Below, piece by piece: positions 1 to 64,000 of a DNA stretch of 64,000 bases. The position numbers and the translations under genes were made by a program. The DNA comes from an uncultured Oscillospiraceae bacterium (GTDB taxonomy: Bacteria > Bacillota > Clostridia > Oscillospirales > Oscillospiraceae), in assembly GCA_947631395.1 (NCBI GenBank), contig CANRLF010000001.1, forward strand, positions 124,001 to 188,000, read 5' to 3'. Position 1 is the stretch's first letter. Each line of letters opens with the position of its first letter. Under the pieces are notes generated by a model, which did not search any database, was not told the DNA's origin, and was given only the letters and a program-made list of their open reading frames with translations.

Positions 1-192
1 GTCGTCCGTGACCACGTAGCCAACCGGGGAGGGAAGTGAGAGTATATTTTCCTCATACTTTTTTATAGGGTCGTATTTAAGAGGCATTGCGCTAAAAAAG
101 AACACCTTTTTCCGCCTCTCATATACCCTTGCGGGGACGCTTGAAAGCCTCCCTATGGTAGTACAAAGATATTCGTAATCAAAACCTGTCAC
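1..192 (-). CDS. AraC-family-like transcriptional regulator, N-terminal part (runs off window)
   Basis: The reverse strand has a GTG start at 192, preceded by AAGGAGGCGAG at good spacing, and the frame stays open to the window edge (64 residues seen). The visible start, VTGFDYEYLCTTIGRLSSVP followed by an RVYE segment and an F(F)S motif, resembles the N-terminal sensor region of clostridial AraC/PocR-like regulators; the DNA-binding domain would lie outside the window. It is divergent from the transporter-rhamnosidase-glucosidase operon, so it is probably that operon's regulator. Family assignment rests on only 64 residues. Confidence 0.5.
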   Translation of the reverse strand, partial: MTGFDYEYLCTTIGRLSSVPARVYERRKKVFFFSAMPLKYDPIKKYEENILSLPSPVGYVVTDD

Positions 193-258
193 AGTCTCGC
201 CTCCTTGCGCCATTTTGCAACAATTCTATCACAATTACAACATATATACAAGACGGCG

Positions 259-308
259 TTAGGCAAAAGTGATAAAATAAATATATAGATGGGCAGCTAT
301 TTGCCTAA
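259..308. promoter_or_regulatory. Inverted repeat in the divergent glycoside-operon promoter region
   Basis: TTAGGCAAA (259-267) and its exact reverse complement TTTGCCTAA (300-308) flank an AT-rich centre between the AraC-like gene and the transporter. The position suggests an operator for the divergent regulator; the binding role is inferred. Confidence 0.4.
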
Positions 309-317
309 ATTCACGAA

Positions 318-1783
318 ATGGAGCTGTGGCAGATGGGTTCGAAGACATTATTCGCGCACCCCGCGCTGACCTCGCGCATCCAAGGCGCATCGGTGACAAA
401 AAAGGAACAGTGGCTTGGGTATCTTGTGGGACCCACCGGCGCACTCCTTTTAGGCGCCGTGCTGTCAAACTTTTTGAATGTCTATTATACCGATGTTTTG
501 AAGCTGACCGGTGTTTGGGGAGGAGCGTTTCTGGCGGTATTCCCTATCATTTCTAAGGTGTTAGACGCAGTCACAAACGTGCTGATGGGGCAGATCATTG
601 ACCGCACCCGGACGAAGGAGGGTAAGGCCCGACCGTGGCTTCTGCTTTCGGCAGTGCTTGTGCCGGTGACAGGTATCCTGCTGTTCACGGTGCCATCCGG
701 TTCTGAGACGGTCCAGGTCATCTGGGTCATGCTGTCCTACAATCTCTTTTACTCATTTGCTTTCACCATCTACAACATGAGCCACACGATGATGGTACCG
801 CTCGCGATTCCAAGGAGCGCGGAAGTCTTTCGGTATTCAATAACGTGGCCTCCGTGATGGTGTCCGGCATCATCGTGGCCCTCGTGTTCCCCATGGTTGT
901 ACTTCCGGCAATGGGCGTCAACAAGTCTGCGTGGATCGTGACTATGAGCGTCATATCCATTCTTGCCCTTCCCTTGACGTTGTTGGAGTATTACTACACA
1001 AAGGAACGTGTGACGGAGGAAAGCGGCGGGGAAACCGGTGAGTCTGTCTCCGTGGGCCGTCAGCTCAAAGCTCTGCTGACAGACAGATACTGGGTGGTAA
1101 TAATCCTCTATTTTCTCATCTATACCTTGGGTACGAATTTGAAAAACGTCTCCCTTTTCTATTATTGCAGCTACGTGCTGGGCTCCTACAATGACGGCAT
1201 AACACAGACCATGGTGTCCGTTATCGGGGGCATCCCTATGGGTATCGGCATCTTCGCTGTGTGGCCTCTGGCAAAGAAGTTTGGTAAGCGCAATGTCACC
1301 GCGGCGGGATTTGTGCTCTACGCCATCGGTGGAGCCGTGTGTCTTCTGGCACCCCGGAACATGGTTGTGGTACTCATCGGCCAGTTCATCAAGAACATCG
1401 GCGGACTGCCCTGCGCTTATGTGTTTATGGCGCTGTTTGCCGATGTGCTCGATCACATTGAGTGGAAGGCGGGCTTCCGCTGTGACGGTATGTCCGCGTC
1501 AGCTTACAGCATTATCCTCACCGTCCGCTCTGGAATTGCCAACGGTTTGTTTAATATGTGCCTGTCCTCCGCCGGCTACAAGGCCCCTATTTTCGACGAG
1601 GTCACACAGCAAACCGTGGCGTATACCCAAAACGCCTCTACGCAGAATGTGTTTATCTTTTTCTTCCTGGGCCTTGAGATCATCACAGCCGTCATCATGA
1701 TCGCGCTTCTCCTGTTTTTGAACGTCGAGAAAAACCTGCCCAAGGAGCAGGCGGAGATAGCCGCAAGGAAGGGGCACAAATGA
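318..1783 (+). pseudogene. GPH-family (MFS) sugar:cation symporter, frameshifted
   Basis: Two overlapping frames together make one glycoside-pentoside-hexuronide symporter of about 460 residues with about 12 membrane helices. The first frame (318-857) holds the N-terminal part, including [13 protein letters not shown], typical of the first cytoplasmic loop. It then runs into an unrelated tail ([14 protein letters not shown]). The second frame restores the family sequence [19 protein letters not shown] from about 815 to 1783. A small deletion near 812-816, where the family normally has a longer T-R-N-S-K stretch, explains the shift. The N-terminus could be GTG at 393 ([11 protein letters not shown]), which fits the family better than ATG 318. 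The gene overlaps the rhamnosidase by 4 nt (ATGA), so it would import the released sugar. Sequencing error is the alternative to real inactivation. Confidence 0.8.
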
Positions 1784-4311
1784 GAGCGGGCAGACTCAGA
1801 TGCGAATACCTTATTGACCCCATCGGTATAGATATTCCCCATCCTCGCCTCATGTGGAACTGCGAGGGCGGCATCACCCAGACGGCGTGGCAGATCGTCA
1901 CGGAGGAGTGGGATTCCGGGAGGGTGGAGGGCTCCGCCATGCACGCCGAATACCCGCTGCCGCTCAAAAGCCGTGAGGTCGTCCATTGGAGGGTGCGGCT
2001 CTGGGACGAGAACGGAGAGCCAGGAGAATGGAGCGAGGCTCACTTTGAGATGGGCCTCATGGAACCGTCGGACTGGAAGGCAAGGTGGATCACAGGGGAC
2101 TACAAGGTCGACAAAAAGGAACGCTGCCCCGTGGACTGCTTCAAAAAGACATTTGAGGTCAAAGGCGCCGTGAAGGCCCGGCTCTACGTCACCGCCTGCG
2201 GGCTCTATGAGGGTCGTCTGAACGGGCGGCGGATCGGGGACTTTGTGCTGGCCCCCGGCCACACAGACTACCGCAAACGGGTCCAGTATCAGACCTACGA
2301 CGTGACCGGCCTTCTTCAAAACGGCGAGAACGAGCTGACCTTTGAGCTGGCCGACGGCTGGTATCGCGGCAGCTGTGGGGCCTGGGGACTTCGCAACCAA
2401 TACGGCACGGAGACTAAACTGCTGGCCCAGCTGGAGATCACCGCCTCCGACGGCTCCGTGACCGTTATCGGTACGGACGGCGCATGGCGCTGGTCCAACG
2501 ACGGGCCCATCCGCTATGCCGACAACAAGGACGGCGAGGTCGTGGAGGCCGGGCGTGTACCCAGCTATTCGGGTACGGCAAAAGTCACCCGGCATGAGGT
2601 AGTCCCCACCGCCTCCAACAATGTGCCCGTCACCGAACATGAGACTCTTAAGCCGATTCTCCTCACCACCCCCTCCGGCAAAACAGTGCTGGACTTTGGC
2701 CAGAACATTGCGGGGTACATTGCGTTTTCCCTGACCGCGAAGCGCGGCCAGCGGGTTTTTCTCCGATTTGGGGAAATGCTGGATAGAGACGGCGAGTTCA
2801 CCCAGAAAAACATTCAGTGCTCCAACAAGAAGATCACTACGCCCCTCCAGCAGGTCATCTACACCTGCCGGGAGGGTCTCAACGAGTACAAGACGAAATT
2901 TGCCATCTTTGGCTTCCGATACGCGCTGGTGGACACCGACGTGCCCTTTACTCCAGAGGACTTCACAGCCGTTGCGGTCTACTCCGATTTGGAGGTGACA
3001 GCCAAATTCGACAGCTCCAACCCGCTTCTCAACAAATTCGTGGAGAACACCCTGTGGAGCACCAAAAATAACTCCGCCGACGTGCCCACCGACTGCCCCA
3101 CCCGCGAGCGCCACGGCTGGACCGGGGACAGCCAGATCTTCTGCGTCACGGCAAACTACCTGATGAACTACTTCCCCTTCGCCCGCAAGCACGTCCGTGA
3201 TATGACCGACTGGCAGCGGCGTGATGGGGCCTTCCCGCAGATCGCCCCGGCGGGCGGCGTGGACTTCTACATGGACACCATGAACGGCTCCGTGGGCTGG
3301 GCCGATGCCGGGGTGCTGATCCCTTACCGGCTGTGGAAGATGTACGGTGACAGGAGGATACTTGCGGAGAATTACGACGCCATGGCCCGCTATGCCCGAT
3401 TCATGGCGAAACGGTGCGGGAAGCTGGGCCTTCTGGCAAAGCCGCTGGGCCTGAAGGGGCCTTATAAGAAATATGCCGTCAACGCCGGCCAGTCCTACGG
3501 CGAGTGGGCGGAGCCGGCGGATATCCACCCAAACAAGTGGACAGACATGATAGCCCCTCACCCGGAGGTGTCCACCGCCTATACCGCTTACGTCATGTCC
3601 GTCATGGCGGAGATCGCCCAGGTGCTGGGCAAGACGGACGATTTGCCCTTCTACCGGGAGTACCGGGACGGGTGCCGGGGCGCCTATCAGGAGCTCGTGA
3701 CCACAAAAGAGTACGATTTGGACACCGACAGGCAGGCGTGCCTTGTACGTCCTCTCTATTTTGGCTTACTGGATGAGGCCCAGACCGGATACGCGAAAAA
3801 GCGGCTTCTCGCCGCCATGGAGCACTATGGATGGCGGGTAGGCACCGGATTTCTCTCCACGCCGCTGATCCTCTATGTGCTGGGGGACATGGACGTCGAG
3901 TACGCCTATAAGCTCCTGGAGAACGAGGAGATGCCCGGTTGGCTCTTCATGCCCAAGGCGGGCGCAACGACCGTCTGGGAGTCCTGGGAGGGCACCGAGG
4001 CCCAGGGCGGCATCGCCTCGCTGGACCACTACTCCAAGGGCGCCAGCCTTGAGTGGGTGTTCTCCGTCATGTGCGGCGTCCGGCCTGATGGGGAGAACCG
4101 TTTCAAAATCGCGCCGCGACCCGGCGGACACTTTAACTTTGCGGATTTCGCCTATCAAAGCGTCTACGGAAAGGTGTCCGTCCGCTGGGAGAAATCAGGA
4201 GGCAAGTACCGCTATACCATCAGCATTCCCGCCAATACCACGGCGGAGATCAGCCTGCCCGGTCAGAAGCCAATAATTGTGACGAAGGGAGAATATACCT
4301 ATGAGTGTTGA
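1780..4311 (+). CDS. Alpha-L-rhamnosidase, glycoside hydrolase family 78
   Basis: This 843-residue enzyme should release terminal alpha-L-rhamnose from plant glycans such as rhamnogalacturonan or flavonoid glycosides. It has the GH78 order: an N-terminal beta-sandwich (residues 1-100), a lectin-like domain (about 110-280), then the (alpha/alpha)6 barrel. The conserved DCPTRERHGWTGDSQ block lies near residues 437-451 with the acidic residues used in inverting catalysis, and ATTVWESWEG near residue 728 supplies the second conserved Glu. There is no signal peptide, so it acts in the cytoplasm on imported oligosaccharides. The start overlaps the transporter stop by 4 nt and its end overlaps the next gene by 11 nt, so the operon is translationally coupled. 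Confidence 0.92.
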   Translation: MRAGRLRCEYLIDPIGIDIPHPRLMWNCEGGITQTAWQIVTEEWDSGRVEGSAMHAEYPLPLKSREVVHWRVRLWDENGEPGEWSEAHFEMGLMEPSDWKARWITGDYKVDKKERCPVDCFKKTFEVKGAVKARLYVTACGLYEGRLNGRRIGDFVLAPGHTDYRKRVQYQTYDVTGLLQNGENELTFELADGWYRGSCGAWGLRNQYGTETKLLAQLEITASDGSVTVIGTDGAWRWSNDGPIRYADNKDGEVVEAGRVPSYSGTAKVTRHEVVPTASNNVPVTEHETLKPILLTTPSGKTVLDFGQNIAGYIAFSLTAKRGQRVFLRFGEMLDRDGEFTQKNIQCSNKKITTPLQQVIYTCREGLNEYKTKFAIFGFRYALVDTDVPFTPEDFTAVAVYSDLEVTAKFDSSNPLLNKFVENTLWSTKNNSADVPTDCPTRERHGWTGDSQIFCVTANYLMNYFPFARKHVRDMTDWQRRDGAFPQIAPAGGVDFYMDTMNGSVGWADAGVLIPYRLWKMYGDRRILAENYDAMARYARFMAKRCGKLGLLAKPLGLKGPYKKYAVNAGQSYGEWAEPADIHPNKWTDMIAPHPEVSTAYTAYVMSVMAEIAQVLGKTDDLPFYREYRDGCRGAYQELVTTKEYDLDTDRQACLVRPLYFGLLDEAQTGYAKKRLLAAMEHYGWRVGTGFLSTPLILYVLGDMDVEYAYKLLENEEMPGWLFMPKAGATTVWESWEGTEAQGGIASLDHYSKGASLEWVFSVMCGVRPDGENRFKIAPRPGGHFNFADFAYQSVYGKVSVRWEKSGGKYRYTISIPANTTAEISLPGQKPIIVTKGEYTYEC

Positions 4312-6652
4312 GCGCAATGTGGATGAGATCATCCGGCGGATGACGCTGGAGGACAAGATAGCCCTCTGCACCGGTACGGACTTCTGGAACACCAAGGAGA
4401 TGCCACAGTACGGCATCCCGTCATTCAAGATGTCCGACGGCCCCCACGGCGTGCGGTGTCAGGAAACTGAAGGAGATATGATCGGCGTCCACGACTCACT
4501 GCCCGCCACCTGCTTCCCCACAGCTGTGACGGCGGGGGCAACCTGGGACCCTGAACTGTACACGCGAGAGGGTGAGGCCGTCGGCGAGGAAGCCCGCGCC
4601 GCCGGTGTGGCGGTAGTTTTGGGCCCCGGCTGCAACATCAAGCGCAATCCTCTTTGCGGGCGGAACTTCGAGTATCTGTCCGAAGACCCGGCCCACGCCG
4701 GGGAGATGGCCGCCTCCTTCATCCGGGGACTTCAGAGCACCGGCACCGCCGCTTCCCTGAAGCACTTTGCCATGAACAATCAGGAATACAAGCGAATGAT
4801 GGGGGACTGTCAGGCGGACGAGCGGGCCATCCGGGAGATCTATCTGGCCTCCTTCGAAACGGCGGTGAAGAAGGGAAGACCCCAGACGGTCATGTGTTCT
4901 TACAACAAGATAAACGGCGTCCACTCCAGCGACAGCAAGTGGCTTCTCACCGATGTGCTTCGCCGGGAGTGGGGCTTTGACGGCATGGTGGTCACCGACT
5001 GGGGGGCGCTGAATGACCGAATCGCGCCCTTCAAAGCCGGGTGCGATCTCAATATGCCCGGCGGGGCTAAATTCATGGAGAAGGCCGCGCTGAAAGCGGT
5101 GAAGGACGGCACACTGTCCGAGGCGGATATTGACGCCTCCGTCCGGCGAATCCTCACCATAGCGTTATCCTCCCAGCGGCAAAGCAGGGGAGAGGTTGAC
5201 TTTGAGGCCCATCACACCCTGGCGCTGGAGATTGCCCGGAGGGGCGCGGTGCTGCTGAAAAACGACGGCGTCTTGCCGGCCAAAGAGACAGATATGGTTC
5301 TCATTGGCCATATGGCCAATGAGTTCCGCTATCAGGGGGCCGGCTCCAGCCACATAAACCCCACAAAGCTTATAAGCCTCACCGACGCTCTCCCGGACGT
5401 TCCCTTCTGCCCCTGCTGTGATAAGGACGGGAACGTGACCGAGGAATCCCTCCGTGAGGCCGCCGAGCTTGCCGGAAGCGCAAAGACGGCTGTGGTAGTG
5501 GCCGGCTTGCCGGACCGCTATGAGTCCGAGGGCCTGGACCGGGACAGCATGGCCATGCCGGAGGGCCACAACCGCATGATCGAGGCCGTTTGCGCGGCCA
5601 ATCCCAATACCGTGGTGGTGCTGTTGGGGGGCAGTCCAATGGAGCTGCCCTGGTTTGACAAGGTGAAGGCCGTGCTGTACATGGGCCTGTCCGGTCAGGC
5701 GGGGGGCCAGGCGGCCGCAGACCTGCTCACCGGGAGGGCAAATCCCTCCGGTAAGCTCACCGAGAGCTGGCCTGTGCGGTACGACGACGTTGCCAGTAAG
5801 GACACCTTCGGTGTGTACCACCCGGAGTACCGGGAGAGCATCTACGTGGGCTACCGCTATTACGACAAGGCCGGGGTGGACGTGCGTTTTCCCTTCGGCT
5901 TCGGCCTCAGCTATACGAATTTTGCGTACAGCGATTTGAAGCTCGAAGGGCGCACCGTAACGGCCACCGTCAAAAACACCGGTTCCGTGGCTGGCGCGGA
6001 GGTGGTGCAGCTCTATGTGGTCCCGCCCCAGGACGGCCCCCACCGCCCGGTGCGGGAGCTTAAGCGGTTTGCCCGCGTGGAGCTGGCTCCCGGAGAGCAG
6101 AAAGAGGTGTCCTTCACTTTGGACGACCGATGCTTTGCCATTTGGGACAACGGCTGGAAAACGCCTGTCGGGACCTACGGGATCGAGCTTGCCGCCTCCA
6201 GCCGGGATGTGCGACTGCGTGGCGAGGTACAAATCGCCGGGGAACGCATCCCTGCCCCCGCATGGCAGGCTGGGAGCTGGTATGAAAAGCCCCACGGCGC
6301 GCCCTCCCGCGCGGACTGGGAAAAGGCCATGGGGCGCCCCATGCCACCCTTGCCGGGGCCGAAAAAGGGCAGCTACACATTGGACAACAGCAGTATGGAG
6401 ATGAAGGACCATTCCCTCATCATGAAGATCATGTACTCCGTCACCGAGAATATCATTGCCAAGAGCTTCGGCGGTAAAAAGGACCTCTCCGATCCCGCGT
6501 ACCGAATGACGCTCATCTGTTCCACAGACTGCCCCATCCGCGCCGCCGCCATCAATGCCGGCGGCACACTGAGCGACGGAGTTGCCAAGGGGCTGGTGGA
6601 GATAGCAAACGGACATTTTTCCCGAGCGATAGGGATGATGATCAGAGGGTGA
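4301..6652 (+). CDS. Beta-glucosidase-like glycoside hydrolase family 3
   Basis: This 783-residue cytoplasmic enzyme probably hydrolyses beta-linked glucosides or related sugars from the same glycans as the rhamnosidase. The GH3 TIM barrel is at residues 1-270, with KHFAMNNQE near 153 and the nucleophile Asp in MVVTDWGALNDR near 232. An alpha/beta sandwich follows (about 300-520) and a fibronectin-III-like domain at about 545-640. An extra region of about 110 residues at the C-terminus (from about residue 670) is not part of the core and I cannot assign it. ATG 4301 sits behind GAAGGGAGAATATACC. There is no secretion signal. Confidence 0.9.
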   Translation: MSVERNVDEIIRRMTLEDKIALCTGTDFWNTKEMPQYGIPSFKMSDGPHGVRCQETEGDMIGVHDSLPATCFPTAVTAGATWDPELYTREGEAVGEEARAAGVAVVLGPGCNIKRNPLCGRNFEYLSEDPAHAGEMAASFIRGLQSTGTAASLKHFAMNNQEYKRMMGDCQADERAIREIYLASFETAVKKGRPQTVMCSYNKINGVHSSDSKWLLTDVLRREWGFDGMVVTDWGALNDRIAPFKAGCDLNMPGGAKFMEKAALKAVKDGTLSEADIDASVRRILTIALSSQRQSRGEVDFEAHHTLALEIARRGAVLLKNDGVLPAKETDMVLIGHMANEFRYQGAGSSHINPTKLISLTDALPDVPFCPCCDKDGNVTEESLREAAELAGSAKTAVVVAGLPDRYESEGLDRDSMAMPEGHNRMIEAVCAANPNTVVVLLGGSPMELPWFDKVKAVLYMGLSGQAGGQAAADLLTGRANPSGKLTESWPVRYDDVASKDTFGVYHPEYRESIYVGYRYYDKAGVDVRFPFGFGLSYTNFAYSDLKLEGRTVTATVKNTGSVAGAEVVQLYVVPPQDGPHRPVRELKRFARVELAPGEQKEVSFTLDDRCFAIWDNGWKTPVGTYGIELAASSRDVRLRGEVQIAGERIPAPAWQAGSWYEKPHGAPSRADWEKAMGRPMPPLPGPKKGSYTLDNSSMEMKDHSLIMKIMYSVTENIIAKSFGGKKDLSDPAYRMTLICSTDCPIRAAAINAGGTLSDGVAKGLVEIANGHFSRAIGMMIRG

Positions 6653-6706
6653 AAGGAAATTGTTTTTCTGACAGAAGAACCGCAACTGTTCAATCAAAAG
6701 AAGCAC

Positions 6707-6740
6707 AAAAAAGCAGCCAGTTTTTGCTGGCTGCTTTTTT
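6707..6740 (+). terminator. Rho-independent terminator of the glycosidase operon
   Basis: An A-tract, then GCAGCCAG (6713-6720), a 6-nt loop, CTGGCTGC (6727-6734) and TTTTTT. The near-symmetrical A and T tracts make it potentially bidirectional. Confidence 0.9.
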
Positions 6741-6769
6741 ATGTATATAATAATCAGGCTCAAAACCCC

Positions 6770-6810
6770 AGTAGTCAATTCTCAGAAATTAGTAGTCGAA
6801 AAGTAGTCAA
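6770..6810. repeat. Three AGTAGTC(A/G)A direct repeats beside a tRNA fragment
   Basis: AGTAGTCAA occurs at 6770 and 6802 and AGTAGTCGA at 6791, all in the same orientation and 21 and 11 bp apart. Helically spaced short repeats near half a tRNA gene resemble arm-type binding sites of a tyrosine integrase. No integrase gene is adjacent, so this looks like a scar of a lost or rearranged element. Confidence 0.5.
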
Positions 6811-6897
6811 CGGCGCCATTTTTTCACTCTCTGCAAATCCGAAATCCCTTGCGCCGCAATGGGTTTGACCTTTATCGCTCCAAAAATCGCCTGAAAC

Positions 6898-6936
6898 GTC
6901 GGAGCCTGACACTCTATCCAGCTGAGCTACGGGCGC
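6898..6936 (-). tRNA. 5' half of a tRNA-Arg (CCG) gene, 3' half missing
   Basis: On the reverse strand the sequence runs GCGCCCG (acceptor), TA, GCTC-loop-GAGT (D arm), G, TCAGG (anticodon stem) and CTCCGAC (anticodon loop, anticodon CCG). After the loop the expected CCTGA stem strand, the TTCGA arm and the acceptor complement are absent; unrelated sequence with the AGTAGTC repeats follows. The break lies in the anticodon loop/stem, a usual crossover position of tRNA-targeting integrases. It cannot give a functional tRNA. Confidence 0.75.
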
Positions 6937-7041
6937 GTTTGGGTGGCGTAAGTAGTAATATAACAGATTGAGGAGGGAATTTCAAGACTTAATTATTTTT
7001 TTACGGATTATTTTTTGCGCGTTTTAAACTCGGCTTTGGCG

Positions 7042-7668
7042 TCACGCGCTCGGATTTTGCTTTACTACGGCGTTCTGAGGGCATACTGAGAAGCAGTTTC
7101 CGCAGTGCAGGCAATGATTTTGTTGAATTGAATAGGGCTTTCCCGGCTCGATGCACCGTTGGGGGCAGTTTATCAGGCACTTGCCGCAGCCGATACATTT
7201 ATCAGAAATGACATATCCTTTTCGCGTGAGATTGCCCGCGCCGATGGTGTAGCTCTCCCGGAAGATCGGGTTGACGCCAAGGTTGAAATACTCGATTTCC
7301 GCGTCCCTGATTTCAAAGACGATCCCCGCCAGTTTTCGGGTGTCACCGGGGTAGACGTTGGAGAGGTAGGGCTGCTCTAAGAAAATCGTGTCGATCCACT
7401 TCTCCTGCTCGTTCTCCGGGACGGGAATCGCCTTTGCGGACAGGCGGATCATTTCTTTATACCTGGTGTAGCCCAGCACCTGCACACGCCCATCGGTCAG
7501 AAGCTCCTCGCAGAAGGCTTTCCCTTTCGCGGTGAAGAAGATCATTCTGTCCGGCTCGTAGTGGATGGCGGAGATGTTGCGTATCTGCGGCGCGCCGTCT
7601 TTATCCACCGTTGCGAAGGCCAGTACGCCCACATATTCTAATTTTTTGAGACAAGTTTGTGCGTCCAT
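7042..7668 (-). CDS. Pyridoxamine-5'-phosphate-oxidase-like flavin protein fused to a two-[4Fe-4S] ferredoxin domain
   Basis: This 208-residue protein has a split-barrel FMN-binding domain at about 1-145 (MDAQTCLKKLEYVGVLAFAT, then APQIRNISAIHY). It ends in a bacterial ferredoxin domain: CIGCGKCLINCPQ and CLHCGNCFSVCPQ, eight cysteines for two clusters. ATG 7668 follows GAGGTG; further upstream the frame only overlaps the nitroreductase. It is the last gene of the minus-strand ACGX cluster, 10 nt after the nitroreductase. It probably moves electrons between flavin and Fe-S clusters for the radical SAM enzyme or the nitroreductase; this role is inferred from context. Confidence 0.8.
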   Translation of the reverse strand: MDAQTCLKKLEYVGVLAFATVDKDGAPQIRNISAIHYEPDRMIFFTAKGKAFCEELLTDGRVQVLGYTRYKEMIRLSAKAIPVPENEQEKWIDTIFLEQPYLSNVYPGDTRKLAGIVFEIRDAEIEYFNLGVNPIFRESYTIGAGNLTRKGYVISDKCIGCGKCLINCPQRCIEPGKPYSIQQNHCLHCGNCFSVCPQNAVVKQNPSA

Positions 7669-7678
7669 GTATAGCACC

Positions 7679-8257
7679 TCATTCAACAATTTTTGCCCGG
7701 TTGGCTTTTCTCGGTTTTGGGCGCGGATATTCCCCCTCGCAGTAGCCCAAAAGGACAAAACAGCGGGCGATATAGTTTTCGGGGATATTCCACTCCCGGA
7801 GAAGCGCCGCGCCGATCTCATTATCAAAAGTTTCCTCGCCTCTTGCGACGATACAGGAGGAAATACCAAGCTCCGTTGCCATCAGAGCCATGTTCTCGGC
7901 GCAACAGAAGGCGTCCGGGACACTGTAAAGGAAATTTTTCATGGCGAAAACCACGCAGACAGCGGGAGCGCCGTAGAAGCCGCTTTTCATGGTCGGGTCG
8001 TCGATGATGCTGGGCTGGTCGGCGGAGACGTAACTCCCGGAAAGCTTAGGGCGGTCGAACCGGGCGACGTTCAGCTTGCCGATCTTCTCCGCAAGTTCCA
8101 AGTTTCGGATGCCAACAATGATACTGCGCTGACCGCCTCCGGCGTTGGGCGCGTAGGTCCCCGCCTCGATGATCGTTTCCATATCCTCGCGGGAAATCTG
8201 CCTACTTTGATATTTTCGGATGGAGCGGCGGTATTTCATAAGGTCAAGTAGCTCCAT
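7679..8257 (-). CDS. Nitroreductase-family flavoprotein of the ACGX peptide cluster
   Basis: This 192-residue FMN-dependent oxidoreductase begins MELLDLMKYRRSIRKYQSRQ, the standard N-terminal motif with FMN-contacting RRSIRKY. AYAPNAGG-like (TYAPNAGGGQ) and GISSCIVARGE segments follow. ATG 8257 overlaps the TGA of the radical SAM gene (TGATG) and has GGAGG upstream. In peptide-modification clusters nitroreductase homologues can act as dehydrogenases (azoline oxidation in several RiPPs), so a redox step on the precursor, or recycling of reductant, is a reasonable inference but is not shown by the sequence. Confidence 0.85.
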   Translation of the reverse strand: MELLDLMKYRRSIRKYQSRQISREDMETIIEAGTYAPNAGGGQRSIIVGIRNLELAEKIGKLNVARFDRPKLSGSYVSADQPSIIDDPTMKSGFYGAPAVCVVFAMKNFLYSVPDAFCCAENMALMATELGISSCIVARGEETFDNEIGAALLREWNIPENYIARCFVLLGYCEGEYPRPKPRKANRAKIVE

Positions 8258-9288
8258 CAGATTACCTCCTTCCAGCACTGCGGGTCGGCTTCATAGAAGT
8301 CGCCATTTGTCCCCTTTGCCACGGCGGGACAGCCACGGCAATAGGGGAGAAGCTCACATTTGGCACACTTGACAAATTTTGTATATTCCCGGTACGCCTC
8401 CATTTCGCATATCCAGACGTCAGCCAGCCGGTCGGTGAATACATTTCCCACCTTGCTTTCGGCCACGCGGCGGCAGGCGTACACATCGCCGGTGGGCAGG
8501 ATGGTGATATGGCAGTTGCCGCAGTTGCACCCGCCGTAGATCATGCTATCTTTGGCGTCTGCGGGGATCTTGAAGGCCCCGGTCTCATAATCATAGAGCG
8601 TCCATAGATGGTCTTTTTTGTTGAAATAAGTCTTAACGCCCTCCGCCTCATACTCCTTGAATTTCTTGTCGCAGATGGCCAACAGCTCCCGGTATTCCTG
8701 GGGCGTCATGGAGGCGTCCAGGTCTCCGCCGCTGGGGACGTAACGGGAGAAGGCGAATACGTTTGCTCCCGCCGCTACCACCGCGTCGATGATGCCAGGA
8801 ACCTCCATGCGGTTTGTCTGGGATACCGTGGTCATAATGACGCTTCGCATCCCGGAGCGGTTGATACAGTCGATTTTCTCTATGGTGCAATCAAAAGAGC
8901 CGGGCTTGCGGAACCAGTCGTGGGTCTCACGGAGGCCGTCAAGGGAGAGCTGGTATTTTTCGCAGCCGTAATATTTCATCTCCCGGCACACCTGGTCGTT
9001 CAAGTGGAACGGGTTGCCCATGATGGTAAACGGGACGTTGTGTTCTTTGAACAGCGCCAGAAGCCGCCAGAAATCCGGGTGCAGGATGGGATCGCCGCCG
9101 GTGAGATAGAAATAGGGCAGGCGGCCATAGACTTCACAGAAGTCCAGACAGTTATAGAAGGTGTCCTCCATCTGCGGCCAGGTCATGCTTTTGGGCTCGT
9201 GGCACTTGTCCCCGGAGAAAATATAACAGTGCTTGCACCGCTGGTCGCACTGGTCAGTGATGTGCCACTGAAATGAGAAGTATTGCAT
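8257..9288 (-). CDS. Radical SAM/SPASM peptide maturase, ACGX-type system
   Basis: The 343-residue protein opens with the radical SAM triad CDQRCKHCY (C-x3-C-x2-C, near residues 14-21), which binds the S-adenosylmethionine-cleaving [4Fe-4S] cluster. It continues with YFYLTGGDPILHP and other barrel motifs. The C-terminal SPASM region carries GGCNCGNCHI, YACRR, CAKCELLPYCRGCP and a late Cys, enough for two auxiliary clusters. ATG 9288 is preceded by GGGGGA. It lies directly downstream of a short ORF built of ACG repeats. This matches the radical SAM/SPASM 'ACGX system' pairing known from genome surveys, so it should modify that peptide. The chemical product is unknown. Confidence 0.88.
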   Translation of the reverse strand: MQYFSFQWHITDQCDQRCKHCYIFSGDKCHEPKSMTWPQMEDTFYNCLDFCEVYGRLPYFYLTGGDPILHPDFWRLLALFKEHNVPFTIMGNPFHLNDQVCREMKYYGCEKYQLSLDGLRETHDWFRKPGSFDCTIEKIDCINRSGMRSVIMTTVSQTNRMEVPGIIDAVVAAGANVFAFSRYVPSGGDLDASMTPQEYRELLAICDKKFKEYEAEGVKTYFNKKDHLWTLYDYETGAFKIPADAKDSMIYGGCNCGNCHITILPTGDVYACRRVAESKVGNVFTDRLADVWICEMEAYREYTKFVKCAKCELLPYCRGCPAVAKGTNGDFYEADPQCWKEVI

Positions 9289-9334
9289 AAGCGTCCCCCA
9301 AATCTATGTGAAATCGATAGACGGTAAATGACCT

Positions 9335-9355
9335 GGCCCCCGTAGGGGCCTTTTT
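9335..9355 (-). other. Hairpin between peptide precursor and maturase genes
   Basis: GGCCCC (9335-9340) and GGGGCC (9345-9350) form a tight stem just after the precursor stop codon. In the direction of transcription (minus) the T-run is on the wrong side, so it is not a classical terminator. It could stabilise the precursor message or set the precursor:enzyme ratio. On the plus strand it would terminate antisense transcription. Confidence 0.45.
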
Positions 9356-9567
9356 CATTTGTCCCCGGCTCCGCAGGCCGTGCCGCAGGCGGCGGGCTTC
9401 TCCTCCGGCTTGTCGGCGGCTCCGCAGGCGGCGGGGGCCTCCGCGGGCTTGTCGGTAGCACCGCACGCGGCGGGAGTCTCGGCGGGCTTATCCGCGGCGC
9501 CACAGGCGGCTCCACAGGCGCAGGGTGTGACGTCCTCGGACCAGGAATAGAGGTTGGAAAGTGCCAT
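9355..9567 (-). CDS. ACGX-repeat peptide precursor
   Basis: This 70-residue ORF has a leader-like start (MALSNLYSWSEDVTPC), then six ACG(A/T) units separated by KPAE/KPEE spacers, seven cysteines in all. ATG 9567 has AAGGAGG 9 nt upstream. The stretch is very Ala/Cys/Gly/Pro rich and near-repetitive at the DNA level. Location immediately upstream of the radical SAM/SPASM gene and the repeat pattern identify it as a precursor of the ACGX class. Each Cys or its neighbour is a candidate site for thioether or other modification. No transporter or protease gene is adjacent, so the peptide may stay intracellular or be processed elsewhere. Confidence 0.87.
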   Translation of the reverse strand: MALSNLYSWSEDVTPCACGAACGAADKPAETPAACGATDKPAEAPAACGAADKPEEKPAACGTACGAGDK

Positions 9568-9612
9568 AATGTTTGCCTCCTTGATGTATTCAGGGGTCCC
9601 CCTGTATTTTTC

Positions 9613-9669
9613 ATTTTAGGATGGACAAACAAGTCCCGCAAGTACGCACTTTTTTATGGGGATACGCAC
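9613..9669 (-). promoter_or_regulatory. Promoter of the ACGX cluster with paired TACGCAC boxes
   Basis: Minus-strand TTGCGG (9636-9641) and TAAAAT (9613-9618) are 17 bp apart, a good sigma-A type promoter for the precursor operon. Two plus-strand TACGCAC copies start at 9643 and 9663, exactly 20 bp apart (two helical turns) and just upstream of the -35, suiting a regulator that acts on this promoter. Confidence 0.55.
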
Positions 9670-9703
9670 CTTTTTGTAACTACTTGACGTGAGAAGAATA
9701 ACA

Positions 9704-9736
9704 CATTAAAATCAAATGTAACATCAGATTTTAATG
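9704..9736. promoter_or_regulatory. Palindromic operator upstream of the HxlR gene
   Basis: CATTAAAATC (9704-9713) and its exact complement GATTTTAATG (9727-9736) are separated by 13 bp and end 13 bp before the HxlR start codon. A perfect 10-bp inverted repeat here fits autoregulation by a dimeric winged-helix regulator. Confidence 0.55.
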
Positions 9737-9749
9737 CGGGAGGCGCTAT

Positions 9750-10079
9750 ATGAAAACAAAAGCCGAGCTCATCCCCGAATGTCCCGTTGCGACGACGGTT
9801 CAGCTTATCGGGAACAAGTGGAAGCTCTTGATCATACGAAATCTGCTTGACCGCCCCTGGCGCTTCAACGAGCTGCAACGCTCTCTTGAGGGGGTCAGCC
9901 AAAAGGTGCTGACAGACAGCCTGCGGTCTATGGAGGCCGACGGGATCATCACCCGCACCGTCTATCCCGAAGTGCCGCCCAGGGTGGAGTACGCGCTGTC
10001 GGAGCTGGGACAGAGCCTCCAGCCTATTTTAGACGCCATGAAAGCGTGGGGAGAGGGCTACAAGGCATCACTGCGATAG
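9750..10079 (+). CDS. HxlR-family winged-helix transcriptional regulator
   Basis: The 109-residue protein shows the HxlR signature PVATTVQLIGNKWKLLIIR, FNELQRSLEGVSQKVLTDSL and LEADG-like (MEADGIITRTVYPEVPPRVEY) segments. A cysteine near residue 11 (ECPVATT) is at the position used by redox/electrophile-sensing members such as YodB. GGGAGG precedes the ATG. It is divergent from the ACGX cluster with a palindrome between them, so it probably controls the cluster and itself, possibly in response to thiol stress. The signal is inferred. Confidence 0.88.
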   Translation: MKTKAELIPECPVATTVQLIGNKWKLLIIRNLLDRPWRFNELQRSLEGVSQKVLTDSLRSMEADGIITRTVYPEVPPRVEYALSELGQSLQPILDAMKAWGEGYKASLR

Positions 10080-10137
10080 CCGGCTTTGGAGAAAGCATAA
10101 ATGTTTGAACGTCAATTTCACATGACGGAATGAAACA

Positions 10138-10172
10138 GGACGCCCACACTTTTTTGGGGCGTCCATTTCTTA
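10138..10172 (+). terminator. Terminator after the HxlR gene
   Basis: GGACGCCC (10138-10145) and GGGCGTCC (10157-10164) form an 8-bp stem followed by ATTTCTT. The T-tract is imperfect. Confidence 0.6.
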
Positions 10173-10255
10173 TGCTTTGTTAAGGCCCAGTACAAAGCGG
10201 GAGGGGGCCTTAACTTTTTTGCAAGGATGTCGGGGAAAACATGTATTTTTAATAT

Positions 10256-10302
10256 TTCTCAAACAAAACTTGAAAATTTTTTAAACATTCGCGGTCTACA
10301 AT
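10256..10302 (+). promoter_or_regulatory. Conserved 47-bp promoter element, copy A
   Basis: TTCTCAAACAAAACTTGAA leads to AAACATTCG and a TACAAT -10 box (10297-10302). The same 47-bp layout recurs at 17489-17535 before a paralogous gene, and a shorter version precedes the response regulator (about 11098-11131). There is no good -35, so an activator is likely, presumably the neighbouring response regulator. Confidence 0.5.
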
Positions 10303-10349
10303 ACAGCCATCAAGTGAGAGATCACTTAAAAAATTGGAGGTGTGTTTCA

Positions 10350-10718
10350 ATGAAAAAGAAAAACTTTGTGACACTGATCATGGGGGTCGTCGGTGGGCTC
10401 CTGTTTGCTCTGGGGATGTGCATGGGGCTTCTCCCGGAGTGGGACGCGCTGACGGAGGGTATTATTGTAGGCGCTATCGGAGCGGTGATCTTGCTCGCAA
10501 TGGTGCTGGTTCGTCGGAAGATGGACGGTAAGCCCATGATCGTTTTGAGCGGCAAGGCCATCGGTTCGGCGCTTCTGGCCATTGCTGGCGCCATTGTTCT
10601 TGGCGTGGGGATGTGCATGGTCATGGTGTGGGATATGCTGGTTTGGGGCATCGTAGTTGGCATCGTAGGGATTGTCCTGCTGCTGTGCCTCATTCCTGTA
10701 ATCAAAGGACTTAAATAA
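10350..10718 (+). CDS. Small membrane protein with internal GMCM..G repeat
   Basis: This 122-residue integral membrane protein has four hydrophobic segments in two similar halves: LLFALGMCMGLLPEWDALTE and IVLGVGMCMVMVWDMLVWGI each hold a G(x)GMCM motif followed by an acidic residue and a second glycine-rich helix. ATG 10350 follows TTGGAGGTG. The second half resembles the protein at 17568, which has the same promoter element, so the two look like paralogues. No function is recognised. It heads the two-component gene group and may be a membrane target or accessory. Confidence 0.75.
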   Translation: MKKKNFVTLIMGVVGGLLFALGMCMGLLPEWDALTEGIIVGAIGAVILLAMVLVRRKMDGKPMIVLSGKAIGSALLAIAGAIVLGVGMCMVMVWDMLVWGIVVGIVGIVLLLCLIPVIKGLK

Positions 10719-10737
10719 TTTAGGAGGTACATTAATT

Positions 10738-11019
10738 ATGGCAAAGTCAAAGCTTGTAAAGGCAAATGAAAAGATCGCTGACGCGGTGGTTGGCCGGTAC
10801 AAGAAGATCGAGGAAGGCGTCGTGGGAGGGTACAAGAGGATCGAGAGCGGCGTCACGGGGGCCTTCAAGAAGGTGGAGGACGGGTTCGTGGACAAGTTCC
10901 TTACCCACGAGGGCGAGAGCGTGGAGGACGCGGAGAAGCGTCTTGCGGAGGAGCAGGCCCAGCGCGAGGCCGCCGCGAGGGTAAGCGAAGAGGCCGATAG
11001 AAACGACGGAAAACAGTAA
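10738..11019 (+). CDS. Small hydrophilic YKKIEEGV-repeat protein
   Basis: This 93-residue protein has three tandem copies of a roughly 12-residue unit: GRYKKIEEGVVG, GGYKRIESGVTG and GAFKKVEDGFVD, followed by a charged alpha-helical tail rich in Glu and Ala. A strong TAGGAGGTACATTAATT site precedes ATG 10738, 19 nt after the membrane gene, so both are co-transcribed. Similar repeat proteins occur in clostridia without known function. The helix pattern could bind the membrane or the partner protein. Confidence 0.75.
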   Translation: MAKSKLVKANEKIADAVVGRYKKIEEGVVGGYKRIESGVTGAFKKVEDGFVDKFLTHEGESVEDAEKRLAEEQAQREAAARVSEEADRNDGKQ

Positions 11020-11030
11020 TTTCATAAAAC

Positions 11031-11067
11031 GCGCCCCGCGGTTTTTGATGTGGGGCGCAAATTTTTT
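11031..11067 (+). terminator. Terminator after the small repeat protein
   Basis: GCGCCCC (11031-11037) and GGGGCGC (11052-11058) form a stem followed by AAATTTTTT. Confidence 0.75.
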
Positions 11068-11154
11068 AAAATATTTTTTGAAAAAGCCGAAACGAAAACA
11101 AAACTTTAACATTTGTGTGCTATGATATAGGAAAAACACAAAGGGGGTCGCTCC

Positions 11155-11826
11155 ATGTTTAAGATTTTGGTGGTGGAGGACGACAGAGACTTAAACCGTA
11201 CGGTGTGCTCTTTTTTGAATGGAAGCGGGTATGAGGCGGTGGGGCGCGTGGACGTTAATTCGGCCTATGACGCCATGTACGGGAACGCGTTCGACCTTAT
11301 TGTTTCGGATATTATGATGCCGGAAACAGACGGCTTTGAGTTCGCGAAAACGGTGCGGGCGCTTAATGAGGATATACCTATACTTTTTATGACGGCGAGG
11401 GACGACTTCGCCTCAAAGCAGAGGGGATACCGGATAGGGATCGACGATTACATGGTAAAGCCGATAGACTTAGACGAGCTTTTCCTGCGCATCGGGGCGC
11501 TTCTGCGGCGGGCGAAGATCGCAAGCTCCCACAAGTTAGAGATAGGGAAGCTCCGGCTTGACATGGACGAGCGCACGGCGGAGTATGACGGGGAGGAGAT
11601 TCCCCTGACGACACGGGAGTTCAATATCCTATATAAGCTCCTGAGCTACCCCGGAAAGACCTTCACGAGGACACAGCTGATGGACGAGTTCTGGGACCCG
11701 GACACGGACACCGCGCCCCGGGCCGTGGATGTATATATGACGAAGCTCCGGGGGAAGTTCGAGGGCTGTGGGGAGTTTGAGATAAGGACCGTCCACGGAC
11801 TGGGATATAAGGCGGTGCTAAAGTGA
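11155..11826 (+). CDS. OmpR/PhoB-family response regulator
   Basis: The 223-residue protein has a receiver domain with the acidic pair VVEDD, the phospho-acceptor Asp near 52 in IVSDIMMPETDG, the Thr of FMTARDD and the Lys of MVKPIDLDEL. A C-terminal winged helix follows (EIPLTTREFNILYKLL ... RAVDVYMTKLRGK ... TVHGLGYKAV). ATG 11155 follows AAGGGGGTCGCTCC. Its stop overlaps the kinase start (GTGA), so the pair is translationally coupled. The likely targets are the local membrane-protein genes that share a promoter element. Confidence 0.95.
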   Translation: MFKILVVEDDRDLNRTVCSFLNGSGYEAVGRVDVNSAYDAMYGNAFDLIVSDIMMPETDGFEFAKTVRALNEDIPILFMTARDDFASKQRGYRIGIDDYMVKPIDLDELFLRIGALLRRAKIASSHKLEIGKLRLDMDERTAEYDGEEIPLTTREFNILYKLLSYPGKTFTRTQLMDEFWDPDTDTAPRAVDVYMTKLRGKFEGCGEFEIRTVHGLGYKAVLK

Positions 11827-12911
11827 AAAAAGCAAAGAGGCATGCGGCCTGGAGCTATTTTATAGCGTTTTTTCTTCTGACGGCATTTGTTATTACCTCC
11901 TCAATGATGCTGTTTCTCAACTATTTCGCGAAGAGCGCCGGGGTGGAGTATACAAGGAGCAATCTTTTTACCGCGGCTCTGGTGACGTTCGGGAACGCCG
12001 TATTTCTGGCGCTGCTGTGCACAGGGATCGACGCGATACGGAGGAAGCTGATGGTGGACAGGCCAGTCAGGGCGATCGTGGAGGCCGCGCGGAGGATAAC
12101 AGGCGGCGACTTTACGGCGAGGATAAGCCCGAAGGCCGCCACGGGGGCCTCAGATGGGTTTGAGGAGATAATTGACTGCTTCAACACCATGGCCGACGAG
12201 CTGGCGGGCGTGGAAACACTGAGGACTGACTTCATAGCCAATGTGTCACACGAGCTTAAAACGCCGCTTGCGGCAATGCAAAACTACGCAACCTTACTCC
12301 AGAGCCCGGAGCTGACAGACGATAAGCGGACAGAGTACGCCAGGGCCATCACGGAGCAGTCACGGCGTCTTGCGGACCTCATTACGAACATCCTGAAGCT
12401 GAACCGGCTGGAAAACCAACAGATATATCCGGCGGCGAAACGGTACAACCTGGGCGAACAGCTGGCAGAGTGCCTGCTGAATTTTGAGAGCACCTGGGAG
12501 AAAAAGGACATCGACATTGAGACGGACCTTGAGGAAGAGGTATTCGTCCGGTCGGACGACGAGCTTTTGTCGCTGGTCTGGAGCAATCTTTTCTCCAACG
12601 CCCTGAAGTTTACGCAAACCGGCGGAACCGTGTCCGTGACGCTGAAAACCGAGGGGGATATGGCCGTGGTCCGGGTGGAGGACACGGGCTGTGGCATATC
12701 GAAGGAAACGGGCAAGCATATCTTTGAGAAATTCTATCAGGGCGACACCTCCCACGCCGCCCAGGGCAACGGACTGGGGCTGGCGCTTGTGAAGCGGGTG
12801 GTGGACATCGTTGGCGGGGAGATTTCCGTGGAGAGCGAGGTGGGGCGGGGGAGCGCCTTTACCGTGAAGCTCAGGAGGGCGGCGGATGGAGAAATTCAAA
12901 AGGGTACTTAA
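11823..12911 (+). CDS. Membrane sensor histidine kinase
   Basis: The 362-residue kinase has two membrane helices near the N-terminus (about 10-32 and 45-70) with only a short extracellular loop, then a HAMP domain (RPVRAIVEAARRITGGDFTA). HisKA follows with the phosphorylated His in NVSHELKTPLAAM (near 142), and HATPase with NALKF, DTGCGI, FEKFYQG and GNGLGLAL. The very small sensor loop is the intramembrane-sensing type, often tuned to envelope stress or to partner membrane proteins. The neighbouring membrane proteins are candidate partners. The start is GTG 11823, overlapping the regulator stop. Confidence 0.94.
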   Translation: MKKAKRHAAWSYFIAFFLLTAFVITSSMMLFLNYFAKSAGVEYTRSNLFTAALVTFGNAVFLALLCTGIDAIRRKLMVDRPVRAIVEAARRITGGDFTARISPKAATGASDGFEEIIDCFNTMADELAGVETLRTDFIANVSHELKTPLAAMQNYATLLQSPELTDDKRTEYARAITEQSRRLADLITNILKLNRLENQQIYPAAKRYNLGEQLAECLLNFESTWEKKDIDIETDLEEEVFVRSDDELLSLVWSNLFSNALKFTQTGGTVSVTLKTEGDMAVVRVEDTGCGISKETGKHIFEKFYQGDTSHAAQGNGLGLALVKRVVDIVGGEISVESEVGRGSAFTVKLRRAADGEIQKGT

Positions 12912-13412
12912 AAGGATATTCTGTCTGCCACCGCTTGCGACGGTCTCGGCGGCGATTTTCGGCTTTGGCTTTGTTATCGCGGTGGCGATATTTAAAATCG
13001 AAAGCCCGGCGGCGCGGTACGCCGCCTATCTGGCATCCGCATACGCGCTGATCGTCACCTGCACGGGGATCGTCTATGTAAAGCCGGCCGTCGTGGCGGT
13101 AAAAAAATATGTTTCCGGGCGTCCACTGATGAAAAAGCTCCGCTCCACAAGGCTTGGCGGAAAATACCTGACCGACGCGCGCTTTAGGGCCGGGGTCTCG
13201 CTTTATCAGGGCTTTTTTATTAATCTACTGTATATTGCCATGAAGCTGGTGTCGGGAATCGTGTATCGCTCAGCCTGGTTCATCGCCCTGGCGGTATACT
13301 ATATCCTGCTGGCTGTGATGCGCCTTATGCTGGCGCGGCGCTTAAACGCCCGGGATGAGGCGGAGGAGCTGCGGCGGTACAGGCTGTGCGGGATAATGCT
13401 TTTGTTTACGAA
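12886..13412 (+). pseudogene. Multi-pass membrane protein of the two-component locus, 5' part (split by an integrated element)
   Basis: From ATG 12886, overlapping the kinase end, the frame encodes about 175 residues with membrane helices (LATVSAAIFGFGFVIAVAIF and others). It then passes at 13412 into unrelated sequence that stops at 13575. Joining 13412 directly to 17114 restores one uninterrupted frame of 915 nt (304 residues): ...RLCGIMLLFTN then QALAGIVIFMVH. The gene was therefore intact before the 3,701-bp insertion. Members of such loci are probably sensor partners or targets of the kinase. The truncated product keeps about four helices and may be non-functional. Confidence 0.88.
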
Positions 13413-13526
13413 CTGTAATCGCAATAAAAATCCGGGCATTTCTAAGTCTTTCCGCCCCTTTTCCCTCCAAAATCAGCAGCTCGTTCCTGCTGTTCGTCCA
13501 CTGTTTCCGCCCACAAATTTCGTCCA

Positions 13527-13547
13527 GTGGGTCAACTTGTGGGTCAG
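13527..13547. repeat. Left-end GTGGGTCA arm-type repeat pair
   Basis: GTGGGTCAA (13527) and GTGGGTCAG (13539), 12 bp apart and about 115 bp inside the left junction. They match the pair near the right end and are likely integrase arm-binding sites. Confidence 0.55.
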
Positions 13548-13748
13548 CCCACTTTCCGGGCGGAAAGTGGGCTGAATGATTCGGATATGTTCGTGAAAAG
13601 AGAGTAGAGCGCACCCATTCAAGGGACTACATAGTAACTCTGAACGGAGGAAAAGTCAAGTCGTCAATAATTGGACGGCTATAAGCAAAAAGAGCCTTTT
13701 TCTCTGCCGTACACCATCAACTACGCCCCCTCAAATTCTGCGGGGGAT

Positions 13749-13811
13749 CCCCTGCAATTTTCAGGAGGGGAATAGTATAAACAAGACGAAAGTCAACAAG
13801 TATAAAGCCCT
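13749..13811 (+). repeat. 63-bp direct repeat inside the element, copy 1
   Basis: This copy and 14201-14263 share GGGGAATAGTAT and CAACAAGTATAAAGCCCT and are alike over 63 nt with about eight differences. They flank the DUF6809 gene. The pattern suggests that a small gene cassette was inserted or duplicated. Confidence 0.7.
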
Positions 13812-13915
13812 TCCAGAAAGTCCGCATCGCATACGGTTTCTCCGTTTTGCCGATACGGTTTCGCTCGACTTTTCCGCACCTCTGCGGTATTGTGTGTTGC
13901 CAAGGAGGGGTGAAG

Positions 13916-14191
13916 ATGGAGAATCTAATAAACGAACTCTATTACGGAAACATCTGCCCAGTTGAACAGATGGGAGGGGCCACACCGGAGAAAAGGAAAA
14001 TTCTGAAACGGATACACGAAAATGAGGAAAAGCTACGGACAACCCTTGATGAGCATGAGAAAGCAATTCTCGACGCAATAAAGGATGATTGCCTCACTGT
14101 ATCTGCTTCAATGGGCGAAAGGCGCTTCCGGGAAGCGTTCACTTTGGGAGCAAGGCTGATGGTCGAAATACTCGCCTCCGGCCCTCAATGA
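13916..14191 (+). CDS. DUF6809-type small protein
   Basis: The 91-residue protein starts MENLINELYYGNICPVEQ and continues with a Glu/Lys-rich helical region (HENEEKLRTTLDEHEKAILDAI). It ends with RRFREAFTLGARLMVEIL, the pattern of a family common on clostridial phages and integrative elements. ATG 13916 is behind AAGGAGGGGTGAAG. The function is unknown. It sits between two copies of a 63-bp direct repeat within the mobile element. Confidence 0.7.
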   Translation: MENLINELYYGNICPVEQMGGATPEKRKILKRIHENEEKLRTTLDEHEKAILDAIKDDCLTVSASMGERRFREAFTLGARLMVEILASGPQ

Positions 14192-14200
14192 TTGCAGGGG

Positions 14201-14263
14201 CCCCCGCAATTTCTGGAAGGGGAATAGTATTAACAAGATGAAAGGCAACAAGTATAAAGCCCT
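14201..14263 (+). repeat. 63-bp direct repeat inside the element, copy 2
   Basis: Second copy of the repeat at 13749-13811. It overlaps the region just after the DUF6809 stop and abuts the end of the MBL-fold gene, which is on the other strand. Confidence 0.7.
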
Positions 14264-14264
14264 C

Positions 14265-15029
14265 TCAGATATGGATTTGAAAGTTTCCGTACTGAAATAA
14301 ACCGCCGCCCTGTCTCAGCTTCCCCTCCTGGGACAGCTCCCGGAACGCCTCTTCGATCCTGCCCACAATGTCTATTGGGACAGAGAGCTCATGGTGGCCG
14401 GGGAGGATGCGGCCGATTTCCAGATTTTGCACCTTCGTGACGGACTGCCAGAACAGCTGCGGGTCCGTAGTCGGATAAAAGGCATCCAAGCAGCCCCGGT
14501 AGATCAGGTCGCCGGAAAATAGAAATTTGCGCTCAGGCTCATAAAAGCAGCAATGTCCGGGGGAGTGTCCGGGCGTATGGATCACCGTGAGCGTCCTGCC
14601 TCCCAAGGGCAGACAGTCGCCATCACGCAGGAGCTCCTGCGGTGTCCCCTTGAACAGCCAATAATCATCAAGGGCAAAGTCCTCCGGGAAATCGCATGGG
14701 CGGCAAGTCAAGTTGTGCTTGACCACCTCTAACGGGATGGGGAACTGCTCCGCCAGCCAATCTTTCTCGGCCTCATGTACAGCGATCCTGTCAAAAAATT
14801 TGTGCCCTCCGACGTGGTCCCAATGGACGTGAGTCGTGACCACAGTCACCGGGAGGTCTGTGAGGCTGTCAACCACCTCCCTGATATTCCCAACGCCCAG
14901 CCCCGTATCAATCAGCAGCGCCCTCTCGGTCCCGCACGCCAGATAGCAGTGCGTCTCCTCCCAGTGCTTATACTCGCTGATTGCAAATGTATCGCTGTCG
15001 ATCGCCTCGACTGTAAACCAAGTACCCAT
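14265..15029 (-). CDS. MBL-fold metallo-hydrolase
   Basis: The 254-residue protein has the metallo-beta-lactamase metal motif THVHWDHVGG (near 66-75, the HxHxDH signature), HTPGHSPGHCC (second His ligand, near 148), FSGDLIYRG (bridging Asp) and LPGHHEL (last His). This is a cytosolic binuclear-metal hydrolase of the glyoxalase II/lactonase-like type; substrate unknown, and antibiotic resistance is not implied. It is cargo on the element, antiparallel to the integrase. ATG 15029 has only a weak ribosome site upstream. Confidence 0.85.
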   Translation of the reverse strand: MGTWFTVEAIDSDTFAISEYKHWEETHCYLACGTERALLIDTGLGVGNIREVVDSLTDLPVTVVTTHVHWDHVGGHKFFDRIAVHEAEKDWLAEQFPIPLEVVKHNLTCRPCDFPEDFALDDYWLFKGTPQELLRDGDCLPLGGRTLTVIHTPGHSPGHCCFYEPERKFLFSGDLIYRGCLDAFYPTTDPQLFWQSVTKVQNLEIGRILPGHHELSVPIDIVGRIEEAFRELSQEGKLRQGGGLFQYGNFQIHI

Positions 15030-15345
15030 AAGAACCCGCCCTCAATTAAGCCACAAGTTGCAGAATCATTGGTTGCCAAGGAAAGTATACCATGTGCGCT
15101 TGAAAAAGTCCACGGTAATTCGATCCCACCAAGCACCGCTGTCCCGCTGTTGCCCCCGTGTGCGGTTTTAGGTCAGAGGGTAGGATAAGAACACCTCCGA
15201 AGTGCCAAAACGCCGTGTTGGGCGTTTGTTGGTGAAGGAGATTCTTCTCTCTGCACATAATCTCCAGCTTTGGGAAGGCAACGCCGAAGCAAATTTCCGG
15301 CCCTTTTCTGAAAAAAAAGGCCGTTCGATTATTGGACAAGATAAA

Positions 15346-15404
15346 GAGCTGCCGTCGTGCGCGACGGCAGCTCGGCCACAAAGCCCCGCAGTGCGGGGCT
15401 TTTC
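15346..15404. terminator. Two consecutive strong hairpins upstream of the integrase
   Basis: GAGCTGCCGTCG (15346-15357) pairs perfectly with CGACGGCAGCTC (15362-15373). AAGCCCCGC (15381-15389) pairs with GCGGGGCTT (15393-15401), followed by TTT. They insulate the integrase region from transcription entering from the left. Confidence 0.7.
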
Positions 15405-15557
15405 TACGTTTCGCCTAGGCAGTCGGTTTTGAGGCAGCGGTGCGATTTAGGCCGTCGGTTAGAACGGTTTTGTCAGCAATTCCAAGTAAAAATCCGCAGT
15501 CATAAGGTGGTCGTGAACGCAGAGAGGAAAACTCTCCCGTTTGGGAGAGGCAAGCAT

Positions 15558-15602
15558 CGCATTTGTCTGTACACCGGGCGAGCCCGGCGCCTGCCAAATG
15601 CG
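15558..15602 (+). ncRNA. Nested stem-loop in the integrase leader
   Basis: CGCATTTG (15558-15565) pairs with CAAATGCG (15595-15602), enclosing an inner perfect stem CCGGGC/GCCCGG (15574-15587). Another stem, CTCTCCC/GGGAGAG, lies just upstream. About 130 bp before the integrase start, this could be a structured leader, or DNA sites for the integrase. Its role is inferred. Confidence 0.4.
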
Positions 15603-15731
15603 TTTCCGGGCGGGAGCCCAGACCCACTGAGGGCGAAAAGTTATCCGTTTGTACACAATTTCCCCCTGGCTATTTGGCGCGGAAGATGGTATGTTGTGTG
15701 TTTGCCAAAGGGCAGAAAGGAGGCACACAGC

Positions 15732-16880
15732 ATTAGCAAACGCAGAGCCAACGGCGAGGGGAATATACGAAAGCGGCCGGACGGGAGATGGGAAGGAAGG
15801 TATGTCGCCGGGTATGACGAGCACGGAAAGGCTATTCGCAAGAATGTCCTCGGCAGGACCCAGGCGGAGGTCAAGGAGAAGCTGAAAAGGGCAATCCGGG
15901 AATGCACCGAGATCGACGTTGAGAAAGCCGAGGAATATACAGTGGGCAGTTGGGTAAGGACATGGTATGAGACATACTCTAAACCACACGTCAGGGAGAG
16001 TACGCAGAGATTCTACGAGGATTACATCGAACACCACATCGTGCCGAGGATTGGAAACATCAAACTCGCCAAGCTCACCGGGCGAGACATACAGAAGATG
16101 TACAACGATGTCAAGGCCAACGGACGGATAAGGAAAAAAGCGGATGGGGACACCGGCATGAGCGCAAGTTACGTTCGTGGCCTGCACATGATGTTTCACA
16201 ACTGCATGGGACGTGCGGTGAAGGAAAGGCTGATCCTGCGAAACCCGACAGAAGATTGCATTGTGCCGAAGATAGAGAAGAAAGAAATGCACATCCTGCG
16301 CCCGGAGGACATCAGTACCTACCTCAGAGAAGCAGATAAACGGGGCGTCCTGGCAATGTTCTTCCTCGAATTAACCACCGGCCTACGCAAAGGAGAACTT
16401 GTCGCCCTTCTTTGGAGCGACCTCGATGAACAGTCGATGACCCTGAACGTTTGCAAACAAGCCGTCAGAGTCAAGGGCGGAGGCGTGAAGGTCACACGTC
16501 CCAAGACGGAAACCTCCATCCGCAGAATCTCGCTATCACAGGAAACAGTGGACATTCTCAAAAAGGAGCATGAAAAACACCCAAACATCGAATACATGTT
16601 CCCCTCCCCGGTAACTCTCGGCATGTACTACCCCGACTCCGTGACCGCTATCCACAACAAAATCCTCAAATCCGCCGGTCTCCCGCACATCCGCCTGCAC
16701 GACCTCCGCCACACCTACGCCACCTTGGCGCTCCAGAACGGTGTTGACGTTAAAACCGTCTCCAGCATCCTCGGCCACTACGACGCCGGCTTCACCCTCC
16801 GCACCTACACCCACGTCACCACAAAAATGCAAGAAGAAGCCGCGGCCACCATGGGCAAGCTGATTGGGGCGAATGTATGA
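15732..16880 (+). CDS. Tyrosine-type integrase, apparent AUU start codon
   Basis: This 382-residue phage-type integrase has an AP2-like arm-binding N-terminus (KRRANGEGNIRKRPDGRWEG), a SAM-like core-binding domain (about 55-165) and a catalytic domain with Arg in TTGLRKGEL (near 218), HDLRHTYATL (near 322), LGH and the Tyr nucleophile in LRTYTHV (near 358). The family normally starts Met-(S/A)-K-R-R-A-N-G-E-G; here that position is ATT at 15732, 8 nt after a perfect GAAAGGAGG. There is no ATG near it; TTG at about 15702 (LPKGRKEAHS) is the main alternative but lacks a ribosome site. It would integrate and excise the surrounding element at a tRNA-Met-type site. Confidence 0.9.
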   Translation: MSKRRANGEGNIRKRPDGRWEGRYVAGYDEHGKAIRKNVLGRTQAEVKEKLKRAIRECTEIDVEKAEEYTVGSWVRTWYETYSKPHVRESTQRFYEDYIEHHIVPRIGNIKLAKLTGRDIQKMYNDVKANGRIRKKADGDTGMSASYVRGLHMMFHNCMGRAVKERLILRNPTEDCIVPKIEKKEMHILRPEDISTYLREADKRGVLAMFFLELTTGLRKGELVALLWSDLDEQSMTLNVCKQAVRVKGGGVKVTRPKTETSIRRISLSQETVDILKKEHEKHPNIEYMFPSPVTLGMYYPDSVTAIHNKILKSAGLPHIRLHDLRHTYATLALQNGVDVKTVSSILGHYDAGFTLRTYTHVTTKMQEEAAATMGKLIGANV

Positions 16881-16906
16881 GCAAAATTTACGTAGCCTTA
16901 TCTAAA

Positions 16907-16942
16907 AAAAGGCCGCGGGACACAAACTCCCACGGCTTTATG
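16907..16942. terminator. Terminator after the integrase
   Basis: AAAAAAAGGCCGCGGGA and TCCCACGGCTTTA pair with one bulge around a short loop. The flanking A and T tracts allow termination in either direction. Confidence 0.6.
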
Positions 16943-16973
16943 CTATCCCGTCCTTTCCGCTCCAGATTCCCGT

Positions 16974-16993
16974 TGGGGTCAGAAGTGGGTCAG
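16974..16993. repeat. Right-end GTGGGTCA arm-type repeat pair
   Basis: TGGGGTCAG (16974) and GTGGGTCAG (16985), 11 bp apart, mirror the left-end pair and lie about 120 bp inside the right junction. They are probable integrase arm sites. Confidence 0.55.
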
Positions 16994-17030
16994 AAAAACA
17001 TCAGCGTCAACCAAACCAGCCAAAAAAGTA

Positions 17031-17061
17031 CCGGATTTCCCGATTTTCTCAGGAAATCCGG
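17031..17061. other. Perfect 10-bp hairpin next to the tRNA-derived attachment end
   Basis: CCGGATTTCC (17031-17040) and GGAAATCCGG (17052-17061) with an 11-nt loop. Without a T-tract it is more likely an attachment-site structure or transcription insulator than a simple terminator. Confidence 0.5.
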
Positions 17062-17068
17062 CGGGTAT

Positions 17069-17113
17069 TGGAGCTGGATGCGAGATTCGAACTCGCGACC
17101 TCATGATTATGAA
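17069..17113 (-). tRNA. 3' half of a tRNA-Met (CAU) gene, in the element's attachment end
   Basis: Reverse strand: TTCATAA (loop with anticodon CAT), TCATG (anticodon stem), AGGTC (variable), GCGAG-TTCGAAT-CTCGC (T arm), ATCCAGC (acceptor), T and CCA. Everything 5' of the loop is replaced by host membrane-protein sequence, so it is not a working tRNA. This is what a tRNA-targeting element carries to restore its normal target on integration. Confidence 0.85.
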
Positions 17114-17501
17114 TCAGGCGCTCGCGGGGATCGTGATATTCATGGTGCATCAAAATCGCGGGTTTGAGTATCCGGGGTTGCTAATCTACGCCATGGCCGC
17201 CTATTCCTTTTACGCCGTCACCGTTGCCATTATCAACATCGTTAAGACCAGGCGGCACAACAGCCCCGTGCTTTCGGCGGCTAAGGCTATCAATCTTGTG
17301 GCGGCGCTGGTGTCGATCCTGTCTCTTGAGACCGCAATGCTGGCCCAGTTCGGCGGGGACGACGACCCAATGTTCCGCAGGGCCATGACCGGAGCGACAG
17401 GAGGCGGCGTTTGCACAATCGTCATCGGAATGGCGATATATATGATCTGGCGGGCAAATAAAAATCTTAAAAAGCTCCAAATTAATAATTCTCAAACATA
17501 A
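17114..17501 (+). pseudogene. Multi-pass membrane protein, 3' part (split by the element)
   Basis: Residues QALAGIVIFMVHQ to the stop at 17501 continue exactly in frame from 13412. An ATG triplet supplied by the element's tRNA sequence (17109) gives an accidental open frame, MNQALAG, but no ribosome site precedes it. It has three or four hydrophobic helices (LIYAMAAYSFYAVTVAIINI, VAALVSILSLETAMLAQFG, GVCTIVIGMAIYMIW). It is the C-terminal 129 residues of the 304-residue ancestral protein. Confidence 0.88.
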
Positions 17502-17535
17502 CTTGAATGTTTCGCAAACATACGCCTGCTACAAT
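17489..17535 (+). promoter_or_regulatory. Conserved 47-bp promoter element, copy B
   Basis: TTCTCAAACATAACTTGAA, then CAAACATACG and a TACAAT -10 box (17530-17535), with the same length and order as copy A at 10256-10302. CAAACAT occurs twice, 22 bp apart, a spacing suited to an OmpR-type dimer. Confidence 0.5.
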
Positions 17536-17567
17536 ATCCTTATAAATCCTGAAAGGAGCCATGGAGT

Positions 17568-17948
17568 ATGGAAGAAAAGAAAGAGACCTTCACCTATACC
17601 TATTCAGCCAAGGAGCAGGAGGAGATCAAGAAGATCCGGGACAAATACGCGCCGCCGACAAAAGAGGAGTCATCCATAGAACAGCTTCGCCGTTTGGACA
17701 AGAGCGCGACGCGGTCAGCGTCGATCATATCGTTGGCCGTTGGGATCGTAAGTGCCCTGATTTTAGGCATCGGTATGAGCTGTATCATGGTGTGGGGCGA
17801 TGCGCTTTTTATCCCCGGGGTTCTTATCGGGGTCGTCGGCATCATCGGCGTCATCACGGCATACCCGATTTACAACCACATGGTCAAGCGCAAGAGAGCC
17901 AAGCTCTCACCGGAGATTTTGAAGCTTTCGGAGGAGCTTATGAAATAA
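17568..17948 (+). CDS. Small membrane protein, paralogue of the 10350 gene
   Basis: This 126-residue protein has a charged N-terminal helix (SAKEQEEIKKIRDKYAPPTK) and two membrane helices. LILGIGMSCIMVWGDALFIP and LIGVVGIIGVITAYPIYN repeat the GMxxxMVW..G..VG pattern of the protein at 10350. ATG 17568 is behind GAAAGGAGCC; ATG 17561 is out of frame. With the matching promoter element it belongs to the two-component regulon, now separated from it by the mobile element. Function unknown. Confidence 0.75.
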   Translation: MEEKKETFTYTYSAKEQEEIKKIRDKYAPPTKEESSIEQLRRLDKSATRSASIISLAVGIVSALILGIGMSCIMVWGDALFIPGVLIGVVGIIGVITAYPIYNHMVKRKRAKLSPEILKLSEELMK

Positions 17949-17960
17949 ATCCATAATATA

Positions 17961-17996
17961 AATCAGGCCGCCGGAATGCCGGGGGCCTGATTTTTA
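17961..17996 (+). terminator. Terminator after the small membrane protein
   Basis: AATCAGGC (17961-17968) and GCCTGATT (from 17984) form the outer stem, with CCGG inner pairing, followed by TTTTT. Confidence 0.85.
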
Positions 17997-18089
17997 CTCT
18001 TATATAGGTACTACTGTGATATTCAAATTCGCAATGTTTGATCGCGGTAAATGTAATATTAATTTTTTGTGAACTTAGAGTATGCTCTG

Positions 18090-18117
18090 TTGACAATCCG
18101 AAATTTAAAACTATAAT
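18090..18117 (+). promoter_or_regulatory. Consensus promoter of the glutathione peroxidase gene
   Basis: TTGACA (18090-18095) and TATAAT (18112-18117), spacer 16 bp, in a very AT-rich 170-bp region. A GTGATATTC motif at 18016 also appears twice beside the LysR gene. Confidence 0.75.
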
Positions 18118-18170
18118 TAAATATAATATTATACAATTAAATTTATAAATATTTAAAGGAGGCAGTATTT

Positions 18171-18713
18171 ATGAGCATCTACGATTTCAAGGTGAGAGCA
18201 CAGGACGGGAGCGAGGTCTCAATGGAGCAGTACAGGGGAAGGGTGCTGATAATTGTCAACACGGCCACCGGGTGCGGCTTTACACCACAGTATGATGAGC
18301 TTCAGGATCTTTACGAGCTACATCAGAAGGACGGACTTGAGATTTTGGACTTTCCCTGCAACCAGTTTATGGAGCAGGCCCCGGGAAGCGATGAGGAGAT
18401 ACACTCCTTCTGCACGGGGCGCTACGGGATAACCTTCCCACAGTTTTCAAAGGTGGATGTGAACGGCGAGAACGCCATACCGCTATATAAATATCTGACA
18501 CAGAACACTACCTTTGGAGGCTTTGGCAAGGGACCGATGGCGATCGTTTTGAAGCCCATAGTCAAGAGGATGGATAAGGACTACAAAAATAACGGCAACA
18601 TCAAGTGGAACTTCACAAAGATAGTTATCGACCGTAACGGCAATATCGCCGGCCGCTTTGAACCAACGCAGCCTATGGAGGCGCTTAAATCCAAGGTGGA
18701 GGAACTGCTGTGA
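18171..18713 (+). CDS. Glutathione peroxidase-family thiol peroxidase
   Basis: This 180-residue cytoplasmic peroxidase reduces hydroperoxides, in bacteria usually with thioredoxin. Catalytic residues visible: Cys35 in NTATGCGFTPQYDEL (a cysteine, not selenocysteine), Gln in LDFPCNQF and Trp in IKWNFTKIVID. The second Cys of FPCNQF is conserved in the family. ATG 18171 follows AAAGGAGGCAG. It is monocistronic with a strong consensus promoter and fits oxygen defence in an anaerobe. Confidence 0.93.
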   Translation: MSIYDFKVRAQDGSEVSMEQYRGRVLIIVNTATGCGFTPQYDELQDLYELHQKDGLEILDFPCNQFMEQAPGSDEEIHSFCTGRYGITFPQFSKVDVNGENAIPLYKYLTQNTTFGGFGKGPMAIVLKPIVKRMDKDYKNNGNIKWNFTKIVIDRNGNIAGRFEPTQPMEALKSKVEELL

Positions 18714-18719
18714 GGCGAG

Positions 18720-19628
18720 TCATCTGACTGGGCGGCGGACGATGCCGGCTACGTTTTGGAGGGAGATGAAGGCGTTTTTGTCGATGTCTGTCACAAGCCT
18801 TTTGAGCTTGTTTATTTGAAAATGGTTGACGATGAAGTAGATTTTCTGCTTTTCATCCCCCGTATATCCGCCGGTGGCGCTGACGATGGTGCCGCCGGCC
18901 TTGAAGCTCTCGGACAGGGCCGACGAAATATCCTTTGCCTTCGTGGTCACGACCATGGCGCACATGGAGCGGTCAAAGCCCTCAACGATGAAATCCACGG
19001 TCTTTGAGCCCACGAAATAAGTGACGATGGAGTATAGCGGCAGTATCCAGCTGTGGATGACTATACCGCAGACGATGTATAAAAGCGTGTTGAAGGTCAT
19101 AACGAAGGTGCCGATGGAGACGGAGAGCTTTCCGGCGAATATGACCGACAGCACATCCACGCCGTCTATGGCCCCGCCGAAGCGGATGGTGAGGCCGCTT
19201 CCGACGCCGGAGATCACACCGCCGAACACCGCGCACAGCAGAAGGTCGGTGCCGGCCAGGGGAGAGACGAAGTTCACATCTATGGGCAGGACATACATTA
19301 TGAGATAGGACACCAGAGAATATATCCCGATGGCGTAGAGAGAGTAGACCGTGAAGGCGGGACCCTGGCGCCTGAGGCCGAACAGAAATATGGGGAAGTT
19401 CAAAATGAGAAGGAACACGGAAAGCGTAAGACCGGGAGGGGTTATCTGATCCAATAGCATGGAAAGGCCGGATATGCCGCTGTCATAGAGCTTCACCGGG
19501 AAGAGGAACATGGATACCCCGAAGGCGTTTATTATTCCGGCGGCGGTGAGGACGATGAAGTTTATTGGCCTCAGCTCCCGGAGCCCGCGTTTTAACACGC
19601 TTAAATGTTTTTTTAACTTTTTATTCAC
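18720..19628 (-). CDS. YitT-family membrane protein (DUF161/DUF2179)
   Basis: The 302-residue protein has five to six membrane helices (AAGIINAFGVSMFLFPV ... SGISGLSMLLDQ) with the family GxxxGxGxGL and GGxxDGVDV motifs (GVGSGLTIRFGGAIDGVDVL). A cytoplasmic C-terminal DUF2179 domain follows (MVVTTKAKDISSAL ... TGDEKQKIYFIV). It is tightly linked to the upstream sirtuin gene (8-nt overlap). Transport function in this family is not established. Confidence 0.88.
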   Translation of the reverse strand: MNKKLKKHLSVLKRGLRELRPINFIVLTAAGIINAFGVSMFLFPVKLYDSGISGLSMLLDQITPPGLTLSVFLLILNFPIFLFGLRRQGPAFTVYSLYAIGIYSLVSYLIMYVLPIDVNFVSPLAGTDLLLCAVFGGVISGVGSGLTIRFGGAIDGVDVLSVIFAGKLSVSIGTFVMTFNTLLYIVCGIVIHSWILPLYSIVTYFVGSKTVDFIVEGFDRSMCAMVVTTKAKDISSALSESFKAGGTIVSATGGYTGDEKQKIYFIVNHFQINKLKRLVTDIDKNAFISLQNVAGIVRRPVR

Positions 19629-20517
19629 CTGGTTTCCTCCTTTTTTCCGTGCCCAGGTCGCGGAGGACCTGGGAGATGTTGGAGTTTATGATTATAGACT
19701 GACCGGCGATATTGTCGGGGCAGGCGGCTTCGCCGAAGTTAACGCAGGCGTAGGTCGCTTTTTTATTTTGGGCGGTCATGCGCCAGAAGGGGTATTTGAT
19801 GATCACCGGCGTATTGTAGCCAACGCCGAGCTCAAAAAAGAGGACACGGGCGTTAATGTGGGATCGCAAATACTCCTCATACCGCACTGCCGCCCTGTGC
19901 CAGCCCTCATCTTCCACGAATTTGTCGTCTGAGCGTAGGTTCATTGTGAGGGGCCTTCCGCAATGGGGACAGCGGGGGAGCAGGGAGGAGGGGACGGCCA
20001 TGTCCTTCTGCTCCGCCACCATCCGCCGGACGGTGTCCTCATTGTCAAAGGTCTCCTGACAGCAGGGCTCCGCGCACTGAAAGAGGCCATAGTCGCCCTG
20101 GGTGTAAAAAAGACGCTTTTTGTCAAAGCCCGCCTTTTGAAAGCAGTGGTCCACGTTGGTGGTAATAACAAAGTAGTCCTTGTTCGCGACAAGCTCAAGA
20201 AGCTCGTCGTATACATGTATCGGCGGGTTGAGATAGCGGTTTATGTATATATACCGGCTCCAGTAGGCCCAAAATTCCTCCGGAGTGGAATATGGGTAAA
20301 AGCCGCCGGAATACATATCGGAAAAGCCGTACTTTTCCGCAAAGTCCGAAAAATACCGCGTAAACCGCTGACCGGTATATGTAAATCCCGCGGCGGTGGA
20401 GAGGCCCGCTCCCGCGCCGATCACAACGGCGTCGGCGCTATCAAGGGCGTCTCTCAACCTTTTTATATTATCCCAGTAGCTCCCGGTAGAGCTCGTGGTC
20501 GACGCTTTTGAAAACAT
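19621..20517 (-). CDS. SirTM-type (class M) sirtuin, probable protein ADP-ribosyltransferase
   Basis: The 298-residue NAD-binding protein has GAGAGLSTAAG (34-44), FEEFW-like substrate region (STPEEFWAYWSRYIY), TTNVDHCFQKAG and a zinc-type Cys set (CAEPCC and CPHCGRP). Class M sirtuins use NAD to ADP-ribosylate a lipoyl-carrier protein and are paired with macrodomain enzymes. The pairing here, with the macrodomain gene directly upstream and a 50-nt overlap, supports that class over a deacetylase. ATG 20517 has a perfect GGAGGTG 7 nt upstream, inside the macrodomain gene. The usual GcvH-L and lipoate-ligase partners are not in the window. Confidence 0.85.
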   Translation of the reverse strand: MFSKASTTSSTGSYWDNIKRLRDALDSADAVVIGAGAGLSTAAGFTYTGQRFTRYFSDFAEKYGFSDMYSGGFYPYSTPEEFWAYWSRYIYINRYLNPPIHVYDELLELVANKDYFVITTNVDHCFQKAGFDKKRLFYTQGDYGLFQCAEPCCQETFDNEDTVRRMVAEQKDMAVPSSLLPRCPHCGRPLTMNLRSDDKFVEDEGWHRAAVRYEEYLRSHINARVLFFELGVGYNTPVIIKYPFWRMTAQNKKATYACVNFGEAACPDNIAGQSIIINSNISQVLRDLGTEKRRKPGE

Positions 20518-21229
20518 TGAATATCACCTCCGTATCGCCTCTGTATTTTCTCACTGTGTCCACGGCGATCCTCGCGGCCAAATCGTTGGGGAAATGAAAT
20601 TCTCCGGTGGAGATACAGCAAAACGCCACGCTGGTTATGTTGTTTTGCCTCGCAAGTTCCAGGCAGGAGCGGTAACAGGAGGCTAAAAGCTCCCGGTCCT
20701 CATAGGTGACAGGCCCGGTGATTATTGGTCCGACAGTGTGCAGGACGAAATCGCAGGGCAGATTATAGGCCGGTGTGAGCTTCGCCGATCCAGTTGGTTC
20801 CTCATGGCCCTGGGCCTTCATTATCCTGGCGCACTCAAGCCGCAGCTCCACGCCGGCGTTAGTGTGTATGGCGTTGTCGATACAGCCGTGGCAGGGGATA
20901 TAACAGCCGGTGAGGCCGGAGTTGGCGGCGTTTACTATGGCGCCGCACTTGAGCGTGGTGATGTCGCCGAGCCAGATATATATCCCCGGCTCGGCGGGGG
21001 TCAAATCCTTTATGTCCGTGACGCCCTTCCGGGCGGTTTCCTCACGCAGATATTCGTCCTGGACCGCCAGAAAATCCTCGCTTATCGGGCGGGGTGGGCG
21101 GAGGTTCATAAGCGCGCGAAGAAGCGTGTTTTGCTCCGCCTCGCTGTCCGGTACGGCCACGGAGGCGTACTCAGGCTTTTCGGAAATAAGCCGCCGTATC
21201 AGATAGATCCTTCTGTCCTTTTGTGTCAT
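20468..21229 (-). CDS. Zinc-type macrodomain ADP-ribosyl hydrolase, SirTM-linked
   Basis: The 253-residue protein has an N-terminal helical extension (1-80) and a macrodomain: IYIWLGDITTL, GAIVNAANSGLTGCYIPCHG, CIDNAIHTNAG, LHTVGPI and CISTGEFHFP. The extra Cys/His residues in GCYIPCHGCIDNAIH fit the zinc-containing macrodomains found with SirTM sirtuins, which remove ADP-ribose from the sirtuin's target. ATG 21229 follows CAGGAGGGCCCC. Gene order LysR-macrodomain-SirTM-YitT on one strand suggests an operon. Confidence 0.88.
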   Translation of the reverse strand: MTQKDRRIYLIRRLISEKPEYASVAVPDSEAEQNTLLRALMNLRPPRPISEDFLAVQDEYLREETARKGVTDIKDLTPAEPGIYIWLGDITTLKCGAIVNAANSGLTGCYIPCHGCIDNAIHTNAGVELRLECARIMKAQGHEEPTGSAKLTPAYNLPCDFVLHTVGPIITGPVTYEDRELLASCYRSCLELARQNNITSVAFCCISTGEFHFPNDLAARIAVDTVRKYRGDTEVIFNVFKSVDHELYRELLG

Positions 21230-21243
21230 GGGGCCCTCCTGTT

Positions 21244-22125
21244 TCAGAGCATGTTTGCCTTCAGCGTATCGAGAAGGCGCTGGGCTATCGGGGTGAAGAG
21301 CTGGTATTTTTTCCAGACGAGGTATATTTTCTCCTCGAGCCTGGGCGTCAGAGGACGAAATACAAGGCCGCTACCATCGCTTGTGTCAATGAGCCTGCTG
21401 AGGGTCAGCAAAAACCCGAGCCCCTCCTTAACAAAGAGCGAGGCGTTGTAGGAAAGGCGAAAGGAGCCCTCCAGGCACAGGCTGTCCATCTTTTCCCCGC
21501 ACCAGCGGGGAATATCCTTTTTCCAACCCTGCTCCGAGCAGAATAGGGGCAGACCGGCGAGGTCATCGGCGCTTATGGCCAATCTGCTGGCAAGGGTGTG
21601 CCCGACGGGTACGATGAGTCCCCAGACGTCGGCCTCGGGGAAGGGGAGATAGTGGTATTTCGCGGCGTCGGGCTCCTCGGCCAGCACGGCAAAGTCCAAA
21701 AGTCCCCTGTCAAGCTTCTCGGTTACCTGCTCCGTGTCGCCGCTGGTTATGTGGTAGCGCAGATTTGGGTAGAGCTCCTTGAACCGCCTTATCTGGCGGG
21801 CAAGATAGCGGATCTGATATGACTCCGCGAGGCCGAGATAAACGTCCCCGCCGGTTATGTCGCCAAGCGCGGCAAATTCACCGGTTATCTTATCCGCCAT
21901 GGATACGAGATCCTCCGCGCGCTCGCGCAGTAGCATACCCTCCTCCGTAAGCTCGATGCGAAAGCTGTGACGGATAAAGAGCTTCCGACCAAGCTCATCC
22001 TCCAGCGCCTGGATCTGCTTTGAAAGCGTGGGCTGAGAGACATGCAGGACCTCGGCGGCCCGCGTCATGTTCTCCTCCCGGGCTACCGCTAAAAAATATC
22101 GGAGCGTCCTAATTTCCATAGCCAC
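21244..22125 (-). CDS. LysR-family transcriptional regulator
   Basis: The 293-residue protein has a typical N-terminal HTH (MEIRTLRYFLAVAREENMTRAAEVLHVSQPTLSKQI) and a periplasmic-binding-like effector domain (GDVYLGLAESYQIRYLARQI...). It is divergent from the alpha/beta hydrolase gene and 14 nt upstream of the macrodomain gene, so it may control both directions. The effector is unknown. Confidence 0.93.
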   Translation of the reverse strand: MAMEIRTLRYFLAVAREENMTRAAEVLHVSQPTLSKQIQALEDELGRKLFIRHSFRIELTEEGMLLRERAEDLVSMADKITGEFAALGDITGGDVYLGLAESYQIRYLARQIRRFKELYPNLRYHITSGDTEQVTEKLDRGLLDFAVLAEEPDAAKYHYLPFPEADVWGLIVPVGHTLASRLAISADDLAGLPLFCSEQGWKKDIPRWCGEKMDSLCLEGSFRLSYNASLFVKEGLGFLLTLSRLIDTSDGSGLVFRPLTPRLEEKIYLVWKKYQLFTPIAQRLLDTLKANML

Positions 22126-22131
22126 ACCTCA

Positions 22132-22163
22132 GTGATATTCCGAAATTGAATAATGTGATATTA
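22132..22163. promoter_or_regulatory. Paired GTGATATT boxes between LysR and hydrolase genes
   Basis: GTGATATTC (22132) and GTGATATTA (22155) are 23 bp apart in the 109-bp divergent region. The arrangement fits LysR binding. A third copy lies upstream of the glutathione peroxidase gene. Confidence 0.4.
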
Positions 22164-22234
22164 ATTATAACAATTAGCGGCAAGACAGTCAATGAATTAT
22201 AATAAATATATTATAACAAAAAGGAGCGGCGAAA

Positions 22235-23227
22235 ATGGAAACTAAAAATCTCACGGACATCTGGGACAAGACCTTTTCAAAAAGCGAGATGGTGGATCAC
22301 AAAAAGGTGACATTTCAAAACCGCTACGGCATAACTCTGGCGGCGGATATGTACATGCCAAAAAATGTGAGCGGTAAAATTGCGGCCATCGCTGTATGCG
22401 GGCCCTTCGGAGCCGTGAAGGAGCAGGCCTCCGGGCTATACGCACAGACCATGGCGGAGCGGGGATTTTTGACGATCGCTTTCGATCCGTCCTTTACCGG
22501 CGAGAGCGGAGGTACACCAAGGTATATGGCCTCCCCGGACATAAACACGGAGGATTTTCAGGCGGCGGTGGACTTCCTCTCCACTAATGACGATGTGGAC
22601 CCGGAGAGGATCGGCATCATCGGTATATGCGGCTGGGGCGGAATGGCGCTGAATGCCGCCGCGCTGGATACACGGGTGAAGGCAACGGCGGCTATGACCA
22701 TGTATGACATGACGAGGGTGAACGCCAAGGGATACTTTGACGCGGAGGACTCGGAGGAGGCGCGATACGAGAAGAAAAAGGCTCTGAATGCCCAACGTAC
22801 AGCGGATTTTAAATCCGGTAATTATGCCCTTGGCGGGGGAGTGGTGGACCCGCTACCGAAGGACGCGCCGTTTTTTGTGAAGGACTACTACGATTACTAC
22901 AAGACTCAGCGCGGCTATCACCCACGCAGTCTCAACTCCAACGGCGGCTGGAACGTCATCGGGTGCATGAGCTTCTTAAACCAGCCGATTTTGCGGTACT
23001 CAAACGAGATAAGGAGCGCAGTGCTGATTGTCCACGGGGAGAAGGCCCACTCCTGCTATTTCTCAAAGGACGCCTACGCCAACATGGTAAACGGCAATCC
23101 GTATTCCGATAATAAGGAGCTGATGATAATCCCGGACGCCGTCCACACCGATCTCTACGACGGAGGAGAGAAGGGAGCTATACCGTTTGATAAGCTTGAG
23201 GGGTTCTTCCGCGAGTATCTCGGGTAA
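22235..23227 (+). CDS. Alpha/beta hydrolase with cysteine nucleophile motif
   Basis: This 330-residue dienelactone-hydrolase-like protein has the nucleophile elbow GICGWGGMAL (Cys near residue 133 where many family members have Ser), an oxyanion/strand region AVCGPFGAVKEQ, and the late Asp/His pair (VHGEKAHSCYFS and IPDAVHTDLYD). ATG 22235 follows AAAGGAGCGGCG. It is cytoplasmic, with no signal peptide. The divergent LysR gene is its likely regulator. The substrate is unknown. Confidence 0.82.
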   Translation: METKNLTDIWDKTFSKSEMVDHKKVTFQNRYGITLAADMYMPKNVSGKIAAIAVCGPFGAVKEQASGLYAQTMAERGFLTIAFDPSFTGESGGTPRYMASPDINTEDFQAAVDFLSTNDDVDPERIGIIGICGWGGMALNAAALDTRVKATAAMTMYDMTRVNAKGYFDAEDSEEARYEKKKALNAQRTADFKSGNYALGGGVVDPLPKDAPFFVKDYYDYYKTQRGYHPRSLNSNGGWNVIGCMSFLNQPILRYSNEIRSAVLIVHGEKAHSCYFSKDAYANMVNGNPYSDNKELMIIPDAVHTDLYDGGEKGAIPFDKLEGFFREYLG

Positions 23228-23276
23228 TATAGAGCGCGAAGGGATTACGGAGGCTTTTGGGAAGGGAGTGAATGAA

Positions 23277-25670
23277 ATGAGAAAAATCGCGTTTATACTG
23301 GCGTTATGCATACTCGTTTCATGTGCCGCCTGCGGGACCGCTGAGGGGGCCGGAGGAACAGAGAAGCCGGTAGTGAATGGTGTAACGCTGAACAGTCAAT
23401 CAACGCCGACCGGATTTATTGACGTTCCTACCGACGCCTGGTATGCCAAGGCCGTGGCCTGGTGCAGGGAGAACAGGATCATGGGAGGTACGTCGGATAG
23501 TACTTTTTCACCCGATGAGCCTATGTCTCGCGCTATGCTGGCCACGGTCCTCTGGAGAAAAGAAAACAGTCCACGGGTTGATCTTCCCATGGATTTCTCC
23601 GATGTTTCAACAGATGTGTGGTATACTGAGGCGGTGCGCTGGGCATCCTCTGAGGATGTTATGGGCGGGTACGGCAACGGGACCTTCGGCGTGGACGACC
23701 CGGTAACCCGTGAGCAATTTACAACCGTCCTCTGGCGCTACGCAAATTCCCCGGACAGCGGGGAGGCGGAGACATTTGCGGATGAAGGTACGATCTCACC
23801 CTGGGCGAAAGAGGCGGTAAAATGGGCAAGGGTAAACGGCGTTATAGGCGGGAAAGGCGAAAACCGCTTTGATCCCAAGGGCAACGCCACGAGGGCGGAG
23901 GCGGCAATGATTTTGTATAACTTCTTCCACCGGCCGAGCGACGATACGCAAGAAACGAAGATCCTTGTGGCCTATTTTTCATGCACCAATACCACCGAGG
24001 GCGTGGCAATAGAAATCGCGGACTATCTGGGTGCTGACCTTTTTGAGATCATCCCGGAAATCCCATATACTGAGGCTGATCTTGACTATTACAGCGGTGG
24101 ACGTGCGGATCAGGAGCAGGCGGACCCAACCGCGCGACCGGCTATTGCCAATGGCGTGGAGAACATGGCAAATTACGACATCGTGTTCCTGGGCTATCCT
24201 ATCTGGCACGGGCAGGCGCCGAAAATCATATATACCTTCCTTGAAAGCTACGATTTTGCGGGGAAAACAGTTATACCCTTCTGCACCTCTCATTCCAGCG
24301 GGATCGGCTCCAGCGCGGACAACCTCCACGGACTTACCGCCGATGATACAAAATGGCTGGTCGGCAGGCGTTTCGGAAGCGGCGCGTCGGCGGCAGAAAT
24401 TCAGGGGTGGATCGATGAACTTGACCTGCCGCAGACAAAGGAGGATTCCATATTGCCTTACGACGGTATTTATCCGGAGCATGAGCCCTACGGCACAGGC
24501 ATCGGCGCCATGCCGGGGCGCGTGGCCTGGGCTTACGACCCGGACAGCGTGGACTGGGATGGAAACGGCTACTGGTGGGAGCTTGACCACTTCAACGAGA
24601 GCGCCATTTTGGACATGGTCAACGACTCCATTGCCACTCTCGGCGGGAAGGAGAACGCACGTGACGGCTGGAACGCGCTGTTTTCTTACCGTAACGGCGG
24701 TAAGGGATACCAAGCGGGGGAGAAGATCGCCATTAAGGCCAACATCAACGGTTCCGCCGTCTACGATGACGACACCTCCGGCGAGACGAAAATGAGCTAC
24801 ACAAATCCCGTGCTGCTGAAGGCCCTGCTCACTTCCATGGTCGAAGAGGCCGGTGTCGCGCCGGAGGACATCACCGTTTACGATGTCTCCCGGCTGTTCC
24901 CGGATTACATGGTGGAGATGTGTACCGGGGGAGAGCTGAAGGGAGTACATTTTGTGAACAGGGACACCGGCGTGGCGGATGAGAACGCCCCTATCGTCTG
25001 GTCCCATTCCTTCAGCGGCGCGGTCAACTACCTGCCAACCTGCGTCACCGAGGCGACGTATCTTATCAATCTTGCCAATCTCAAGGGCCACAGCTACGGG
25101 ATTACACTGTGCGGGAAAAATCACTTTGGTTCTTTCATTAACGGCAACACCATGCGCCCGCCGGAGGGTGCAAACCTTCACCAGTGGCTCACCCGTAACG
25201 AGATGGGCATTTACAGTCCTCTTGTTGATTTGATGGCGAACGCTGATCTTGGCGGTAAAACAGTGCTGTATATGCTGGACGCCTTGATTTGCGCCCCCAG
25301 CGAGGGAGCGTCGATCACCGGAAACAATTCCAGATGGCAGCAGACACCCTTTAACGGGGATTACACATCAAGCGTGTTTGTATCCCAGGATCCGGTAGCC
25401 ATTGACAGTGTGGGGGCGGACTTCCTGATGAGTGAGCCGGCCGTTACGGACAATAACGGCGCACTGCGCAGTGATCCCACCGTGGAAAACTATTTGCATG
25501 AGGCGGGACTTGTTTTTGACTCTCCGTCCGGTACCGTTTACACGGACAGCCGTGGACATATCGTAACAAATCTGGGTGTCCATGAGCACTGGAACAATTC
25601 CGCGCAGAAACAATATAGCCGCAATCTGGGGGAGGATGAGGGCATAGAGCTTATACTTCTGGAAAAATGA
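23277..25670 (+). CDS. SLH-flavodoxin-DUF362 fusion lipoprotein
   Basis: The 797-residue exported protein starts MRKIAFILALCILVSC, a lipoprotein signal with the lipobox LVSC. It has three SLH repeats (about 45-215: FIDVPTDAWYAKAVAW, FSDVSTDVWYTEAVRW, FADEGTISPWAKEAVKW). Next is a flavodoxin-like domain (about 224-385: ILVAYFSCTNTTEGVA, YDIVFLGYPIWHG, FCTSHSSGIG), then a DUF362 domain (about 430-780) of the type annotated in Fe-S proteins. ATG 23277 follows GGGAGTG. The layout suggests a wall-attached redox protein. No ferredoxin cluster motif is seen in the DUF362 part. Confidence 0.87.
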   Translation: MRKIAFILALCILVSCAACGTAEGAGGTEKPVVNGVTLNSQSTPTGFIDVPTDAWYAKAVAWCRENRIMGGTSDSTFSPDEPMSRAMLATVLWRKENSPRVDLPMDFSDVSTDVWYTEAVRWASSEDVMGGYGNGTFGVDDPVTREQFTTVLWRYANSPDSGEAETFADEGTISPWAKEAVKWARVNGVIGGKGENRFDPKGNATRAEAAMILYNFFHRPSDDTQETKILVAYFSCTNTTEGVAIEIADYLGADLFEIIPEIPYTEADLDYYSGGRADQEQADPTARPAIANGVENMANYDIVFLGYPIWHGQAPKIIYTFLESYDFAGKTVIPFCTSHSSGIGSSADNLHGLTADDTKWLVGRRFGSGASAAEIQGWIDELDLPQTKEDSILPYDGIYPEHEPYGTGIGAMPGRVAWAYDPDSVDWDGNGYWWELDHFNESAILDMVNDSIATLGGKENARDGWNALFSYRNGGKGYQAGEKIAIKANINGSAVYDDDTSGETKMSYTNPVLLKALLTSMVEEAGVAPEDITVYDVSRLFPDYMVEMCTGGELKGVHFVNRDTGVADENAPIVWSHSFSGAVNYLPTCVTEATYLINLANLKGHSYGITLCGKNHFGSFINGNTMRPPEGANLHQWLTRNEMGIYSPLVDLMANADLGGKTVLYMLDALICAPSEGASITGNNSRWQQTPFNGDYTSSVFVSQDPVAIDSVGADFLMSEPAVTDNNGALRSDPTVENYLHEAGLVFDSPSGTVYTDSRGHIVTNLGVHEHWNNSAQKQYSRNLGEDEGIELILLEK

Positions 25671-25671
25671 T

Positions 25672-25710
25672 CAAAGCCTCCGGACCGAGATGAGGGTTCG
25701 GAGGCTTTTT
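25672..25710. terminator. Bidirectional terminator between convergent genes
   Basis: AAAGCCTCCG (25673-25682) and CGGAGGCTTTTT (about 25699-25710) form the stem. A and T tracts on both sides serve the lipoprotein gene and the convergent Fe-S gene. Confidence 0.85.
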
Positions 25711-25744
25711 GAATCGATTGGTGAGGACGCGATTTCGGTGGATA

Positions 25745-26437
25745 TTAATCTTTGATCCGGCCGTTGGTGGTGACGGTTATGACGGAACAGGGGATGGATT
25801 TGTTGCTTTGCTTCAGGGCTGTTTTTACGGCGTTCTCGATGCCGCCACAGCATGGGACCTCCATGCGGACGACGGTCACGTCTTTGATGTCGTTTCCGGA
25901 GATGATACGGGTGAGCTTTTCGGAATAATCTACGGCGTCGAGCTTTGGGCAACCGATGAGGGTCACTCTGGTTTTGATAAAATCGTTGTGGAAATTTCCG
26001 TAGGCGTAGGCCGTGCAGTCAGCGGCCACAAGCAGGTGCGCGCCGTCAAAGTATGGGGCGTTTACAGGCGCGAGCTTTATCTGGACCGGCCACTGGGAGA
26101 GCCGGCTGGGGACGGATACGCTGTCGCTTACGGCGTCATCCCGGCGGATGGCGCGGGCCTGTGTTCCGGGGCAGCCGCAGGGGAGATTTTCCGCCGGGGG
26201 CTCGCGCTTTGATGCCAGCACCGCCGCCTCGTTGTAGGCCGGTGCCTCGCGCTCCTCAAAGCTTATGGCGCCGGTGGGGCAGGTGGGGAGGCAGTCGCCG
26301 AGGCCGTCGCAATAGTCCTCCCGGGTGAGCTTCGCCTTGCCGTCTACGATCGAGATGGCCCCCTCGTGACACGCCTCGGCGCAGATGCCGCAACCGGTGC
26401 ATTTTTCCTCGTCGATCTTGATTATCTTTCTTATCAT
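25745..26437 (-). CDS. Ferredoxin-domain iron-sulfur protein linked to a Crp/Fnr regulator
   Basis: The 230-residue protein starts with a two-[4Fe-4S] ferredoxin domain (CTGCGICAEACHEGAI and the second set in YCDGLGDCLPTCPTG). A CGCPG linker follows, then a globular domain with VAADCTAYAYGNFHNDF, LIGCPKLD and VPCCGG, whose cysteines suggest another metal or Fe-S site. This architecture usually lies beside Crp/Fnr regulators and redox enzymes in clostridia. It is divergent from such a regulator here. The exact role is unknown; probably electron transfer or sensing in nitrosative/oxidative response. Confidence 0.8.
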   Translation of the reverse strand: MIRKIIKIDEEKCTGCGICAEACHEGAISIVDGKAKLTREDYCDGLGDCLPTCPTGAISFEEREAPAYNEAAVLASKREPPAENLPCGCPGTQARAIRRDDAVSDSVSVPSRLSQWPVQIKLAPVNAPYFDGAHLLVAADCTAYAYGNFHNDFIKTRVTLIGCPKLDAVDYSEKLTRIISGNDIKDVTVVRMEVPCCGGIENAVKTALKQSNKSIPCSVITVTTNGRIKD

Positions 26438-26510
26438 TTGAACTCCTCTCTGAGACTTTGCGGTCTCTTGACATTTTGAATATATTGTAGTAAAACTGAA
26501 GAAAAAGGTA

Positions 26511-26526
26511 TGTTGTATTTACAACA
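26511..26526. promoter_or_regulatory. Palindromic operator TGTTGTA-TT-TACAACA
   Basis: A perfect 7-bp inverted repeat with 2-bp centre lies just upstream of the Crp/Fnr start, in the divergent region shared with the Fe-S gene. It suits a Crp/Fnr-family dimer, suggesting autoregulation and joint control. Confidence 0.6.
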
Positions 26527-26539
26527 AAAAGGCGGTTTT

Positions 26540-27244
26540 ATGAAAGAATTTATACATCTTTTAAAAAAGACGAGGCTTTTTTTCGGCGTGGGTGAGGAGG
26601 AAATTGCATTAATGCTGGGATGCCTTAATGGGACGGCCAGGAGCTACGTCAAGGGAGAATACGTTCTGCGCCAGGGGGAACGAGGCCGTGGGCTTGCGCT
26701 ACTTGCGCGGGGAGGACTACATATCCGGAAGGAGGACTACTGGGGCAACCTGAGCATCCTGAGTGAAATAAGGCCGGGCGAGATATTTGGAGAGGCATAT
26801 GTGGCGCCGGACAGCGGGACGTTTATGAACGACGTCACCGCATCGGAGGACAGTGTCGTCTTATTTTTTGACATGGACAAGGTCCTGTCTGTGTGCCCAT
26901 CCGCCTGCCCATTTCACACACAGCTGATCAAAAACCTGTTTTACACGATCTCGGAAAGGAACAGGGGACTTGTCCGGAAGCTTGGCTATATGTCAAGGCG
27001 CACGACGAGAGAAAAACTGCTGTCCTATCTCTCTGACGAGGCGGAGAGACAAAACAGCAGTACTTTTACAATACCCTTCAACCGTCAGCAGCTTGCGGAC
27101 TTCCTTTCGGTGGACAGGAGCGCCATGTCAAACGAGCTGTGCAAGATGCGCGACCAGGGGATACTGGCCTTTCATAAGAGCGAGTTTACGATCTGTGAGG
27201 CGAAAATGATGGATGCGAGCTCCGGCGAAAGCGGGGATTACTGA
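26540..27244 (+). CDS. Crp/Fnr-family transcriptional regulator
   Basis: The 234-residue protein has a cyclic-nucleotide-binding-type beta barrel (YVLRQGERGRGLALLARGG ... IRPGEIFGEAYV) and a C-terminal winged helix (TTREKLLSYLSDEAER ... FNRQQLADFLSVDRSAMSNELCKM). There is no N-terminal Fnr-type Cys cluster, but CPSACPF sits mid-protein. ATG 26540 (MKEFIHLLKK) fits the family start better than the ATG at 26510. It is divergent from the Fe-S protein, its probable target. Confidence 0.9.
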   Translation: MKEFIHLLKKTRLFFGVGEEEIALMLGCLNGTARSYVKGEYVLRQGERGRGLALLARGGLHIRKEDYWGNLSILSEIRPGEIFGEAYVAPDSGTFMNDVTASEDSVVLFFDMDKVLSVCPSACPFHTQLIKNLFYTISERNRGLVRKLGYMSRRTTREKLLSYLSDEAERQNSSTFTIPFNRQQLADFLSVDRSAMSNELCKMRDQGILAFHKSEFTICEAKMMDASSGESGDY

Positions 27245-28695
27245 AAGCTTACGGACATCGGGGGGCGGACGTTGGGGTAGGCGGTTTGGGCGGAGCCGAA
27301 GTAGCCGAAGCGGCTGTATCCGACGAGGCCGTCCCAGATGGGGCTGTAATTATACCGGGCAAAATAGGTAAGACCAGTCTCGTCCGCCGTGAGCACGTAC
27401 ATGCTATACCCGTCGCAGATGGCGACGCGCTCTCCGTCAAAGGCAAAGTCAAAGTGGTCGTCGGGAGATCTGAAAATTTCCGCAAGGCTGGAGAGGTTGG
27501 GATACTCGACCTGCAAGTCCAGGTGGGTCTTGAATACGGGCCTGGCGATGCCGTTTTCCTCACGGAGCAGGACGAGGCTGCCCGCGCTGTCCATAATGAG
27601 GAACATATCGTCCTTGGCGATGTGGAAGTTAATCCTTGTGTCGTCTGTTTTCATAAGCTCAGATTTATAAAGCTCCTCGCCGGTGGAGGCGTCAAGGACG
27701 GTGAGACAGAGGACGCCACCTTTGACGGAGTATAATTGCAACGTCTCTTCATCGGAGCTGAGCCTGAGATAGATGGGCCGGTCGCCGGTTTCATAGATAA
27801 GACGGGCGCTGTCTATCATAAAATCGCCCTTCTCATAGTACGCGCCGCTGCTATGGTAGGTGGGGATGAAGTAGATACCCGGACCGTCCCGGTACTCAAG
27901 GAGATTTTCGCCTGTCGCGCTGTCAACGACGGCCAAGTAGAGCCACACGCCGCGCTCGTCCATTGCTGACGCTCCAACGGCGGTAAAGCGGTCCTCCGGC
28001 TCTGAGTGTATAACGTAGTTTCCGCCCTCCGGTATCGGCTCTACGACGGGCTCATGCCAGACGCCAACGGGCTGGGAGCTCAAAAAGGCGATCGTTCCGC
28101 TGCTGTCCTTGGCTATAATCACCTCGGCCATGGCATCACTCGGTATGTAGAAACGGAAAATATCCGATAATTTTTCACAGTCACGGTCCGAGATGACAGT
28201 GTACCGAAAGCCGTTTCTGCCTGAGATGCCCCAGGGCCAGAGGTCGTAATAATCGGACAAATACACGACCTCGGTACGCATTTCGCCGGGATTTGTCCTG
28301 CTCGCCACGTCCATTGTGTGCTTTGTGAGGCCGTAAGGGGACAGCCAGCTCCTTAAGTCCGCATTGTCGGTCACGTCTCTGGCGGTGTAGCCCACGCTCC
28401 AAAGCTCACAGTTCAGAAAGTCGAAGTAGTCATATTCGTAGTTCATCCTGAAATCAAAGGTGGACCGGGATTCAAGGCGTCCGTCGTCGATTGAAATGGA
28501 TGTGTTCCATCCGCGCCCGCTGGCGTTAAGATAGTACTGACTCCGGACTATGAGCCCGTTGGCCGCGGCGCGGTCGCCGACGTATTCCTCACGTATCTCC
28601 ACGTCGTCCTGGGCGGCAAATAGCGTGTGGGCCGCACCCGCGACGATAACGGCGGAGAGGGCCAGGACTAAGAAAAATACGAATAATCGCTTCAT
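27238..28695 (-). CDS. Exported beta-propeller-like protein of the YtrA-type ABC operon
   Basis: The 485-residue protein has an N-terminal signal/anchor (RLFVFFLVLALSAVIVAGAA) and a long extracytoplasmic part. Repeated short beta-blade-like units (SSGTIAFLSS, SAGSLVLLREENG, DGYSMYVLTADETG) suggest a propeller. I do not recognise a named family. Its start overlaps the ABC ATPase stop by 4 nt, so it is the last gene of the GntR operon. Its 3' end overlaps the convergent Crp/Fnr gene by 7 nt. It may sense or sequester the ligand of the transporter. Confidence 0.7.
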   Translation of the reverse strand: MKRLFVFFLVLALSAVIVAGAAHTLFAAQDDVEIREEYVGDRAAANGLIVRSQYYLNASGRGWNTSISIDDGRLESRSTFDFRMNYEYDYFDFLNCELWSVGYTARDVTDNADLRSWLSPYGLTKHTMDVASRTNPGEMRTEVVYLSDYYDLWPWGISGRNGFRYTVISDRDCEKLSDIFRFYIPSDAMAEVIIAKDSSGTIAFLSSQPVGVWHEPVVEPIPEGGNYVIHSEPEDRFTAVGASAMDERGVWLYLAVVDSATGENLLEYRDGPGIYFIPTYHSSGAYYEKGDFMIDSARLIYETGDRPIYLRLSSDEETLQLYSVKGGVLCLTVLDASTGEELYKSELMKTDDTRINFHIAKDDMFLIMDSAGSLVLLREENGIARPVFKTHLDLQVEYPNLSSLAEIFRSPDDHFDFAFDGERVAICDGYSMYVLTADETGLTYFARYNYSPIWDGLVGYSRFGYFGSAQTAYPNVRPPMSVSFQ

Positions 28696-29432
28696 TTTTC
28701 ACCCTCCTCGCCCGTAAGCCGGTCAAGGGCGCGGCTCACACGGTCGGGCTCGTAGCTGTAGGTCTCTTTTACATAGCCCATAAGCGTGGTGCCGCTGTCC
28801 TCAAGGTCGCTCGTCTGTCTGTCACCGACGAGCTTGCCCTTTTTTATGAGCACCGCCCGGGTGACGAAGTTCTCTACCTCCTCGATGAGATGCGTGGAGA
28901 GTATGATGGTCTCGTTGGGCTCCAGTATGCCGAGCAGGACCTTATAGAAGTCCTCACGGTTGAATATGTCGTTCCCGGCGAAGGGCTCATCCATGAGGAT
29001 GTAGTCAGCCCCCTGGCTGAGGGCCATGATGACCTCAAACTGATTTTGCTGTCCGGCGGAGAGGCGGCTGAGGGCTTTTATCCTCGGAAGCCCGAAAAAC
29101 TCCATCAGCGCCTTATAGCGTTTATCGCGAAAGCCCCTGAAGTGACTTGCGTAAAAGTCCCGGTGGTCCTCGGCGGTGAGGACGGGGAAGAAGGAGTGCT
29201 GGCTTGTGGCGAAGGAAAATCGCTCGATATTTTTTCTCGTCACGGGCTCGCCGTCAAGGGTAACCTCGCCGGAGTGGGGGATGAGGCCGAGTATCGATTT
29301 CATAAGCGTAGTTTTGCCGGCGCCGTTTTCACCGAAAAGGCCCACAAGCTCCCCGGGGCCGACGGAAAGGGACACGCTGTCGAGGGCGCGGGTAAAGCCG
29401 TAATGTTTTGAAATGTCGTGAAGCTCAAGCAT
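28692..29432 (-). CDS. ABC transporter ATP-binding protein
   Basis: The 246-residue ATPase has Walker A GENGAGKTTL, an LSAGQQ signature (LSAGQQNQFEV, slightly off the usual LSGGQ), Walker B YILMDEPFAG and the H-loop STHLIEEVE. It is membrane-associated, powering the permease made by the two upstream membrane proteins. The gene order GntR-permease-permease-ATPase is like Bacillus ytr loci, linked to cell-envelope antibiotic response. Confidence 0.92.
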   Translation of the reverse strand: MLELHDISKHYGFTRALDSVSLSVGPGELVGLFGENGAGKTTLMKSILGLIPHSGEVTLDGEPVTRKNIERFSFATSQHSFFPVLTAEDHRDFYASHFRGFRDKRYKALMEFFGLPRIKALSRLSAGQQNQFEVIMALSQGADYILMDEPFAGNDIFNREDFYKVLLGILEPNETIILSTHLIEEVENFVTRAVLIKKGKLVGDRQTSDLEDSGTTLMGYVKETYSYEPDRVSRALDRLTGEEGEK

Positions 29433-29445
29433 TTTTTCCGCCTCC

Positions 29446-29901
29446 TTAAATAAGGCTCAGTTTATTGAGTAAGCTTGTATATATCGCCCTGTACGCAAGG
29501 TCAAGGACGACAGAGAGAATAAGCGAAAGGGCTATCCCGACGAAGGGAAGGGTGAGGCACCGGCGGTGGAGCTCCAATCTTGCCGGGAGCCGGCGCATGA
29601 GGTAGTCCGCCCGGGAGCCAATGAAATGTGAGGCGTAATTCCACACGGCCAGAAGCGCCATAAGTCCGGCGACGATGTAAAATCCGTAAAGCCCGTCGGC
29701 TGAGAGGTATGAATATCCCGCCATGACGGCGTTGATGCCGATCTTGAGATCCTTTGTGCACCGGTGGTACTCCCTGACTATCGTGAACGGGACGCGAAGG
29801 CTCCATATGAAGGCGATGATGATAGCGCCGAATATTGCCGCGAGCTGCTTTCGGGGCTGAGCGCCCAGGGGGACGAGCTTTGAAAGGTCGGGCTTTTTCA
29901 C
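29446..29901 (-). CDS. Small membrane protein of the ABC operon
   Basis: The 151-residue protein has three to four hydrophobic helices (LAAIFGAIIIAFIWSL, GLYGFYIVAGLMALLAVW, FVGIALSLILSVVLDLAYR). It overlaps the upstream membrane gene by 4 nt and lies 13 nt before the ATPase, so it is probably a permease subunit. No characterised family is recognised. Confidence 0.7.
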   Translation of the reverse strand: MKKPDLSKLVPLGAQPRKQLAAIFGAIIIAFIWSLRVPFTIVREYHRCTKDLKIGINAVMAGYSYLSADGLYGFYIVAGLMALLAVWNYASHFIGSRADYLMRRLPARLELHRRCLTLPFVGIALSLILSVVLDLAYRAIYTSLLNKLSLI

Positions 29902-30626
29902 GGTTCATCCTCCTCTTTGGAGCTCTTAATAAGGCGTACCGTCTGGACCACGGCCAGCGTCGCGGCCACGGCAATGAGCATCCACAGATATTTTTCATTC
30001 CGGGAGCTGAAGAATACCTCCAGCACCGCCGCTAAAATACCGGAAACCATCGGGACATGCCCGCCGCGGCGCAAAAGCCGGCAGTCCACCGCTATTGAAA
30101 GGGCGAGGGACAGATATAGGGCCGCGACGGTCAGGGAAAGGGGCCAGTCGGCTAAGGGCATAAGCCAGTGGAGAGTGACGTTTTCATAAAAGGCTATCAT
30201 TAGGGACTGACCGCTGACGGCTAAGGGGTCGACGGTTTTGAGAAACCAGCCGTAGGATACGAAGATCACGGCGAGCTGGGACGCGAGAAGGACAAGGAAC
30301 CAACCGGCTATGACAGCGGCGTGCCACAGGGTCATCGATGTTTCAGATACGGACAATCGGGAGACCGTCGCCGATCTTGCGCGGCAGGAGTAGAAGATCC
30401 AGAAGAACAGAAGGGTGATAGCGGCGCGGTAGAAATATTTTACGCCGACGCTCTCTACCGTATCGGAGAATAAGACCATGTAATATTTTTGGCCCTCAGG
30501 TATGATCTTCGGTATAGCGACGGCAAAGCCGACAAGCTCGGACGCGGCCATCAAAATAATTATCCCCAAAGCGCCCCAAAATGTCATGCTGACCCACAGG
30601 GCGGGGATAGAAAGCTTTCTTTTCAC
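29898..30626 (-). CDS. ABC-operon membrane protein (permease-like)
   Basis: The 242-residue protein has about six membrane helices (WVSMTFWGALGIIILMAAS, AAITLLFFWIFYSC, AVIAGWFLVLLASQLAVIF and others). It overlaps the GntR gene by 4 nt and the next membrane gene by 4 nt, so the operon is tightly coupled. It is the likely transmembrane partner of the ATPase at 28692. Confidence 0.7.
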   Translation of the reverse strand: MKRKLSIPALWVSMTFWGALGIIILMAASELVGFAVAIPKIIPEGQKYYMVLFSDTVESVGVKYFYRAAITLLFFWIFYSCRARSATVSRLSVSETSMTLWHAAVIAGWFLVLLASQLAVIFVSYGWFLKTVDPLAVSGQSLMIAFYENVTLHWLMPLADWPLSLTVAALYLSLALSIAVDCRLLRRGGHVPMVSGILAAVLEVFFSSRNEKYLWMLIAVAATLAVVQTVRLIKSSKEEDEP

Positions 30627-31021
30627 TCGGTGTCACCTCCATCGTCATACTCATCCCAGAGACGGGATATGAGCTCCAGTGCCTCGGATTTTTCCATGCC
30701 GCTGGCCCGGAGTGCCGAGACCACACGGCCGATCTCCTCGGCTCTCAATCGGGCGCGGGCGGCCTCCACGCTCTCAGGCGTCACAACGGCGTAGCTTTTG
30801 GCCCCGGGGCGGGAGATCATCAGGCCCTCGTCCTCAAGGAGCTTATATGCCTTCTGCACCGTGTTGGGGTTTACACCCAGGGTAGCCGAGACAACGCGCC
30901 GGGAGGGCATTTCGTCCCCGTCGGCTATGGTTCCCGCCGCCACGCCGGCGCGGATGAAACGGACTATCCTCAAATATATGGGTCCGTCACCGCCGGTTGG
31001 GAACCCCGAAAGACTTATCAC
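30623..31021 (-). CDS. GntR-family repressor, YtrA subfamily
   Basis: The 132-residue regulator has the GntR winged HTH (GPIYLRIVRFIRAGVAAGTIADGD ... MPSRRVVSATLGVNPNTVQKAYKLLEDEG) and only a short C-terminal dimer helix pair, as in YtrA. I choose GTG 31021 because AAAGGAGG lies 7 nt upstream. The upstream ATG at 31048 would put the ribosome site inside the gene. It should repress its own operon through the two operators just upstream. Confidence 0.9.
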   Translation of the reverse strand: MISLSGFPTGGDGPIYLRIVRFIRAGVAAGTIADGDEMPSRRVVSATLGVNPNTVQKAYKLLEDEGLMISRPGAKSYAVVTPESVEAARARLRAEEIGRVVSALRASGMEKSEALELISRLWDEYDDGGDTE

Positions 31022-31052
31022 GGCAATACCTCCTTTCCCCACACCCAAAACT

Positions 31053-31114
31053 GTATTAGTTGAGTAATACGGTACCGTTAACCGTATTATACGAATAATA
31101 CAGTTTCATGTCAA
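31053..31114 (-). promoter_or_regulatory. Consensus promoter with two GTATTA-N6-TAATAC operators
   Basis: Minus-strand TTGACA (31109-31114) and TATAAT (31086-31091) have a perfect 17-bp spacer. Inverted repeats GTATTA-N6-TAATAC lie at 31053-31070 and 31084-31101. The second covers the -10 box, and the centres are 31 bp apart (about three turns). This is a clear repressor control region for the GntR operon. Confidence 0.85.
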
Positions 31115-31256
31115 TAGGAAATTTGAAAAAATCTGATAATTTTATTTTCAGGTGAAAAAGAGGGAATTTAAAATTTTTTGAGGAGTAGAGGAGCGTTTAT
31201 GTTGTTTTATTTTGACGAATGTGATAATATGATAGATAAATCAAGGGGAGAGGACG

Positions 31257-31709
31257 GTGATTTTTGCTTTGGAACAGGAAAAGGGCAATTTCAAGAGCCG
31301 GGTTTTCGGCGGGTTCAACAGGCACGACGTCATCGACTATATTGAGGGCCTGGCCAGGGAGCGAAATGACCTTTTGCGGGACAACCAAAATCTCCGTGGA
31401 AAAATAGAGGCCCTGGAGGAGCGGCTGGACGCCGCCCAGGAGCAGGCGGAGCCGGACGAGAGCGCCAGGGACATCGCCGCCAAGGCTTTGGAGGAGACGC
31501 GCGGTATCCTCGAGGACGTGAGACGCCAGTATGACGGCGTGTGCGGGGACCTGAACATAAACGTGTCCCAGGCCGCCCACGAGCTGGGCGTTGTCAACGC
31601 GAAGCTTTCGGCCCTTCAGGACACACTGAAAACGGCGGGAGAGCGGCTGGACGCGGTGAGCGAGAGACTTCAGAGCGCCGGAGAGACTGAAAATGCAGAA
31701 GATCTTTGA
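31257..31709 (+). CDS. DivIVA-like coiled-coil protein
   Basis: The 150-residue protein has FKSRVFGGFNRHDVIDYIEGL near its start, as in DivIVA/GpsB-like N-terminal domains, then two long coiled coils (about 35-65 and 75-145). It starts with GTG 31257 behind AGGGGAGAGGACG. It overlaps the fumarase-beta gene by 17 nt, an unusual partner. DivIVA-like proteins organise cell poles and division sites. That role is inferred from the motif only. Confidence 0.7.
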   Translation: MIFALEQEKGNFKSRVFGGFNRHDVIDYIEGLARERNDLLRDNQNLRGKIEALEERLDAAQEQAEPDESARDIAAKALEETRGILEDVRRQYDGVCGDLNINVSQAAHELGVVNAKLSALQDTLKTAGERLDAVSERLQSAGETENAEDL

Positions 31710-32250
31710 TATTGACGCGTCGGAGCTGAAAAAATACGCCCCGGAGATGAGCGCCGGGGACAGGGTGTTGCTAAGCGGCACGATATACACGAGCCGCGAC
31801 CAGGCGCATATGGCGATCTTTCGGCTTCTTGACGCAGGTGAGCCCACGCCATTTGACATTGACGGGGCGGTAATATATTACGCAGGACCGACACCGGGCC
31901 ACGACGGTATGCCCGCCGGTGCCTGCGGGCCCACAACCTCCAGCCGCATGGACGGCTTCACGCCGAGACTCCTTGACCTGGGACTGGCGGGGATGATAGG
32001 GAAGGGCCAGAGGTCCGACGCGGTGCGGGACTCCATCGTAAAAAACGGCGCGGTGTATCTGTGCGCCGTGGGCGGGGCCGGGGCGCTCATCGCTAAATCC
32101 ATAAGCTCAATGGAGGAGATAGCCTTCCCGGAGCTGGGGTGCGAGTCAGTGAAGCGTCTGGCGGTAAGGAAAATGCCGCTCATCGTGGGTATCGACTGCC
32201 ATGGCGGTGACATATTCCGCGAGGGGATAGAAAAGTTTAGAATCGAATAA
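31693..32250 (+). CDS. Class I (Fe-S) fumarate hydratase, beta subunit
   Basis: The 185-residue protein matches the small subunit of two-subunit fumarase/tartrate dehydratase: GDRVLLSGTIYTSRDQAH, YYAGPTPG, GPTTSSRMD, GMIGKGQRS and CAVGGAGAL. It needs an alpha subunit that holds the [4Fe-4S] cluster; none is in the window, and the upstream gene is a coiled-coil protein instead. The alpha gene may be elsewhere in the genome. Confidence 0.9.
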   Translation: MQKIFDIDASELKKYAPEMSAGDRVLLSGTIYTSRDQAHMAIFRLLDAGEPTPFDIDGAVIYYAGPTPGHDGMPAGACGPTTSSRMDGFTPRLLDLGLAGMIGKGQRSDAVRDSIVKNGAVYLCAVGGAGALIAKSISSMEEIAFPELGCESVKRLAVRKMPLIVGIDCHGGDIFREGIEKFRIE

Positions 32251-32268
32251 ATAGGTTTACATAATAAG

Positions 32269-32315
32269 AAATGCCCGTTTAGTTGACATAATATCAACGT
32301 AAACGGGCATTTTTG
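32269..32315. terminator. Long bidirectional terminator flanked by GTTTACATAAT repeats
   Basis: AAATGCCCGTTTA pairs with TAAACGGGCATTT, and GTTGA pairs with TCAAC inside. A TTTTT tract follows on the plus strand and T-rich sequence on the minus. GTTTACATAAT occurs in direct orientation on both sides (32255 and 32327); the second copy covers the folD stop codon. Confidence 0.8.
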
Positions 32316-32328
32316 TTGAATTATAAGT

Positions 32329-33186
32329 TTACATAATGCTGGTTTGCCTCTCAGCCGCCTCCACGGTGTGGGAGGCGAGGACGGCTGTGGTGACTGATCC
32401 GACGCCGCCGGGGACTGGGGTCACGGCTGAGACTATCGGCTCCACGGCGGAAAAATCCACATCTCCGGCCATTTTTCCGTTCTCGTCGGTGTTTATCCCC
32501 ACGTCAACGATGACCTGTCCCGGCGAGACCATATCGGCGGTGAGGGCGTTGAGGTGGCCCACGGCGGCCACGACAATATCGGCTCTTTTCGTCTCGGAGG
32601 CAAGGTCACGGGTCTTTGTGTGGCAGACGGTGACCGTGGCGTTACGGGCAAGCAGGAGCTGTGAGACGGGCTTTCCGATGACAAGGCTCCGGCCGAGCAC
32701 CGCGGCCCGCTTTCCCGCGCAGTCCACACCGTAAAAGTCAAGTATCTCAGCGCAGCTCTGGGCTGTGCAGGGGCAAAAGCCCCGGCCGCTTCCGGTGAAT
32801 ACTCCGGCAAGGGAGCCGTCGGTTATGCCGTCCACGTCCTTATTTGGGTCAAGGGCGGCGCAGACGGCGGCATCGGAGATGGTTTTCGGCAGGGGGCGGA
32901 ATATGAGCACACCGTGGACGGAGCTTAAGCGGTTAAGCTCGTCTATTTTTGAGAGAAGCTCCGACTCGCTAATGTCGGCGGGCAGGGTGACGGGGCGTGT
33001 CTCTATATCCAGGGCCGCGCAACGCTTTAAGGCGCCCCGCTCATAGTAAATATCCGCGTCGTTTTCGCCCACACGCACAAGCGCCAGAGTGGGTATAACG
33101 CCGCGCTGACGAAGGGCCAGGACACGGGCCTTTGTCTTTTCGTTTATGGCCGCCGCCACCGGCGCGCCTTTAAGAAGCTGTGCCAT
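32329..33186 (-). CDS. folD: FolD-like methylenetetrahydrofolate dehydrogenase/cyclohydrolase with altered active site
   Basis: The 285-residue protein keeps the FolD fold: DPNKDVDGIT, AVLGRSLVIGKPVSQLLL (NADP site) and TPVPGGVGSVTTAVLASHTVEAA. Two catalytic positions differ from the classical enzyme. The YVxxKxK segment is YYERGALK, placing Ala at the cyclohydrolase Lys. QLPLP is FRPLP, losing the Gln. This variant would be expected to keep NADP-dependent dehydrogenase activity but have weak or different cyclohydrolase activity. It is the last gene of the permease-MATE-FolD run, 14 nt after the MATE gene. Confidence 0.85.
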   Translation of the reverse strand: MAQLLKGAPVAAAINEKTKARVLALRQRGVIPTLALVRVGENDADIYYERGALKRCAALDIETRPVTLPADISESELLSKIDELNRLSSVHGVLIFRPLPKTISDAAVCAALDPNKDVDGITDGSLAGVFTGSGRGFCPCTAQSCAEILDFYGVDCAGKRAAVLGRSLVIGKPVSQLLLARNATVTVCHTKTRDLASETKRADIVVAAVGHLNALTADMVSPGQVIVDVGINTDENGKMAGDVDFSAVEPIVSAVTPVPGGVGSVTTAVLASHTVEAAERQTSIM

Positions 33187-33200
33187 CGTAGTTCTCCTTT

Positions 33201-34532
33201 TCAGATGTATTCATATTTTTTCCGCTTGGCAATAAGAAATATCGCGCACATCACCACGGAAAGGAGCTCCGCCAGAGGGGCTGAAAGCCATATGCCGTCA
33301 AGGTCGAGGACGAGGGGCAGGAGCATGACCGAAGCGGCCTCAAAGACGATCGTCCGAAGGCCGGAGATTAGGGCTGAGGTCAGGCCGTCACCCAGGGCCG
33401 TGAAGAACGCCGAGCCGAAGATGGCGTAGCCGGAGAAGAGGAACATGGTGCTGTACAGCTTAAAGCCGTGGCGGGTCATAGCCACAAGGGACTCATCGTA
33501 CCCCACAAATATCCGGGCGACGCCCTCCGACAGTGTCTCGCCAAGGATGAACATGGTGATCTGGGTGACGCCGAGAATGACGAGGCTCTTTCTAAGGAGG
33601 GACCGAAGCTCCTGCCTGTCCCCGGCGCCGTAGTGGTAGCCGATAAGCGGGGCGGCGCCGATGGAGTAGCCGATGAACACGGCGATAAACACCATGTTGA
33701 CGTACATGACCGCCCCATAGGCTGCCACGCCGTCCTCACCGGCCAGACGCAAGAGCCGGAGATTGTAGAGTATGCCGACAAGGGACATTGAAATGTTGCT
33801 CATAAGCTCGCTGGAGCCGTTAGTGAAGCACCGCAGTACCGCCCGCCCGTCCCAGCGGGCCCGGCCAAGGCGAAGAAGGGAGCTGTTGGGCCGGGAGTAG
33901 TAGATAAGCGGGGCCAGCCCGCCGACTATCTGGCAAAAGGCGGTGGCCGCTGCGGCGCCGTCGATGCCAAGGCCCAGAACTCCAACAAGAAGAGCGTCCA
34001 GCACTATGTTCGTCATACCGGCGGAGAGGGTGAATATAAGGCCCAATTTCGGCTTTTCAGCCGTCGAGTTGAAGGATTCGAACTCGTGCTCCAATATGAA
34101 CATGGGCATGGAGAAGAGAAACCACCGGCCATAGGTGAGGGCGTCCTTCAGCATCTCGCCCTCAGCGCCCATCCACACGGCCACGGGACGGAGGAGGATA
34201 AAGCCCAGGGCCGTCAGGATGAGCCCCAGGGCCAGGGAGGAGTAGACGAAAAGGGAGAAGATCTCGTTTGCTTTTTTGCCCTTCCCCTCGCCTAAGGTTA
34301 TGGCCACGATTGCTCCGCCGCCGGAGCCCACCAGAAAGCCGAGACAGCCGATCATCTGGAGGAAGGGGTATATGAAATTTACGCCCGCCAGGGCCTCCTT
34401 GCCCACAAAATTCGATACGAAAAACCCGTCCACCACTATGTAAACGGAGGTGAATATCATCATGGAGACGCTGGGCCACACGAACCTCAAAAGACGTCCG
34501 TAGCTGAAGTGGTCGGAAAGCTTTATATCCAT
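33201..34532 (-). CDS. MATE-family multidrug/metabolite exporter
   Basis: The 443-residue membrane protein has 12 helices in two MatE halves, with family motifs VDGFFVSNFVGKEALAG near residue 35, GSGGGAIVAI and the second-half counterpart (YSIGAAPLIGYHYGAGD). It exports cationic drugs or metabolites with sodium or proton exchange. It is co-oriented with folD and the permease gene (11-14 nt gaps). Confidence 0.93.
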   Translation of the reverse strand: MDIKLSDHFSYGRLLRFVWPSVSMMIFTSVYIVVDGFFVSNFVGKEALAGVNFIYPFLQMIGCLGFLVGSGGGAIVAITLGEGKGKKANEIFSLFVYSSLALGLILTALGFILLRPVAVWMGAEGEMLKDALTYGRWFLFSMPMFILEHEFESFNSTAEKPKLGLIFTLSAGMTNIVLDALLVGVLGLGIDGAAAATAFCQIVGGLAPLIYYSRPNSSLLRLGRARWDGRAVLRCFTNGSSELMSNISMSLVGILYNLRLLRLAGEDGVAAYGAVMYVNMVFIAVFIGYSIGAAPLIGYHYGAGDRQELRSLLRKSLVILGVTQITMFILGETLSEGVARIFVGYDESLVAMTRHGFKLYSTMFLFSGYAIFGSAFFTALGDGLTSALISGLRTIVFEAASVMLLPLVLDLDGIWLSAPLAELLSVVMCAIFLIAKRKKYEYI

Positions 34533-34543
34533 AGCTCCTCCGC

Positions 34544-35401
34544 TCAGAAGGCGATACCGGCAAGGTCGGCGAGTATGCCGAGAATGATCGAGCTTATGAG
34601 AGTGAAGGCCAAAATCTTCACATTGTCCCTCATGGCCCTGCGATTGACCCTGAAGAGGACGAGAAGGCCGAGGCCAGAGGCGGACAGGAGCCCGGCCAGC
34701 AGGCTCCCGGCGGTCATGGCGCCGCCGATATACAGCTTTGTTATGATGATGCTTGCGGCACAGTTGGGGATAAGGCCCACAAGGGCGGAGATCACGGGGC
34801 CGATGACGGGCCTGTTGAGGATTATCCCCGCCAGGTTGTCCTCGCCGACGAAATGGATAACGGCGCCGAATACCAGGTTGATGATAAGCACGAACGCGGC
34901 TATCTGAACGGTGTGGAGGAGGGCGGAGAGGAATATGCCGTGTTCCTCACAGCCGCAGTTTTCCTCCCGGCAGAGCTCGTGAAGGTCGATCTTCTCGCCC
35001 TCGTGGCGGCAGAGCCTGAAGAGCCTGTCCGCGGCGAGGCCGGCAAGTATGCCGCAAAGGGCCTTGGCCGCCAGGACCTTCAGGATAGTGCTGACGGGCA
35101 CGGCGCTGGTTATCATTATCGGGAGCATCTCGTCGGAGGTGGACAGGAACACCGCCACGAGCGTCCCGGCGGATATGAGCCGCTGGGCAAAGAGATTTGA
35201 GGCGGAGGCGGAAAAGCCGCACTGGGGGATGAGCCCGAGAGCCGAGCCCACGACCGGCCCCCACGCGCCGGATTGACGCACGAGCTTTAAGGAGCCGGCC
35301 TCCGCCCGCTCCTTGATGTATTCGAGTACCAGATATGTGATATAGAGAAATGGGAGGAGCTTCAGCGTGTCAAGAAGCGCGTCCAGGATGACATCTAACA
35401 T
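34544..35401 (-). CDS. Putative arsenic/manganese-efflux type permease
   Basis: The 285-residue protein has two homologous halves, each with a GLIPQCGFS / GLIPNCAAS motif (LGLIPQCGFSASASNLFA and VGLIPNCAASIIITKLYIGG), about eight helices, and a Cys/His-rich central loop (RHEGEKIDLHELCREENCGCEEHG) that could bind metal. It resembles proteins annotated as arsenic efflux or putative manganese transporters. Substrate is not settled by sequence. It is the first gene of the run with MATE and folD. Confidence 0.7.
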   Translation of the reverse strand: MLDVILDALLDTLKLLPFLYITYLVLEYIKERAEAGSLKLVRQSGAWGPVVGSALGLIPQCGFSASASNLFAQRLISAGTLVAVFLSTSDEMLPIMITSAVPVSTILKVLAAKALCGILAGLAADRLFRLCRHEGEKIDLHELCREENCGCEEHGIFLSALLHTVQIAAFVLIINLVFGAVIHFVGEDNLAGIILNRPVIGPVISALVGLIPNCAASIIITKLYIGGAMTAGSLLAGLLSASGLGLLVLFRVNRRAMRDNVKILAFTLISSIILGILADLAGIAF

Positions 35402-35530
35402 TGTTGCCTCCGTAAAAGTTCACTATAAATCTGTATTTTAACATTATTGCCGATTTTTCGCAATAAAAAAATATTTTTATTCTTTTCAACCAAACGGGAG
35501 GAAAAATTTAATTAAAATTTGGGCAAACTA

Positions 35531-35560
35531 TTGATTTTTATACCCCAAATAAGCTATTAT
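35531..35560 (+). promoter_or_regulatory. Promoter of the pectate lyase gene
   Basis: TTGATT (35531-35536) and TATTAT (35555-35560), spacer 18 bp, containing CCCAAAT. A very similar stretch (TTGATATTTTAT-CCCAAAT...TTATTATATA) precedes spoIIM at about 53480. Both upstream regions are otherwise unusually AT-rich. Confidence 0.55.
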
Positions 35561-35641
35561 ATATATAAGTGTGGAAAGCGTCGGGCTTTACACATTCGTC
35601 CTGTGCAGCTTTAACTTATTTAATAAGGAGGAGAATACTGT

Positions 35642-38600
35642 ATGAAACATCTGGCAAAGAGAACGCTGACATTTGTGCTCGTTCTCGCGATGCTTATCAG
35701 CACCATTGCCGTTACGGCCGTGGCTGATGACATCCTTATAGCCCCAAATCCAAACGCCGACCCCAACAAGCATGTGCTTGACGCAGGAGAGTTGGAACTC
35801 TTTGGTGAGGGAACACATAAGGACGGAGAAACCGCCGCATCCGCCGACGGGTACTTCACGCTCCTGTGGAGCGAGAAAACCAAGGTGGAGGCCAAGGAGA
35901 AAACCTTCGAAGATGGGTATAAATCTACCGTCCGCGTCAACTTCAGCAACGGTGCCAATACCGCCAAGGACGCCATCAAATTCACCACCACCGGAGCGGC
36001 TTCCGTGAAGATCTGGTGGGCCGCCGGCGATGCCGGACGGCAGATGACAATCCTGGACAAATCCGGCAAGGACGTGGCGACTACCGACGGTGAGACCGCC
36101 AAGGACGCCCTCTACATCTCTACTCTGGAGCTGGAGAAGGCCGGTACATATTATCTGGGCGGCTCTCCCAAGAAAAACTACATCTTCAGGGTGGAGGTTA
36201 CCGAGACCGCTGGCGAGACGGTGAATGTGCTTGACGCCGCCGATTTGGAGACGTTTGAAGCCGGTAAATACGCCGACGGAGATGCGCAGGCTGTGGGAGA
36301 TTATTTCACGGTCATCTGGAGCGCCAAGGCTGCCGTCAATGAAAACAGTAAGACCTTCGCGGACGATTTCGTCGGCACGAAGCGCATCAATTTCGGCGGT
36401 ACGTCCAACCTCGGTAAGAGCGTCATCAAATTCGCTGTCTCTGGCCCCGCCGCCGTCAAGGTGTGGTGGGTCTGCGGCGGTGACGGGCGTAATGTGGATA
36501 TATTTGACGCAGCGGGAGAGGTGGCGTACACCTCCGACGTAGAGAGTGTCAAGGATGAGCTGTACATCTCCGAAATCGCCGTCGAGGAGGCCGGAACCTA
36601 CTATCTGGGCGGTTCCACCGGCAACAACTATCTTTTCAAGGTCCAGGTCACCGAGGTCGGTGGACCGAAGGAGCCCAGGGCCGATTGGGACAAGGTCGCG
36701 GCACCCGTTATCACCAGCGCCAAGGCGAATGGGAGTAAGGTCGACGTCACCGTGGCCGCCGAGATAGGCTACGACGGCGCCGATCAGGTCACCGTGATCA
36801 TGCGTGACGGCGACGGCTGGGAGCTTAAGAGACTCAGCTCTCTGGCGGAGAAGGGCGAGCATGTGCTGTCCTTCGAGCCCTCGGAGTCCGGGACATATAC
36901 GTTCTCCGTGATAGCCACCCGTGATAAGGAGTCGGCTGTCCACAGCGGGAGCAAGACAGCTGAGGTAAAGTTCACTTATCCTCTCGGCGTACCTGTAATG
37001 AAGTACGTCGCCAACGACGGCAAGAACAACCTCATCGTGGAGTGGAACCCCGTCAAGGAGGCCACCGGCTACGTCGTTACCGCCGGTGACAAGATCGTCA
37101 GCACTGAAGGCGTCAACAGCACCAAGGCCACCGTTGAGGGGCTTTCCGTCGGTGACAAGGTAAGCGTCACCGTCAAGGCAGTCCGTGACAGCGAGCAGGG
37201 CAAGGACTGTGACCCCATGGAGGCCACGGTGTCCGACACGGCAGAGGTCGCATGGGTGTTCTCCGCCTTCGGCACCAGCACGGATACAAAGAACAACGGT
37301 TATGAGATCAAGGGCGAAAACAGCGTCCGTGTGTACTCCCTGAACGGCAAGGGCAAGGTCCAGCCCTCAGCCGAGGACGGACTGGCGCTCTATTACACCG
37401 CCATTGACCCCAGCACTACAAACTTCGTACTGACCGCCACGGCCAACGTCAACACCTGGACGTATAACAACGGCCAGGAGGGCTTCGGCCTTATCGTTAT
37501 GGACCAGGTGGGCGTAAACGGCAGTACCGCCCCCGTGTGGTCCAACTCCTACATGGCCGGTGTGTCCGGCCTCAGCGGCGTGGGCGTCAACATGAAGCTT
37601 GGCGTCGGGTCCCTCGCCCGTACAGGCGTTACGGAGTTTTCCTCCACCGAGCCCGACAGCTACGCCAGCGCCTGGACGCTTCTGGACTTCAGCGGCGTCA
37701 ACACGGACATCCGGAACCTGGTCGGTAATTGCACCAATATCGAGGGCGTGCCCGGCAAGACCATCGAGCCGGCGCTGACATCCTTTAAGCTCAAGCTTGA
37801 GAAGAACGATACGGGCTACTATGTGAGCTACACCGATCACAACGGCGACACCCACACCGCAGAGTATCCCGATCCCACCGCGCTGAGCTATGTTGACCCG
37901 TACATCTATGTGGGCATGTTCGCCGCCCGCCGTATGGATGTGACGTTCACCGACATAAGCTTCACCACCTCGCCTGCCTCCGGCTCATCCGTTCCCGGCG
38001 GTGACGGCAAGGAAAAGACCGTGGAGCCCAGCTACTCCTTCGCGAGCCCCGCGGACTCCAACAGCGGTGATTTCAACCTGGACTTCCGCTCCAACGCCGA
38101 CGGCCGCGTGGTAATATCCACCGGTTACGGCAAGGAGCTCTACAAGGGGACCGTTGAGGCCGGCAAGAGCGTCATCGTTCCCGTGGAGCTTGACAAGGGC
38201 GAGAACAACTTCATCGCGGTCATTACCCCGGACGCTGACTTCACCGTTGACGGCGCGAAGCTCACGAGCTACGAGGCCGCCACCGTGGCCAGCACGGTGA
38301 CATATTTGACCGACTCCCGTACCACCATCTATGTGGCCCCCAACGGTAAGGCCGGAGCCAAGGGCACCGCCGATGACCCCACTACGCTTGCCGCCGCCGT
38401 GGCGCATCCCACCCCCGGCACGACGATCATACTGATGGCCGGTACATATAACTACACCACAGGTGTGACGGTGAACCGCGGCATCAACGGAACCGCCGGC
38501 AGGCCCATCACCATCAAGGCCGATCCCAACGCCGCCACCCGTCCCGTCCTCGATTGGGGCGAGAAGGGCAACGGACTGAGGATCAACGGCGACTGGTGGT

Positions 38601-40039
38601 ACCTCTATGGCTTTGACTCCACCCGCTCCACCGCCAAGGGCGTACATATAGGCGGCAACCACAACACGGTCGAGAGAGTCAACGTCTATGATAACCTGAA
38701 CACCGGTCTCTCCATCAGCCGTATTAACTTCGGCGACTCCATACCCGATTGGCCCAGCTACAACACCATCCTCAACTGCTCCGCCTGGCTCAACGCCGAC
38801 TCCGGCTATGAGGACGCCGACGGCTTTGAGGCGAAGCTCACTGTGGGCGTGGGCAACGTCTTTGACGGGTGCATCGCCGCCTACAACGCCGATGACGGAT
38901 GGGATCTCTTCGCCCGCGGCGCGGCCATCGGCCCCGTCACCATAAAGAACTCCATCGCCTTTAAGAACGGTTATGACATCGTTAACGGCAAGGAGGTCAA
39001 CGCCGGTAACGGCAACGGCTTCAAACTCGGCGGCGGTAACTATCCTGTTGACCACAAGATAGTAAACTCCATGGCCTTCGCCAACAAAGCAAACGGCTTT
39101 ACCTGCAACTCCAACCCCAACCTGAAGATCGAGAACTGCACGGCATACGATAACGGTAAGGGCAACCTGGCCCTCTACACCAATATCGCCGAGCTGGACA
39201 CTGACTTCGGCGTGAAGGGCTTCATCTCCTACATGGGCGGCGGCGACGACAGCATAGACGCCCAGGGCAATCAGGACAAGAGCGCGTACCTCACCGACGA
39301 CAGCTACTATCAGGGCCATATCTCCGGCGAGAGCGTCTCTGACACATGGTTCAAGAGCCTCGACACCGACACCGCAATCAAGAGCGGCATCACCCGCAAC
39401 GATGACGGCACCATCTCAATGAACGGCTACCTGCAGCTCACGGACAAGGCGCCCAAGAGCTCCGGCGCAAAGCTCCCCGGCGCCCAGGGCCAGAACTTCC
39501 GCGACATCGTCAAGGGCAGCTGGTACTATGACGCGGTTTTGAAGATCACCAAGCTCAATCTTACTACCGGAGTCACGGACAGCGAGTTCAACCCCGGCGG
39601 CATCCTGAGCCGCGCCGAGATGGTCACCGTCCTGTGGAATATGAACGGCAGGGGCGTTGTGAATTATCTTATGACCTACGGTGACGTCAGCGAGGAGGAC
39701 TGGTACGCTGAGGCCATCCGGTGGGCCACCAGCGAGGGCGTGGTTGACGGCTATGACAACGGCAACTTCGGTCCCAACGACAAGATAACCCGCGAGCAGA
39801 TGGCAAAGATGCTCTACGATTACGCCAAGTCAAATGGCGTTGACGTGACCGTGACCGGCGCCACTACATTCAAGGATGACGCCGCCATCGACACCTGGGC
39901 CAGGGAAGCCATGACCTGGGCCATCGCGTCCGGAGTTATCCAGGGCGACGGATCCGGCTATGCCAACCCCACCAAGACCGCGTCCCGCGGCGAGATGGCC
40001 GTGGTCGTGGCCCGCTTTGTGGAGCTCCTTGGTAAATAA
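35642..40039 (+). CDS. SLH-anchored family 9 pectate lyase, multidomain
   Basis: The 1465-residue secreted enzyme has a signal peptide (1-28, ending near AVTAVADD). Two related domains of about 150 residues follow (about 45-185 and 190-335, each VLDA(G/A)(E/D)LE... to AGTYYLGGS). Then come fibronectin-like units (about 345-535), a lectin-like region (about 540-770) and a parallel beta-helix PL9 domain (about 894-1250). The lyase region shows TIYVAPNGKAG, HNTVERVNVYDNLNTGLSIS and DADGFEAKL with the catalytic Lys at 1065 and Ca-binding Asp residues. Three SLH repeats (1285-1465) attach it to the cell wall. AAGGAGGAGAATACTGT precedes the ATG. It would cut pectin at the cell surface, supplying sugars to the operon at 318-6652. 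Confidence 0.9.
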   Translation: MKHLAKRTLTFVLVLAMLISTIAVTAVADDILIAPNPNADPNKHVLDAGELELFGEGTHKDGETAASADGYFTLLWSEKTKVEAKEKTFEDGYKSTVRVNFSNGANTAKDAIKFTTTGAASVKIWWAAGDAGRQMTILDKSGKDVATTDGETAKDALYISTLELEKAGTYYLGGSPKKNYIFRVEVTETAGETVNVLDAADLETFEAGKYADGDAQAVGDYFTVIWSAKAAVNENSKTFADDFVGTKRINFGGTSNLGKSVIKFAVSGPAAVKVWWVCGGDGRNVDIFDAAGEVAYTSDVESVKDELYISEIAVEEAGTYYLGGSTGNNYLFKVQVTEVGGPKEPRADWDKVAAPVITSAKANGSKVDVTVAAEIGYDGADQVTVIMRDGDGWELKRLSSLAEKGEHVLSFEPSESGTYTFSVIATRDKESAVHSGSKTAEVKFTYPLGVPVMKYVANDGKNNLIVEWNPVKEATGYVVTAGDKIVSTEGVNSTKATVEGLSVGDKVSVTVKAVRDSEQGKDCDPMEATVSDTAEVAWVFSAFGTSTDTKNNGYEIKGENSVRVYSLNGKGKVQPSAEDGLALYYTAIDPSTTNFVLTATANVNTWTYNNGQEGFGLIVMDQVGVNGSTAPVWSNSYMAGVSGLSGVGVNMKLGVGSLARTGVTEFSSTEPDSYASAWTLLDFSGVNTDIRNLVGNCTNIEGVPGKTIEPALTSFKLKLEKNDTGYYVSYTDHNGDTHTAEYPDPTALSYVDPYIYVGMFAARRMDVTFTDISFTTSPASGSSVPGGDGKEKTVEPSYSFASPADSNSGDFNLDFRSNADGRVVISTGYGKELYKGTVEAGKSVIVPVELDKGENNFIAVITPDADFTVDGAKLTSYEAATVASTVTYLTDSRTTIYVAPNGKAGAKGTADDPTTLAAAVAHPTPGTTIILMAGTYNYTTGVTVNRGINGTAGRPITIKADPNAATRPVLDWGEKGNGLRINGDWWYLYGFDSTRSTAKGVHIGGNHNTVERVNVYDNLNTGLSISRINFGDSIPDWPSYNTILNCSAWLNADSGYEDADGFEAKLTVGVGNVFDGCIAAYNADDGWDLFARGAAIGPVTIKNSIAFKNGYDIVNGKEVNAGNGNGFKLGGGNYPVDHKIVNSMAFANKANGFTCNSNPNLKIENCTAYDNGKGNLALYTNIAELDTDFGVKGFISYMGGGDDSIDAQGNQDKSAYLTDDSYYQGHISGESVSDTWFKSLDTDTAIKSGITRNDDGTISMNGYLQLTDKAPKSSGAKLPGAQGQNFRDIVKGSWYYDAVLKITKLNLTTGVTDSEFNPGGILSRAEMVTVLWNMNGRGVVNYLMTYGDVSEEDWYAEAIRWATSEGVVDGYDNGNFGPNDKITREQMAKMLYDYAKSNGVDVTVTGATTFKDDAAIDTWAREAMTWAIASGVIQGDGSGYANPTKTASRGEMAVVVARFVELLGK

Positions 40040-40065
40040 AAGAACAAAAGTTTAAGCATCCCCCA

Positions 40066-40095
40066 AAAGGGCCGGCCACATGGCCGGCCCTTTTT
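40066..40095 (+). terminator. Strong terminator after the pectate lyase gene
   Basis: AAAGGGCCGGCC, ACAT loop, GGCCGGCCC and TTTTT: a 9-bp perfect GC stem. Confidence 0.95.
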
Positions 40096-40225
40096 CAGCG
40101 GGTGTTCGGCGGTATCGGGAAATCTTGGAGCGTTCTTTCTAAGTCGCAAAAGGCACGGGAGTATTTGTGGGGCTTTTAATTTATGGATAATTGTGCTACA
40201 ATGGTTAAAACGGGGAGGTGAGGGC

Positions 40226-42283
40226 GTGGAAAATCTTGATTTGAAGGTGCAGTACATAAAGGGAGTTGGGGAGCAGAGGGCGAGGGCCTATGAAAAGCTC
40301 GGCATTGAGACACTGCGGGATCTTGTAATGGACTTTCCGCGGGCGTACGATGACCGCCGGGAGGTAAAGGCCATATCCGACCTTGTCTTTGGCGACGTCT
40401 GCTGTGTCAGCGCCACGGTTGCCGCCCCGGCGACGCTTTCACGCATTAGGAAGGGGCTTGATATAACGAGAGCCGCCGTTGTGGACAGCGCCGGGAGGAT
40501 GACAGTCACCTTCTTTAATCAGCCGTATGTGCGCAACGCGCTCATACCCGGCGAGAGCTACATCTTCTATGGACGGGTGGGCGGCAGGATCGGCGCGCCG
40601 GAGATGACGAACCCCGTGTTTGAAAAGGAGTCCGGCGTACCGGGCACCACAAGGCGCATAGTGCCGATCTACCGGCTTACAGCGGGATTATCCCAGAAGA
40701 TGCGCCAAAACGCCGCCAGGACCGGCCTGGCGCTTTGCGGGGAGGAGCTGCCCGAGAGGCTTCCGGTGGGGATACGGGAGCGGTATAAGCTGGCTCAGAC
40801 GAGATTTTCTTACGAGAACATACATTTTCCCAAGGATATGGAGAGCCTGGAGCTGGCCCGTAGGCGGCTCATATTTGAGGAGCTTTTCGTTCTGAGCTGT
40901 ACCCTGAGCTTCATGCGCACAAGACAGCTCAAAAAAAGCCCCTTCACCATAAGGGGCATATCCATGGACGAGTATTACCTGGCCCTGCCGTATGAGCTGA
41001 CAGGGGCACAGAAGCGGGCAATAGACGACATCCTCGCCGATATGGCGGGGGAGAGACCCATGTCCAGGCTCATACAGGGGGACGTGGGCTCCGGAAAGAC
41101 AGCCGTGGCCGCCGCCGCGGCCTTCGCCGCCATAAGAGCCGGGTATCAGGCGGCATTCATGGCCCCAACGGAGATACTGGCCGAACAGCACTTCAGATCC
41201 CTTTCGGAGCTTTTAACGCCGCTGGGGATAAGGGTGGGACTTCTCACCGGGGGCCTGGGGGTCAAGGCAAAGCGGGAGGCCCAGGAGGCACTGAGGAGCG
41301 GCGAGACACAGCTTGTGATCGGCACCCACGCGCTTTTATCGGAGAAGGTGGAGTTTGACAGGCTCGCGCTGATTATCGCCGATGAGCAACACCGCTTCGG
41401 CGTACAGCAACGGGCGGCCCTGTCGGATAAGGGCGACACGCCACACGTGCTCGTCATGTCCGCGACGCCCATACCGAGGACCCTGGCGCTGATCGTATAT
41501 GGGGACCTGGACGTGTCAGTTATGGACGAGCTTCCGCCCGGGCGGCAGACCATCGACACCTTCCTTGTCAGCGAGCGATTGAGGGAGAGGGTATATAATT
41601 TCATAAGGCGGCTTGTGGGCGAGGGGAGGCAGGTATTTATCGTCTGTCCCGCCGTGGAGGAGAGCGAGGATAGCTCTGATGGGCTGAAGTCGGTAAAGGA
41701 GTACGCGAAGCACCTCCAGGAGAAGGTGTTTCCGGACCTTCGCGTGGCGCTCGTCCACGGGAAGCTTCGGCCAAAGGAGAAAAACGACGCCATGGCCGCA
41801 TTTGCCGCCGGGGAGGTGGACATACTCGTGGCGACGACGGTCATCGAGGTGGGCGTGGATGTGCCAAACGCCGCGCTGATGGTGGTGGAGAACGCGGACC
41901 GCTTCGGCTTATCACAGCTTCATCAGCTGCGGGGAAGAGTCGGCAGGGGAGCACACAAGTCCTACTGTGTGCTTTTTGAGGGGGCCGGGGGCCAGGCGGC
42001 TCTGGAGAGGCTCCGGGCCTTTTGCGGGACGAATGACGGCTTCAAGATCGCCGAGGAGGATCTGAGGATACGCGGGCCCGGCGACTTCTTTGGTTCCCGC
42101 CAGAGCGGCCTTCCTGACCTTCAGATAGCGAGCTTCGCCACAGATATGGACGTATTGCGCAACGCCCAGTCCGCGGCCAGGGAGTTGCTTGCCCAGGATC
42201 CGGAGCTAAGACTTCCGGAAAACGCGTGTCTGCGGGAGAGCGTCGGGATGATACTTGAAAAGAACCGCGGGACCTTCAACTGA
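40226..42283 (+). CDS. recG: ATP-dependent DNA helicase RecG
   Basis: The 685-residue branch-migration helicase has an OB wedge domain (about 60-160), Walker A GDVGSGKTAVA, IADEQHRFG (DExH), VMSATPIPRTLAL (motif III), ATTVIEVGVDVPNA and QLRGRVGRG (motif VI). It reverses stalled forks and resolves recombination intermediates. GTG 40226 is chosen because GGGGAGGTG lies just upstream and VENLDLKVQYIKGVGEQRA matches the family start. Confidence 0.95.
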   Translation: MENLDLKVQYIKGVGEQRARAYEKLGIETLRDLVMDFPRAYDDRREVKAISDLVFGDVCCVSATVAAPATLSRIRKGLDITRAAVVDSAGRMTVTFFNQPYVRNALIPGESYIFYGRVGGRIGAPEMTNPVFEKESGVPGTTRRIVPIYRLTAGLSQKMRQNAARTGLALCGEELPERLPVGIRERYKLAQTRFSYENIHFPKDMESLELARRRLIFEELFVLSCTLSFMRTRQLKKSPFTIRGISMDEYYLALPYELTGAQKRAIDDILADMAGERPMSRLIQGDVGSGKTAVAAAAAFAAIRAGYQAAFMAPTEILAEQHFRSLSELLTPLGIRVGLLTGGLGVKAKREAQEALRSGETQLVIGTHALLSEKVEFDRLALIIADEQHRFGVQQRAALSDKGDTPHVLVMSATPIPRTLALIVYGDLDVSVMDELPPGRQTIDTFLVSERLRERVYNFIRRLVGEGRQVFIVCPAVEESEDSSDGLKSVKEYAKHLQEKVFPDLRVALVHGKLRPKEKNDAMAAFAAGEVDILVATTVIEVGVDVPNAALMVVENADRFGLSQLHQLRGRVGRGAHKSYCVLFEGAGGQAALERLRAFCGTNDGFKIAEEDLRIRGPGDFFGSRQSGLPDLQIASFATDMDVLRNAQSAARELLAQDPELRLPENACLRESVGMILEKNRGTFN

Positions 42284-42294
42284 GCCTAAATTTG

Positions 42295-42323
42295 TTGACA
42301 TATACTGTTTTTGGAGATATAAT
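42295..42323 (+). promoter_or_regulatory. Consensus sigma-A promoter for the ATP-grasp gene
   Basis: TTGACA (42295-42300), 17-bp spacer, TATAAT (42318-42323): a perfect match, starting 12 bp after the recG stop. Confidence 0.9.
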
Positions 42324-42373
42324 GCGATTTAGCGAAATCCATTCACTAATCGATCTACATGAGGTGAGCAGAT

Positions 42374-43567
42374 ATGAACTTTATATTTATTTCCCCTCAA
42401 TTCCCGCCGATATACTGGAGCTTCTGCGACAGGCTCAGGAGAAACGGCGTAAATGTTCTGGGCATAGGCGACAGCCCCTATGACAGCCTGTCTGACGGGC
42501 TTAAGGGCGCGCTGACGGAGTATTACCGGGTGGAGAATATGGAGGACTACGACCAGATGTACCGGGCCGTGGCCTTCTTCGCCTTCAAATACGGTAAGAT
42601 CGACTGGATCGAGTCAAATAACGAGTACTGGCTGGAGCAGGACGCCCGTCTGCGCACGGACTTCAACGTGACCACCGGCGTGAACACCGAGGAGGTAGCC
42701 TGCTTTAAATCCAAGTGGGGGATGAAGGAATATTATAAAAAGGCCGGAGTCCCCACGGCGAGATGCCACAAGATAACCACGAAAAAGGCCGCGAAGGAGT
42801 TTATAAAGCTCGTGGGCTATCCCGTTATCGTCAAGCCCGACAACGGCGTGGGGGCGGAGGCCACATATAAGCTTGAAAACGATGCGGATTTCGAGGACTT
42901 CTTCAAGAACCTACCCTCCGTACAGTACGTGATGGAGGAGTTCATCACCGGCGACATATACTCCTACGACGCGATAATGGACTCAAAATGCGAGCCGCTA
43001 TTCGAGTCCATGACCGCCTGGCCGCCATCCATCATGGACATAGTCAACGACAAGCTTGACCTCGCCTATTACGTTGAGGCCGGTATGCCGGAAAAGCTCC
43101 GTAAGCTGGGCCGGGCCACCGCGAAGGCCTTCGGCGCCAGGAGCCGCTTTGTACACCTTGAGTTTTTCAAGCTGAAGGTGGCCAAGGAGGGCTTAGGCCG
43201 GGTGGGCGATTTTGTGGGGCTTGAGGTCAACATGCGCCCCGCCGGGAGCTACACCCCCGACATGATGAACTTCGCCCACTCCACGGATGTATACGAGATC
43301 TGGGCGGAGATGGTGGCCTACGACGAGCGCAGGCTCCCGGTAAGCGGCGAGGACCACTTCTGCGTCACCGCTGACAGGCGGGATATATACAGCTACGTAC
43401 ATACGAACGACGAGATATTTGAAAAATACGGGGATAAGATAGTCAAATACGAGCGCCTTCCCGCAATCTGGGAGGATCAGATGGGCAACGAGACCTTCAT
43501 CGCCCACGCCGACAACATGAGGGCGGCGAAGGAATTTATCAAATTCGTCACCGCGAAGAAAAAATAA
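42374..43567 (+). CDS. ATP-grasp carboxylate-amine ligase-like protein
   Basis: The 397-residue protein has an N-terminal Rossmann-like part (NFIFISPQFPPIYWSFC), then an ATP-grasp domain: KSKWGMKEYYKKAGVPTAR, YPVIVKPDNGVGAEATY (ATP Lys and glycine loop), YVMEEFITGDIYSYDAI and LEVNMRPAGSY (metal Glu/Asn). Such enzymes join a carboxylate to an amine via acyl phosphate. GAGGTGAGCAG precedes ATG 42374. The next gene, 21 nt later, is an esterase-like protein; the pair probably acts in one pathway. Product unknown. Confidence 0.85.
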   Translation: MNFIFISPQFPPIYWSFCDRLRRNGVNVLGIGDSPYDSLSDGLKGALTEYYRVENMEDYDQMYRAVAFFAFKYGKIDWIESNNEYWLEQDARLRTDFNVTTGVNTEEVACFKSKWGMKEYYKKAGVPTARCHKITTKKAAKEFIKLVGYPVIVKPDNGVGAEATYKLENDADFEDFFKNLPSVQYVMEEFITGDIYSYDAIMDSKCEPLFESMTAWPPSIMDIVNDKLDLAYYVEAGMPEKLRKLGRATAKAFGARSRFVHLEFFKLKVAKEGLGRVGDFVGLEVNMRPAGSYTPDMMNFAHSTDVYEIWAEMVAYDERRLPVSGEDHFCVTADRRDIYSYVHTNDEIFEKYGDKIVKYERLPAIWEDQMGNETFIAHADNMRAAKEFIKFVTAKKK

Positions 43568-43588
43568 TTTTGAGCTTAGGAGAACACA

Positions 43589-44329
43589 ATGGACGTCAGG
43601 TACTATAAAGAGTGGAGCCGGGAGCTTGACCGGGACATGGAATTTAAGGTCTACGGGGATAAGGGCAAGCTCTGCTTTGCTTTCCCACCCCAAGACGGGA
43701 GATTTTGGGATTTTGAGAACTTTGGCATGGTCGAGTGTATGCGCCCATGGATAGAGGACGGGAGGATCATGCTCGTCTGCGCCGACGGAATAGACGCGGA
43801 GAGCTGGTCCGCCAAGAACGACAATCCCCGCCATCGGATAGAGATGCAGGAGAAGTGGTTCAGGTACATAACCTTAGAGCTCTATCCCAGAGCCCGTGAG
43901 CTTGGCGACGTCCACGGCAAGGGGATGCTCACAGGCTGCTCCATGGGAGCCGTGCACTCCGGCATATTTTTCTTCCGCCGCCCGGACCTCTTCGACACCG
44001 TGGTGGCCCTCAGCGGCACCTACAACGCCAACGACTTTATTCCGGGCTACATGGACGATCTCATATACGATAACTCTCCGGTGTACTTCCTGCCCAACAT
44101 GCCCTTCGATCACCCGTACATGGAGCTCTACCGCCATTCACAGCTCATATTCTGCGTGGGCCAGGGCGCCTGGGAGGACGAGCTTTTAGCCGGCACCCGC
44201 GCCCTCGACGCCGTCTGCCGCCAGAAGGCCATACCCGCCTGGTTCGACTACTGGGGCTTCGACGTAAATCACGACTGGTGCTGGTGGCAAAAGCAGCTGC
44301 CGTATTTTATGGGCAAGCTGGAGCTGTAA
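43589..44329 (+). CDS. Esterase-like alpha/beta hydrolase (enterochelin-esterase type)
   Basis: The 246-residue cytoplasmic protein has the nucleophile elbow LTGCSMGAVHSG (Ser in GCSMGA) and ends with DVNHDWCWW, where His is the likely catalytic base. It lacks a signal peptide. GCTTAGGAGAACACA precedes ATG 43589. It is co-transcribed with the ATP-grasp gene, and may hydrolyse an ester or amide made by or fed to that ligase. Confidence 0.8.
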   Translation: MDVRYYKEWSRELDRDMEFKVYGDKGKLCFAFPPQDGRFWDFENFGMVECMRPWIEDGRIMLVCADGIDAESWSAKNDNPRHRIEMQEKWFRYITLELYPRARELGDVHGKGMLTGCSMGAVHSGIFFFRRPDLFDTVVALSGTYNANDFIPGYMDDLIYDNSPVYFLPNMPFDHPYMELYRHSQLIFCVGQGAWEDELLAGTRALDAVCRQKAIPAWFDYWGFDVNHDWCWWQKQLPYFMGKLEL

Positions 44330-44349
44330 ACGCCAAAGGCAATACGACC

Positions 44350-44398
44350 ACCGGGGGCAACGGACCAAACCGCCGCCCCCGGTATTTGTAATTTTTTG
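44350..44398 (+). terminator. Terminator after the ATP-grasp/esterase operon
   Basis: ACCGGGGGC (44350-44358) and GCCCCCGGT (44375-44383), followed by ATTTGTAATTTTTT. Confidence 0.8.
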
Positions 44399-44408
44399 GG
44401 TTGATTTT

Positions 44409-44932
44409 ATGAAATATTTTGTGGATTTCGCGGCTTTGGCTTTTTATACGCATTCGTATTCCTTAAACGGTGGAAAAACCGCGGTAAATACGCGCTTTTT
44501 ATAAATACGGTTTTCTATATTTATCTTGCGTTTGTGCTTTATTTTACTTTGATGCCGGTAATAACCTCTCTGCCTTTTATATTCAATCACCCCTATAAGA
44601 CAATGAATCTTGAGCCCTTTTCTGACATTTTAAATGGCAGGGGAGATTTTATAAGACAGGTAGTGCTGAATGTCATTATGACTGTTCCGTTTGGTGTATT
44701 ATTTCCATTAACACGATATAAAACCAACGTGAATTTCTTAAAAACCGTACTTTTTTGCTTCCTTATGAGTCTCGGCATCGAGCTAATACAGCCGCTTATC
44801 AACGGCACCCGATTTTCCGACATAACCAATATTATCACAAACACCATTGGCGGGGCAATCGGGTATGTTATTTATATGATATTAAGACCGATAGCGAATA
44901 TCCTCCGAGGTGGTCAAAATGAAAATAAGTGA
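44409..44932 (+). pseudogene. VanZ-like membrane protein with N-terminal frameshift
   Basis: From GTG 44534 the frame encodes the VanZ core (YFTLMPVITSLPFIFN ... NVIMTVPFGVLFPL ... GIELIQPLINGTRFSDITNIITNTIGG). The same frame extends upstream with matching membrane sequence (LYAFVFLKRWKNRGKYALF) but has no start codon. The natural start, MKYFVDFAAL at 44409, is in another frame. One missing base near 44436-44441 (GGG read as GG) would join them. Either the gene is inactivated, or a shortened protein starts at GTG 44534. VanZ-like proteins are linked to low-level glycopeptide resistance in some bacteria. The next gene overlaps its end. Confidence 0.7.
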
Positions 44933-45644
44933 AATATGCGATCTACTTAAAAAGGAATTACTCAATAACGGATATGAATACGGCTTTTATCTTGACGGTA
45001 AAAAATATAAGCCTGACATGTCAAAGGAATTTGATGAGGAATTTGACCGCGCTTTGCATGAAAGCTCTCGGATTCAGGCTCCTGAGGATACCGAGCGGGG
45101 AAAATTCCATACGATCCTGACCTTTGAGGCAGAAAACAAGGTGGATATTTCAGACATTTGCTTGGAGGTTTTTATGGAAGAGATCTCTTTACGCATTATG
45201 ACGCGTCAGCTTTGCAGGGAGTTATATAGTGGCTGGGAAAACGACCCCGCGATTTATATGGACATGGATAAATTTGTGCCCTATCGCTATGACGTGGCCG
45301 CGGTGGACAGATATTTTGACGCGCGGCAGGAGCCGTCTCGCGTTTTGTTCGCGATAATGAGAGACGGTAGGCCCATAGGGGAGCTTCAGTTAAAGGGGAT
45401 AGACCGTGAACACCGGGAGTGCACCCTGAGCATACATATGCAAAACGATGCCGTAAAAGGGCGGGGCTATGGGACGATCGCTGAGAAGCTTGCCCTGAAA
45501 TACGCCTTTGACACATTGGGCATGACCGCTGTAAATGCCGACACGGTCCTCAAAAACACCAGAAGCCAGCACGTGCTTGAGAAGGTGGGATTTAAATACC
45601 TCGAAGAAAAGGACGGCTTTAAATATTACCGCTTCACACATTAA
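44919..45644 (+). CDS. GNAT-family acetyltransferase with N-terminal extension
   Basis: The 241-residue protein has a charged helical N-terminal region (about 1-125, no recognised domain) and a C-terminal RimJ/RimL-like GNAT domain: YDVAAVDRYFDARQ, IGELQLKGID, GRGYGTIAEKLALKYAF (acetyl-CoA loop) and NADTVLKNTRSQHVLEKVGF. GAGGTGG precedes ATG 44919, overlapping the VanZ-like gene end by 14 nt. Substrate unknown. Confidence 0.85.
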   Translation: MKISEICDLLKKELLNNGYEYGFYLDGKKYKPDMSKEFDEEFDRALHESSRIQAPEDTERGKFHTILTFEAENKVDISDICLEVFMEEISLRIMTRQLCRELYSGWENDPAIYMDMDKFVPYRYDVAAVDRYFDARQEPSRVLFAIMRDGRPIGELQLKGIDREHRECTLSIHMQNDAVKGRGYGTIAEKLALKYAFDTLGMTAVNADTVLKNTRSQHVLEKVGFKYLEEKDGFKYYRFTH

Positions 45645-45684
45645 TTGAGGCTAACCGATAGGAGGACAGACGAGGTAAAAGCAT

Positions 45685-45796
45685 ATGGAAACATGGGACG
45701 CTTATGATAAGGATTTTAATAAAATAGGATGTCATTGTCAGGCACACGGACGGAAGCTATTTGCTTATGCAACGTGACAGGCGCAGAAATTCATAG
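45685..45796 (+). pseudogene. NUDIX hydrolase N-terminal remnant
   Basis: METWDAYDKDFNKI (from ATG 45685, with AGGAGGACAGACGAGG upstream) is the usual start of a clostridial NUDIX hydrolase. After an internal deletion, another frame gives DVIVRHTDGSYLLMQRDRRRN, the next conserved part, before a stop at 45796. The Nudix box itself (GX5EX7REUXEEXGU) is missing. This is a decayed gene between two acetyltransferase genes. Confidence 0.8.
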
Positions 45797-45880
45797 AAGA
45801 GTTACAGAAATAAATTATACTTAAGCAGAACATGGCGCTGTTAGCCGGAATTGATAGTATAGTTTTTTAGGAGAATAAGA

Positions 45881-46384
45881 ATGAAAATATCAATAAGAAC
45901 GACACAAGAAAATGAATCGCCGGAATTATGCAACATACAAAAAGCCGCTTTTCTTCCGTTATACGAAAAATATCAAGATGAAGGCAACCCGTATCTACGG
46001 GGAGTAGAAGATATTGCTAATCGACTCAGGTCAGCTTACTTCCGTTACTTTACGATCTTTTTGGACGAAGAAATTGTGGGCGGCGTTCTCTACAAGTGCA
46101 AAGGAGGGACCTCTTTTTTAGAAAACCTGGAAGAAGGACAATATTATTTACAAAGAATATATATTAAGCCCGAGCAACAATGCAAAAAGATCGCGCAAAC
46201 CGCGATACTCCTTTGCGAAAAGGAATTTCTCCATGCAAACTGCTTCTTTGTGGATTTTCCGGAAGATTTGATGAAGAACAGGCGGTGTTATGAAAAAGCG
46301 GGATTCGTTGATACGGGTAAAAGATTGCAAGTACAACCGGGTTTGGTTTTAGCGAGCTTTGAAAAACGACTACCGATTTCTTAA
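45881..46384 (+). CDS. GNAT-family N-acetyltransferase
   Basis: The 167-residue single-domain GNAT protein begins ISIRTTQENESPELCNIQKAAF, has VGGVLYKCKGG and YYLQRIYIKPEQQCKKIAQTAI (acetyl-CoA-binding strand and loop, where the usual Q/RxxGxG/A is weakly kept as QQCKKIA), and ends in a CYEKAGFVDTGKRLQ motif. TTTTAGGAGAATAAGA precedes ATG 45881. It is AT-richer than its neighbours. Substrate unknown. Confidence 0.85.
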   Translation: MKISIRTTQENESPELCNIQKAAFLPLYEKYQDEGNPYLRGVEDIANRLRSAYFRYFTIFLDEEIVGGVLYKCKGGTSFLENLEEGQYYLQRIYIKPEQQCKKIAQTAILLCEKEFLHANCFFVDFPEDLMKNRRCYEKAGFVDTGKRLQVQPGLVLASFEKRLPIS

Positions 46385-46393
46385 GCGTCGTAT

Positions 46394-47710
46394 TCAGATT
46401 TTGGGGCGAGACGGGAGATTTATGGGCTTTGTCGCGGGGGAGGAGATGACGGTGCCGTTTTCGTCAAAGCGGGAGCCGTGGCAGGGGCAGTCCCAGGTGT
46501 GGGCGGAGGAGTTATATTTAAGGGCACAGCCCAAGTGAGAACAGCGGGGGAGAGTGGGAGTAAGGAGATTTACGGTGCTCCTGGCGGCGTTGGAGATGAG
46601 GGGCGGGAGCTCCATGGGCCGGGAGGGTCGAAATACCCGCTCAAATTCATATTTCTGGCCTGTAATTTGCGCTGTGAGGAGCTTTGCGGCCACCATGGAC
46701 GAGGTCATGCCCCAGGCGTTGAAGCCAGTGACGACGTAAATATCGGGCGTTGCGGGGGAGTAGCGGCCGATGTAGGGGACGCCGTCAAGTGTTGCGCAGT
46801 CCTGGTTGACCCAGCGGCAGACCTCGCGGGCATCGGGGATATGCTTTTTTAAGAAAAGAGCTATATTGGAAAAATCTTCGTTTTCCTTGCCGGGGATGTG
46901 GTTTCCGCAACCGATAAGGAGATAATTTTTATAATTTCTGAAGAAAAAGCCCTTTTCGGAGTTTTCCACAGCGGTAAGGCCAAGGTCGGGGGCGTTTTCT
47001 ACCACCATTACGCTCTCACGGGTCTGGTGCATCTTCATAAAATAAAGGCCCCGGCGGTCGATGAAGGGGAAGTGGGTGGCCACAACGATGTGCTTTGCCG
47101 TGACGGAGCCTGCGTCGGTGAAGGCCGTCATGCCCTTAATTTTTCTTACCACGCTGTGCTCGAATATTTTGAGGCCCTTTGCCGCGCCGTAGAGGAATTT
47201 TAAGGGGTGGAACTGGGCCATATCGGGAAAAATTACGCCTCCGGAGGCGCTGATATTCAGAGGAAGATCATTTGTAAAATAGGCGGGAAAATCGAAGGAA
47301 TTTAGGGCTTTTACCTCATTTTTCATTTTTTCCGGGCTGTTTTTTGAGTACATAAGCGATGGGCGGCGCTCAAAATCGCAGTCTATCTCCTCAGCGAGAT
47401 CCGCGATGTCGCGGACTGCCTGAAGGTTTGCCGCAAGGTACTCTTTAGCGAGGCCGGCGCCGAATTTTGACTCAAGATCGGAGTATAAAACGCTGTGCTG
47501 GGCGGATACAGCGGCGGTGGTGCCGCAGGTGACGCCGGAGCCTATATTGGCGGCTTCGAGGAGTGTTGTGTCGAGGCCGGACGACTGAAGCTCGCGGGCG
47601 GTGAGTATGCCGACCATACCGCCGCCGATGACAAGGGCGTCGGTCTTGATATTGCCGCAAAGTGACTGGTAATTGGGCTTTTCAATGTCTGTTGTCCAAA
47701 GCGTATCCAT
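46394..47710 (-). CDS. FAD-dependent oxidoreductase with C-terminal Rieske domain
   Basis: The 438-residue protein combines a DAO-type FAD domain (ALVIGGGMVGILTARELQSSGLDTTLLEA near residues 27-56, and GFNAWGMTSS late) with a Rieske [2Fe-2S] domain at the C-terminus: CSHLGCALKYN and CPCHGSRFDENG, the two CxH/CxxH ligand boxes. The architecture is like Bacillus YhfW. ATG 47710 lies behind AAGGAGGTTCCCCCC. The physiological substrate is not known. It is divergent from the ogt gene. Confidence 0.9.
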   Translation of the reverse strand: MDTLWTTDIEKPNYQSLCGNIKTDALVIGGGMVGILTARELQSSGLDTTLLEAANIGSGVTCGTTAAVSAQHSVLYSDLESKFGAGLAKEYLAANLQAVRDIADLAEEIDCDFERRPSLMYSKNSPEKMKNEVKALNSFDFPAYFTNDLPLNISASGGVIFPDMAQFHPLKFLYGAAKGLKIFEHSVVRKIKGMTAFTDAGSVTAKHIVVATHFPFIDRRGLYFMKMHQTRESVMVVENAPDLGLTAVENSEKGFFFRNYKNYLLIGCGNHIPGKENEDFSNIALFLKKHIPDAREVCRWVNQDCATLDGVPYIGRYSPATPDIYVVTGFNAWGMTSSMVAAKLLTAQITGQKYEFERVFRPSRPMELPPLISNAARSTVNLLTPTLPRCSHLGCALKYNSSAHTWDCPCHGSRFDENGTVISSPATKPINLPSRPKI

Positions 47711-47809
47711 GGGGGGAACCTCCTTTTTTCCGTTTATTTTTCGCAAAAAAACGAAAAAAATCCACCTGTTTAGGGATACTTTTATAATAATTTTGGGGTG
47801 GTCAAGGAT

Positions 47810-48283
47810 ATGTTTTATGACTTTTTCGGGTGCTTTTCGGGTATTTTTCTTACATGTCAGATCGAGAACGGGAACATAGTCGCCCTGAGCTTCGGAAGAA
47901 AGGGCTTGTCTCGGGCTCCGTCTCGGGAGGCGGCGGAGCTCTGGAAGGACGTGGAAAAACAGCTGACGGAGTACTTTGACGGAAGGAGGAGGGAATTTGA
48001 CATCCCCGTCAAGCCGGCCGGGACGGATTTCCAGATGCTTGTATGGGAGGAGCTCAGGAGGATACCGTATGGCCGGACGCGGTCCTACGGTGAGATCGCC
48101 GTCGCCATCGGTAAGCCCGGGGCGGCCAGGGCCGTGGGCGGGGCCTGCAACAAAAATCCGATAGCGATAATAATTCCCTGCCACCGCGTTATCGGCGCGG
48201 ACAGGAGCCTTACGGGCTTTGGGGGAGGGCTCGAGGTAAAAAAGCGTCTTTTGGAGCTTGAGGGGATAGGATTTAAAAAATGA
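47810..48283 (+). CDS. ogt: Methylated-DNA--protein-cysteine methyltransferase
   Basis: The protein of about 157 residues repairs O6-alkylguanine by suicide transfer to its own cysteine. It has GTDFQMLVWEELRRIPYGRTRSYGEIA (DNA-binding helix), GACNKNPIAIIIPCHRVIGADRSLTGFGGGLEVKKRLLELE with the active Cys in PCHRV. The N-terminus is uncertain between GTG 47798 and ATG 47810. It is followed by a strong terminator. Confidence 0.94.
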   Translation: MFYDFFGCFSGIFLTCQIENGNIVALSFGRKGLSRAPSREAAELWKDVEKQLTEYFDGRRREFDIPVKPAGTDFQMLVWEELRRIPYGRTRSYGEIAVAIGKPGAARAVGGACNKNPIAIIIPCHRVIGADRSLTGFGGGLEVKKRLLELEGIGFKK

Positions 48284-48286
48284 GCG

Positions 48287-48317
48287 AAAAAAACCGGGAC
48301 TTCGCGTCCCGGTTTTT
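48287..48317. terminator. Bidirectional terminator between ogt and the glycosidase gene
   Basis: AAAAACCGGGAC, TTCGC loop, GTCCCGGTTTTT: perfect stem with A and T tracts on either side, serving both convergent genes. Confidence 0.95.
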
Positions 48318-48332
48318 GAGGTTATTGGATTT

Positions 48333-49619
48333 TTATTCCGAGGTGACGGAGGTCGACGGGGGCATGATGAGCCAGGAGTTTGGCAGGTAGCGGCCGTCAG
48401 TCTTGGGGCTGGAGGTCTTGGTTATCATCTCGTCCATGTAGGTCATGGAGGAGCTGGAGCCGCCGTCCATGTTCATGGCGTTGTAGCAGCCGTACCTGAG
48501 GAGTATATCGGCGCAGGTGGATACTGAGGCGCCGAGGCCGGTGGTGACGCTTCGGCCCTCGATGACGAGCATGAGGACTGATTTATCGCTGGTCTGGCCG
48601 ATGCAGGTCCTGGGCTGCTTACTCATAAAGGAGCCGTCCACGTGCTTTTCGCCGTTGAGGACGATGATGGGGTGGAACTGGACGGCGTCACGGAGGGTGG
48701 AGGTGTCCACCTTGTAGCCCATGCGCATGTTGTTATCGTAGTCGAAGCCGCAGATCTGGTATGTGTCGCCGACAGTATTTGAGTATTTGACCCCCTCGGA
48801 AATGGACAGGCCGATGCAAACGTCGCCCTTGCCGTGTCCGTCCCCGTCCGCGAAGCCGCTGGCGTTTATGCCAAGCACCGCGTTATAGTTTTTGCAAAGC
48901 TCGGTGACGGTGGAGCCGCGGCCGGAGTGCTTGTTGGCGCCCAGTATGACCTGGGAGCTGTCCTTGACTATGGCGAGCTTTCCGGTGTAATCGGAGTTCG
49001 AGAAGGATATGATGATGAGGTTATTGGGGGAGTCGATGGCCCAGACGGTGTCGCCGGCGGTGGTCTTTATACCCATATCCTCGATGGCCTTTATCTGAAG
49101 GCCCCGGAAGTCGGTGATGCTGTCGGGGATGGTCTCCGGGTCGAGCTCCGGGAACTGGGCAAGAAGATCGGCAAGGCCGCCGTCATCCGTCACGACGGGG
49201 GGATCGGGCTCGTCGGGCTCATCGGGGGGCTCCGGGGTGTCGTCGGGCGGGGTGACAGGTCCGGGGCCGGTCTGGTCCGGCAGACCGCTCTCGTCGACCA
49301 TGTTGTCCTTATAGCTCTGCTCCATCTCGTCCACGACCTGCTGGACCACACTTGGCGGGAAGAACCAGGTGGCGAGCCACTGGTGGTTCATGGTGCTCAT
49401 GGCGGTCTCGATGTACATGGTGCGCAGATTTTTTATGAACGGTATCTGTGAATAGACCACCGTCAGGTACAGGCACACCAGAACGAGCAGAACGCAGATC
49501 AATATTATCGGCCACTTACGTTTTTTACCATTCCTCTCCTTTTTGGCCGCATGCGTCCCGGAGGCTCCGCCGAATATCTTGTGTACTGTATTCGGTTTTT
49601 GAGTGTTCTTAATATCCAT
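48333..49619 (-). CDS. Membrane-anchored phosphodiester glycosidase (NAGPA domain)
   Basis: The 428-residue protein has a charged cytoplasmic start, one membrane anchor (WPIILICVLLVLVCLYLTVVY, about 35-55), a Pro/Asp/Glu-rich spacer (PPDDTPEPPDEPDEPDPPVV) and an extracellular NAGPA-type domain. Motifs are ELCKNYNAVLGINASGF, SMSKQPRTCIGQTSDKSVLMLVIEGR and NAMNMDGGSSSSM. Such enzymes cleave GlcNAc-phosphodiester bonds, in bacteria probably of wall polymers. ATG 49619 has no clear ribosome site. It is divergent from tgt. Confidence 0.86.
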   Translation of the reverse strand: MDIKNTQKPNTVHKIFGGASGTHAAKKERNGKKRKWPIILICVLLVLVCLYLTVVYSQIPFIKNLRTMYIETAMSTMNHQWLATWFFPPSVVQQVVDEMEQSYKDNMVDESGLPDQTGPGPVTPPDDTPEPPDEPDEPDPPVVTDDGGLADLLAQFPELDPETIPDSITDFRGLQIKAIEDMGIKTTAGDTVWAIDSPNNLIIISFSNSDYTGKLAIVKDSSQVILGANKHSGRGSTVTELCKNYNAVLGINASGFADGDGHGKGDVCIGLSISEGVKYSNTVGDTYQICGFDYDNNMRMGYKVDTSTLRDAVQFHPIIVLNGEKHVDGSFMSKQPRTCIGQTSDKSVLMLVIEGRSVTTGLGASVSTCADILLRYGCYNAMNMDGGSSSSMTYMDEMITKTSSPKTDGRYLPNSWLIMPPSTSVTSE

Positions 49620-49787
49620 GTGTCGTATTTTAGCAAAATAAGAGACGTCTTTCAACAACTAATTGATGACAAAAAAGAAAAACTTATTAACATTGTGTTA
49701 AAATTGAGACATGTTATGTACGGGCCACGGTTGCAAAATCCGCCGGCAGAGGTTATAATGCCATAATGAGCAGTAAGGAGGAGCGCC

Positions 49788-50918
49788 ATGTTTGAACTTT
49801 TAGCCGTCAGTGGACACGCAAGACGCGGAAAATTCACCACTCCCCACGGGGTGGTAGAGACACCTGTATTTATGAATGTGGGCACTCAGGCCGCCATAAA
49901 GGGGGGGCTCTCCGCCCGTGACCTTCGTGAGATCAACTGCCAGATAGAGCTGAGCAATACATATCACCTGCATCTGCGCCCGGGGGAGGAGCTTGTGCGC
50001 CGGATGGGGGGACTGCACAAATTCATGGACTGGTCTGGGCCCATCCTCACGGACTCCGGCGGGTTCCAGATATTCTCGCTGGCTAAGCTGAGGAAGATAA
50101 CCGAGGAGGGCACGGCCTTCAACTCCCATATCGACGGGAGGAGGATATTCATGGCGCCTGAGGACTCCGTGCGTATCCAGTCGGCTCTGGGCTCGGACAT
50201 AGCCATGGCCTTTGACGAGTGCATCGGCCTTCCCGCGCCATACGACTACGTGAAGGCCTCGGCCGACAGGACGTACAGGTGGCTCATAAGGTGCAAGGCG
50301 GAGCTTGAAAGGCTCAGGGACCTTCCGGACACGGTAAACCCGGGCCAGGTCCTGTTCGGGATAAATCAGGGGGCCACCTACCACGACATACGCATAGACA
50401 ACATGAAGGCCATATCGGAGCTGGAGCTGCCGGGCTACGCCATCGGGGGGCTGGCGGTGGGGGAGCCGACACAGGAGATGTACGACACGATAGAGGCCGT
50501 GGAGGAGTACATGCCGAAGGACAGGCCCAGGTACCTCATGGGTGTTGGGACGCCGTCCAACATAATCGAGGGAGTACACCGGGGCATAGATTTCTTCGAC
50601 TGCGTCATGCCGGCGCGGAACGGACGCCACGGGCATCTCTTCACCTGGGAGGGCGTGATAAACATCAAAAACGAAAAGCACTCTCTGGACGAAGGGCCGA
50701 TAGACGGCGAATGCCACTGCCCGGTGTGCCAAAAATACTCCAGGGCATATATAAGGCACCTTTTCGCAAGCGGTGAGATCCTGGGCCTGAGGCTGGCGGT
50801 CATGCACAACCTATGGTTCTACAACGAGCTGGCGGCCAGGATACGGGAGAGCCTGGACAACGGGACGTTTGACGCGTTCAGGGCGAGATATTCGGAGGTC
50901 TTGGGGAGAAGGATATAA
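49788..50918 (+). CDS. tgt: Queuine/preQ1 tRNA-ribosyltransferase
   Basis: The 376-residue enzyme exchanges G34 of GUN-anticodon tRNAs for a deazaguanine. It shows LTDSGGFQIFSL (catalytic Asp near 88), FDECIGLPAP, GINQGATYHDIR, YAIGGLAVGEP, FDCVMPARNGRHG (nucleophile Asp) and zinc ligands CHCPVC...HL. It starts the tgt-yajC-TIGR04086 order known in clostridia, here interrupted by a reverse-strand sigma/anti-sigma pair. Its last 100 nt overlap the anti-sigma gene on the other strand. Confidence 0.95.
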   Translation: MFELLAVSGHARRGKFTTPHGVVETPVFMNVGTQAAIKGGLSARDLREINCQIELSNTYHLHLRPGEELVRRMGGLHKFMDWSGPILTDSGGFQIFSLAKLRKITEEGTAFNSHIDGRRIFMAPEDSVRIQSALGSDIAMAFDECIGLPAPYDYVKASADRTYRWLIRCKAELERLRDLPDTVNPGQVLFGINQGATYHDIRIDNMKAISELELPGYAIGGLAVGEPTQEMYDTIEAVEEYMPKDRPRYLMGVGTPSNIIEGVHRGIDFFDCVMPARNGRHGHLFTWEGVINIKNEKHSLDEGPIDGECHCPVCQKYSRAYIRHLFASGEILGLRLAVMHNLWFYNELAARIRESLDNGTFDAFRARYSEVLGRRI

Positions 50919-51601
50919 AGGCCTAACTCATTTAAAACATTTGATAAGCTATTCAGAAAGCTGTTGTCCTGTCCGTCGCTGACGGCGATATTCGCCCCCG
51001 CCAGACCGTCACAGGTTATCATATAGCGCCTTGACGCGGAAAGACCGGTAAATGTGCAGGTGCTTGTTTTTTCATCCACTTCGCATATCTGGATAAAGCT
51101 TCCGCTGTTTTCCTTGTCCCAGAGCATGAACGTACCCTGAAAATGTCTGTTTCCATCCACTTTCACACTGATTTTGGCGGTGTTCGTGTAAAAAACATAC
51201 TGTTCGAGCTCCTCGGCTGTGCTCTCAAGAGCGGCGGAGGTGAGATTATATACACCGTCCTCAAGCTCATAGATGGGGGGATTTGCCGCCCTGCGCATAT
51301 CAAGTAGCGTCAAGCCCAAAATCGTGAGCGCGCAAATGGCCAGAAGGCATATGAACGCGATAGATATTCCGGCGCATATGCGGTGGTGTCTTACTTTCTT
51401 CGCGTAATCTTGTATGAGAGGCTTCGTTTCAGAGGTTTCCGTATGAGGGATGATTTGTCCGTTTTTCATTCTCGCAAATTTTTCCGAGCAGCTGTGGCAT
51501 TCCCTCAAATGCTCCTCCAAAGCGGACTTGCTTTCTTCCGAACATAATTCTTCCAGGTACAAGGGAAGAAGGTCCTCGACGATACTACAATTCAGTTTCA
51601 T
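50819..51601 (-). CDS. Anti-sigma factor-like membrane protein (zinc-finger N-terminus)
   Basis: The 260-residue protein has an HC2-type zinc finger at the start (LEEHLRECHSCSEKF, H-x3-C-x2-C), one membrane helix (ICAGISIAFICLLAICALTILGL, about 75-97) and an extracytoplasmic domain. It overlaps the sigma factor gene by 4 nt, so it should hold that sigma factor inactive. The last 33 residues are read from sequence antisense to tgt and may be an extension after loss of an earlier stop. Confidence 0.85.
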   Translation of the reverse strand: MKLNCSIVEDLLPLYLEELCSEESKSALEEHLRECHSCSEKFARMKNGQIIPHTETSETKPLIQDYAKKVRHHRICAGISIAFICLLAICALTILGLTLLDMRRAANPPIYELEDGVYNLTSAALESTAEELEQYVFYTNTAKISVKVDGNRHFQGTFMLWDKENSGSFIQICEVDEKTSTCTFTGLSASRRYMITCDGLAGANIAVSDGQDNSFLNSLSNVLNELGLYILLPKTSEYLALNASNVPLSRLSRILAASSL

Positions 51602-52083
51602 ATTTTGCCCTCCATATCTTCAATCAGTTTGTTCTTTGCCCGGTAAAATGTAACCTTTGCCCAGACTTCTGATCTTCCAAATATACCGGCTATTTCTCCA
51701 AAGCTCAATTCTCCGAATACCCGCAACATAAAGACCTCCCTGTATGGCTCCCTGAGACAATGCAGGTGCTTATGTATTTGCGCCGCCAGTTCCTTATCGG
51801 CTAATGCCTCATACGGATCGGGTCCGGTTTCTTCAAATCCGACCTGTTCCGCGAACCGCCCCCGACGCTTTTGCTCCTTACGTAAGGCGTTTTTCGCGAT
51901 TTGGCAAAGCCATGTTTTGAGCTTACACTCGCCACGAAATTGACCGATGTGCAGATACGCCTGATAAAAGGTTTCGGAGGTCAATTCCTCGGCTAAGCTC
52001 TCGTCGCCGCAAAGCGACAACAGGAAGCGGAACACAATGGGACTGAGTTCATTGAATATCGCGTCAAATTCCCGCAAGCTCAT
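51598..52083 (-). CDS. ECF-type RNA polymerase sigma factor
   Basis: The 161-residue sigma-70 family protein has region 2 (DESLAEELTSETFYQAYLHIGQFRGECKLKTWLCQIAKNALR) and region 4 (LREPYREVFMLRVFGELSFGEIAGIFGRSEVWAKVTFYRAKNKL). ATG 52083 is placed very close to AGAGGTG, so the exact start is uncertain. With the anti-sigma it makes an envelope-signal module lying against the tgt-yajC operon direction. Confidence 0.92.
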   Translation of the reverse strand: MSLREFDAIFNELSPIVFRFLLSLCGDESLAEELTSETFYQAYLHIGQFRGECKLKTWLCQIAKNALRKEQKRRGRFAEQVGFEETGPDPYEALADKELAAQIHKHLHCLREPYREVFMLRVFGELSFGEIAGIFGRSEVWAKVTFYRAKNKLIEDMEGKI

Positions 52084-52309
52084 CACCTCTTTTGTATATT
52101 GGAGTCAGCATATCAGAAAAAGATACAAAATAATATTTTTTTGTCCATTGCTGCATATAACCTTATGTTTTACCGCTTATCTGTCGAATGATTTCAATTT
52201 GCCGATGGGCGGGATAATTGGGAGGGGAAGTTTTTAAATTATTCTTGCAATTATGTGAGCTCTACGTTATAATAAATGGTACTTCTACCAGATGATATGG
52301 AGGTTAACA

Positions 52310-52789
52310 ATGTTTTCCAACGATAAAAAGAGCGTACTTCGCGTGATCTCAATAGTTATGACGGTGGTTATGATCTCGGTGTGCCTGGCCGGGTGCTTCG
52401 CGCCGGCGGCGGGGACAGGGGACGGCACCGGAGCGGACGGCGAGGCGGCCGGCGGCGGCGGGACCATCGTCACACTGGTGCTTTACATGGTGGTCATCAT
52501 CGCGGTCTTTTACTTCATTATGATCCGCCCCGAGAAAAAGCGCAAGAAGAAGGCCCAGGAGATGCGCGATAACCTGGCTATCGGCGACAATATCACCACC
52601 ATAGGCGGTATGGTCGGCAAGATAGTGAACATCTCCGATGAGTTCATCACCTTCGAGACCGGCGAGGACCGGGTCCGCATAAAGATAACCAAGTGGGGCA
52701 TATCCTCCACCGGCAAGGACAACCAGGAGACCGAGGACAAGGTGGAGAGCCGCGAGGACACCTCCGCCGACAGCAAGGACAGCAAATAA
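52310..52789 (+). CDS. yajC: Preprotein translocase accessory subunit YajC, with lipobox
   Basis: The 159-residue protein has the YajC core: one membrane helix (IVTLVLYMVVIIAVFYFIMIRPEKKRKKK), then MRDNLAIGDNITTIGGMVGKIVNI and a charged tail. Unusually, residues 14-35 form a second hydrophobic segment ending VCLAGCFAPAAG, a good lipobox (LAGC), before a Gly-rich linker. ATG 52310 follows TGGAGGTTAACA. YajC works with SecDF in protein export. Confidence 0.9.
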   Translation: MFSNDKKSVLRVISIVMTVVMISVCLAGCFAPAAGTGDGTGADGEAAGGGGTIVTLVLYMVVIIAVFYFIMIRPEKKRKKKAQEMRDNLAIGDNITTIGGMVGKIVNISDEFITFETGEDRVRIKITKWGISSTGKDNQETEDKVESREDTSADSKDSK

Positions 52790-52802
52790 ACAGTAATTAT
52801 TT

Positions 52803-52852
52803 GACCTCCCCGGGAATAAGTCTTAACAAGGCTTGTTCTCGGGGAGGTTTCT
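52803..52852 (+). terminator. Hairpin that hides the next ribosome-binding site
   Basis: ACCTCCCCGGGAATAAG pairs with CTTGTTCTCGGGGAGGT (two mismatches) and is followed by TTCTTT. The descending arm includes GGGGAGG, the ribosome site of the TIGR04086 gene at 52855. It could terminate yajC transcripts and reduce translation of read-through message. Confidence 0.7.
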
Positions 52853-52854
52853 TT

Positions 52855-53256
52855 ATGGAAAGGTTTAAGAACGACGGCAAAAGGATACTGATTTCCTCGG
52901 TCATCGGAGCCGCGGTCTCAATAGGGCTGTCTGTGGCGCTGATGGCCATAATGGCGGCGCTGGTGTCCTCCGGCAGGGTGGGGGAGGGGGCGGAAAAGGC
53001 CATGTGCGTGGCCTGCGTCCTGGTCGCCACGGCGGTGGGGTCGCTCATCGCCAGAGTGGCCGCCCACGGCGCGGCGCTCCTGACGGGTATAGGGACCGGG
53101 GTTATCGTCATTTTGGCAAAAATTTTATTGATGCTCCTGTCAGACGAGAGCACGGCGCTGGATAACACGGATATGACGCTAATCCTATGTATCTTGTGTT
53201 CCGGTGTGGCCACAGGCGCAATATCTCCGCATAAACGCCGTCGTCGCCGCAGATGA
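52855..53256 (+). CDS. TIGR04086-family membrane protein
   Basis: The 133-residue protein has four membrane helices (ISSVIGAAVSIGLSVALMAIMAALV; AMCVACVLVATAVGSLIARVAA; LLTGIGTGVIVILAKILLML; LILCILCSGVATGAI) and an Arg/Lys-rich tail (HKRRRRRR). The family commonly follows yajC in Firmicutes. ATG 52855 has GGGGAGG upstream, inside a hairpin. Function unknown, probably linked to protein export. Confidence 0.85.
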   Translation: MERFKNDGKRILISSVIGAAVSIGLSVALMAIMAALVSSGRVGEGAEKAMCVACVLVATAVGSLIARVAAHGAALLTGIGTGVIVILAKILLMLLSDESTALDNTDMTLILCILCSGVATGAISPHKRRRRRR

Positions 53257-53272
53257 CGTCAAAATGACCGCA

Positions 53273-53299
53273 CCCGTGATTACAAACTGTAATCACGGG
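53273..53299. terminator. Perfect 12-bp hairpin after the TIGR04086 gene
   Basis: CCCGTGATTACA (53273-53284), AAC loop, TGTAATCACGGG (53288-53299). There is no T-tract, so it may be a factor-dependent terminator or a protein-binding palindrome. Confidence 0.55.
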
Positions 53300-53304
53300 C
53301 AAAT

Positions 53305-53444
53305 GTTTACATAAATTATAGGTGATTACCAATATGTTGTGTTTTGGCGTCTTGCGATAATCTAAATATTGCGCAAATACCCATGAACAAAGGGGCTTTC
53401 TAAACCGCCTCTGTTGTGTGGTTTACATAATCGTGTTAACATAA
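53305..53444. repeat. Three XerD-half-site-like motifs before spoIIM-xerD
   Basis: GTTTACATAA at 53305 and 53421 and GTTAACATAA at 53435 match the reverse complement of the XerD-binding arm of Firmicute dif sites (TTATGTAAAC). No XerC arm with a 6-bp centre is found, so a full dif site is not claimed. The rest of this 298-bp gene-free stretch (53257-53554) is AT-rich and holds the spoIIM promoter region near 53480-53515. Confidence 0.35.
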
Positions 53445-53554
53445 TTTATGTGCATAATTCACAAATTTTCGATTTGATATTGATATTTTATCCCAAATGT
53501 ATTATTATATAAACGAACTTTGGGCCGAGGGAAATTCAGGCATTAATTCGGGAT

Positions 53555-54205
53555 ATGGCGAATAGCCTTATACGGGTGATTGCTTGGATGAACAAAAGAA
53601 GGCTTTTAAGCGGGCTCCTCGGACTTCCGGACAAGTGGCTCATTTATTTTCTGATATGCGGCGTGGCGTTCTCAGCAGGGATCGCCGCGGGGACATTTGA
53701 GTCACGTCCGTTCTGCGAAAGCGGCGCGGCGGCCCTGTACCTGGGGGAGTACCTTCGGGGATTGGGGAGCGGCGGCGCGGAGGGGACGCTCAGGTTTTTC
53801 CTCAATGTGAGCGCGGAGTCGTTGGCGGCGTTCCTTATGGGCTTTTCCGTTATCGGCCTTATAGGTATCCCGGCTCTGTCCCTTATACGGGGCTTCTCCG
53901 CGGGATTTGCCCTCTCGGTATTTGTGAGGCTCTACTCCGGCGACGGGGTGGCGGCGGGACTTTTGCTGGTGGGGCTACGGACGGCCGTTTCCCTTCCGGT
54001 ATTTCTGACGGTGGCGTCAAGGTCCCTTCGCGCGAGCTTTGAGCTCTCACGGCTCGCCCTGTTTTCCGCCCCATCAGGCGGGGGGATATACTCCAGGGCC
54101 TATTTTCTGAGATTTTTAGCGGCAATAATTATTTTGCTGCTCCTTTCAGCGGGGGGCAGTGCCCTGATGAACTGGGGCATAAGCAAGCTTCCTGTGTTTG
54201 CTTGA
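53555..54205 (+). CDS. spoIIM: SpoIIM-like membrane protein
   Basis: The protein of up to 216 residues has five membrane helices (WLIYFLICGVAFSAGIAAGTF, SLAAFLMGFSVIGLIGIPALSL, GFALSVFVRLYSG and others), matching stage II sporulation protein M (DUF95). SpoIIM helps the DMP complex thin septal peptidoglycan during engulfment. ATG 53555 has a weak ribosome site; ATG 53588 (MNKRRLLSGLLG) is an alternative. It lies 18 nt before xerD, as in several Firmicutes, which supports an endospore-forming ancestry. Confidence 0.85.
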   Translation: MANSLIRVIAWMNKRRLLSGLLGLPDKWLIYFLICGVAFSAGIAAGTFESRPFCESGAAALYLGEYLRGLGSGGAEGTLRFFLNVSAESLAAFLMGFSVIGLIGIPALSLIRGFSAGFALSVFVRLYSGDGVAAGLLLVGLRTAVSLPVFLTVASRSLRASFELSRLALFSAPSGGGIYSRAYFLRFLAAIIILLLLSAGGSALMNWGISKLPVFA

Positions 54206-54223
54206 ACGAAAGAAGGTGGTCAA

Positions 54224-55114
54224 GTGCCTGAGGAAAACTATATAAGCGGTTTTGAGAGATACCTGCAGGATGAAAGGCACGTATCCACCAACACGTTCCT
54301 GTCGTATATGCGGGACGTACACCAGTTTACGGAATACCTCTCAAAGCACGTTGACGTCTCGGTCACAGCGGTGGACAGGGACAAGATCAACGACTATGTA
54401 CAGTGGCTCCACGGCGCGGGGAAATCCGCCGCCACCATCGCCAGGAGCGTGGCGTCGATAAGGTGCTTTTACGCGTATCTTATCAGCGCCGGGGCGGTGG
54501 CCGCAAACCCCGTTGTCGATATAACCGTTGAGAAGGCGGAGAAGAAGCTTCCGCAGATACTCACCAGCGCCGAGGTGGAGCTCTTGCTGGATCAGCCCAA
54601 GTGCACCGACATGAAGGGCTACCGCGACAGGGCGATGCTGGAGCTACTTTACGCCACCGGCATAAGGGTCAGCGAGCTTATCGGCATGAATATCGACGAC
54701 GTCAAGCTCTCCGCCGGCATAATAAAGTGCACCACCCACGGCAAGGAGAGGTATATACCGATGTACTCCGCCGCCATAAGGGCAGTTTCCGACTATATCA
54801 ATCTGGTCCGCGGACAGATGATCGCGGAGCCCACGGAGCAGGCGCTGTTCGTCAATATAAACGGCGAGCGCATGACACGACAGGGCTTTTGGAAGGTCGT
54901 GAAGCACTATCAGGAGATGGCGAAGATAGACAAGGACATAACGCCACACACACTGCGCCACTCCTTCGCCGCGCACCTTCTGGAGAACGGCGCGGACCTG
55001 CACTCCATACAGGAGATGCTGGGCCACGCGGATATATCCTCCACCCAGGTCTACGCGCAGCTTGTGAAGAAGCAGCTCAAGGACGTATACAACAAAGCCC
55101 ACCCACGGGCATAA
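54224..55114 (+). CDS. xerD: Tyrosine recombinase XerD
   Basis: The 296-residue protein has the core-binding domain (YLQDERHVSTNTFLSYMRDVHQF) and catalytic domain: Arg in YATGIRVSELIG, HTLRHSFAAHLLENG, GHADIS and the Tyr nucleophile in STQVYAQL. It resolves chromosome dimers at dif with XerC. GTG 54224 follows AGAAGGTGGTCAA. Length and motifs match housekeeping XerD rather than a phage integrase. Confidence 0.93.
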   Translation: MPEENYISGFERYLQDERHVSTNTFLSYMRDVHQFTEYLSKHVDVSVTAVDRDKINDYVQWLHGAGKSAATIARSVASIRCFYAYLISAGAVAANPVVDITVEKAEKKLPQILTSAEVELLLDQPKCTDMKGYRDRAMLELLYATGIRVSELIGMNIDDVKLSAGIIKCTTHGKERYIPMYSAAIRAVSDYINLVRGQMIAEPTEQALFVNINGERMTRQGFWKVVKHYQEMAKIDKDITPHTLRHSFAAHLLENGADLHSIQEMLGHADISSTQVYAQLVKKQLKDVYNKAHPRA

Positions 55115-55129
55115 CTCCTTAATAAAAAC

Positions 55130-55399
55130 GGATTTCCCCGGCCGAAAGGCCGGGGAAATTCAGCCTGTCGAAAAAGGCCTGCGGCCTTTTCCGACAGAGG
55201 GGGACGTGCGGAAAAATTCGCGAAAAGGTCTGCGGACCTATTCGCAAATTTTTCCTGCCGTCACGCCGCGCGCGCCGCAAGCGGCACACTTGCGTGACAA
55301 AAGGTAATTTTCGCGACGCACATGTCGCCGCGAAAATTGATTGGATTTGAGTTTTTTGACAATCTGGATTTCCCCGGCCGAAGGGCCGGGGAAATTCAG
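55130..55399. repeat. Hairpin cluster bounded by a 34-bp self-complementary direct repeat
   Basis: The 345-bp gap after xerD holds six hairpins in a row. The outer pair are copies of the same 34-nt unit (55130-55163 and 55366-55399, one mismatch), each folding as TTTCCCCGGCC / GGCCGGGGAAA. Between them lie CTGTCG..AAAAGGCC-TGC-GGCCTTTT..CGACAG (55165-55197), a 51-nt hairpin with an AGGTC-TGC-GGACCT tip (55208-55258), GTCACGC/GCGTGAC (55260-55298) with inner GCCGC-AA-GCGGC, and AATTTTCGCG/CGCGAAAATT (55306-55338). It is non-coding. It could be a structured RNA or a palindromic mobile repeat. Confidence 0.75.
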
Positions 55400-55408
55400 G
55401 TTGAGGGC

Positions 55409-55445
55409 AAAAAAATTGCCGGGATGGAGATCCCGGCGTTTTTGT
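55409..55445 (-). terminator. Terminator of the nadBC operon
   Basis: On the minus strand GCCGGGAT-CTCC-ATCCCGGC is followed by AATTTTTTT, an 8-bp perfect stem with T-tract. Confidence 0.92.
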
Positions 55446-55460
55446 TTTGGCAGGGGAGCG

Positions 55461-56294
55461 TTATTTTGTGAACTTCAGGCTGATGTCGAGGGCCACGACG
55501 GAGTGGGTCAGGGCGCCGATGGAGATGATGTCCACGCCGGTATCGGCCACGGCGCGCAGGTCGCGCTCACCCATGTTGCCGCTGGCCTCGGTTATGGCGC
55601 GGCGGTTTATGAGCTCCACGCATGTGCGCATGTCGTCGATGGACATGTTGTCGAGCATTATGATGTCGGCGCCGGCCTCAAGGCACTCGCAGACCTGGTC
55701 CACGGTCTCGGCCTCCACCTCGATCTTCAGGGTGTGAGGGGCGTTGCGGCGGACGGCCTCCACGGCCTTACCGATGCCGCCGGAGGCGACGATGTGGTTG
55801 TCCTTTATGAGAACGCCGTCGGCGAGATTGAAGCGGTGGTTGCGGCCGCCTCCGGCCTTGACGGCGTATTTTTCGAGTACGCGAAGGCCCGGGGTCATCT
55901 TGCGGGTGTCGACGATGACGGCGCCGGTGCCGGCCACGGAGTCAACGGCCTTCCGCGTGGCGGTGGCAACGCCGGACATGTGCTGAATGAGGTTAAGAGC
56001 CACGCGCTCACCGGCGAGGATGCTCCTGGAGGGGCCGGAGATGGAGGCCAGGTCCTGGCCCTTTTTCACAAGGTCGCCGTCGGACACAAGGGGAGTGACG
56101 GTGATGCGGGGGTCCACAAGCTTAAACACACGGCAAAGGACCTCCATCCCGCAGAAAACGCCGTCCATCTTGGCACGGAAACGGCCCTCGGACCGGGCGG
56201 ACTCGGGGATACAGCTTTCGGTGGTGATGTCGCCGGTGCCAAGGTCCTCGGCAAGGGCGTCGAGTATCAGTTTATCAAGTCCTATATAGTTCAT
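55461..56294 (-). CDS. nadC: Nicotinate-nucleotide pyrophosphorylase (quinolinate phosphoribosyltransferase)
   Basis: The 277-residue enzyme makes nicotinate mononucleotide from quinolinate and PRPP in NAD synthesis. Motifs include EDLGTGDITTE, ERVALNLIQHMSGVAT, VDTRKMTPGLRVLEKYAVKAGGGRNHRFNLADGVLIKDNH, and ADIIMLDNM. It lies 12 nt after nadB in the same operon and is followed by a terminator. Confidence 0.95.
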   Translation of the reverse strand: MNYIGLDKLILDALAEDLGTGDITTESCIPESARSEGRFRAKMDGVFCGMEVLCRVFKLVDPRITVTPLVSDGDLVKKGQDLASISGPSRSILAGERVALNLIQHMSGVATATRKAVDSVAGTGAVIVDTRKMTPGLRVLEKYAVKAGGGRNHRFNLADGVLIKDNHIVASGGIGKAVEAVRRNAPHTLKIEVEAETVDQVCECLEAGADIIMLDNMSIDDMRTCVELINRRAITEASGNMGERDLRAVADTGVDIISIGALTHSVVALDISLKFTK

Positions 56295-56306
56295 GGTTTC
56301 TCCTTA

Positions 56307-57848
56307 TCAGCTTTCGCGGTAGTGGGCGCCGATGCTCTCGGTGCGGGCCAGGGCGGCGTCGATGATGGAAACGGAAATTATGGCGAGGCTCAGGTCCTCG
56401 TCGTACTCCTTGGAGGCGGAAAAGCCGGAGGACAGCATATCGAGTATCTCGAGCATCTGCCGGCGCGCGGTCTCAAGGCCGTCCTTCGTGCGGATGACGA
56501 AGCAGTATTTGCTCATTATGTGCTGCATACGGGCCCGGAGCTCCTTGAAGTCGATGTCGAGGGGCGTGCGGACGGGGAGCTCGGGCCAGAGCTCCTCGGA
56601 GCTTGAGAGGGCGGGGGAGTAGGCCCGGTTTATGTCCTCAGCGGCCCGGCGGCCGAATACAAGGCACTCGAGCATGGAGTTTGAGGCCAGGCGGTTTGCC
56701 CCGTGGACGCCGGTGGAGGCGGTCTCGCCGCAGGCGTAGAGGCCGTGGACGGCGGTGCGGGCGTATAGGTCCGTCTTGACGCCGCCCATCATGTAGTGGT
56801 GGACGGGGCAGACAGGGATATAGTCTCGGGAGATATTTATGCCCCGGCGCAGGCACTCGTTATATATGGTGGGGAAGCGGCGGGCAAGCTCCTCCTCGGG
56901 CTCGTGGGTGATGTCGATGAATACGTGGCTTTCGCCGCTCTTTTTCATCTCGTTATAGATGCCCCTTGCCACGATGTCCCTGGGGGCAAGCTCCGCGAGC
57001 TCGTGCTTGCCAACCATGAAACGCTCGCCCTTTGAGTTTTTGAGAAGGCCGCCCTCTCCACGGACGGACTCGGAGATGAGGAAGGCGCGGCTCTCCCGGT
57101 CCGGGGACCAGAGGCCCGTGGGGTGGAACTGGATAAACTCCATGCCCCGGAGCTCCGCCCCGGCGCGTATCGCCGCCGCCAGGCCGTCGCCGGTGGCCAC
57201 GGCGGGGTTGGTGCTGGACTCAAATACCTGGCCTATGCCGCCGGTGCAGAGGACCAGGTGGCGGGTGGCGACGGTCTCGTATTCGCCGTCGTCGTCCTTA
57301 ACCAAAAGGCCGGAGACGCCTTTTTCGTCGGTGAGTATGTCCACGAAGAAGGTGTTGTCACGGAAGATTATATTCTCCCGCTGGGAGGCGATGTAGGCCA
57401 GGGTCTTGACGGTCTCGCGTCCGGTGGCGTCGCCGCCGGCGTGGAGGATGCGGTTCTTGTGGTGGCCGCCCTCGCGGGTCCTGTCAAGCTCGCCGTACTC
57501 GTTGAGGTCGAAGGGGACGTTCATCTTGATCAGGGACGCGATGTCCCGGGGGCCCTCGTCAACAAGGACGTGTACGGCGGCCTCGTCGCACAGTCCCGCT
57601 CCGGCGACGATGGTGTCCCGGAAGTGGAGCTCCGGATCGTCGTCAGGCGCCGTCACAACGGCTATGCCGCCCTGGGCAAGCCAGGAGTTGGATATGTCTA
57701 TGGTCTCCTTGGCGAAAACACAGCATTTGAGGGAGGGGGAGAGGTTGAGGGCGGAGTAGAGCCCCGCGATCCCCGCGCCCACGATGACAACGTCATAATT
57801 TGAGTGCCTTTTCGGCTTTATGGAGCCGTCTATGGCGTAACGCATCAT
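56307..57848 (-). CDS. nadB: L-aspartate oxidase
   Basis: The 513-residue flavoprotein oxidises aspartate to iminoaspartate; in anaerobes it uses fumarate. It shows an FAD Rossmann motif (YDVVIVGAGIAGLYSALNL), SWLAQGGIAVV, HHKNRILHAGGDATG, GMEFIQFHPTG, ISESVRGEGG, HHYMMGGV and GETASTGVHGANRLASNSMLEC. ATG 57848 and 57845 are adjacent; AAGAAGGATAACC precedes them. nadA, normally next to it, is absent on this side, where the modification island begins. Confidence 0.95.
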   Translation of the reverse strand: MMRYAIDGSIKPKRHSNYDVVIVGAGIAGLYSALNLSPSLKCCVFAKETIDISNSWLAQGGIAVVTAPDDDPELHFRDTIVAGAGLCDEAAVHVLVDEGPRDIASLIKMNVPFDLNEYGELDRTREGGHHKNRILHAGGDATGRETVKTLAYIASQRENIIFRDNTFFVDILTDEKGVSGLLVKDDDGEYETVATRHLVLCTGGIGQVFESSTNPAVATGDGLAAAIRAGAELRGMEFIQFHPTGLWSPDRESRAFLISESVRGEGGLLKNSKGERFMVGKHELAELAPRDIVARGIYNEMKKSGESHVFIDITHEPEEELARRFPTIYNECLRRGINISRDYIPVCPVHHYMMGGVKTDLYARTAVHGLYACGETASTGVHGANRLASNSMLECLVFGRRAAEDINRAYSPALSSSEELWPELPVRTPLDIDFKELRARMQHIMSKYCFVIRTKDGLETARRQMLEILDMLSSGFSASKEYDEDLSLAIISVSIIDAALARTESIGAHYRES

Positions 57849-58066
57849 TGGTTATCCTTCTTTCGTAAATGAAAGGTATTTGACCTATTATATCAACACC
57901 GCTCGAAATTGGCAACTGAAATATAACAAAAAATAAAATCTTTCTGCCCTTTACAGCAAAAGGCTTTTTGTTGCTTTTTACTAAAAAGATGATATAATGA
58001 TTGTGGATCATAAGGTTTATATTCAAGGACCAATGTCGCCTCATCAATTATTTGCGGGTGGATAAA

Positions 58067-60271
58067 ATGGAAATCAAAAGACACATAAATTACGCCCTCG
58101 TTGAGGACGTAAGGCCCCCAATGTATACAGCTATGAAATACTGGGGAAAGAAGCCGCACAATATATGGCGCGAATTTATAGAATGTTATTCTCCGGAGGG
58201 AGGCATAGTACTCGATCCCTTTGCGGGAAGCGGTATTGCCGCATTTGAAGGAGCGATCGCGAAAAGAAAGACGATAGCACTGGACATCAATCCGATGACA
58301 TCGTTTTTTATTGAGGTATCGACAGCAAAATTTGATGCCGACCTTTTTACCAAGGCGGCAACAAGTATTATTGAGGCTGTCAAAAAGGATCCGGTATATT
58401 TAAAGCATTATACAAAACATCACGACGGGAAGCTGCTTACTATTTATAATTACATATGGAAAGACGGAACGGTCTGGAAGTTAAACGCCAAGGATGAGGA
58501 AAAAAACAGCGTCTTGCTGCAACCGGATGACGATGACGCAGGCGCTGTGATAGATATGGATAAATTGGAGATACCGTTCTGGTTCCCGGAAAATAAATTT
58601 CCAAATACGCCGTCAATAAATGGGAAATTCATCAAAGATATAGGCGGTGACAACTTTTCTTTTCTTTGGACGAGGCGCAATCTGTACCTTTTGGCGCTTT
58701 TGTTCGACCTTATTGAAAAGCAGGACAAAGCGGTTCAGCTGCCGCTACTTTATGCCTTCGTTCATACCCTGCATCTTGTTTCAAAGATGGTTGTATCAAG
58801 GCAGGAAAGAGGTAACAGAGCGTATTCCGGCAGTTGGGGCAGGGCAGACTATATGATCCGCAACAGGCGCATGGAGCAAAATCCTGTGATTGTGTTTTTC
58901 AGGGCCTGCTTCGACAAACAGGGTGTTGTTTCCTCGCTCACCGACGCGAATGAACGCCTTGGACCGCGCGTGTCAGTCAATGAGATCGGCCCGGGCAAAA
59001 GGCTTAAGAGCAAGGCCGATGTTAACTACGGAAGGATAGATATATCAGATCTTTTGGATCATGTTCAGGAAAAAAGTGTTGACTTTATAATAACCGACCC
59101 TCCATATGGAGGACTTGTTCAATATATGGACCTGAGCATGGTATGGCTTGTTTGGCTCATGCACCACGATGAAAGGTTCACGCCGGATATGAATGCGGAA
59201 ATCACCGTCAAGAAGGGCGTTGTCAGCAGGGATATGTATAGACGCCGCCTTCAGAACGCGTTTGTAAACATGCATAAGGTCCTAAAGGACGACGGATATA
59301 TGGTCGTTACGTTCCACAGTAAGGAAATGCAGGAATGGAACGACTTCGTAAACGCCGTTAGAAACGCCGGTTTCAAATTCGATAAGATAACCCATCAGTA
59401 CAACAGAAGGTCCGGAGAATCCAATGTATCAAATCCATACGGAACCGCGGGGTCTGATTTTTATATACGCTGTGTAAAAAAGAGAGATGTCGACTTTTCA
59501 AATGACCGCTCGGCATTGGAGCATTTTGTATTTCAAAAGACGACAGAGGTGGTCGCCCGCAGGGCAGAGCCTACACCGTATGATTTTATTCTAAACAGCG
59601 TACTTCCTGAAATGTTACAGGCTGGATTTCTTCAGCCGGATGAGCCGGCCCATGAAATAAATAAGATCCTGAAACAGTATACCGGCGAGGGGAAGACCTT
59701 CAGCGTAACGGACAATCCCAGTAACAAGGCCGGCGCCATATTGTGGTTCAACGATCCGTCCGAATACATAAGCTTCCCGGATATCCCGCTGTCGGACAGA
59801 GTAGACGAAGCTGTATTGTCTATACTCCGCAGGCGCATTTCGGTACGTATAGATGATGTTATCGCGGAGCTTTTCAAGATGTATCCGAACGGCTTGACAC
59901 CGGATCCCAGGAAGATCAAATCGGTCATGGAAAAATACGCGTTCCAATCCTCCGGGAAATGGAAGCTCAAGGACTCCGTTTCAGAGGAGGCGTCAAAGCA
60001 TACACAGATCATAGGGTTGCTATGTAAAATAGGCAAGAAGCTCGGATATGGATCATTCGTGGGACAAAGGGAACAGCCGGAATATCTTAATGACGGACAA
60101 CGGCTGAGGGATATTGCCGATATAAAGGAATTGAGCTGCTTGTCGGAAAAATATGAGCAGGTACGAATAGAGCGCATCTCAATGGTCGACTGCGTTTACA
60201 TATCCGGCAATGAAATTATGTTATGGCTATCTTTGAGGTGGAAAACAGTACTAATTTTTCCAACGCGATAA
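58067..60271 (+). CDS. DNA methyltransferase with C-terminal nuclease-like region, frameshifted near its end
   Basis: The 734-residue product starts with MYTAMKYWGKKPHNIW and the SAM-binding motif IVLDPFAGSGIAAFEGA (residues about 49-65). The catalytic motif IITDPPYGGLVQYMD is near 342 (amino-methyltransferase, DPPY). The C-terminal part (about 470 on) includes SKHTQIIGLLCKIGKKLGY (644) and ISMVDCVYISGNEIM (704). A tandem TTATG at 60216-60225 throws the frame, giving an unrelated tail (LWLSLRWKTVLIFPTR). Removing one TTATG yields 804 residues continuing AIFEVENSTNFSNAIIR. ATG 58067 follows GCGGGTGGATAA. DNA is AT-richer than nadB, suggesting transfer. Confidence 0.85.
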   Translation: MEIKRHINYALVEDVRPPMYTAMKYWGKKPHNIWREFIECYSPEGGIVLDPFAGSGIAAFEGAIAKRKTIALDINPMTSFFIEVSTAKFDADLFTKAATSIIEAVKKDPVYLKHYTKHHDGKLLTIYNYIWKDGTVWKLNAKDEEKNSVLLQPDDDDAGAVIDMDKLEIPFWFPENKFPNTPSINGKFIKDIGGDNFSFLWTRRNLYLLALLFDLIEKQDKAVQLPLLYAFVHTLHLVSKMVVSRQERGNRAYSGSWGRADYMIRNRRMEQNPVIVFFRACFDKQGVVSSLTDANERLGPRVSVNEIGPGKRLKSKADVNYGRIDISDLLDHVQEKSVDFIITDPPYGGLVQYMDLSMVWLVWLMHHDERFTPDMNAEITVKKGVVSRDMYRRRLQNAFVNMHKVLKDDGYMVVTFHSKEMQEWNDFVNAVRNAGFKFDKITHQYNRRSGESNVSNPYGTAGSDFYIRCVKKRDVDFSNDRSALEHFVFQKTTEVVARRAEPTPYDFILNSVLPEMLQAGFLQPDEPAHEINKILKQYTGEGKTFSVTDNPSNKAGAILWFNDPSEYISFPDIPLSDRVDEAVLSILRRRISVRIDDVIAELFKMYPNGLTPDPRKIKSVMEKYAFQSSGKWKLKDSVSEEASKHTQIIGLLCKIGKKLGYGSFVGQREQPEYLNDGQRLRDIADIKELSCLSEKYEQVRIERISMVDCVYISGNEIMLWLSLRWKTVLIFPTR

Positions 60272-60486
60272 TCAGAGCATCAAATGTTGAAAAAGAGATA
60301 CGTAAATTTATGATAATACCCGATGACAGGGAAGATGAGCTACGCGCGACGCGTGATCCGATGTTTGTCGAGGCGTTTAGCGACGGTAATTGGAGATTTC
60401 TAAATTACACGGCAATCAAGCAGCTGGCGTCTATGGGAAGAGTATCTATGGAAGATATTTCACGCATGTCAAAAGCTTTAAGTTAA
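60223..60486 (+). pseudogene. Detached C-terminal piece of the methyltransferase-nuclease protein
   Basis: The 87-residue frame starts at the ATG created within the TTATG duplication and overlaps the upstream frame by 49 nt. It starts MAIFEVENSTNFSNAIIRAS, which fits a PD-(D/E)xK-like E-x-E motif preceded, in the upstream frame, by MVDCVYI with the expected Asp. It could be translated by re-initiation, but alone it lacks half the presumed active site. The nuclease reading is a pattern inference, not a family match I can confirm. Confidence 0.65.
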
Positions 60487-60499
60487 AGGAAGTTGTAAT

Positions 60500-61378
60500 A
60501 TGGATGGCGAAAAAAAGAAAAAACCGCGCAAACCAAAGGAGCTGGAAAATCAGCCCGGAAGATATGATGATAGAAACACTCTTAACGATCTTACAGGGAA
60601 AGAGTGGCTTCTGCTGACAAAAAGCTATTGGGAAACTGAGCCGTCTGCGCTTGACAAGACGGCATACTCGCATCCGGCACCTTTTATGGTAAAGGACATT
60701 CAGAAGCTCATAAGCCTATTTACAAAGCGCGGGATGACTGTGCTTGATCCGTTTGTTGGCAGTGGGACGACTCTGATAGCCTGTAATGAGTGTGGGCGAG
60801 ACGGAATAGGTATTGACCTAAATCCGGATTATGAAAAATTATTCAGAAGCAGGATAGAGGAGAAGTCGATAGATGTGCGTGTCGACCTAAAATATTTGGT
60901 CGGGGACTCCCTTAAGGTCTTGGATGAGCTTGGGGAAGTAGATTATATTGTGACATCGCCTCCGTATTTCAATATCCTGAGGAACGATTCAAAGGGGATA
61001 AGGAACAACTCAGGAAAGCTGTACAGAATGTCGGCCAGGGAAGGAATAGAGTTTTACAGCAATTCCAGTGAGGATATTGGAAATTTTGATCAGTATGAAG
61101 ATTTCCTGATGGCCTTGGGGGAAATACTAAAAAAATGCTATGAACATTTAAAACCGAAGAAATATGCTACGATCATAATGAGTGATTTCACCGTTAATAA
61201 GAAAGAGCGGGGCGTACAGGGGGATATTATCAGCATGATGGAGCAGATCGGATTTGAATTTTCCGGTACAACGGTTCTGCTACAACCGGTAAAACCGCTC
61301 TATCCGTTTGGATACCCGTATGCTTATAAGATCAACCATCACCACCAGAATATAATGACATTCAGGAAAAATACATAA
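60500..61378 (+). CDS. DNA methyltransferase of the N4-cytosine/N6-adenine group (SPPY)
   Basis: The 292-residue protein has a Lys/Pro-rich start (MDGEKKKKPRKPKELENQPG), SAM motif TVLDPFVGSGTTLIACNECGRDGIGIDLNP (about 78-108) and catalytic YIVTSPPYFNILRN (about 150). SPPY usually marks N4-cytosine enzymes. GGAAGTTGTAAT precedes ATG 60500, 14 nt after the preceding frame, so it is co-transcribed with the larger methyltransferase. No separate restriction gene is adjacent. The two enzymes may modify different strands or the two halves of an asymmetric site. Confidence 0.88.
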   Translation: MDGEKKKKPRKPKELENQPGRYDDRNTLNDLTGKEWLLLTKSYWETEPSALDKTAYSHPAPFMVKDIQKLISLFTKRGMTVLDPFVGSGTTLIACNECGRDGIGIDLNPDYEKLFRSRIEEKSIDVRVDLKYLVGDSLKVLDELGEVDYIVTSPPYFNILRNDSKGIRNNSGKLYRMSAREGIEFYSNSSEDIGNFDQYEDFLMALGEILKKCYEHLKPKKYATIIMSDFTVNKKERGVQGDIISMMEQIGFEFSGTTVLLQPVKPLYPFGYPYAYKINHHHQNIMTFRKNT

Positions 61379-61395
61379 TAAACATTTCTATAATT

Positions 61396-61430
61396 AGAGG
61401 CAAGTGCCTATCCGCGCTTGCCTCTTATTT
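61396..61430 (+). terminator. Terminator of the modification island
   Basis: GAGGCAAG (61397-61404) and CTTGCCTC (61417-61424), followed by TTATTTTAT. Confidence 0.75.
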
Positions 61431-61584
61431 TATATTTCAACGGCCCATCCGATTGGCAACATCAAATGGTGGAAAAATTCGCGGAAAAAAGGTATAATTA
61501 TCTTTAAAGTATGGGAATATCGGGTTGGAAATGTTGTCTTTACAGGTGAGGGCCTTCAAAATCACGGGGGAAGGGGGGATCGGA

Positions 61585-62142
61585 ATGGAGGACTTGGAGA
61601 TCATCGGATTGTATTTCAGGCGGGATGAAAGGGCAATCACGGAGACGGCGGCGAAGTACGGCGCTTTTTGCCGTAACATCGCTCTTAATATACTGTCGGT
61701 CAGCGAGGACGCCGAGGAGTGTGTCAACGACGCGTATTTGCGGGCGTGGAACTCGATACCGCCGCAAAAGCCGGATAAGCTTGGCGCGTGGCTGGGGAGA
61801 GTAGTCCGCAACACCGCGTATAACCTATGGAACAAAAACCACCGGCAGAAACGCTACGCGGGCATGGAAGAGATCCTGAATGAGTTAGAGGACTGCATAC
61901 CGTCCCCTGATACCGTTGAACACGAAATCGAGGAACAGGAGTTGACCGGGGCGATCAACGCCTGGCTTGCCGACCTTCCGAAGAAAGACCGCGTCCTTTT
62001 TGTACGCCGGTATTGGAACGGCGAAGCGGTGAACGCGCTTGCGAAGAGAGCGGGAATATCCGCCGCCGCCACGGCAAAGAGGCTGTACCGACTTCGGAGG
62101 GACTTAAAATCGACCCTTGAAAAGGAGGGCTATTCACTGTGA
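61585..62142 (+). CDS. ECF-type RNA polymerase sigma factor
   Basis: The 185-residue protein has sigma region 2 (FCRNIALNILSVSEDAEECVNDAYLRAWNSIPPQKPDKLGAWLGRVVRNTAYNLW) and region 4 (LPKKDRVLFVRRYWNGEAVNALAKRAGISAAATAKRLYRLRRDL). ATG 61585 is behind AGGGGGGATCGG. Its stop overlaps the next gene start (GTGA), so the two form a sigma/anti-sigma unit. Confidence 0.93.
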   Translation: MEDLEIIGLYFRRDERAITETAAKYGAFCRNIALNILSVSEDAEECVNDAYLRAWNSIPPQKPDKLGAWLGRVVRNTAYNLWNKNHRQKRYAGMEEILNELEDCIPSPDTVEHEIEEQELTGAINAWLADLPKKDRVLFVRRYWNGEAVNALAKRAGISAAATAKRLYRLRRDLKSTLEKEGYSL

Positions 62143-63596
62143 AGGAAACAAAAAAGCTATACGACAGCATTTCTGATATTGACGAACGGTTTATTGAGGA
62201 GGCGCGGGAGGAGGTAAGGAAAGCTCCGGTATGGAGAAAATGGGCGGGATTGGCCGCTTGCCTTTGTGTAGCGGCGGTGATTTTCGCCGCGGCCTTATAT
62301 CCGTGGGGAGAAGGCGGCGCGCCCGTTACAGATCCAAACGGCGGGAGCGAAATTGACCCGGGGCCAGACAGATCGCCTTCCACTGACAACATCCCTGTTC
62401 GGCCCAATGAGGATAATGATAAACCCGGCGCCGATCCCCTTGAGCCTCCGGAGCCACCGGTCTTCAATATCAACTGGGAGGGCGTGGCGGTCAACGAGTC
62501 GGAGGGGCTGTCCGCCGCCGAAGCTCCGAAATATTATGACCCGGAAATATATATTTCCGAGACCTGGGGGCAAGAGGAAGTGGTGGCCTACTACGGCTGG
62601 AACCTGGCGCCGGCGTATATCCCGGAGGGCCTCACCGGAGGCGGTCATGGCGTTTCCGCCGGAATATGGCGGGAGAGAGCCACCGGCGAGATAGTGCAGG
62701 ATCAGGCGGGGCGTGGGTTCTGGACAGCTTTCGGGGAGGACAGAACGCCAAAATCGGACGATGAATTGGATGTTCCCACCGGCTTTACCATACGGGCCTC
62801 CAAGTTGAGGATACTTCACTGCGGCCTTCTCCCGGTGGATGACGCGCGTACAACAGATTTTGGCGGTGTGAGCGTCACCCTGAACCACTTTTCCGTGAAA
62901 TACGGCCCCAACAATTCAGACACTTATGACATCTACACGGCATCCTTTACCTCGAAGGGGGTGAAGTACGAGATCGAGGCACAGAGGCTTAAGCTGGAGG
63001 AGGTCATTAAAATCGTGGCGTCCACCATCAATATGCTCCCGTACAGTGAGGATTTTACTGTTGGAAGCGGTGGCGCTATTACGGGCGGTCCGGCTGTTAC
63101 TGATGGATCAACAATTACTGTGACATACCTGTTTCGGGGCGGTCCCGGGGAATTTGCGGGGGATATGTACCGGCCGGAAGGGGTCAATAAGAATATCGGT
63201 TCCGCTCTCGTATTGAAAATGAGCGTAACTGACGACGACAAATATTCTGTACTCATCCGTATTCCCGAGGGCTCGACGCTTGAGCGGGCTTTGAGCCGCG
63301 CAAACGAAAGCCTAAATATGGCGATCAATGCCGATGACGCGGTTACTGTCAACATCTCCGGTGAAATTTATACTGCCGCCGACGAATACTTTTATCGCCT
63401 GACCGCTGAGCAGATTGCCGCTCTCGCGGAAAGCGGAACGCAGTGTTTTTACGTTGGTTCCGGCCAGGGAGATCACAAGGACGTAAATTGGGACACAAAG
63501 GAGGGAATCAACGCCTATTGCGAGCTGAACGGAGATATGTATGTGTTGGCCGGTGACGGCATAGAGGCTCATCCCGATATTTGGGTTGAGGAATAG
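62139..63596 (+). CDS. Membrane-anchored probable anti-sigma/sensor protein
   Basis: The 485-residue protein has a short cytoplasmic N-terminus (KKLYDSISDIDERFIEEAREE), one membrane helix (WAGLAACLCVAAVIFAAALYPW, about 33-55), a Pro/Asp-rich spacer and a large extracellular part. Starting with 'ISDIDERFIEEA' and following an ECF sigma gene with 4-nt overlap is typical of a clostridial anti-sigma family. The extracellular part resembles DUF4367-like sequence (about 140-310); residues from 320 on are not recognised. GTG start. Confidence 0.8.
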   Translation: MKETKKLYDSISDIDERFIEEAREEVRKAPVWRKWAGLAACLCVAAVIFAAALYPWGEGGAPVTDPNGGSEIDPGPDRSPSTDNIPVRPNEDNDKPGADPLEPPEPPVFNINWEGVAVNESEGLSAAEAPKYYDPEIYISETWGQEEVVAYYGWNLAPAYIPEGLTGGGHGVSAGIWRERATGEIVQDQAGRGFWTAFGEDRTPKSDDELDVPTGFTIRASKLRILHCGLLPVDDARTTDFGGVSVTLNHFSVKYGPNNSDTYDIYTASFTSKGVKYEIEAQRLKLEEVIKIVASTINMLPYSEDFTVGSGGAITGGPAVTDGSTITVTYLFRGGPGEFAGDMYRPEGVNKNIGSALVLKMSVTDDDKYSVLIRIPEGSTLERALSRANESLNMAINADDAVTVNISGEIYTAADEYFYRLTAEQIAALAESGTQCFYVGSGQGDHKDVNWDTKEGINAYCELNGDMYVLAGDGIEAHPDIWVEE

Positions 63597-63651
63597 ATGA
63601 ACGCGTTTGCGGTGCCGTATAGGGAGAACTGAATATTAAACAGATACAGTG

Positions 63652-63690
63652 AAAGCAGGAAATCGAGACGGTTTCCTGCTTTTCTTTTTA
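63652..63690. terminator. Bidirectional terminator at the window's right end
   Basis: AAAGCAGGAAA (63652-63662) and TTTCCTGCTTT (63672-63682) with TTTCTTTTTA after, serving the anti-sigma gene and the convergent partial gene. Confidence 0.85.
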
Positions 63691-64000
63691 CCACCCGTCG
63701 ATTTTTCGGGCGAGGCGTCTTGGAAGGAGCCACCAGGGGATCAGCAAAAGGAAAGTGACTACGCCACCGGCATTGTAGGAACCAGAGTAGGTTATGACGG
63801 TAAAGCCGGCGAAAAGGACGACCGGAAAGGTCAGGACCTTGATAATGTACTCAATGAGCTGGCCCAGGGAAAAGGAGGCGAAGAATTTTGGCGGCGGGTT
63901 TTCGCGGGGAGCTTTCTCCCAGGGGCCGTAGGGCTTTATCAGGTGGATGATAAATAATACGACCGCCGCCATGCCCGCAAACGTGGGGTAGAGCTCCAAG
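63688..64000 (-). CDS. Membrane protein, C-terminal part (runs off window)
   Basis: The reverse-strand frame is open to the window edge, with 103 residues seen and three hydrophobic helices (FAGMAAVVLFIIHLIKP, LIEYIIKVLTFPVVLFAGF, GVVTFLLLIPWWLLP). A TTG at 63999 could be read as a start but has no ribosome site in view, so the gene probably begins outside. It is not recognised. Confidence 0.55.
   Translation of the reverse strand, partial: LELYPTFAGMAAVVLFIIHLIKPYGPWEKAPRENPPPKFFASFSLGQLIEYIIKVLTFPVVLFAGFTVITYSGSYNAGGVVTFLLLIPWWLLPRRLARKIDGW

Follow-up and report, generated by a model that had tools for sequence, protein, structure and literature searches.

A 3,701-bp mobile element whose regular target is a tRNA-Thr(CGT) gene very probably inserted off target at a look-alike of that gene within a membrane-protein gene, and one base of the 7-bp overlap records the exchange.

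Results

A compact element interrupts a membrane-protein gene

The window is a 64,000-nt stretch of an uncultured Oscillospiraceae draft genome of 62 contigs. The element (unit 13406-17106) splits a 304-codon gene located downstream of a response regulator and a histidine kinase (Pfam PF02518, PF00512). An earlier note had proposed the element length and a 304-residue frame restored by joining 13412 to 17114; the length was confirmed and the fused frame is open. The frame of the 5' part continues inside the element up to 13575. The features of the locus are as follows.

11155..12911, plus strand: two-component pair (response regulator, histidine kinase) preceding the membrane-protein gene, each frame uninterrupted; synteny in relatives
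12886..13405, plus strand: host, 5' portion of the split membrane-protein gene; frame restored on joining, uninterrupted homologue in relatives
13406..13412, no strand: left junction, 7-bp overlap TTACGAA, C at 13409 element-derived; ACG in none of 27 aligned homologues
13413..17106, plus strand: element body (unit 13406-17106, 3,701 bp); sister units have the same kind of core, L112 copy identical except at 17110
13728..13817, plus strand: first copy of a direct repeat of about 90 bp, sharing 81% identity with 14182-14269 (blastn secondary hits, window/L112)
13916..14191, plus strand: DUF6809 (PF20648) gene, 91 aa; Pfam E 2.3e-21
14182..14269, plus strand: direct repeat copy 2; same blastn hits
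14265..15029, minus strand: cargo MBL-fold hydrolase, 254 aa; PF00753, E 4.6e-25
15732..16880, plus strand: tyrosine integrase of 382 aa, counted from the homologous start; PF00589, 4.2e-21, and PF14659, 8e-16
17069..17113, minus strand: 3' half of tRNA-Thr(CGT) brought by the element, from the anticodon loop through CCA; matches the genome's own tRNA-Thr (C26:19822-19897) except for the loop base
17107..17113, no strand: right junction, 7-bp overlap TTATGAA, ATG being the host codon; 17110 T/C is the sole L112 difference
17107..17123, minus strand: look-alike GAGCGCCTGATTCATAA, 16/17 identical to tRNA-Thr(CGT)
17114..17501, plus strand: host, 3' portion of the split gene; restored frame, relatives

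The gene is uninterrupted at the site in all 12 close homologues (L020-L031, of which one comes from another family of the order and the rest from 11 other genomes of the same genus), with the two-component pair likewise upstream in 12/12. The nearest are about 79% identical in protein, and all belong to species other than the window's. The truncated homologues L045, L047 and L038 were checked and contained no att sequences. The insertion would have displaced no tRNA but truncated the membrane-protein gene, which probably lost its function.

Gene content of the element

A Pfam scan of 13 of the element's ORFs, all of at least 60 aa, matched only the integrase, DUF6809 and the MBL hydrolase. 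No relaxase or conjugation gene that would place the element among ICEs or IMEs, and no phage structural, packaging or replication gene that would make it a prophage or satellite, was found among these 13 ORFs; viral contigs scanned with the integrase yielded no relative. A MobL relaxase is present at another locus of the family (L051). The integrase frame is open from 15357 without an internal stop, and the codon at the homologous start is ATT (ATG in homologues). The protein combines the catalytic domain of tyrosine recombinases with a SAM-like domain (PF00589 and PF14659) and contains the motifs TGLRKGE (216), HDLRHT (323) and LGHYDAGFTLRTYTHV (347), which we take to hold the catalytic residues. 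It has 15 matches at E<=1e-5 in its own genome, itself included. The MBL hydrolase reached a top NCBIfam score of 56 bits against a cut-off of 200.8 and stayed under the curated cut-off of every model among the best 25 of 33 families.

The two direct repeat copies flank the DUF6809 gene. Twelve of 13 family-integrase units contain this gene; its distance from the left end is 408-527 bp in 11 of them and about 1,299 bp in the twelfth, L143. DUF6809 and the integrase are held by the same 21 of 34 genomes, with weakly correlated copy numbers (Spearman 0.45). When 79 of 93 DUF6809 hits were compared, leaving out the 14 weakest, only 21 had a listed integrase no more than 5 kb away; ten loci sampled among the other hits had no integrase homologue within about 4 kb, and one of the ten is the decayed end of an element. 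DUF6809 as a strict integrase partner was rejected, as many copies lie away from integrases; such loci indicate a regular part of these elements that is not exclusive to them. The predicted DUF6809 structure is all-helical with three helices (mean pLDDT 74.5, pTM 0.45); a model without strands suggests no winged helix and lends no support to an excisionase fold of that kind.

The regular target is tRNA-Thr

Sister elements are arrayed in tandem at the intact tRNA-Thr(CGT) gene of the same genome (C26), and this primary site is distinct from the occupied gene. The sister units measure 2,657-13,715 bp and have the same kind of core at both bounds. That the right end of the window element carries a tRNA 3' half (17069-17113, minus strand) had been recognised before, but the half had been named tRNA-Met and matches tRNA-Thr(CGT); the T at 17110 within it is host-derived. 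A 34-mer search at <=3 mismatches for the intact tRNA-Met gene that the earlier note expected in this genome found tRNA-Thr(CGT) as the only tRNA. A tRNA-Met with a differing loop had been offered as a refutation, a test that misfires because the tRNA was misnamed and not because the event is false.

Right-end types were read by eye for 60 family copies. Among the 33 right ends with a resolved CGT/TGT-type core, 16 lie inside complete tRNA-Thr genes (CGT or TGT), 14 abut the left end of another element (one is L112, the same insertion as the window's), two have unassigned flanks (L052, L133), and a single one, that of the window, lies inside a protein gene. The core of relatives in tRNA-Thr is TTCGTAA or TTTGTAA, with the crossover in the anticodon loop and the 3' half carried along. 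The other 27 copies comprise seven ending in 'TTATTCCA', three distant Thr types and 17 unresolved ends. Records named 'Lapin', a name suggestive of rabbit gut, supply 55 of the 57 family loci.

The 'TTATTCCA' motif (7/60 right ends) is present in 21 of 34 genus genomes and is followed by varied terminator-like hairpins, once about 130 bp from a tRNA-Leu. A further target or a cassette site was considered, but the spread and flanks of the motif tentatively point to the terminus of a different element family. Right-end types were partly intermixed at low support in a quick version of the integrase tree, and we therefore make no claim on target switching.

One overlap base records the exchange

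The two overlaps differ, TTACGAA on the left and TTATGAA on the right, with GAA common to both junctions as the earlier note had stated. The switch from host to element at the left junction falls within TTA (13406-13408), and both junctions change parent in the same 3 bp. At the overlap codon, ATG is found in 18 of 27 aligned homologues and ACG in none, while TTCGTAA is present in 23/23 other CGT-class right ends (the search pattern allowed G or A). As judged from these comparisons, the right-end 'CAT' represents the ATG codon of the host gene itself, and the left-junction 'CGT' belongs to the element overlap. The earlier note had assigned the two the other way round; the host supplied the A/T of the right end and the element the G/C of the left. 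Its expectation of a continuous gene in relatives held in all 12, but the site sequence that it predicted did not, ACG occurring in 0/27.

In the tRNA-Thr(CGT) gene, the tyrosine integrase would normally recombine at the 7-bp anticodon loop, with the overlap TTCGTAA. Here it presumably catalysed integration at a secondary attB inside the membrane-protein gene, with probable cuts and strand exchange at the border of the 7-bp overlap. Host TTATGAA and element TTACGAA are distinguished by a single base, and the two junctions thus show the overlaps of different parents, the left that of the element and the right that of the host. The excised circle would contain the joined site CAGTTCRTAATCATGAGG, with the circle junction CAGTTC[A/G]TAATCATGAGG. 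The core proposal of the earlier note, a tRNA-targeting integrase using a look-alike in a protein gene near a two-component pair, is strongly supported by the integrase frame, the primary target, the sister elements, the relatives and the overlap signature.

The look-alike is one-armed

The look-alike GAGCGCCTGATTCATAA is the minus-strand reading of the conserved ...F-M-N-Q-A-L... stretch of the gene and is one base off the tRNA. The 16/17 bp identity covers the left arm and loop; the right arm is poor. The 17-mer GAGCGCCTGATTCRTAA (left arm plus loop), picked after the site had been seen, occurs exactly only in tRNA-Thr(CGT) and this gene in the whole genome. At <=3 mismatches it has 15 genome sites versus 1 for a reversed-pattern control; as 28 of 100 shuffles of the window alone gave at least one site at this threshold, the strength of the match rests on its exactness. 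Measured against CCTGATTCRTAATCATG, the symmetric stem-loop of 17 bp, the host site in its empty state would have three mismatches, or four with G at the variable base, and eight other genome sites equal or beat it (3 mismatches, R allowed; reversed control, 5 sites). Similarity alone would thus not have predicted this site. The exact CCTGATTCRTAATCATG match in the window is the recombinant junction. The host site before insertion most likely read TGATTCATAA, judging by the aligned sequences, and TGATTCGTAA is the hybrid produced by recombination.

A second element is stacked at the off-target site

A second assembly contains the same insertion (L112), with 74 bp of identical host flank at the left junction and a single difference from the window in 3,785 bp, T/C at 17110. 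The L112 copy has CGT at that base, which could also derive from a second element: a Rep-encoding element abuts the window-type element there, and the off-target site thus hosts an array too. The integrases of the two elements share 26% identity. L112 belongs to a MAG labelled Phascolarctobacterium, in which it is probably misbinned.

The right junction of the window is a 55-nt hybrid (17069-17123) with 98% identity to positions 22-76 of tRNA-Thr, a potential new attachment site. It is an open possibility, falling just short of an even chance, that the insertion founded a landing pad. The one-armed look-alike (10 bp plus loop) would have become a near-perfect 55-nt tRNA-Thr mimic once the element supplied the missing right half; the unrelated element with the other integrase would have entered afterwards, as in L112, and the swapped core may shift the target. 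Alternatively, the window and Rep elements landed at the gene as a ready-made array, and the Rep element was later excised in the window strain. A homologous pair in the same order occupies tRNA-Thr(CGT) in L121, and the junction bases fit either order of insertion, but such an array requires an extra excision. In L112 the contig stops before the array's right junction, and a search of the L112 genome (G060) for the right host flank, run without a positive control, gave no match. We consider arrival as a pair rather unlikely.

It is very improbable that the element is on target here, with the gene as a second regular site and perhaps a regulatory role for the insertion. A C2 paralogue has a near match, AAGCGCCTGGTTCATAA, with two mismatches, which suggests that the motif belongs to the protein family; against regular use, none of the 33 resolved right ends lies in this gene besides the window and L112, which are the same event, and none of the 12 close homologues is interrupted at the site. 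An assembly or binning artefact fusing an element copy to the gene is less probable still, even for a multi-copy family in a draft genome and with the second record in a doubtful bin: the left junction with its host flank repeats in that record, frame and gene order are kept across both junctions, and a chimera would not predict a host-type overlap base at one end and an element-type base at the other. A tRNA-Met (CAT) origin with ACG in the host gene, for which the right junction TTCATAA speaks, can hardly be upheld given the tRNA-Thr 3' half, the lack of a matching tRNA-Met in the genome, the CGT of all 23 other CGT-class right ends, the absence of ACG from the 27 homologues, and the CGT of L112, though its second element could be the source.

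Discussion

Off-target integration is a known mechanism, as in ICEBs1, SGI1 and HE-PICIs. The attB of ICEBs1 in Bacillus subtilis is described as a 17-bp stem-loop in a tRNA gene, its 5-bp arms separated by a 7-bp spacer; secondary sites in protein genes have 2-12 mismatches, and replication resolves the crossover mismatch so that left and right ends differ (PMC3715440). The window element resembles it in its stem-loop tRNA attB, protein-gene secondary site and unlike ends. ICEBs1, however, is a 20-kb conjugative element of tRNA-Leu, whereas the window element is 3.7 kb long, has three recognised genes and belongs to tRNA-Thr. Selection, for the most part in cells without attB, yielded the ICEBs1 secondary sites in that account, while the present case is a natural genome in which the primary site is present with sister elements. 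SGI1 likewise has a second attB outside its primary gene and forms tandem arrays there, but, as that study presents them, these are arrays of the same island, with the primary site at the thdF 3' end and an intergenic second site (PMC2297512); here, two different elements share a site in a coding sequence. HE-PICI satellites offer 28 natural chromosomal integrations, read as off target by their authors from integrase phylogeny and att alignment, although the primary targets described are prophage late genes and not tRNA genes (PMC10111431). The tRNA islands of the Islander collection share the anticodon-loop crossover, the carried tDNA fragment and tandem arrays, among which four tandems of three or more are reported (PMC4383910). 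The Islander search, as outlined there, takes a tDNA together with the fragment cognate to it as its starting point, and an off-target case like the present one would probably lie outside it.

The compact family to which the element belongs, with units from 2.7 kb encoding an integrase and DUF6809, is recurrent in Oscillospiraceae genomes; our literature search found no description of it. Secondary attachment of ICEBs1 and SGI1 has been studied by experiment, in the published work considered here often in cells lacking attB. The present locus is a natural case that shows strand exchange at the level of single bases; the primary site, the donor family and uninterrupted relatives are at hand, and the event is documented in a second record, together with a stacked element. 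If the insertion did found a landing pad, communities of tRNA-specific elements could colonise protein genes in two steps, and the swap of the overlap from CGT to CAT would give a chance of a changed core on excision, a path to new target specificity. The spread of tRNA-specific elements to non-tRNA loci becomes a testable question.

A 3,701-bp insertion splits a membrane-protein gene

The draft genome (2.57 Mb, 62 contigs) contains the window as G000:C1:124001-188000. The features relevant here are:
12886-17501, membrane-protein gene, 304 codons when joined
13406-17106, integrated element of 3,701 bp
13916-14191, DUF6809 gene
15732-16880, tyrosine integrase gene

The open frame from 12886 stops as a gene at 13405-13412 and restarts at 17107-17114; joining the parts restores 304 residues followed by a stop, as the earlier note had proposed. 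Of 60 genomes searched, counting its own, 33 gave a match to the joined protein. In an alignment of 30 loci (L020-L049, the own genome being one), 27 spanned the insertion site. The 12 closest (L020-L031, 69-79% identity) are uninterrupted across it (...M-N-Q-A-L...), with homologs of the response regulator and kinase upstream in all 12 and of the next gene downstream in eight, the loci being short. These uninterrupted relatives with their neighbours in place show that a 3,701-bp insertion split the gene. The 5' remnant keeps 173 codons and then continues as element sequence, and the 3' remnant is a 132-codon frame starting just inside the element's right end; no interruption affects the frames of the response regulator or the kinase. 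The membrane protein has presumably lost its function. In one relative (G012) the match is limited to residues 80-159, suggesting that this gene can be lost.

The right end derives from tRNA-Thr(CGT)

The element's right end reads TTCATAATCATGAGGTCGCGAGTTCGAATCTCGCATCCAGCTCCA on the minus strand. Searching the whole genome with its first 34 bases (≤3 mismatches) returned four sites: the window right end and three carrying TTCGTAATCATGAGG..., of which one belongs to an intact tRNA-Thr gene (anticodon CGT) and another is a tandem junction 7,987 bp from it on the same contig. tRNA-Met was absent from these four sites, and the tRNA-Met origin assigned by the earlier note gives way to tRNA-Thr(CGT). 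The same tRNA-Thr, or a version with one change, occurs in 13 of 34 genus genomes, including G033, where the best integrase match is only 66%. The anticodon stem of the targeted tRNA (CCTGA/TCATG) contains a C-U mismatch, common to 13 near-identical copies (L082-L094).

The anticodon loop of this tRNA, the 7-bp overlap, is TTACGAA on the window plus strand; the left junction reads GTTTACGAACTG and the right GATTATGAATCAGG. At the site, 27 aligned homologs have ATG in 18 cases and ACG in none, and TTCGTAA is present in 23/23 CGT-class family right ends other than the window (the pattern admitted G or A). The homolog codons and family right ends together show that C at 13409 is element-derived and T at 17110 host-derived. 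This reverses the parentage proposed previously: the joined host site TGATTCGTAA is a hybrid, and the supposed tRNA-Met anticodon a methionine codon of the host gene. At both junctions the parent switches within one shared 3-bp stretch (TTA) at the loop edge, the expected result of a 7-bp staggered exchange followed by replication of one product strand. The same outcome is reported for ICEBs1 secondary sites (PMC3715440).

The look-alike site, GAGCGCCTGATTCATAA, a 17-mer selected after the site was seen, matches tRNA-Thr(CGT) at all but one base. With R at the variable base it has two exact genome matches, the tRNA and the interrupted gene; the nearest further sites, three in number, have 2 mismatches, and one of them lies in a paralogous gene on C2. 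When the comparison covers the symmetric 17-bp stem-loop (5+7+5), the empty host site mismatches at 4 positions: three fall in the right arm and the fourth in the overlap. If R is allowed at the overlap base, eight other genome sites show 3 mismatches, and by this measure the site is therefore unremarkable. The mimicry is one-sided. After insertion, 17069-17123 matches positions 22-76 of tRNA-Thr with 98% identity; because the element supplies the right arm, the site is now far more tRNA-like than before.

The integrase family and its targets

The window integrase has PF00589 and PF14659 domains. Its genome holds 15 matches at E≤1e-5, itself included, five others being at least 87% identical. 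Scanning public genome contigs yielded 57 loci, 55 in records named 'Lapin'; a scan of viral contigs found no relative. The homologous start at 15732 is ATT, versus ATG in homologs, with the frame open upstream to 15357; start codon and expression are uncertain.

Right ends were read in the 60 copies whose C-terminus was usable, drawn from public loci, the own genome and the window; this reading is not biased to tRNA targets since the element itself carries the 3' half. They comprised TTCGTAATCATGAGG (23), TTTGTAATCAGCAGG, that is tRNA-Thr TGT then tRNA-Tyr (9), other tRNA-Thr types at 64-67% identity (3), 'TTATTCCA' (7), the window (1) and unassigned types (17). The 5' flanks of 33 CGT/TGT-type cores, window included, were assigned by eye: a complete tRNA-Thr is the setting of 16, 14 adjoin another element's left end (among them L112, a second record of the window insertion), two are unassigned (L052, L133), and the one remaining, that of the window, falls within a protein gene. 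Off-target cases could be hidden among the 27 remaining copies.

Successive cores are 2,657 to 13,715 bp apart; the largest unit is a composite that contains an inner integrase and a 'TTATTCCA' end. On own C48 (L051:3792-7739), the right end of a sister element at tRNA-Thr(TGT) combines the tRNA-Thr 3' half with a full tRNA-Tyr gene, so that tRNA-Tyr occurs twice there. A decayed tandem junction of TGT type (L221:2940-2990, own C5) has neither tRNA nor related integrase nearby. Separately, the motif TAGGAKTTTTAACCACTTATTCCA is found in 21/34 genomes, clustered and followed by terminator-like hairpins (for example G022:C11, G001:C47, G028:C8, own C8:32888); it is probably the end of a separate element family, possibly sitting at tRNA CCA ends.

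Element content

The DUF6809 gene is present in 12 of 13 family-integrase units, window included, and seven units of 2,657-2,867 bp have both genes. The same 21/34 genus genomes hold DUF6809 and the integrase family, most DUF6809 copies having no listed integrase adjacent. Pfam matched three of 13 scanned element ORFs: DUF6809, an MBL-fold hydrolase (PF00753) and the integrase. The hydrolase scored below the curated NCBIfam cut-off for every model among the best 25 of 33 families and we therefore do not call it a resistance gene. In tRNA-Thr(CGT) on own C26, a sister element (L050:10630-18617) encodes a WYL regulator, an M48-peptidase protein that hits BnzB (PADLOC 3.9e-37), a TerB protein and a PDC-M09A match, possibly a Bunzi-like defence cassette.

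A second element stacked at the off-target site

L112 (CANRJC010000038.1, 6,825 bp, from a MAG labelled Phascolarctobacterium) starts in the same membrane-protein gene, where the host flank is identical over 74 bp before the same element follows. It differs from the window once in 3,785 bp, at 17110: its right end reads CGT, and a second element's left end follows.

Rep-encoding element, same tRNA-Thr core:
L112:3783-6825, cut by the contig end
L121:3520-6777

The L112 copy encodes an 84-residue protein (no Pfam family), Rep (PF02407 and PF00910), an HTH_17 protein and an integrase sharing 26% identity with that of the first element; for this type of element, identity to the family integrase is just 26-27%. 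A homologous pair of elements in L121, 83% over 4.5 kb, lies in tRNA-Thr(CGT). Both elements thus use the tRNA-Thr core, and an array has formed at the off-target site. The second element may have inserted there after the first or arrived with it, the host ATG at the window's right end being compatible with either order.

In the literature searched, mostly titles and abstract openings, we found neither the term DUF6809 nor any description of this tRNA-Thr family, of its DUF6809 component or of an off-target coding site occupied by two different elements side by side. Published work, with a review of overlaps, stem-loops and secondary sites (PMC8371274), describes secondary-site use by tRNA-targeting elements (ICEBs1), array formation at a secondary site (SGI1) and satellites naturally integrated off target (HE-PICI); the present case therefore belongs to a known kind.
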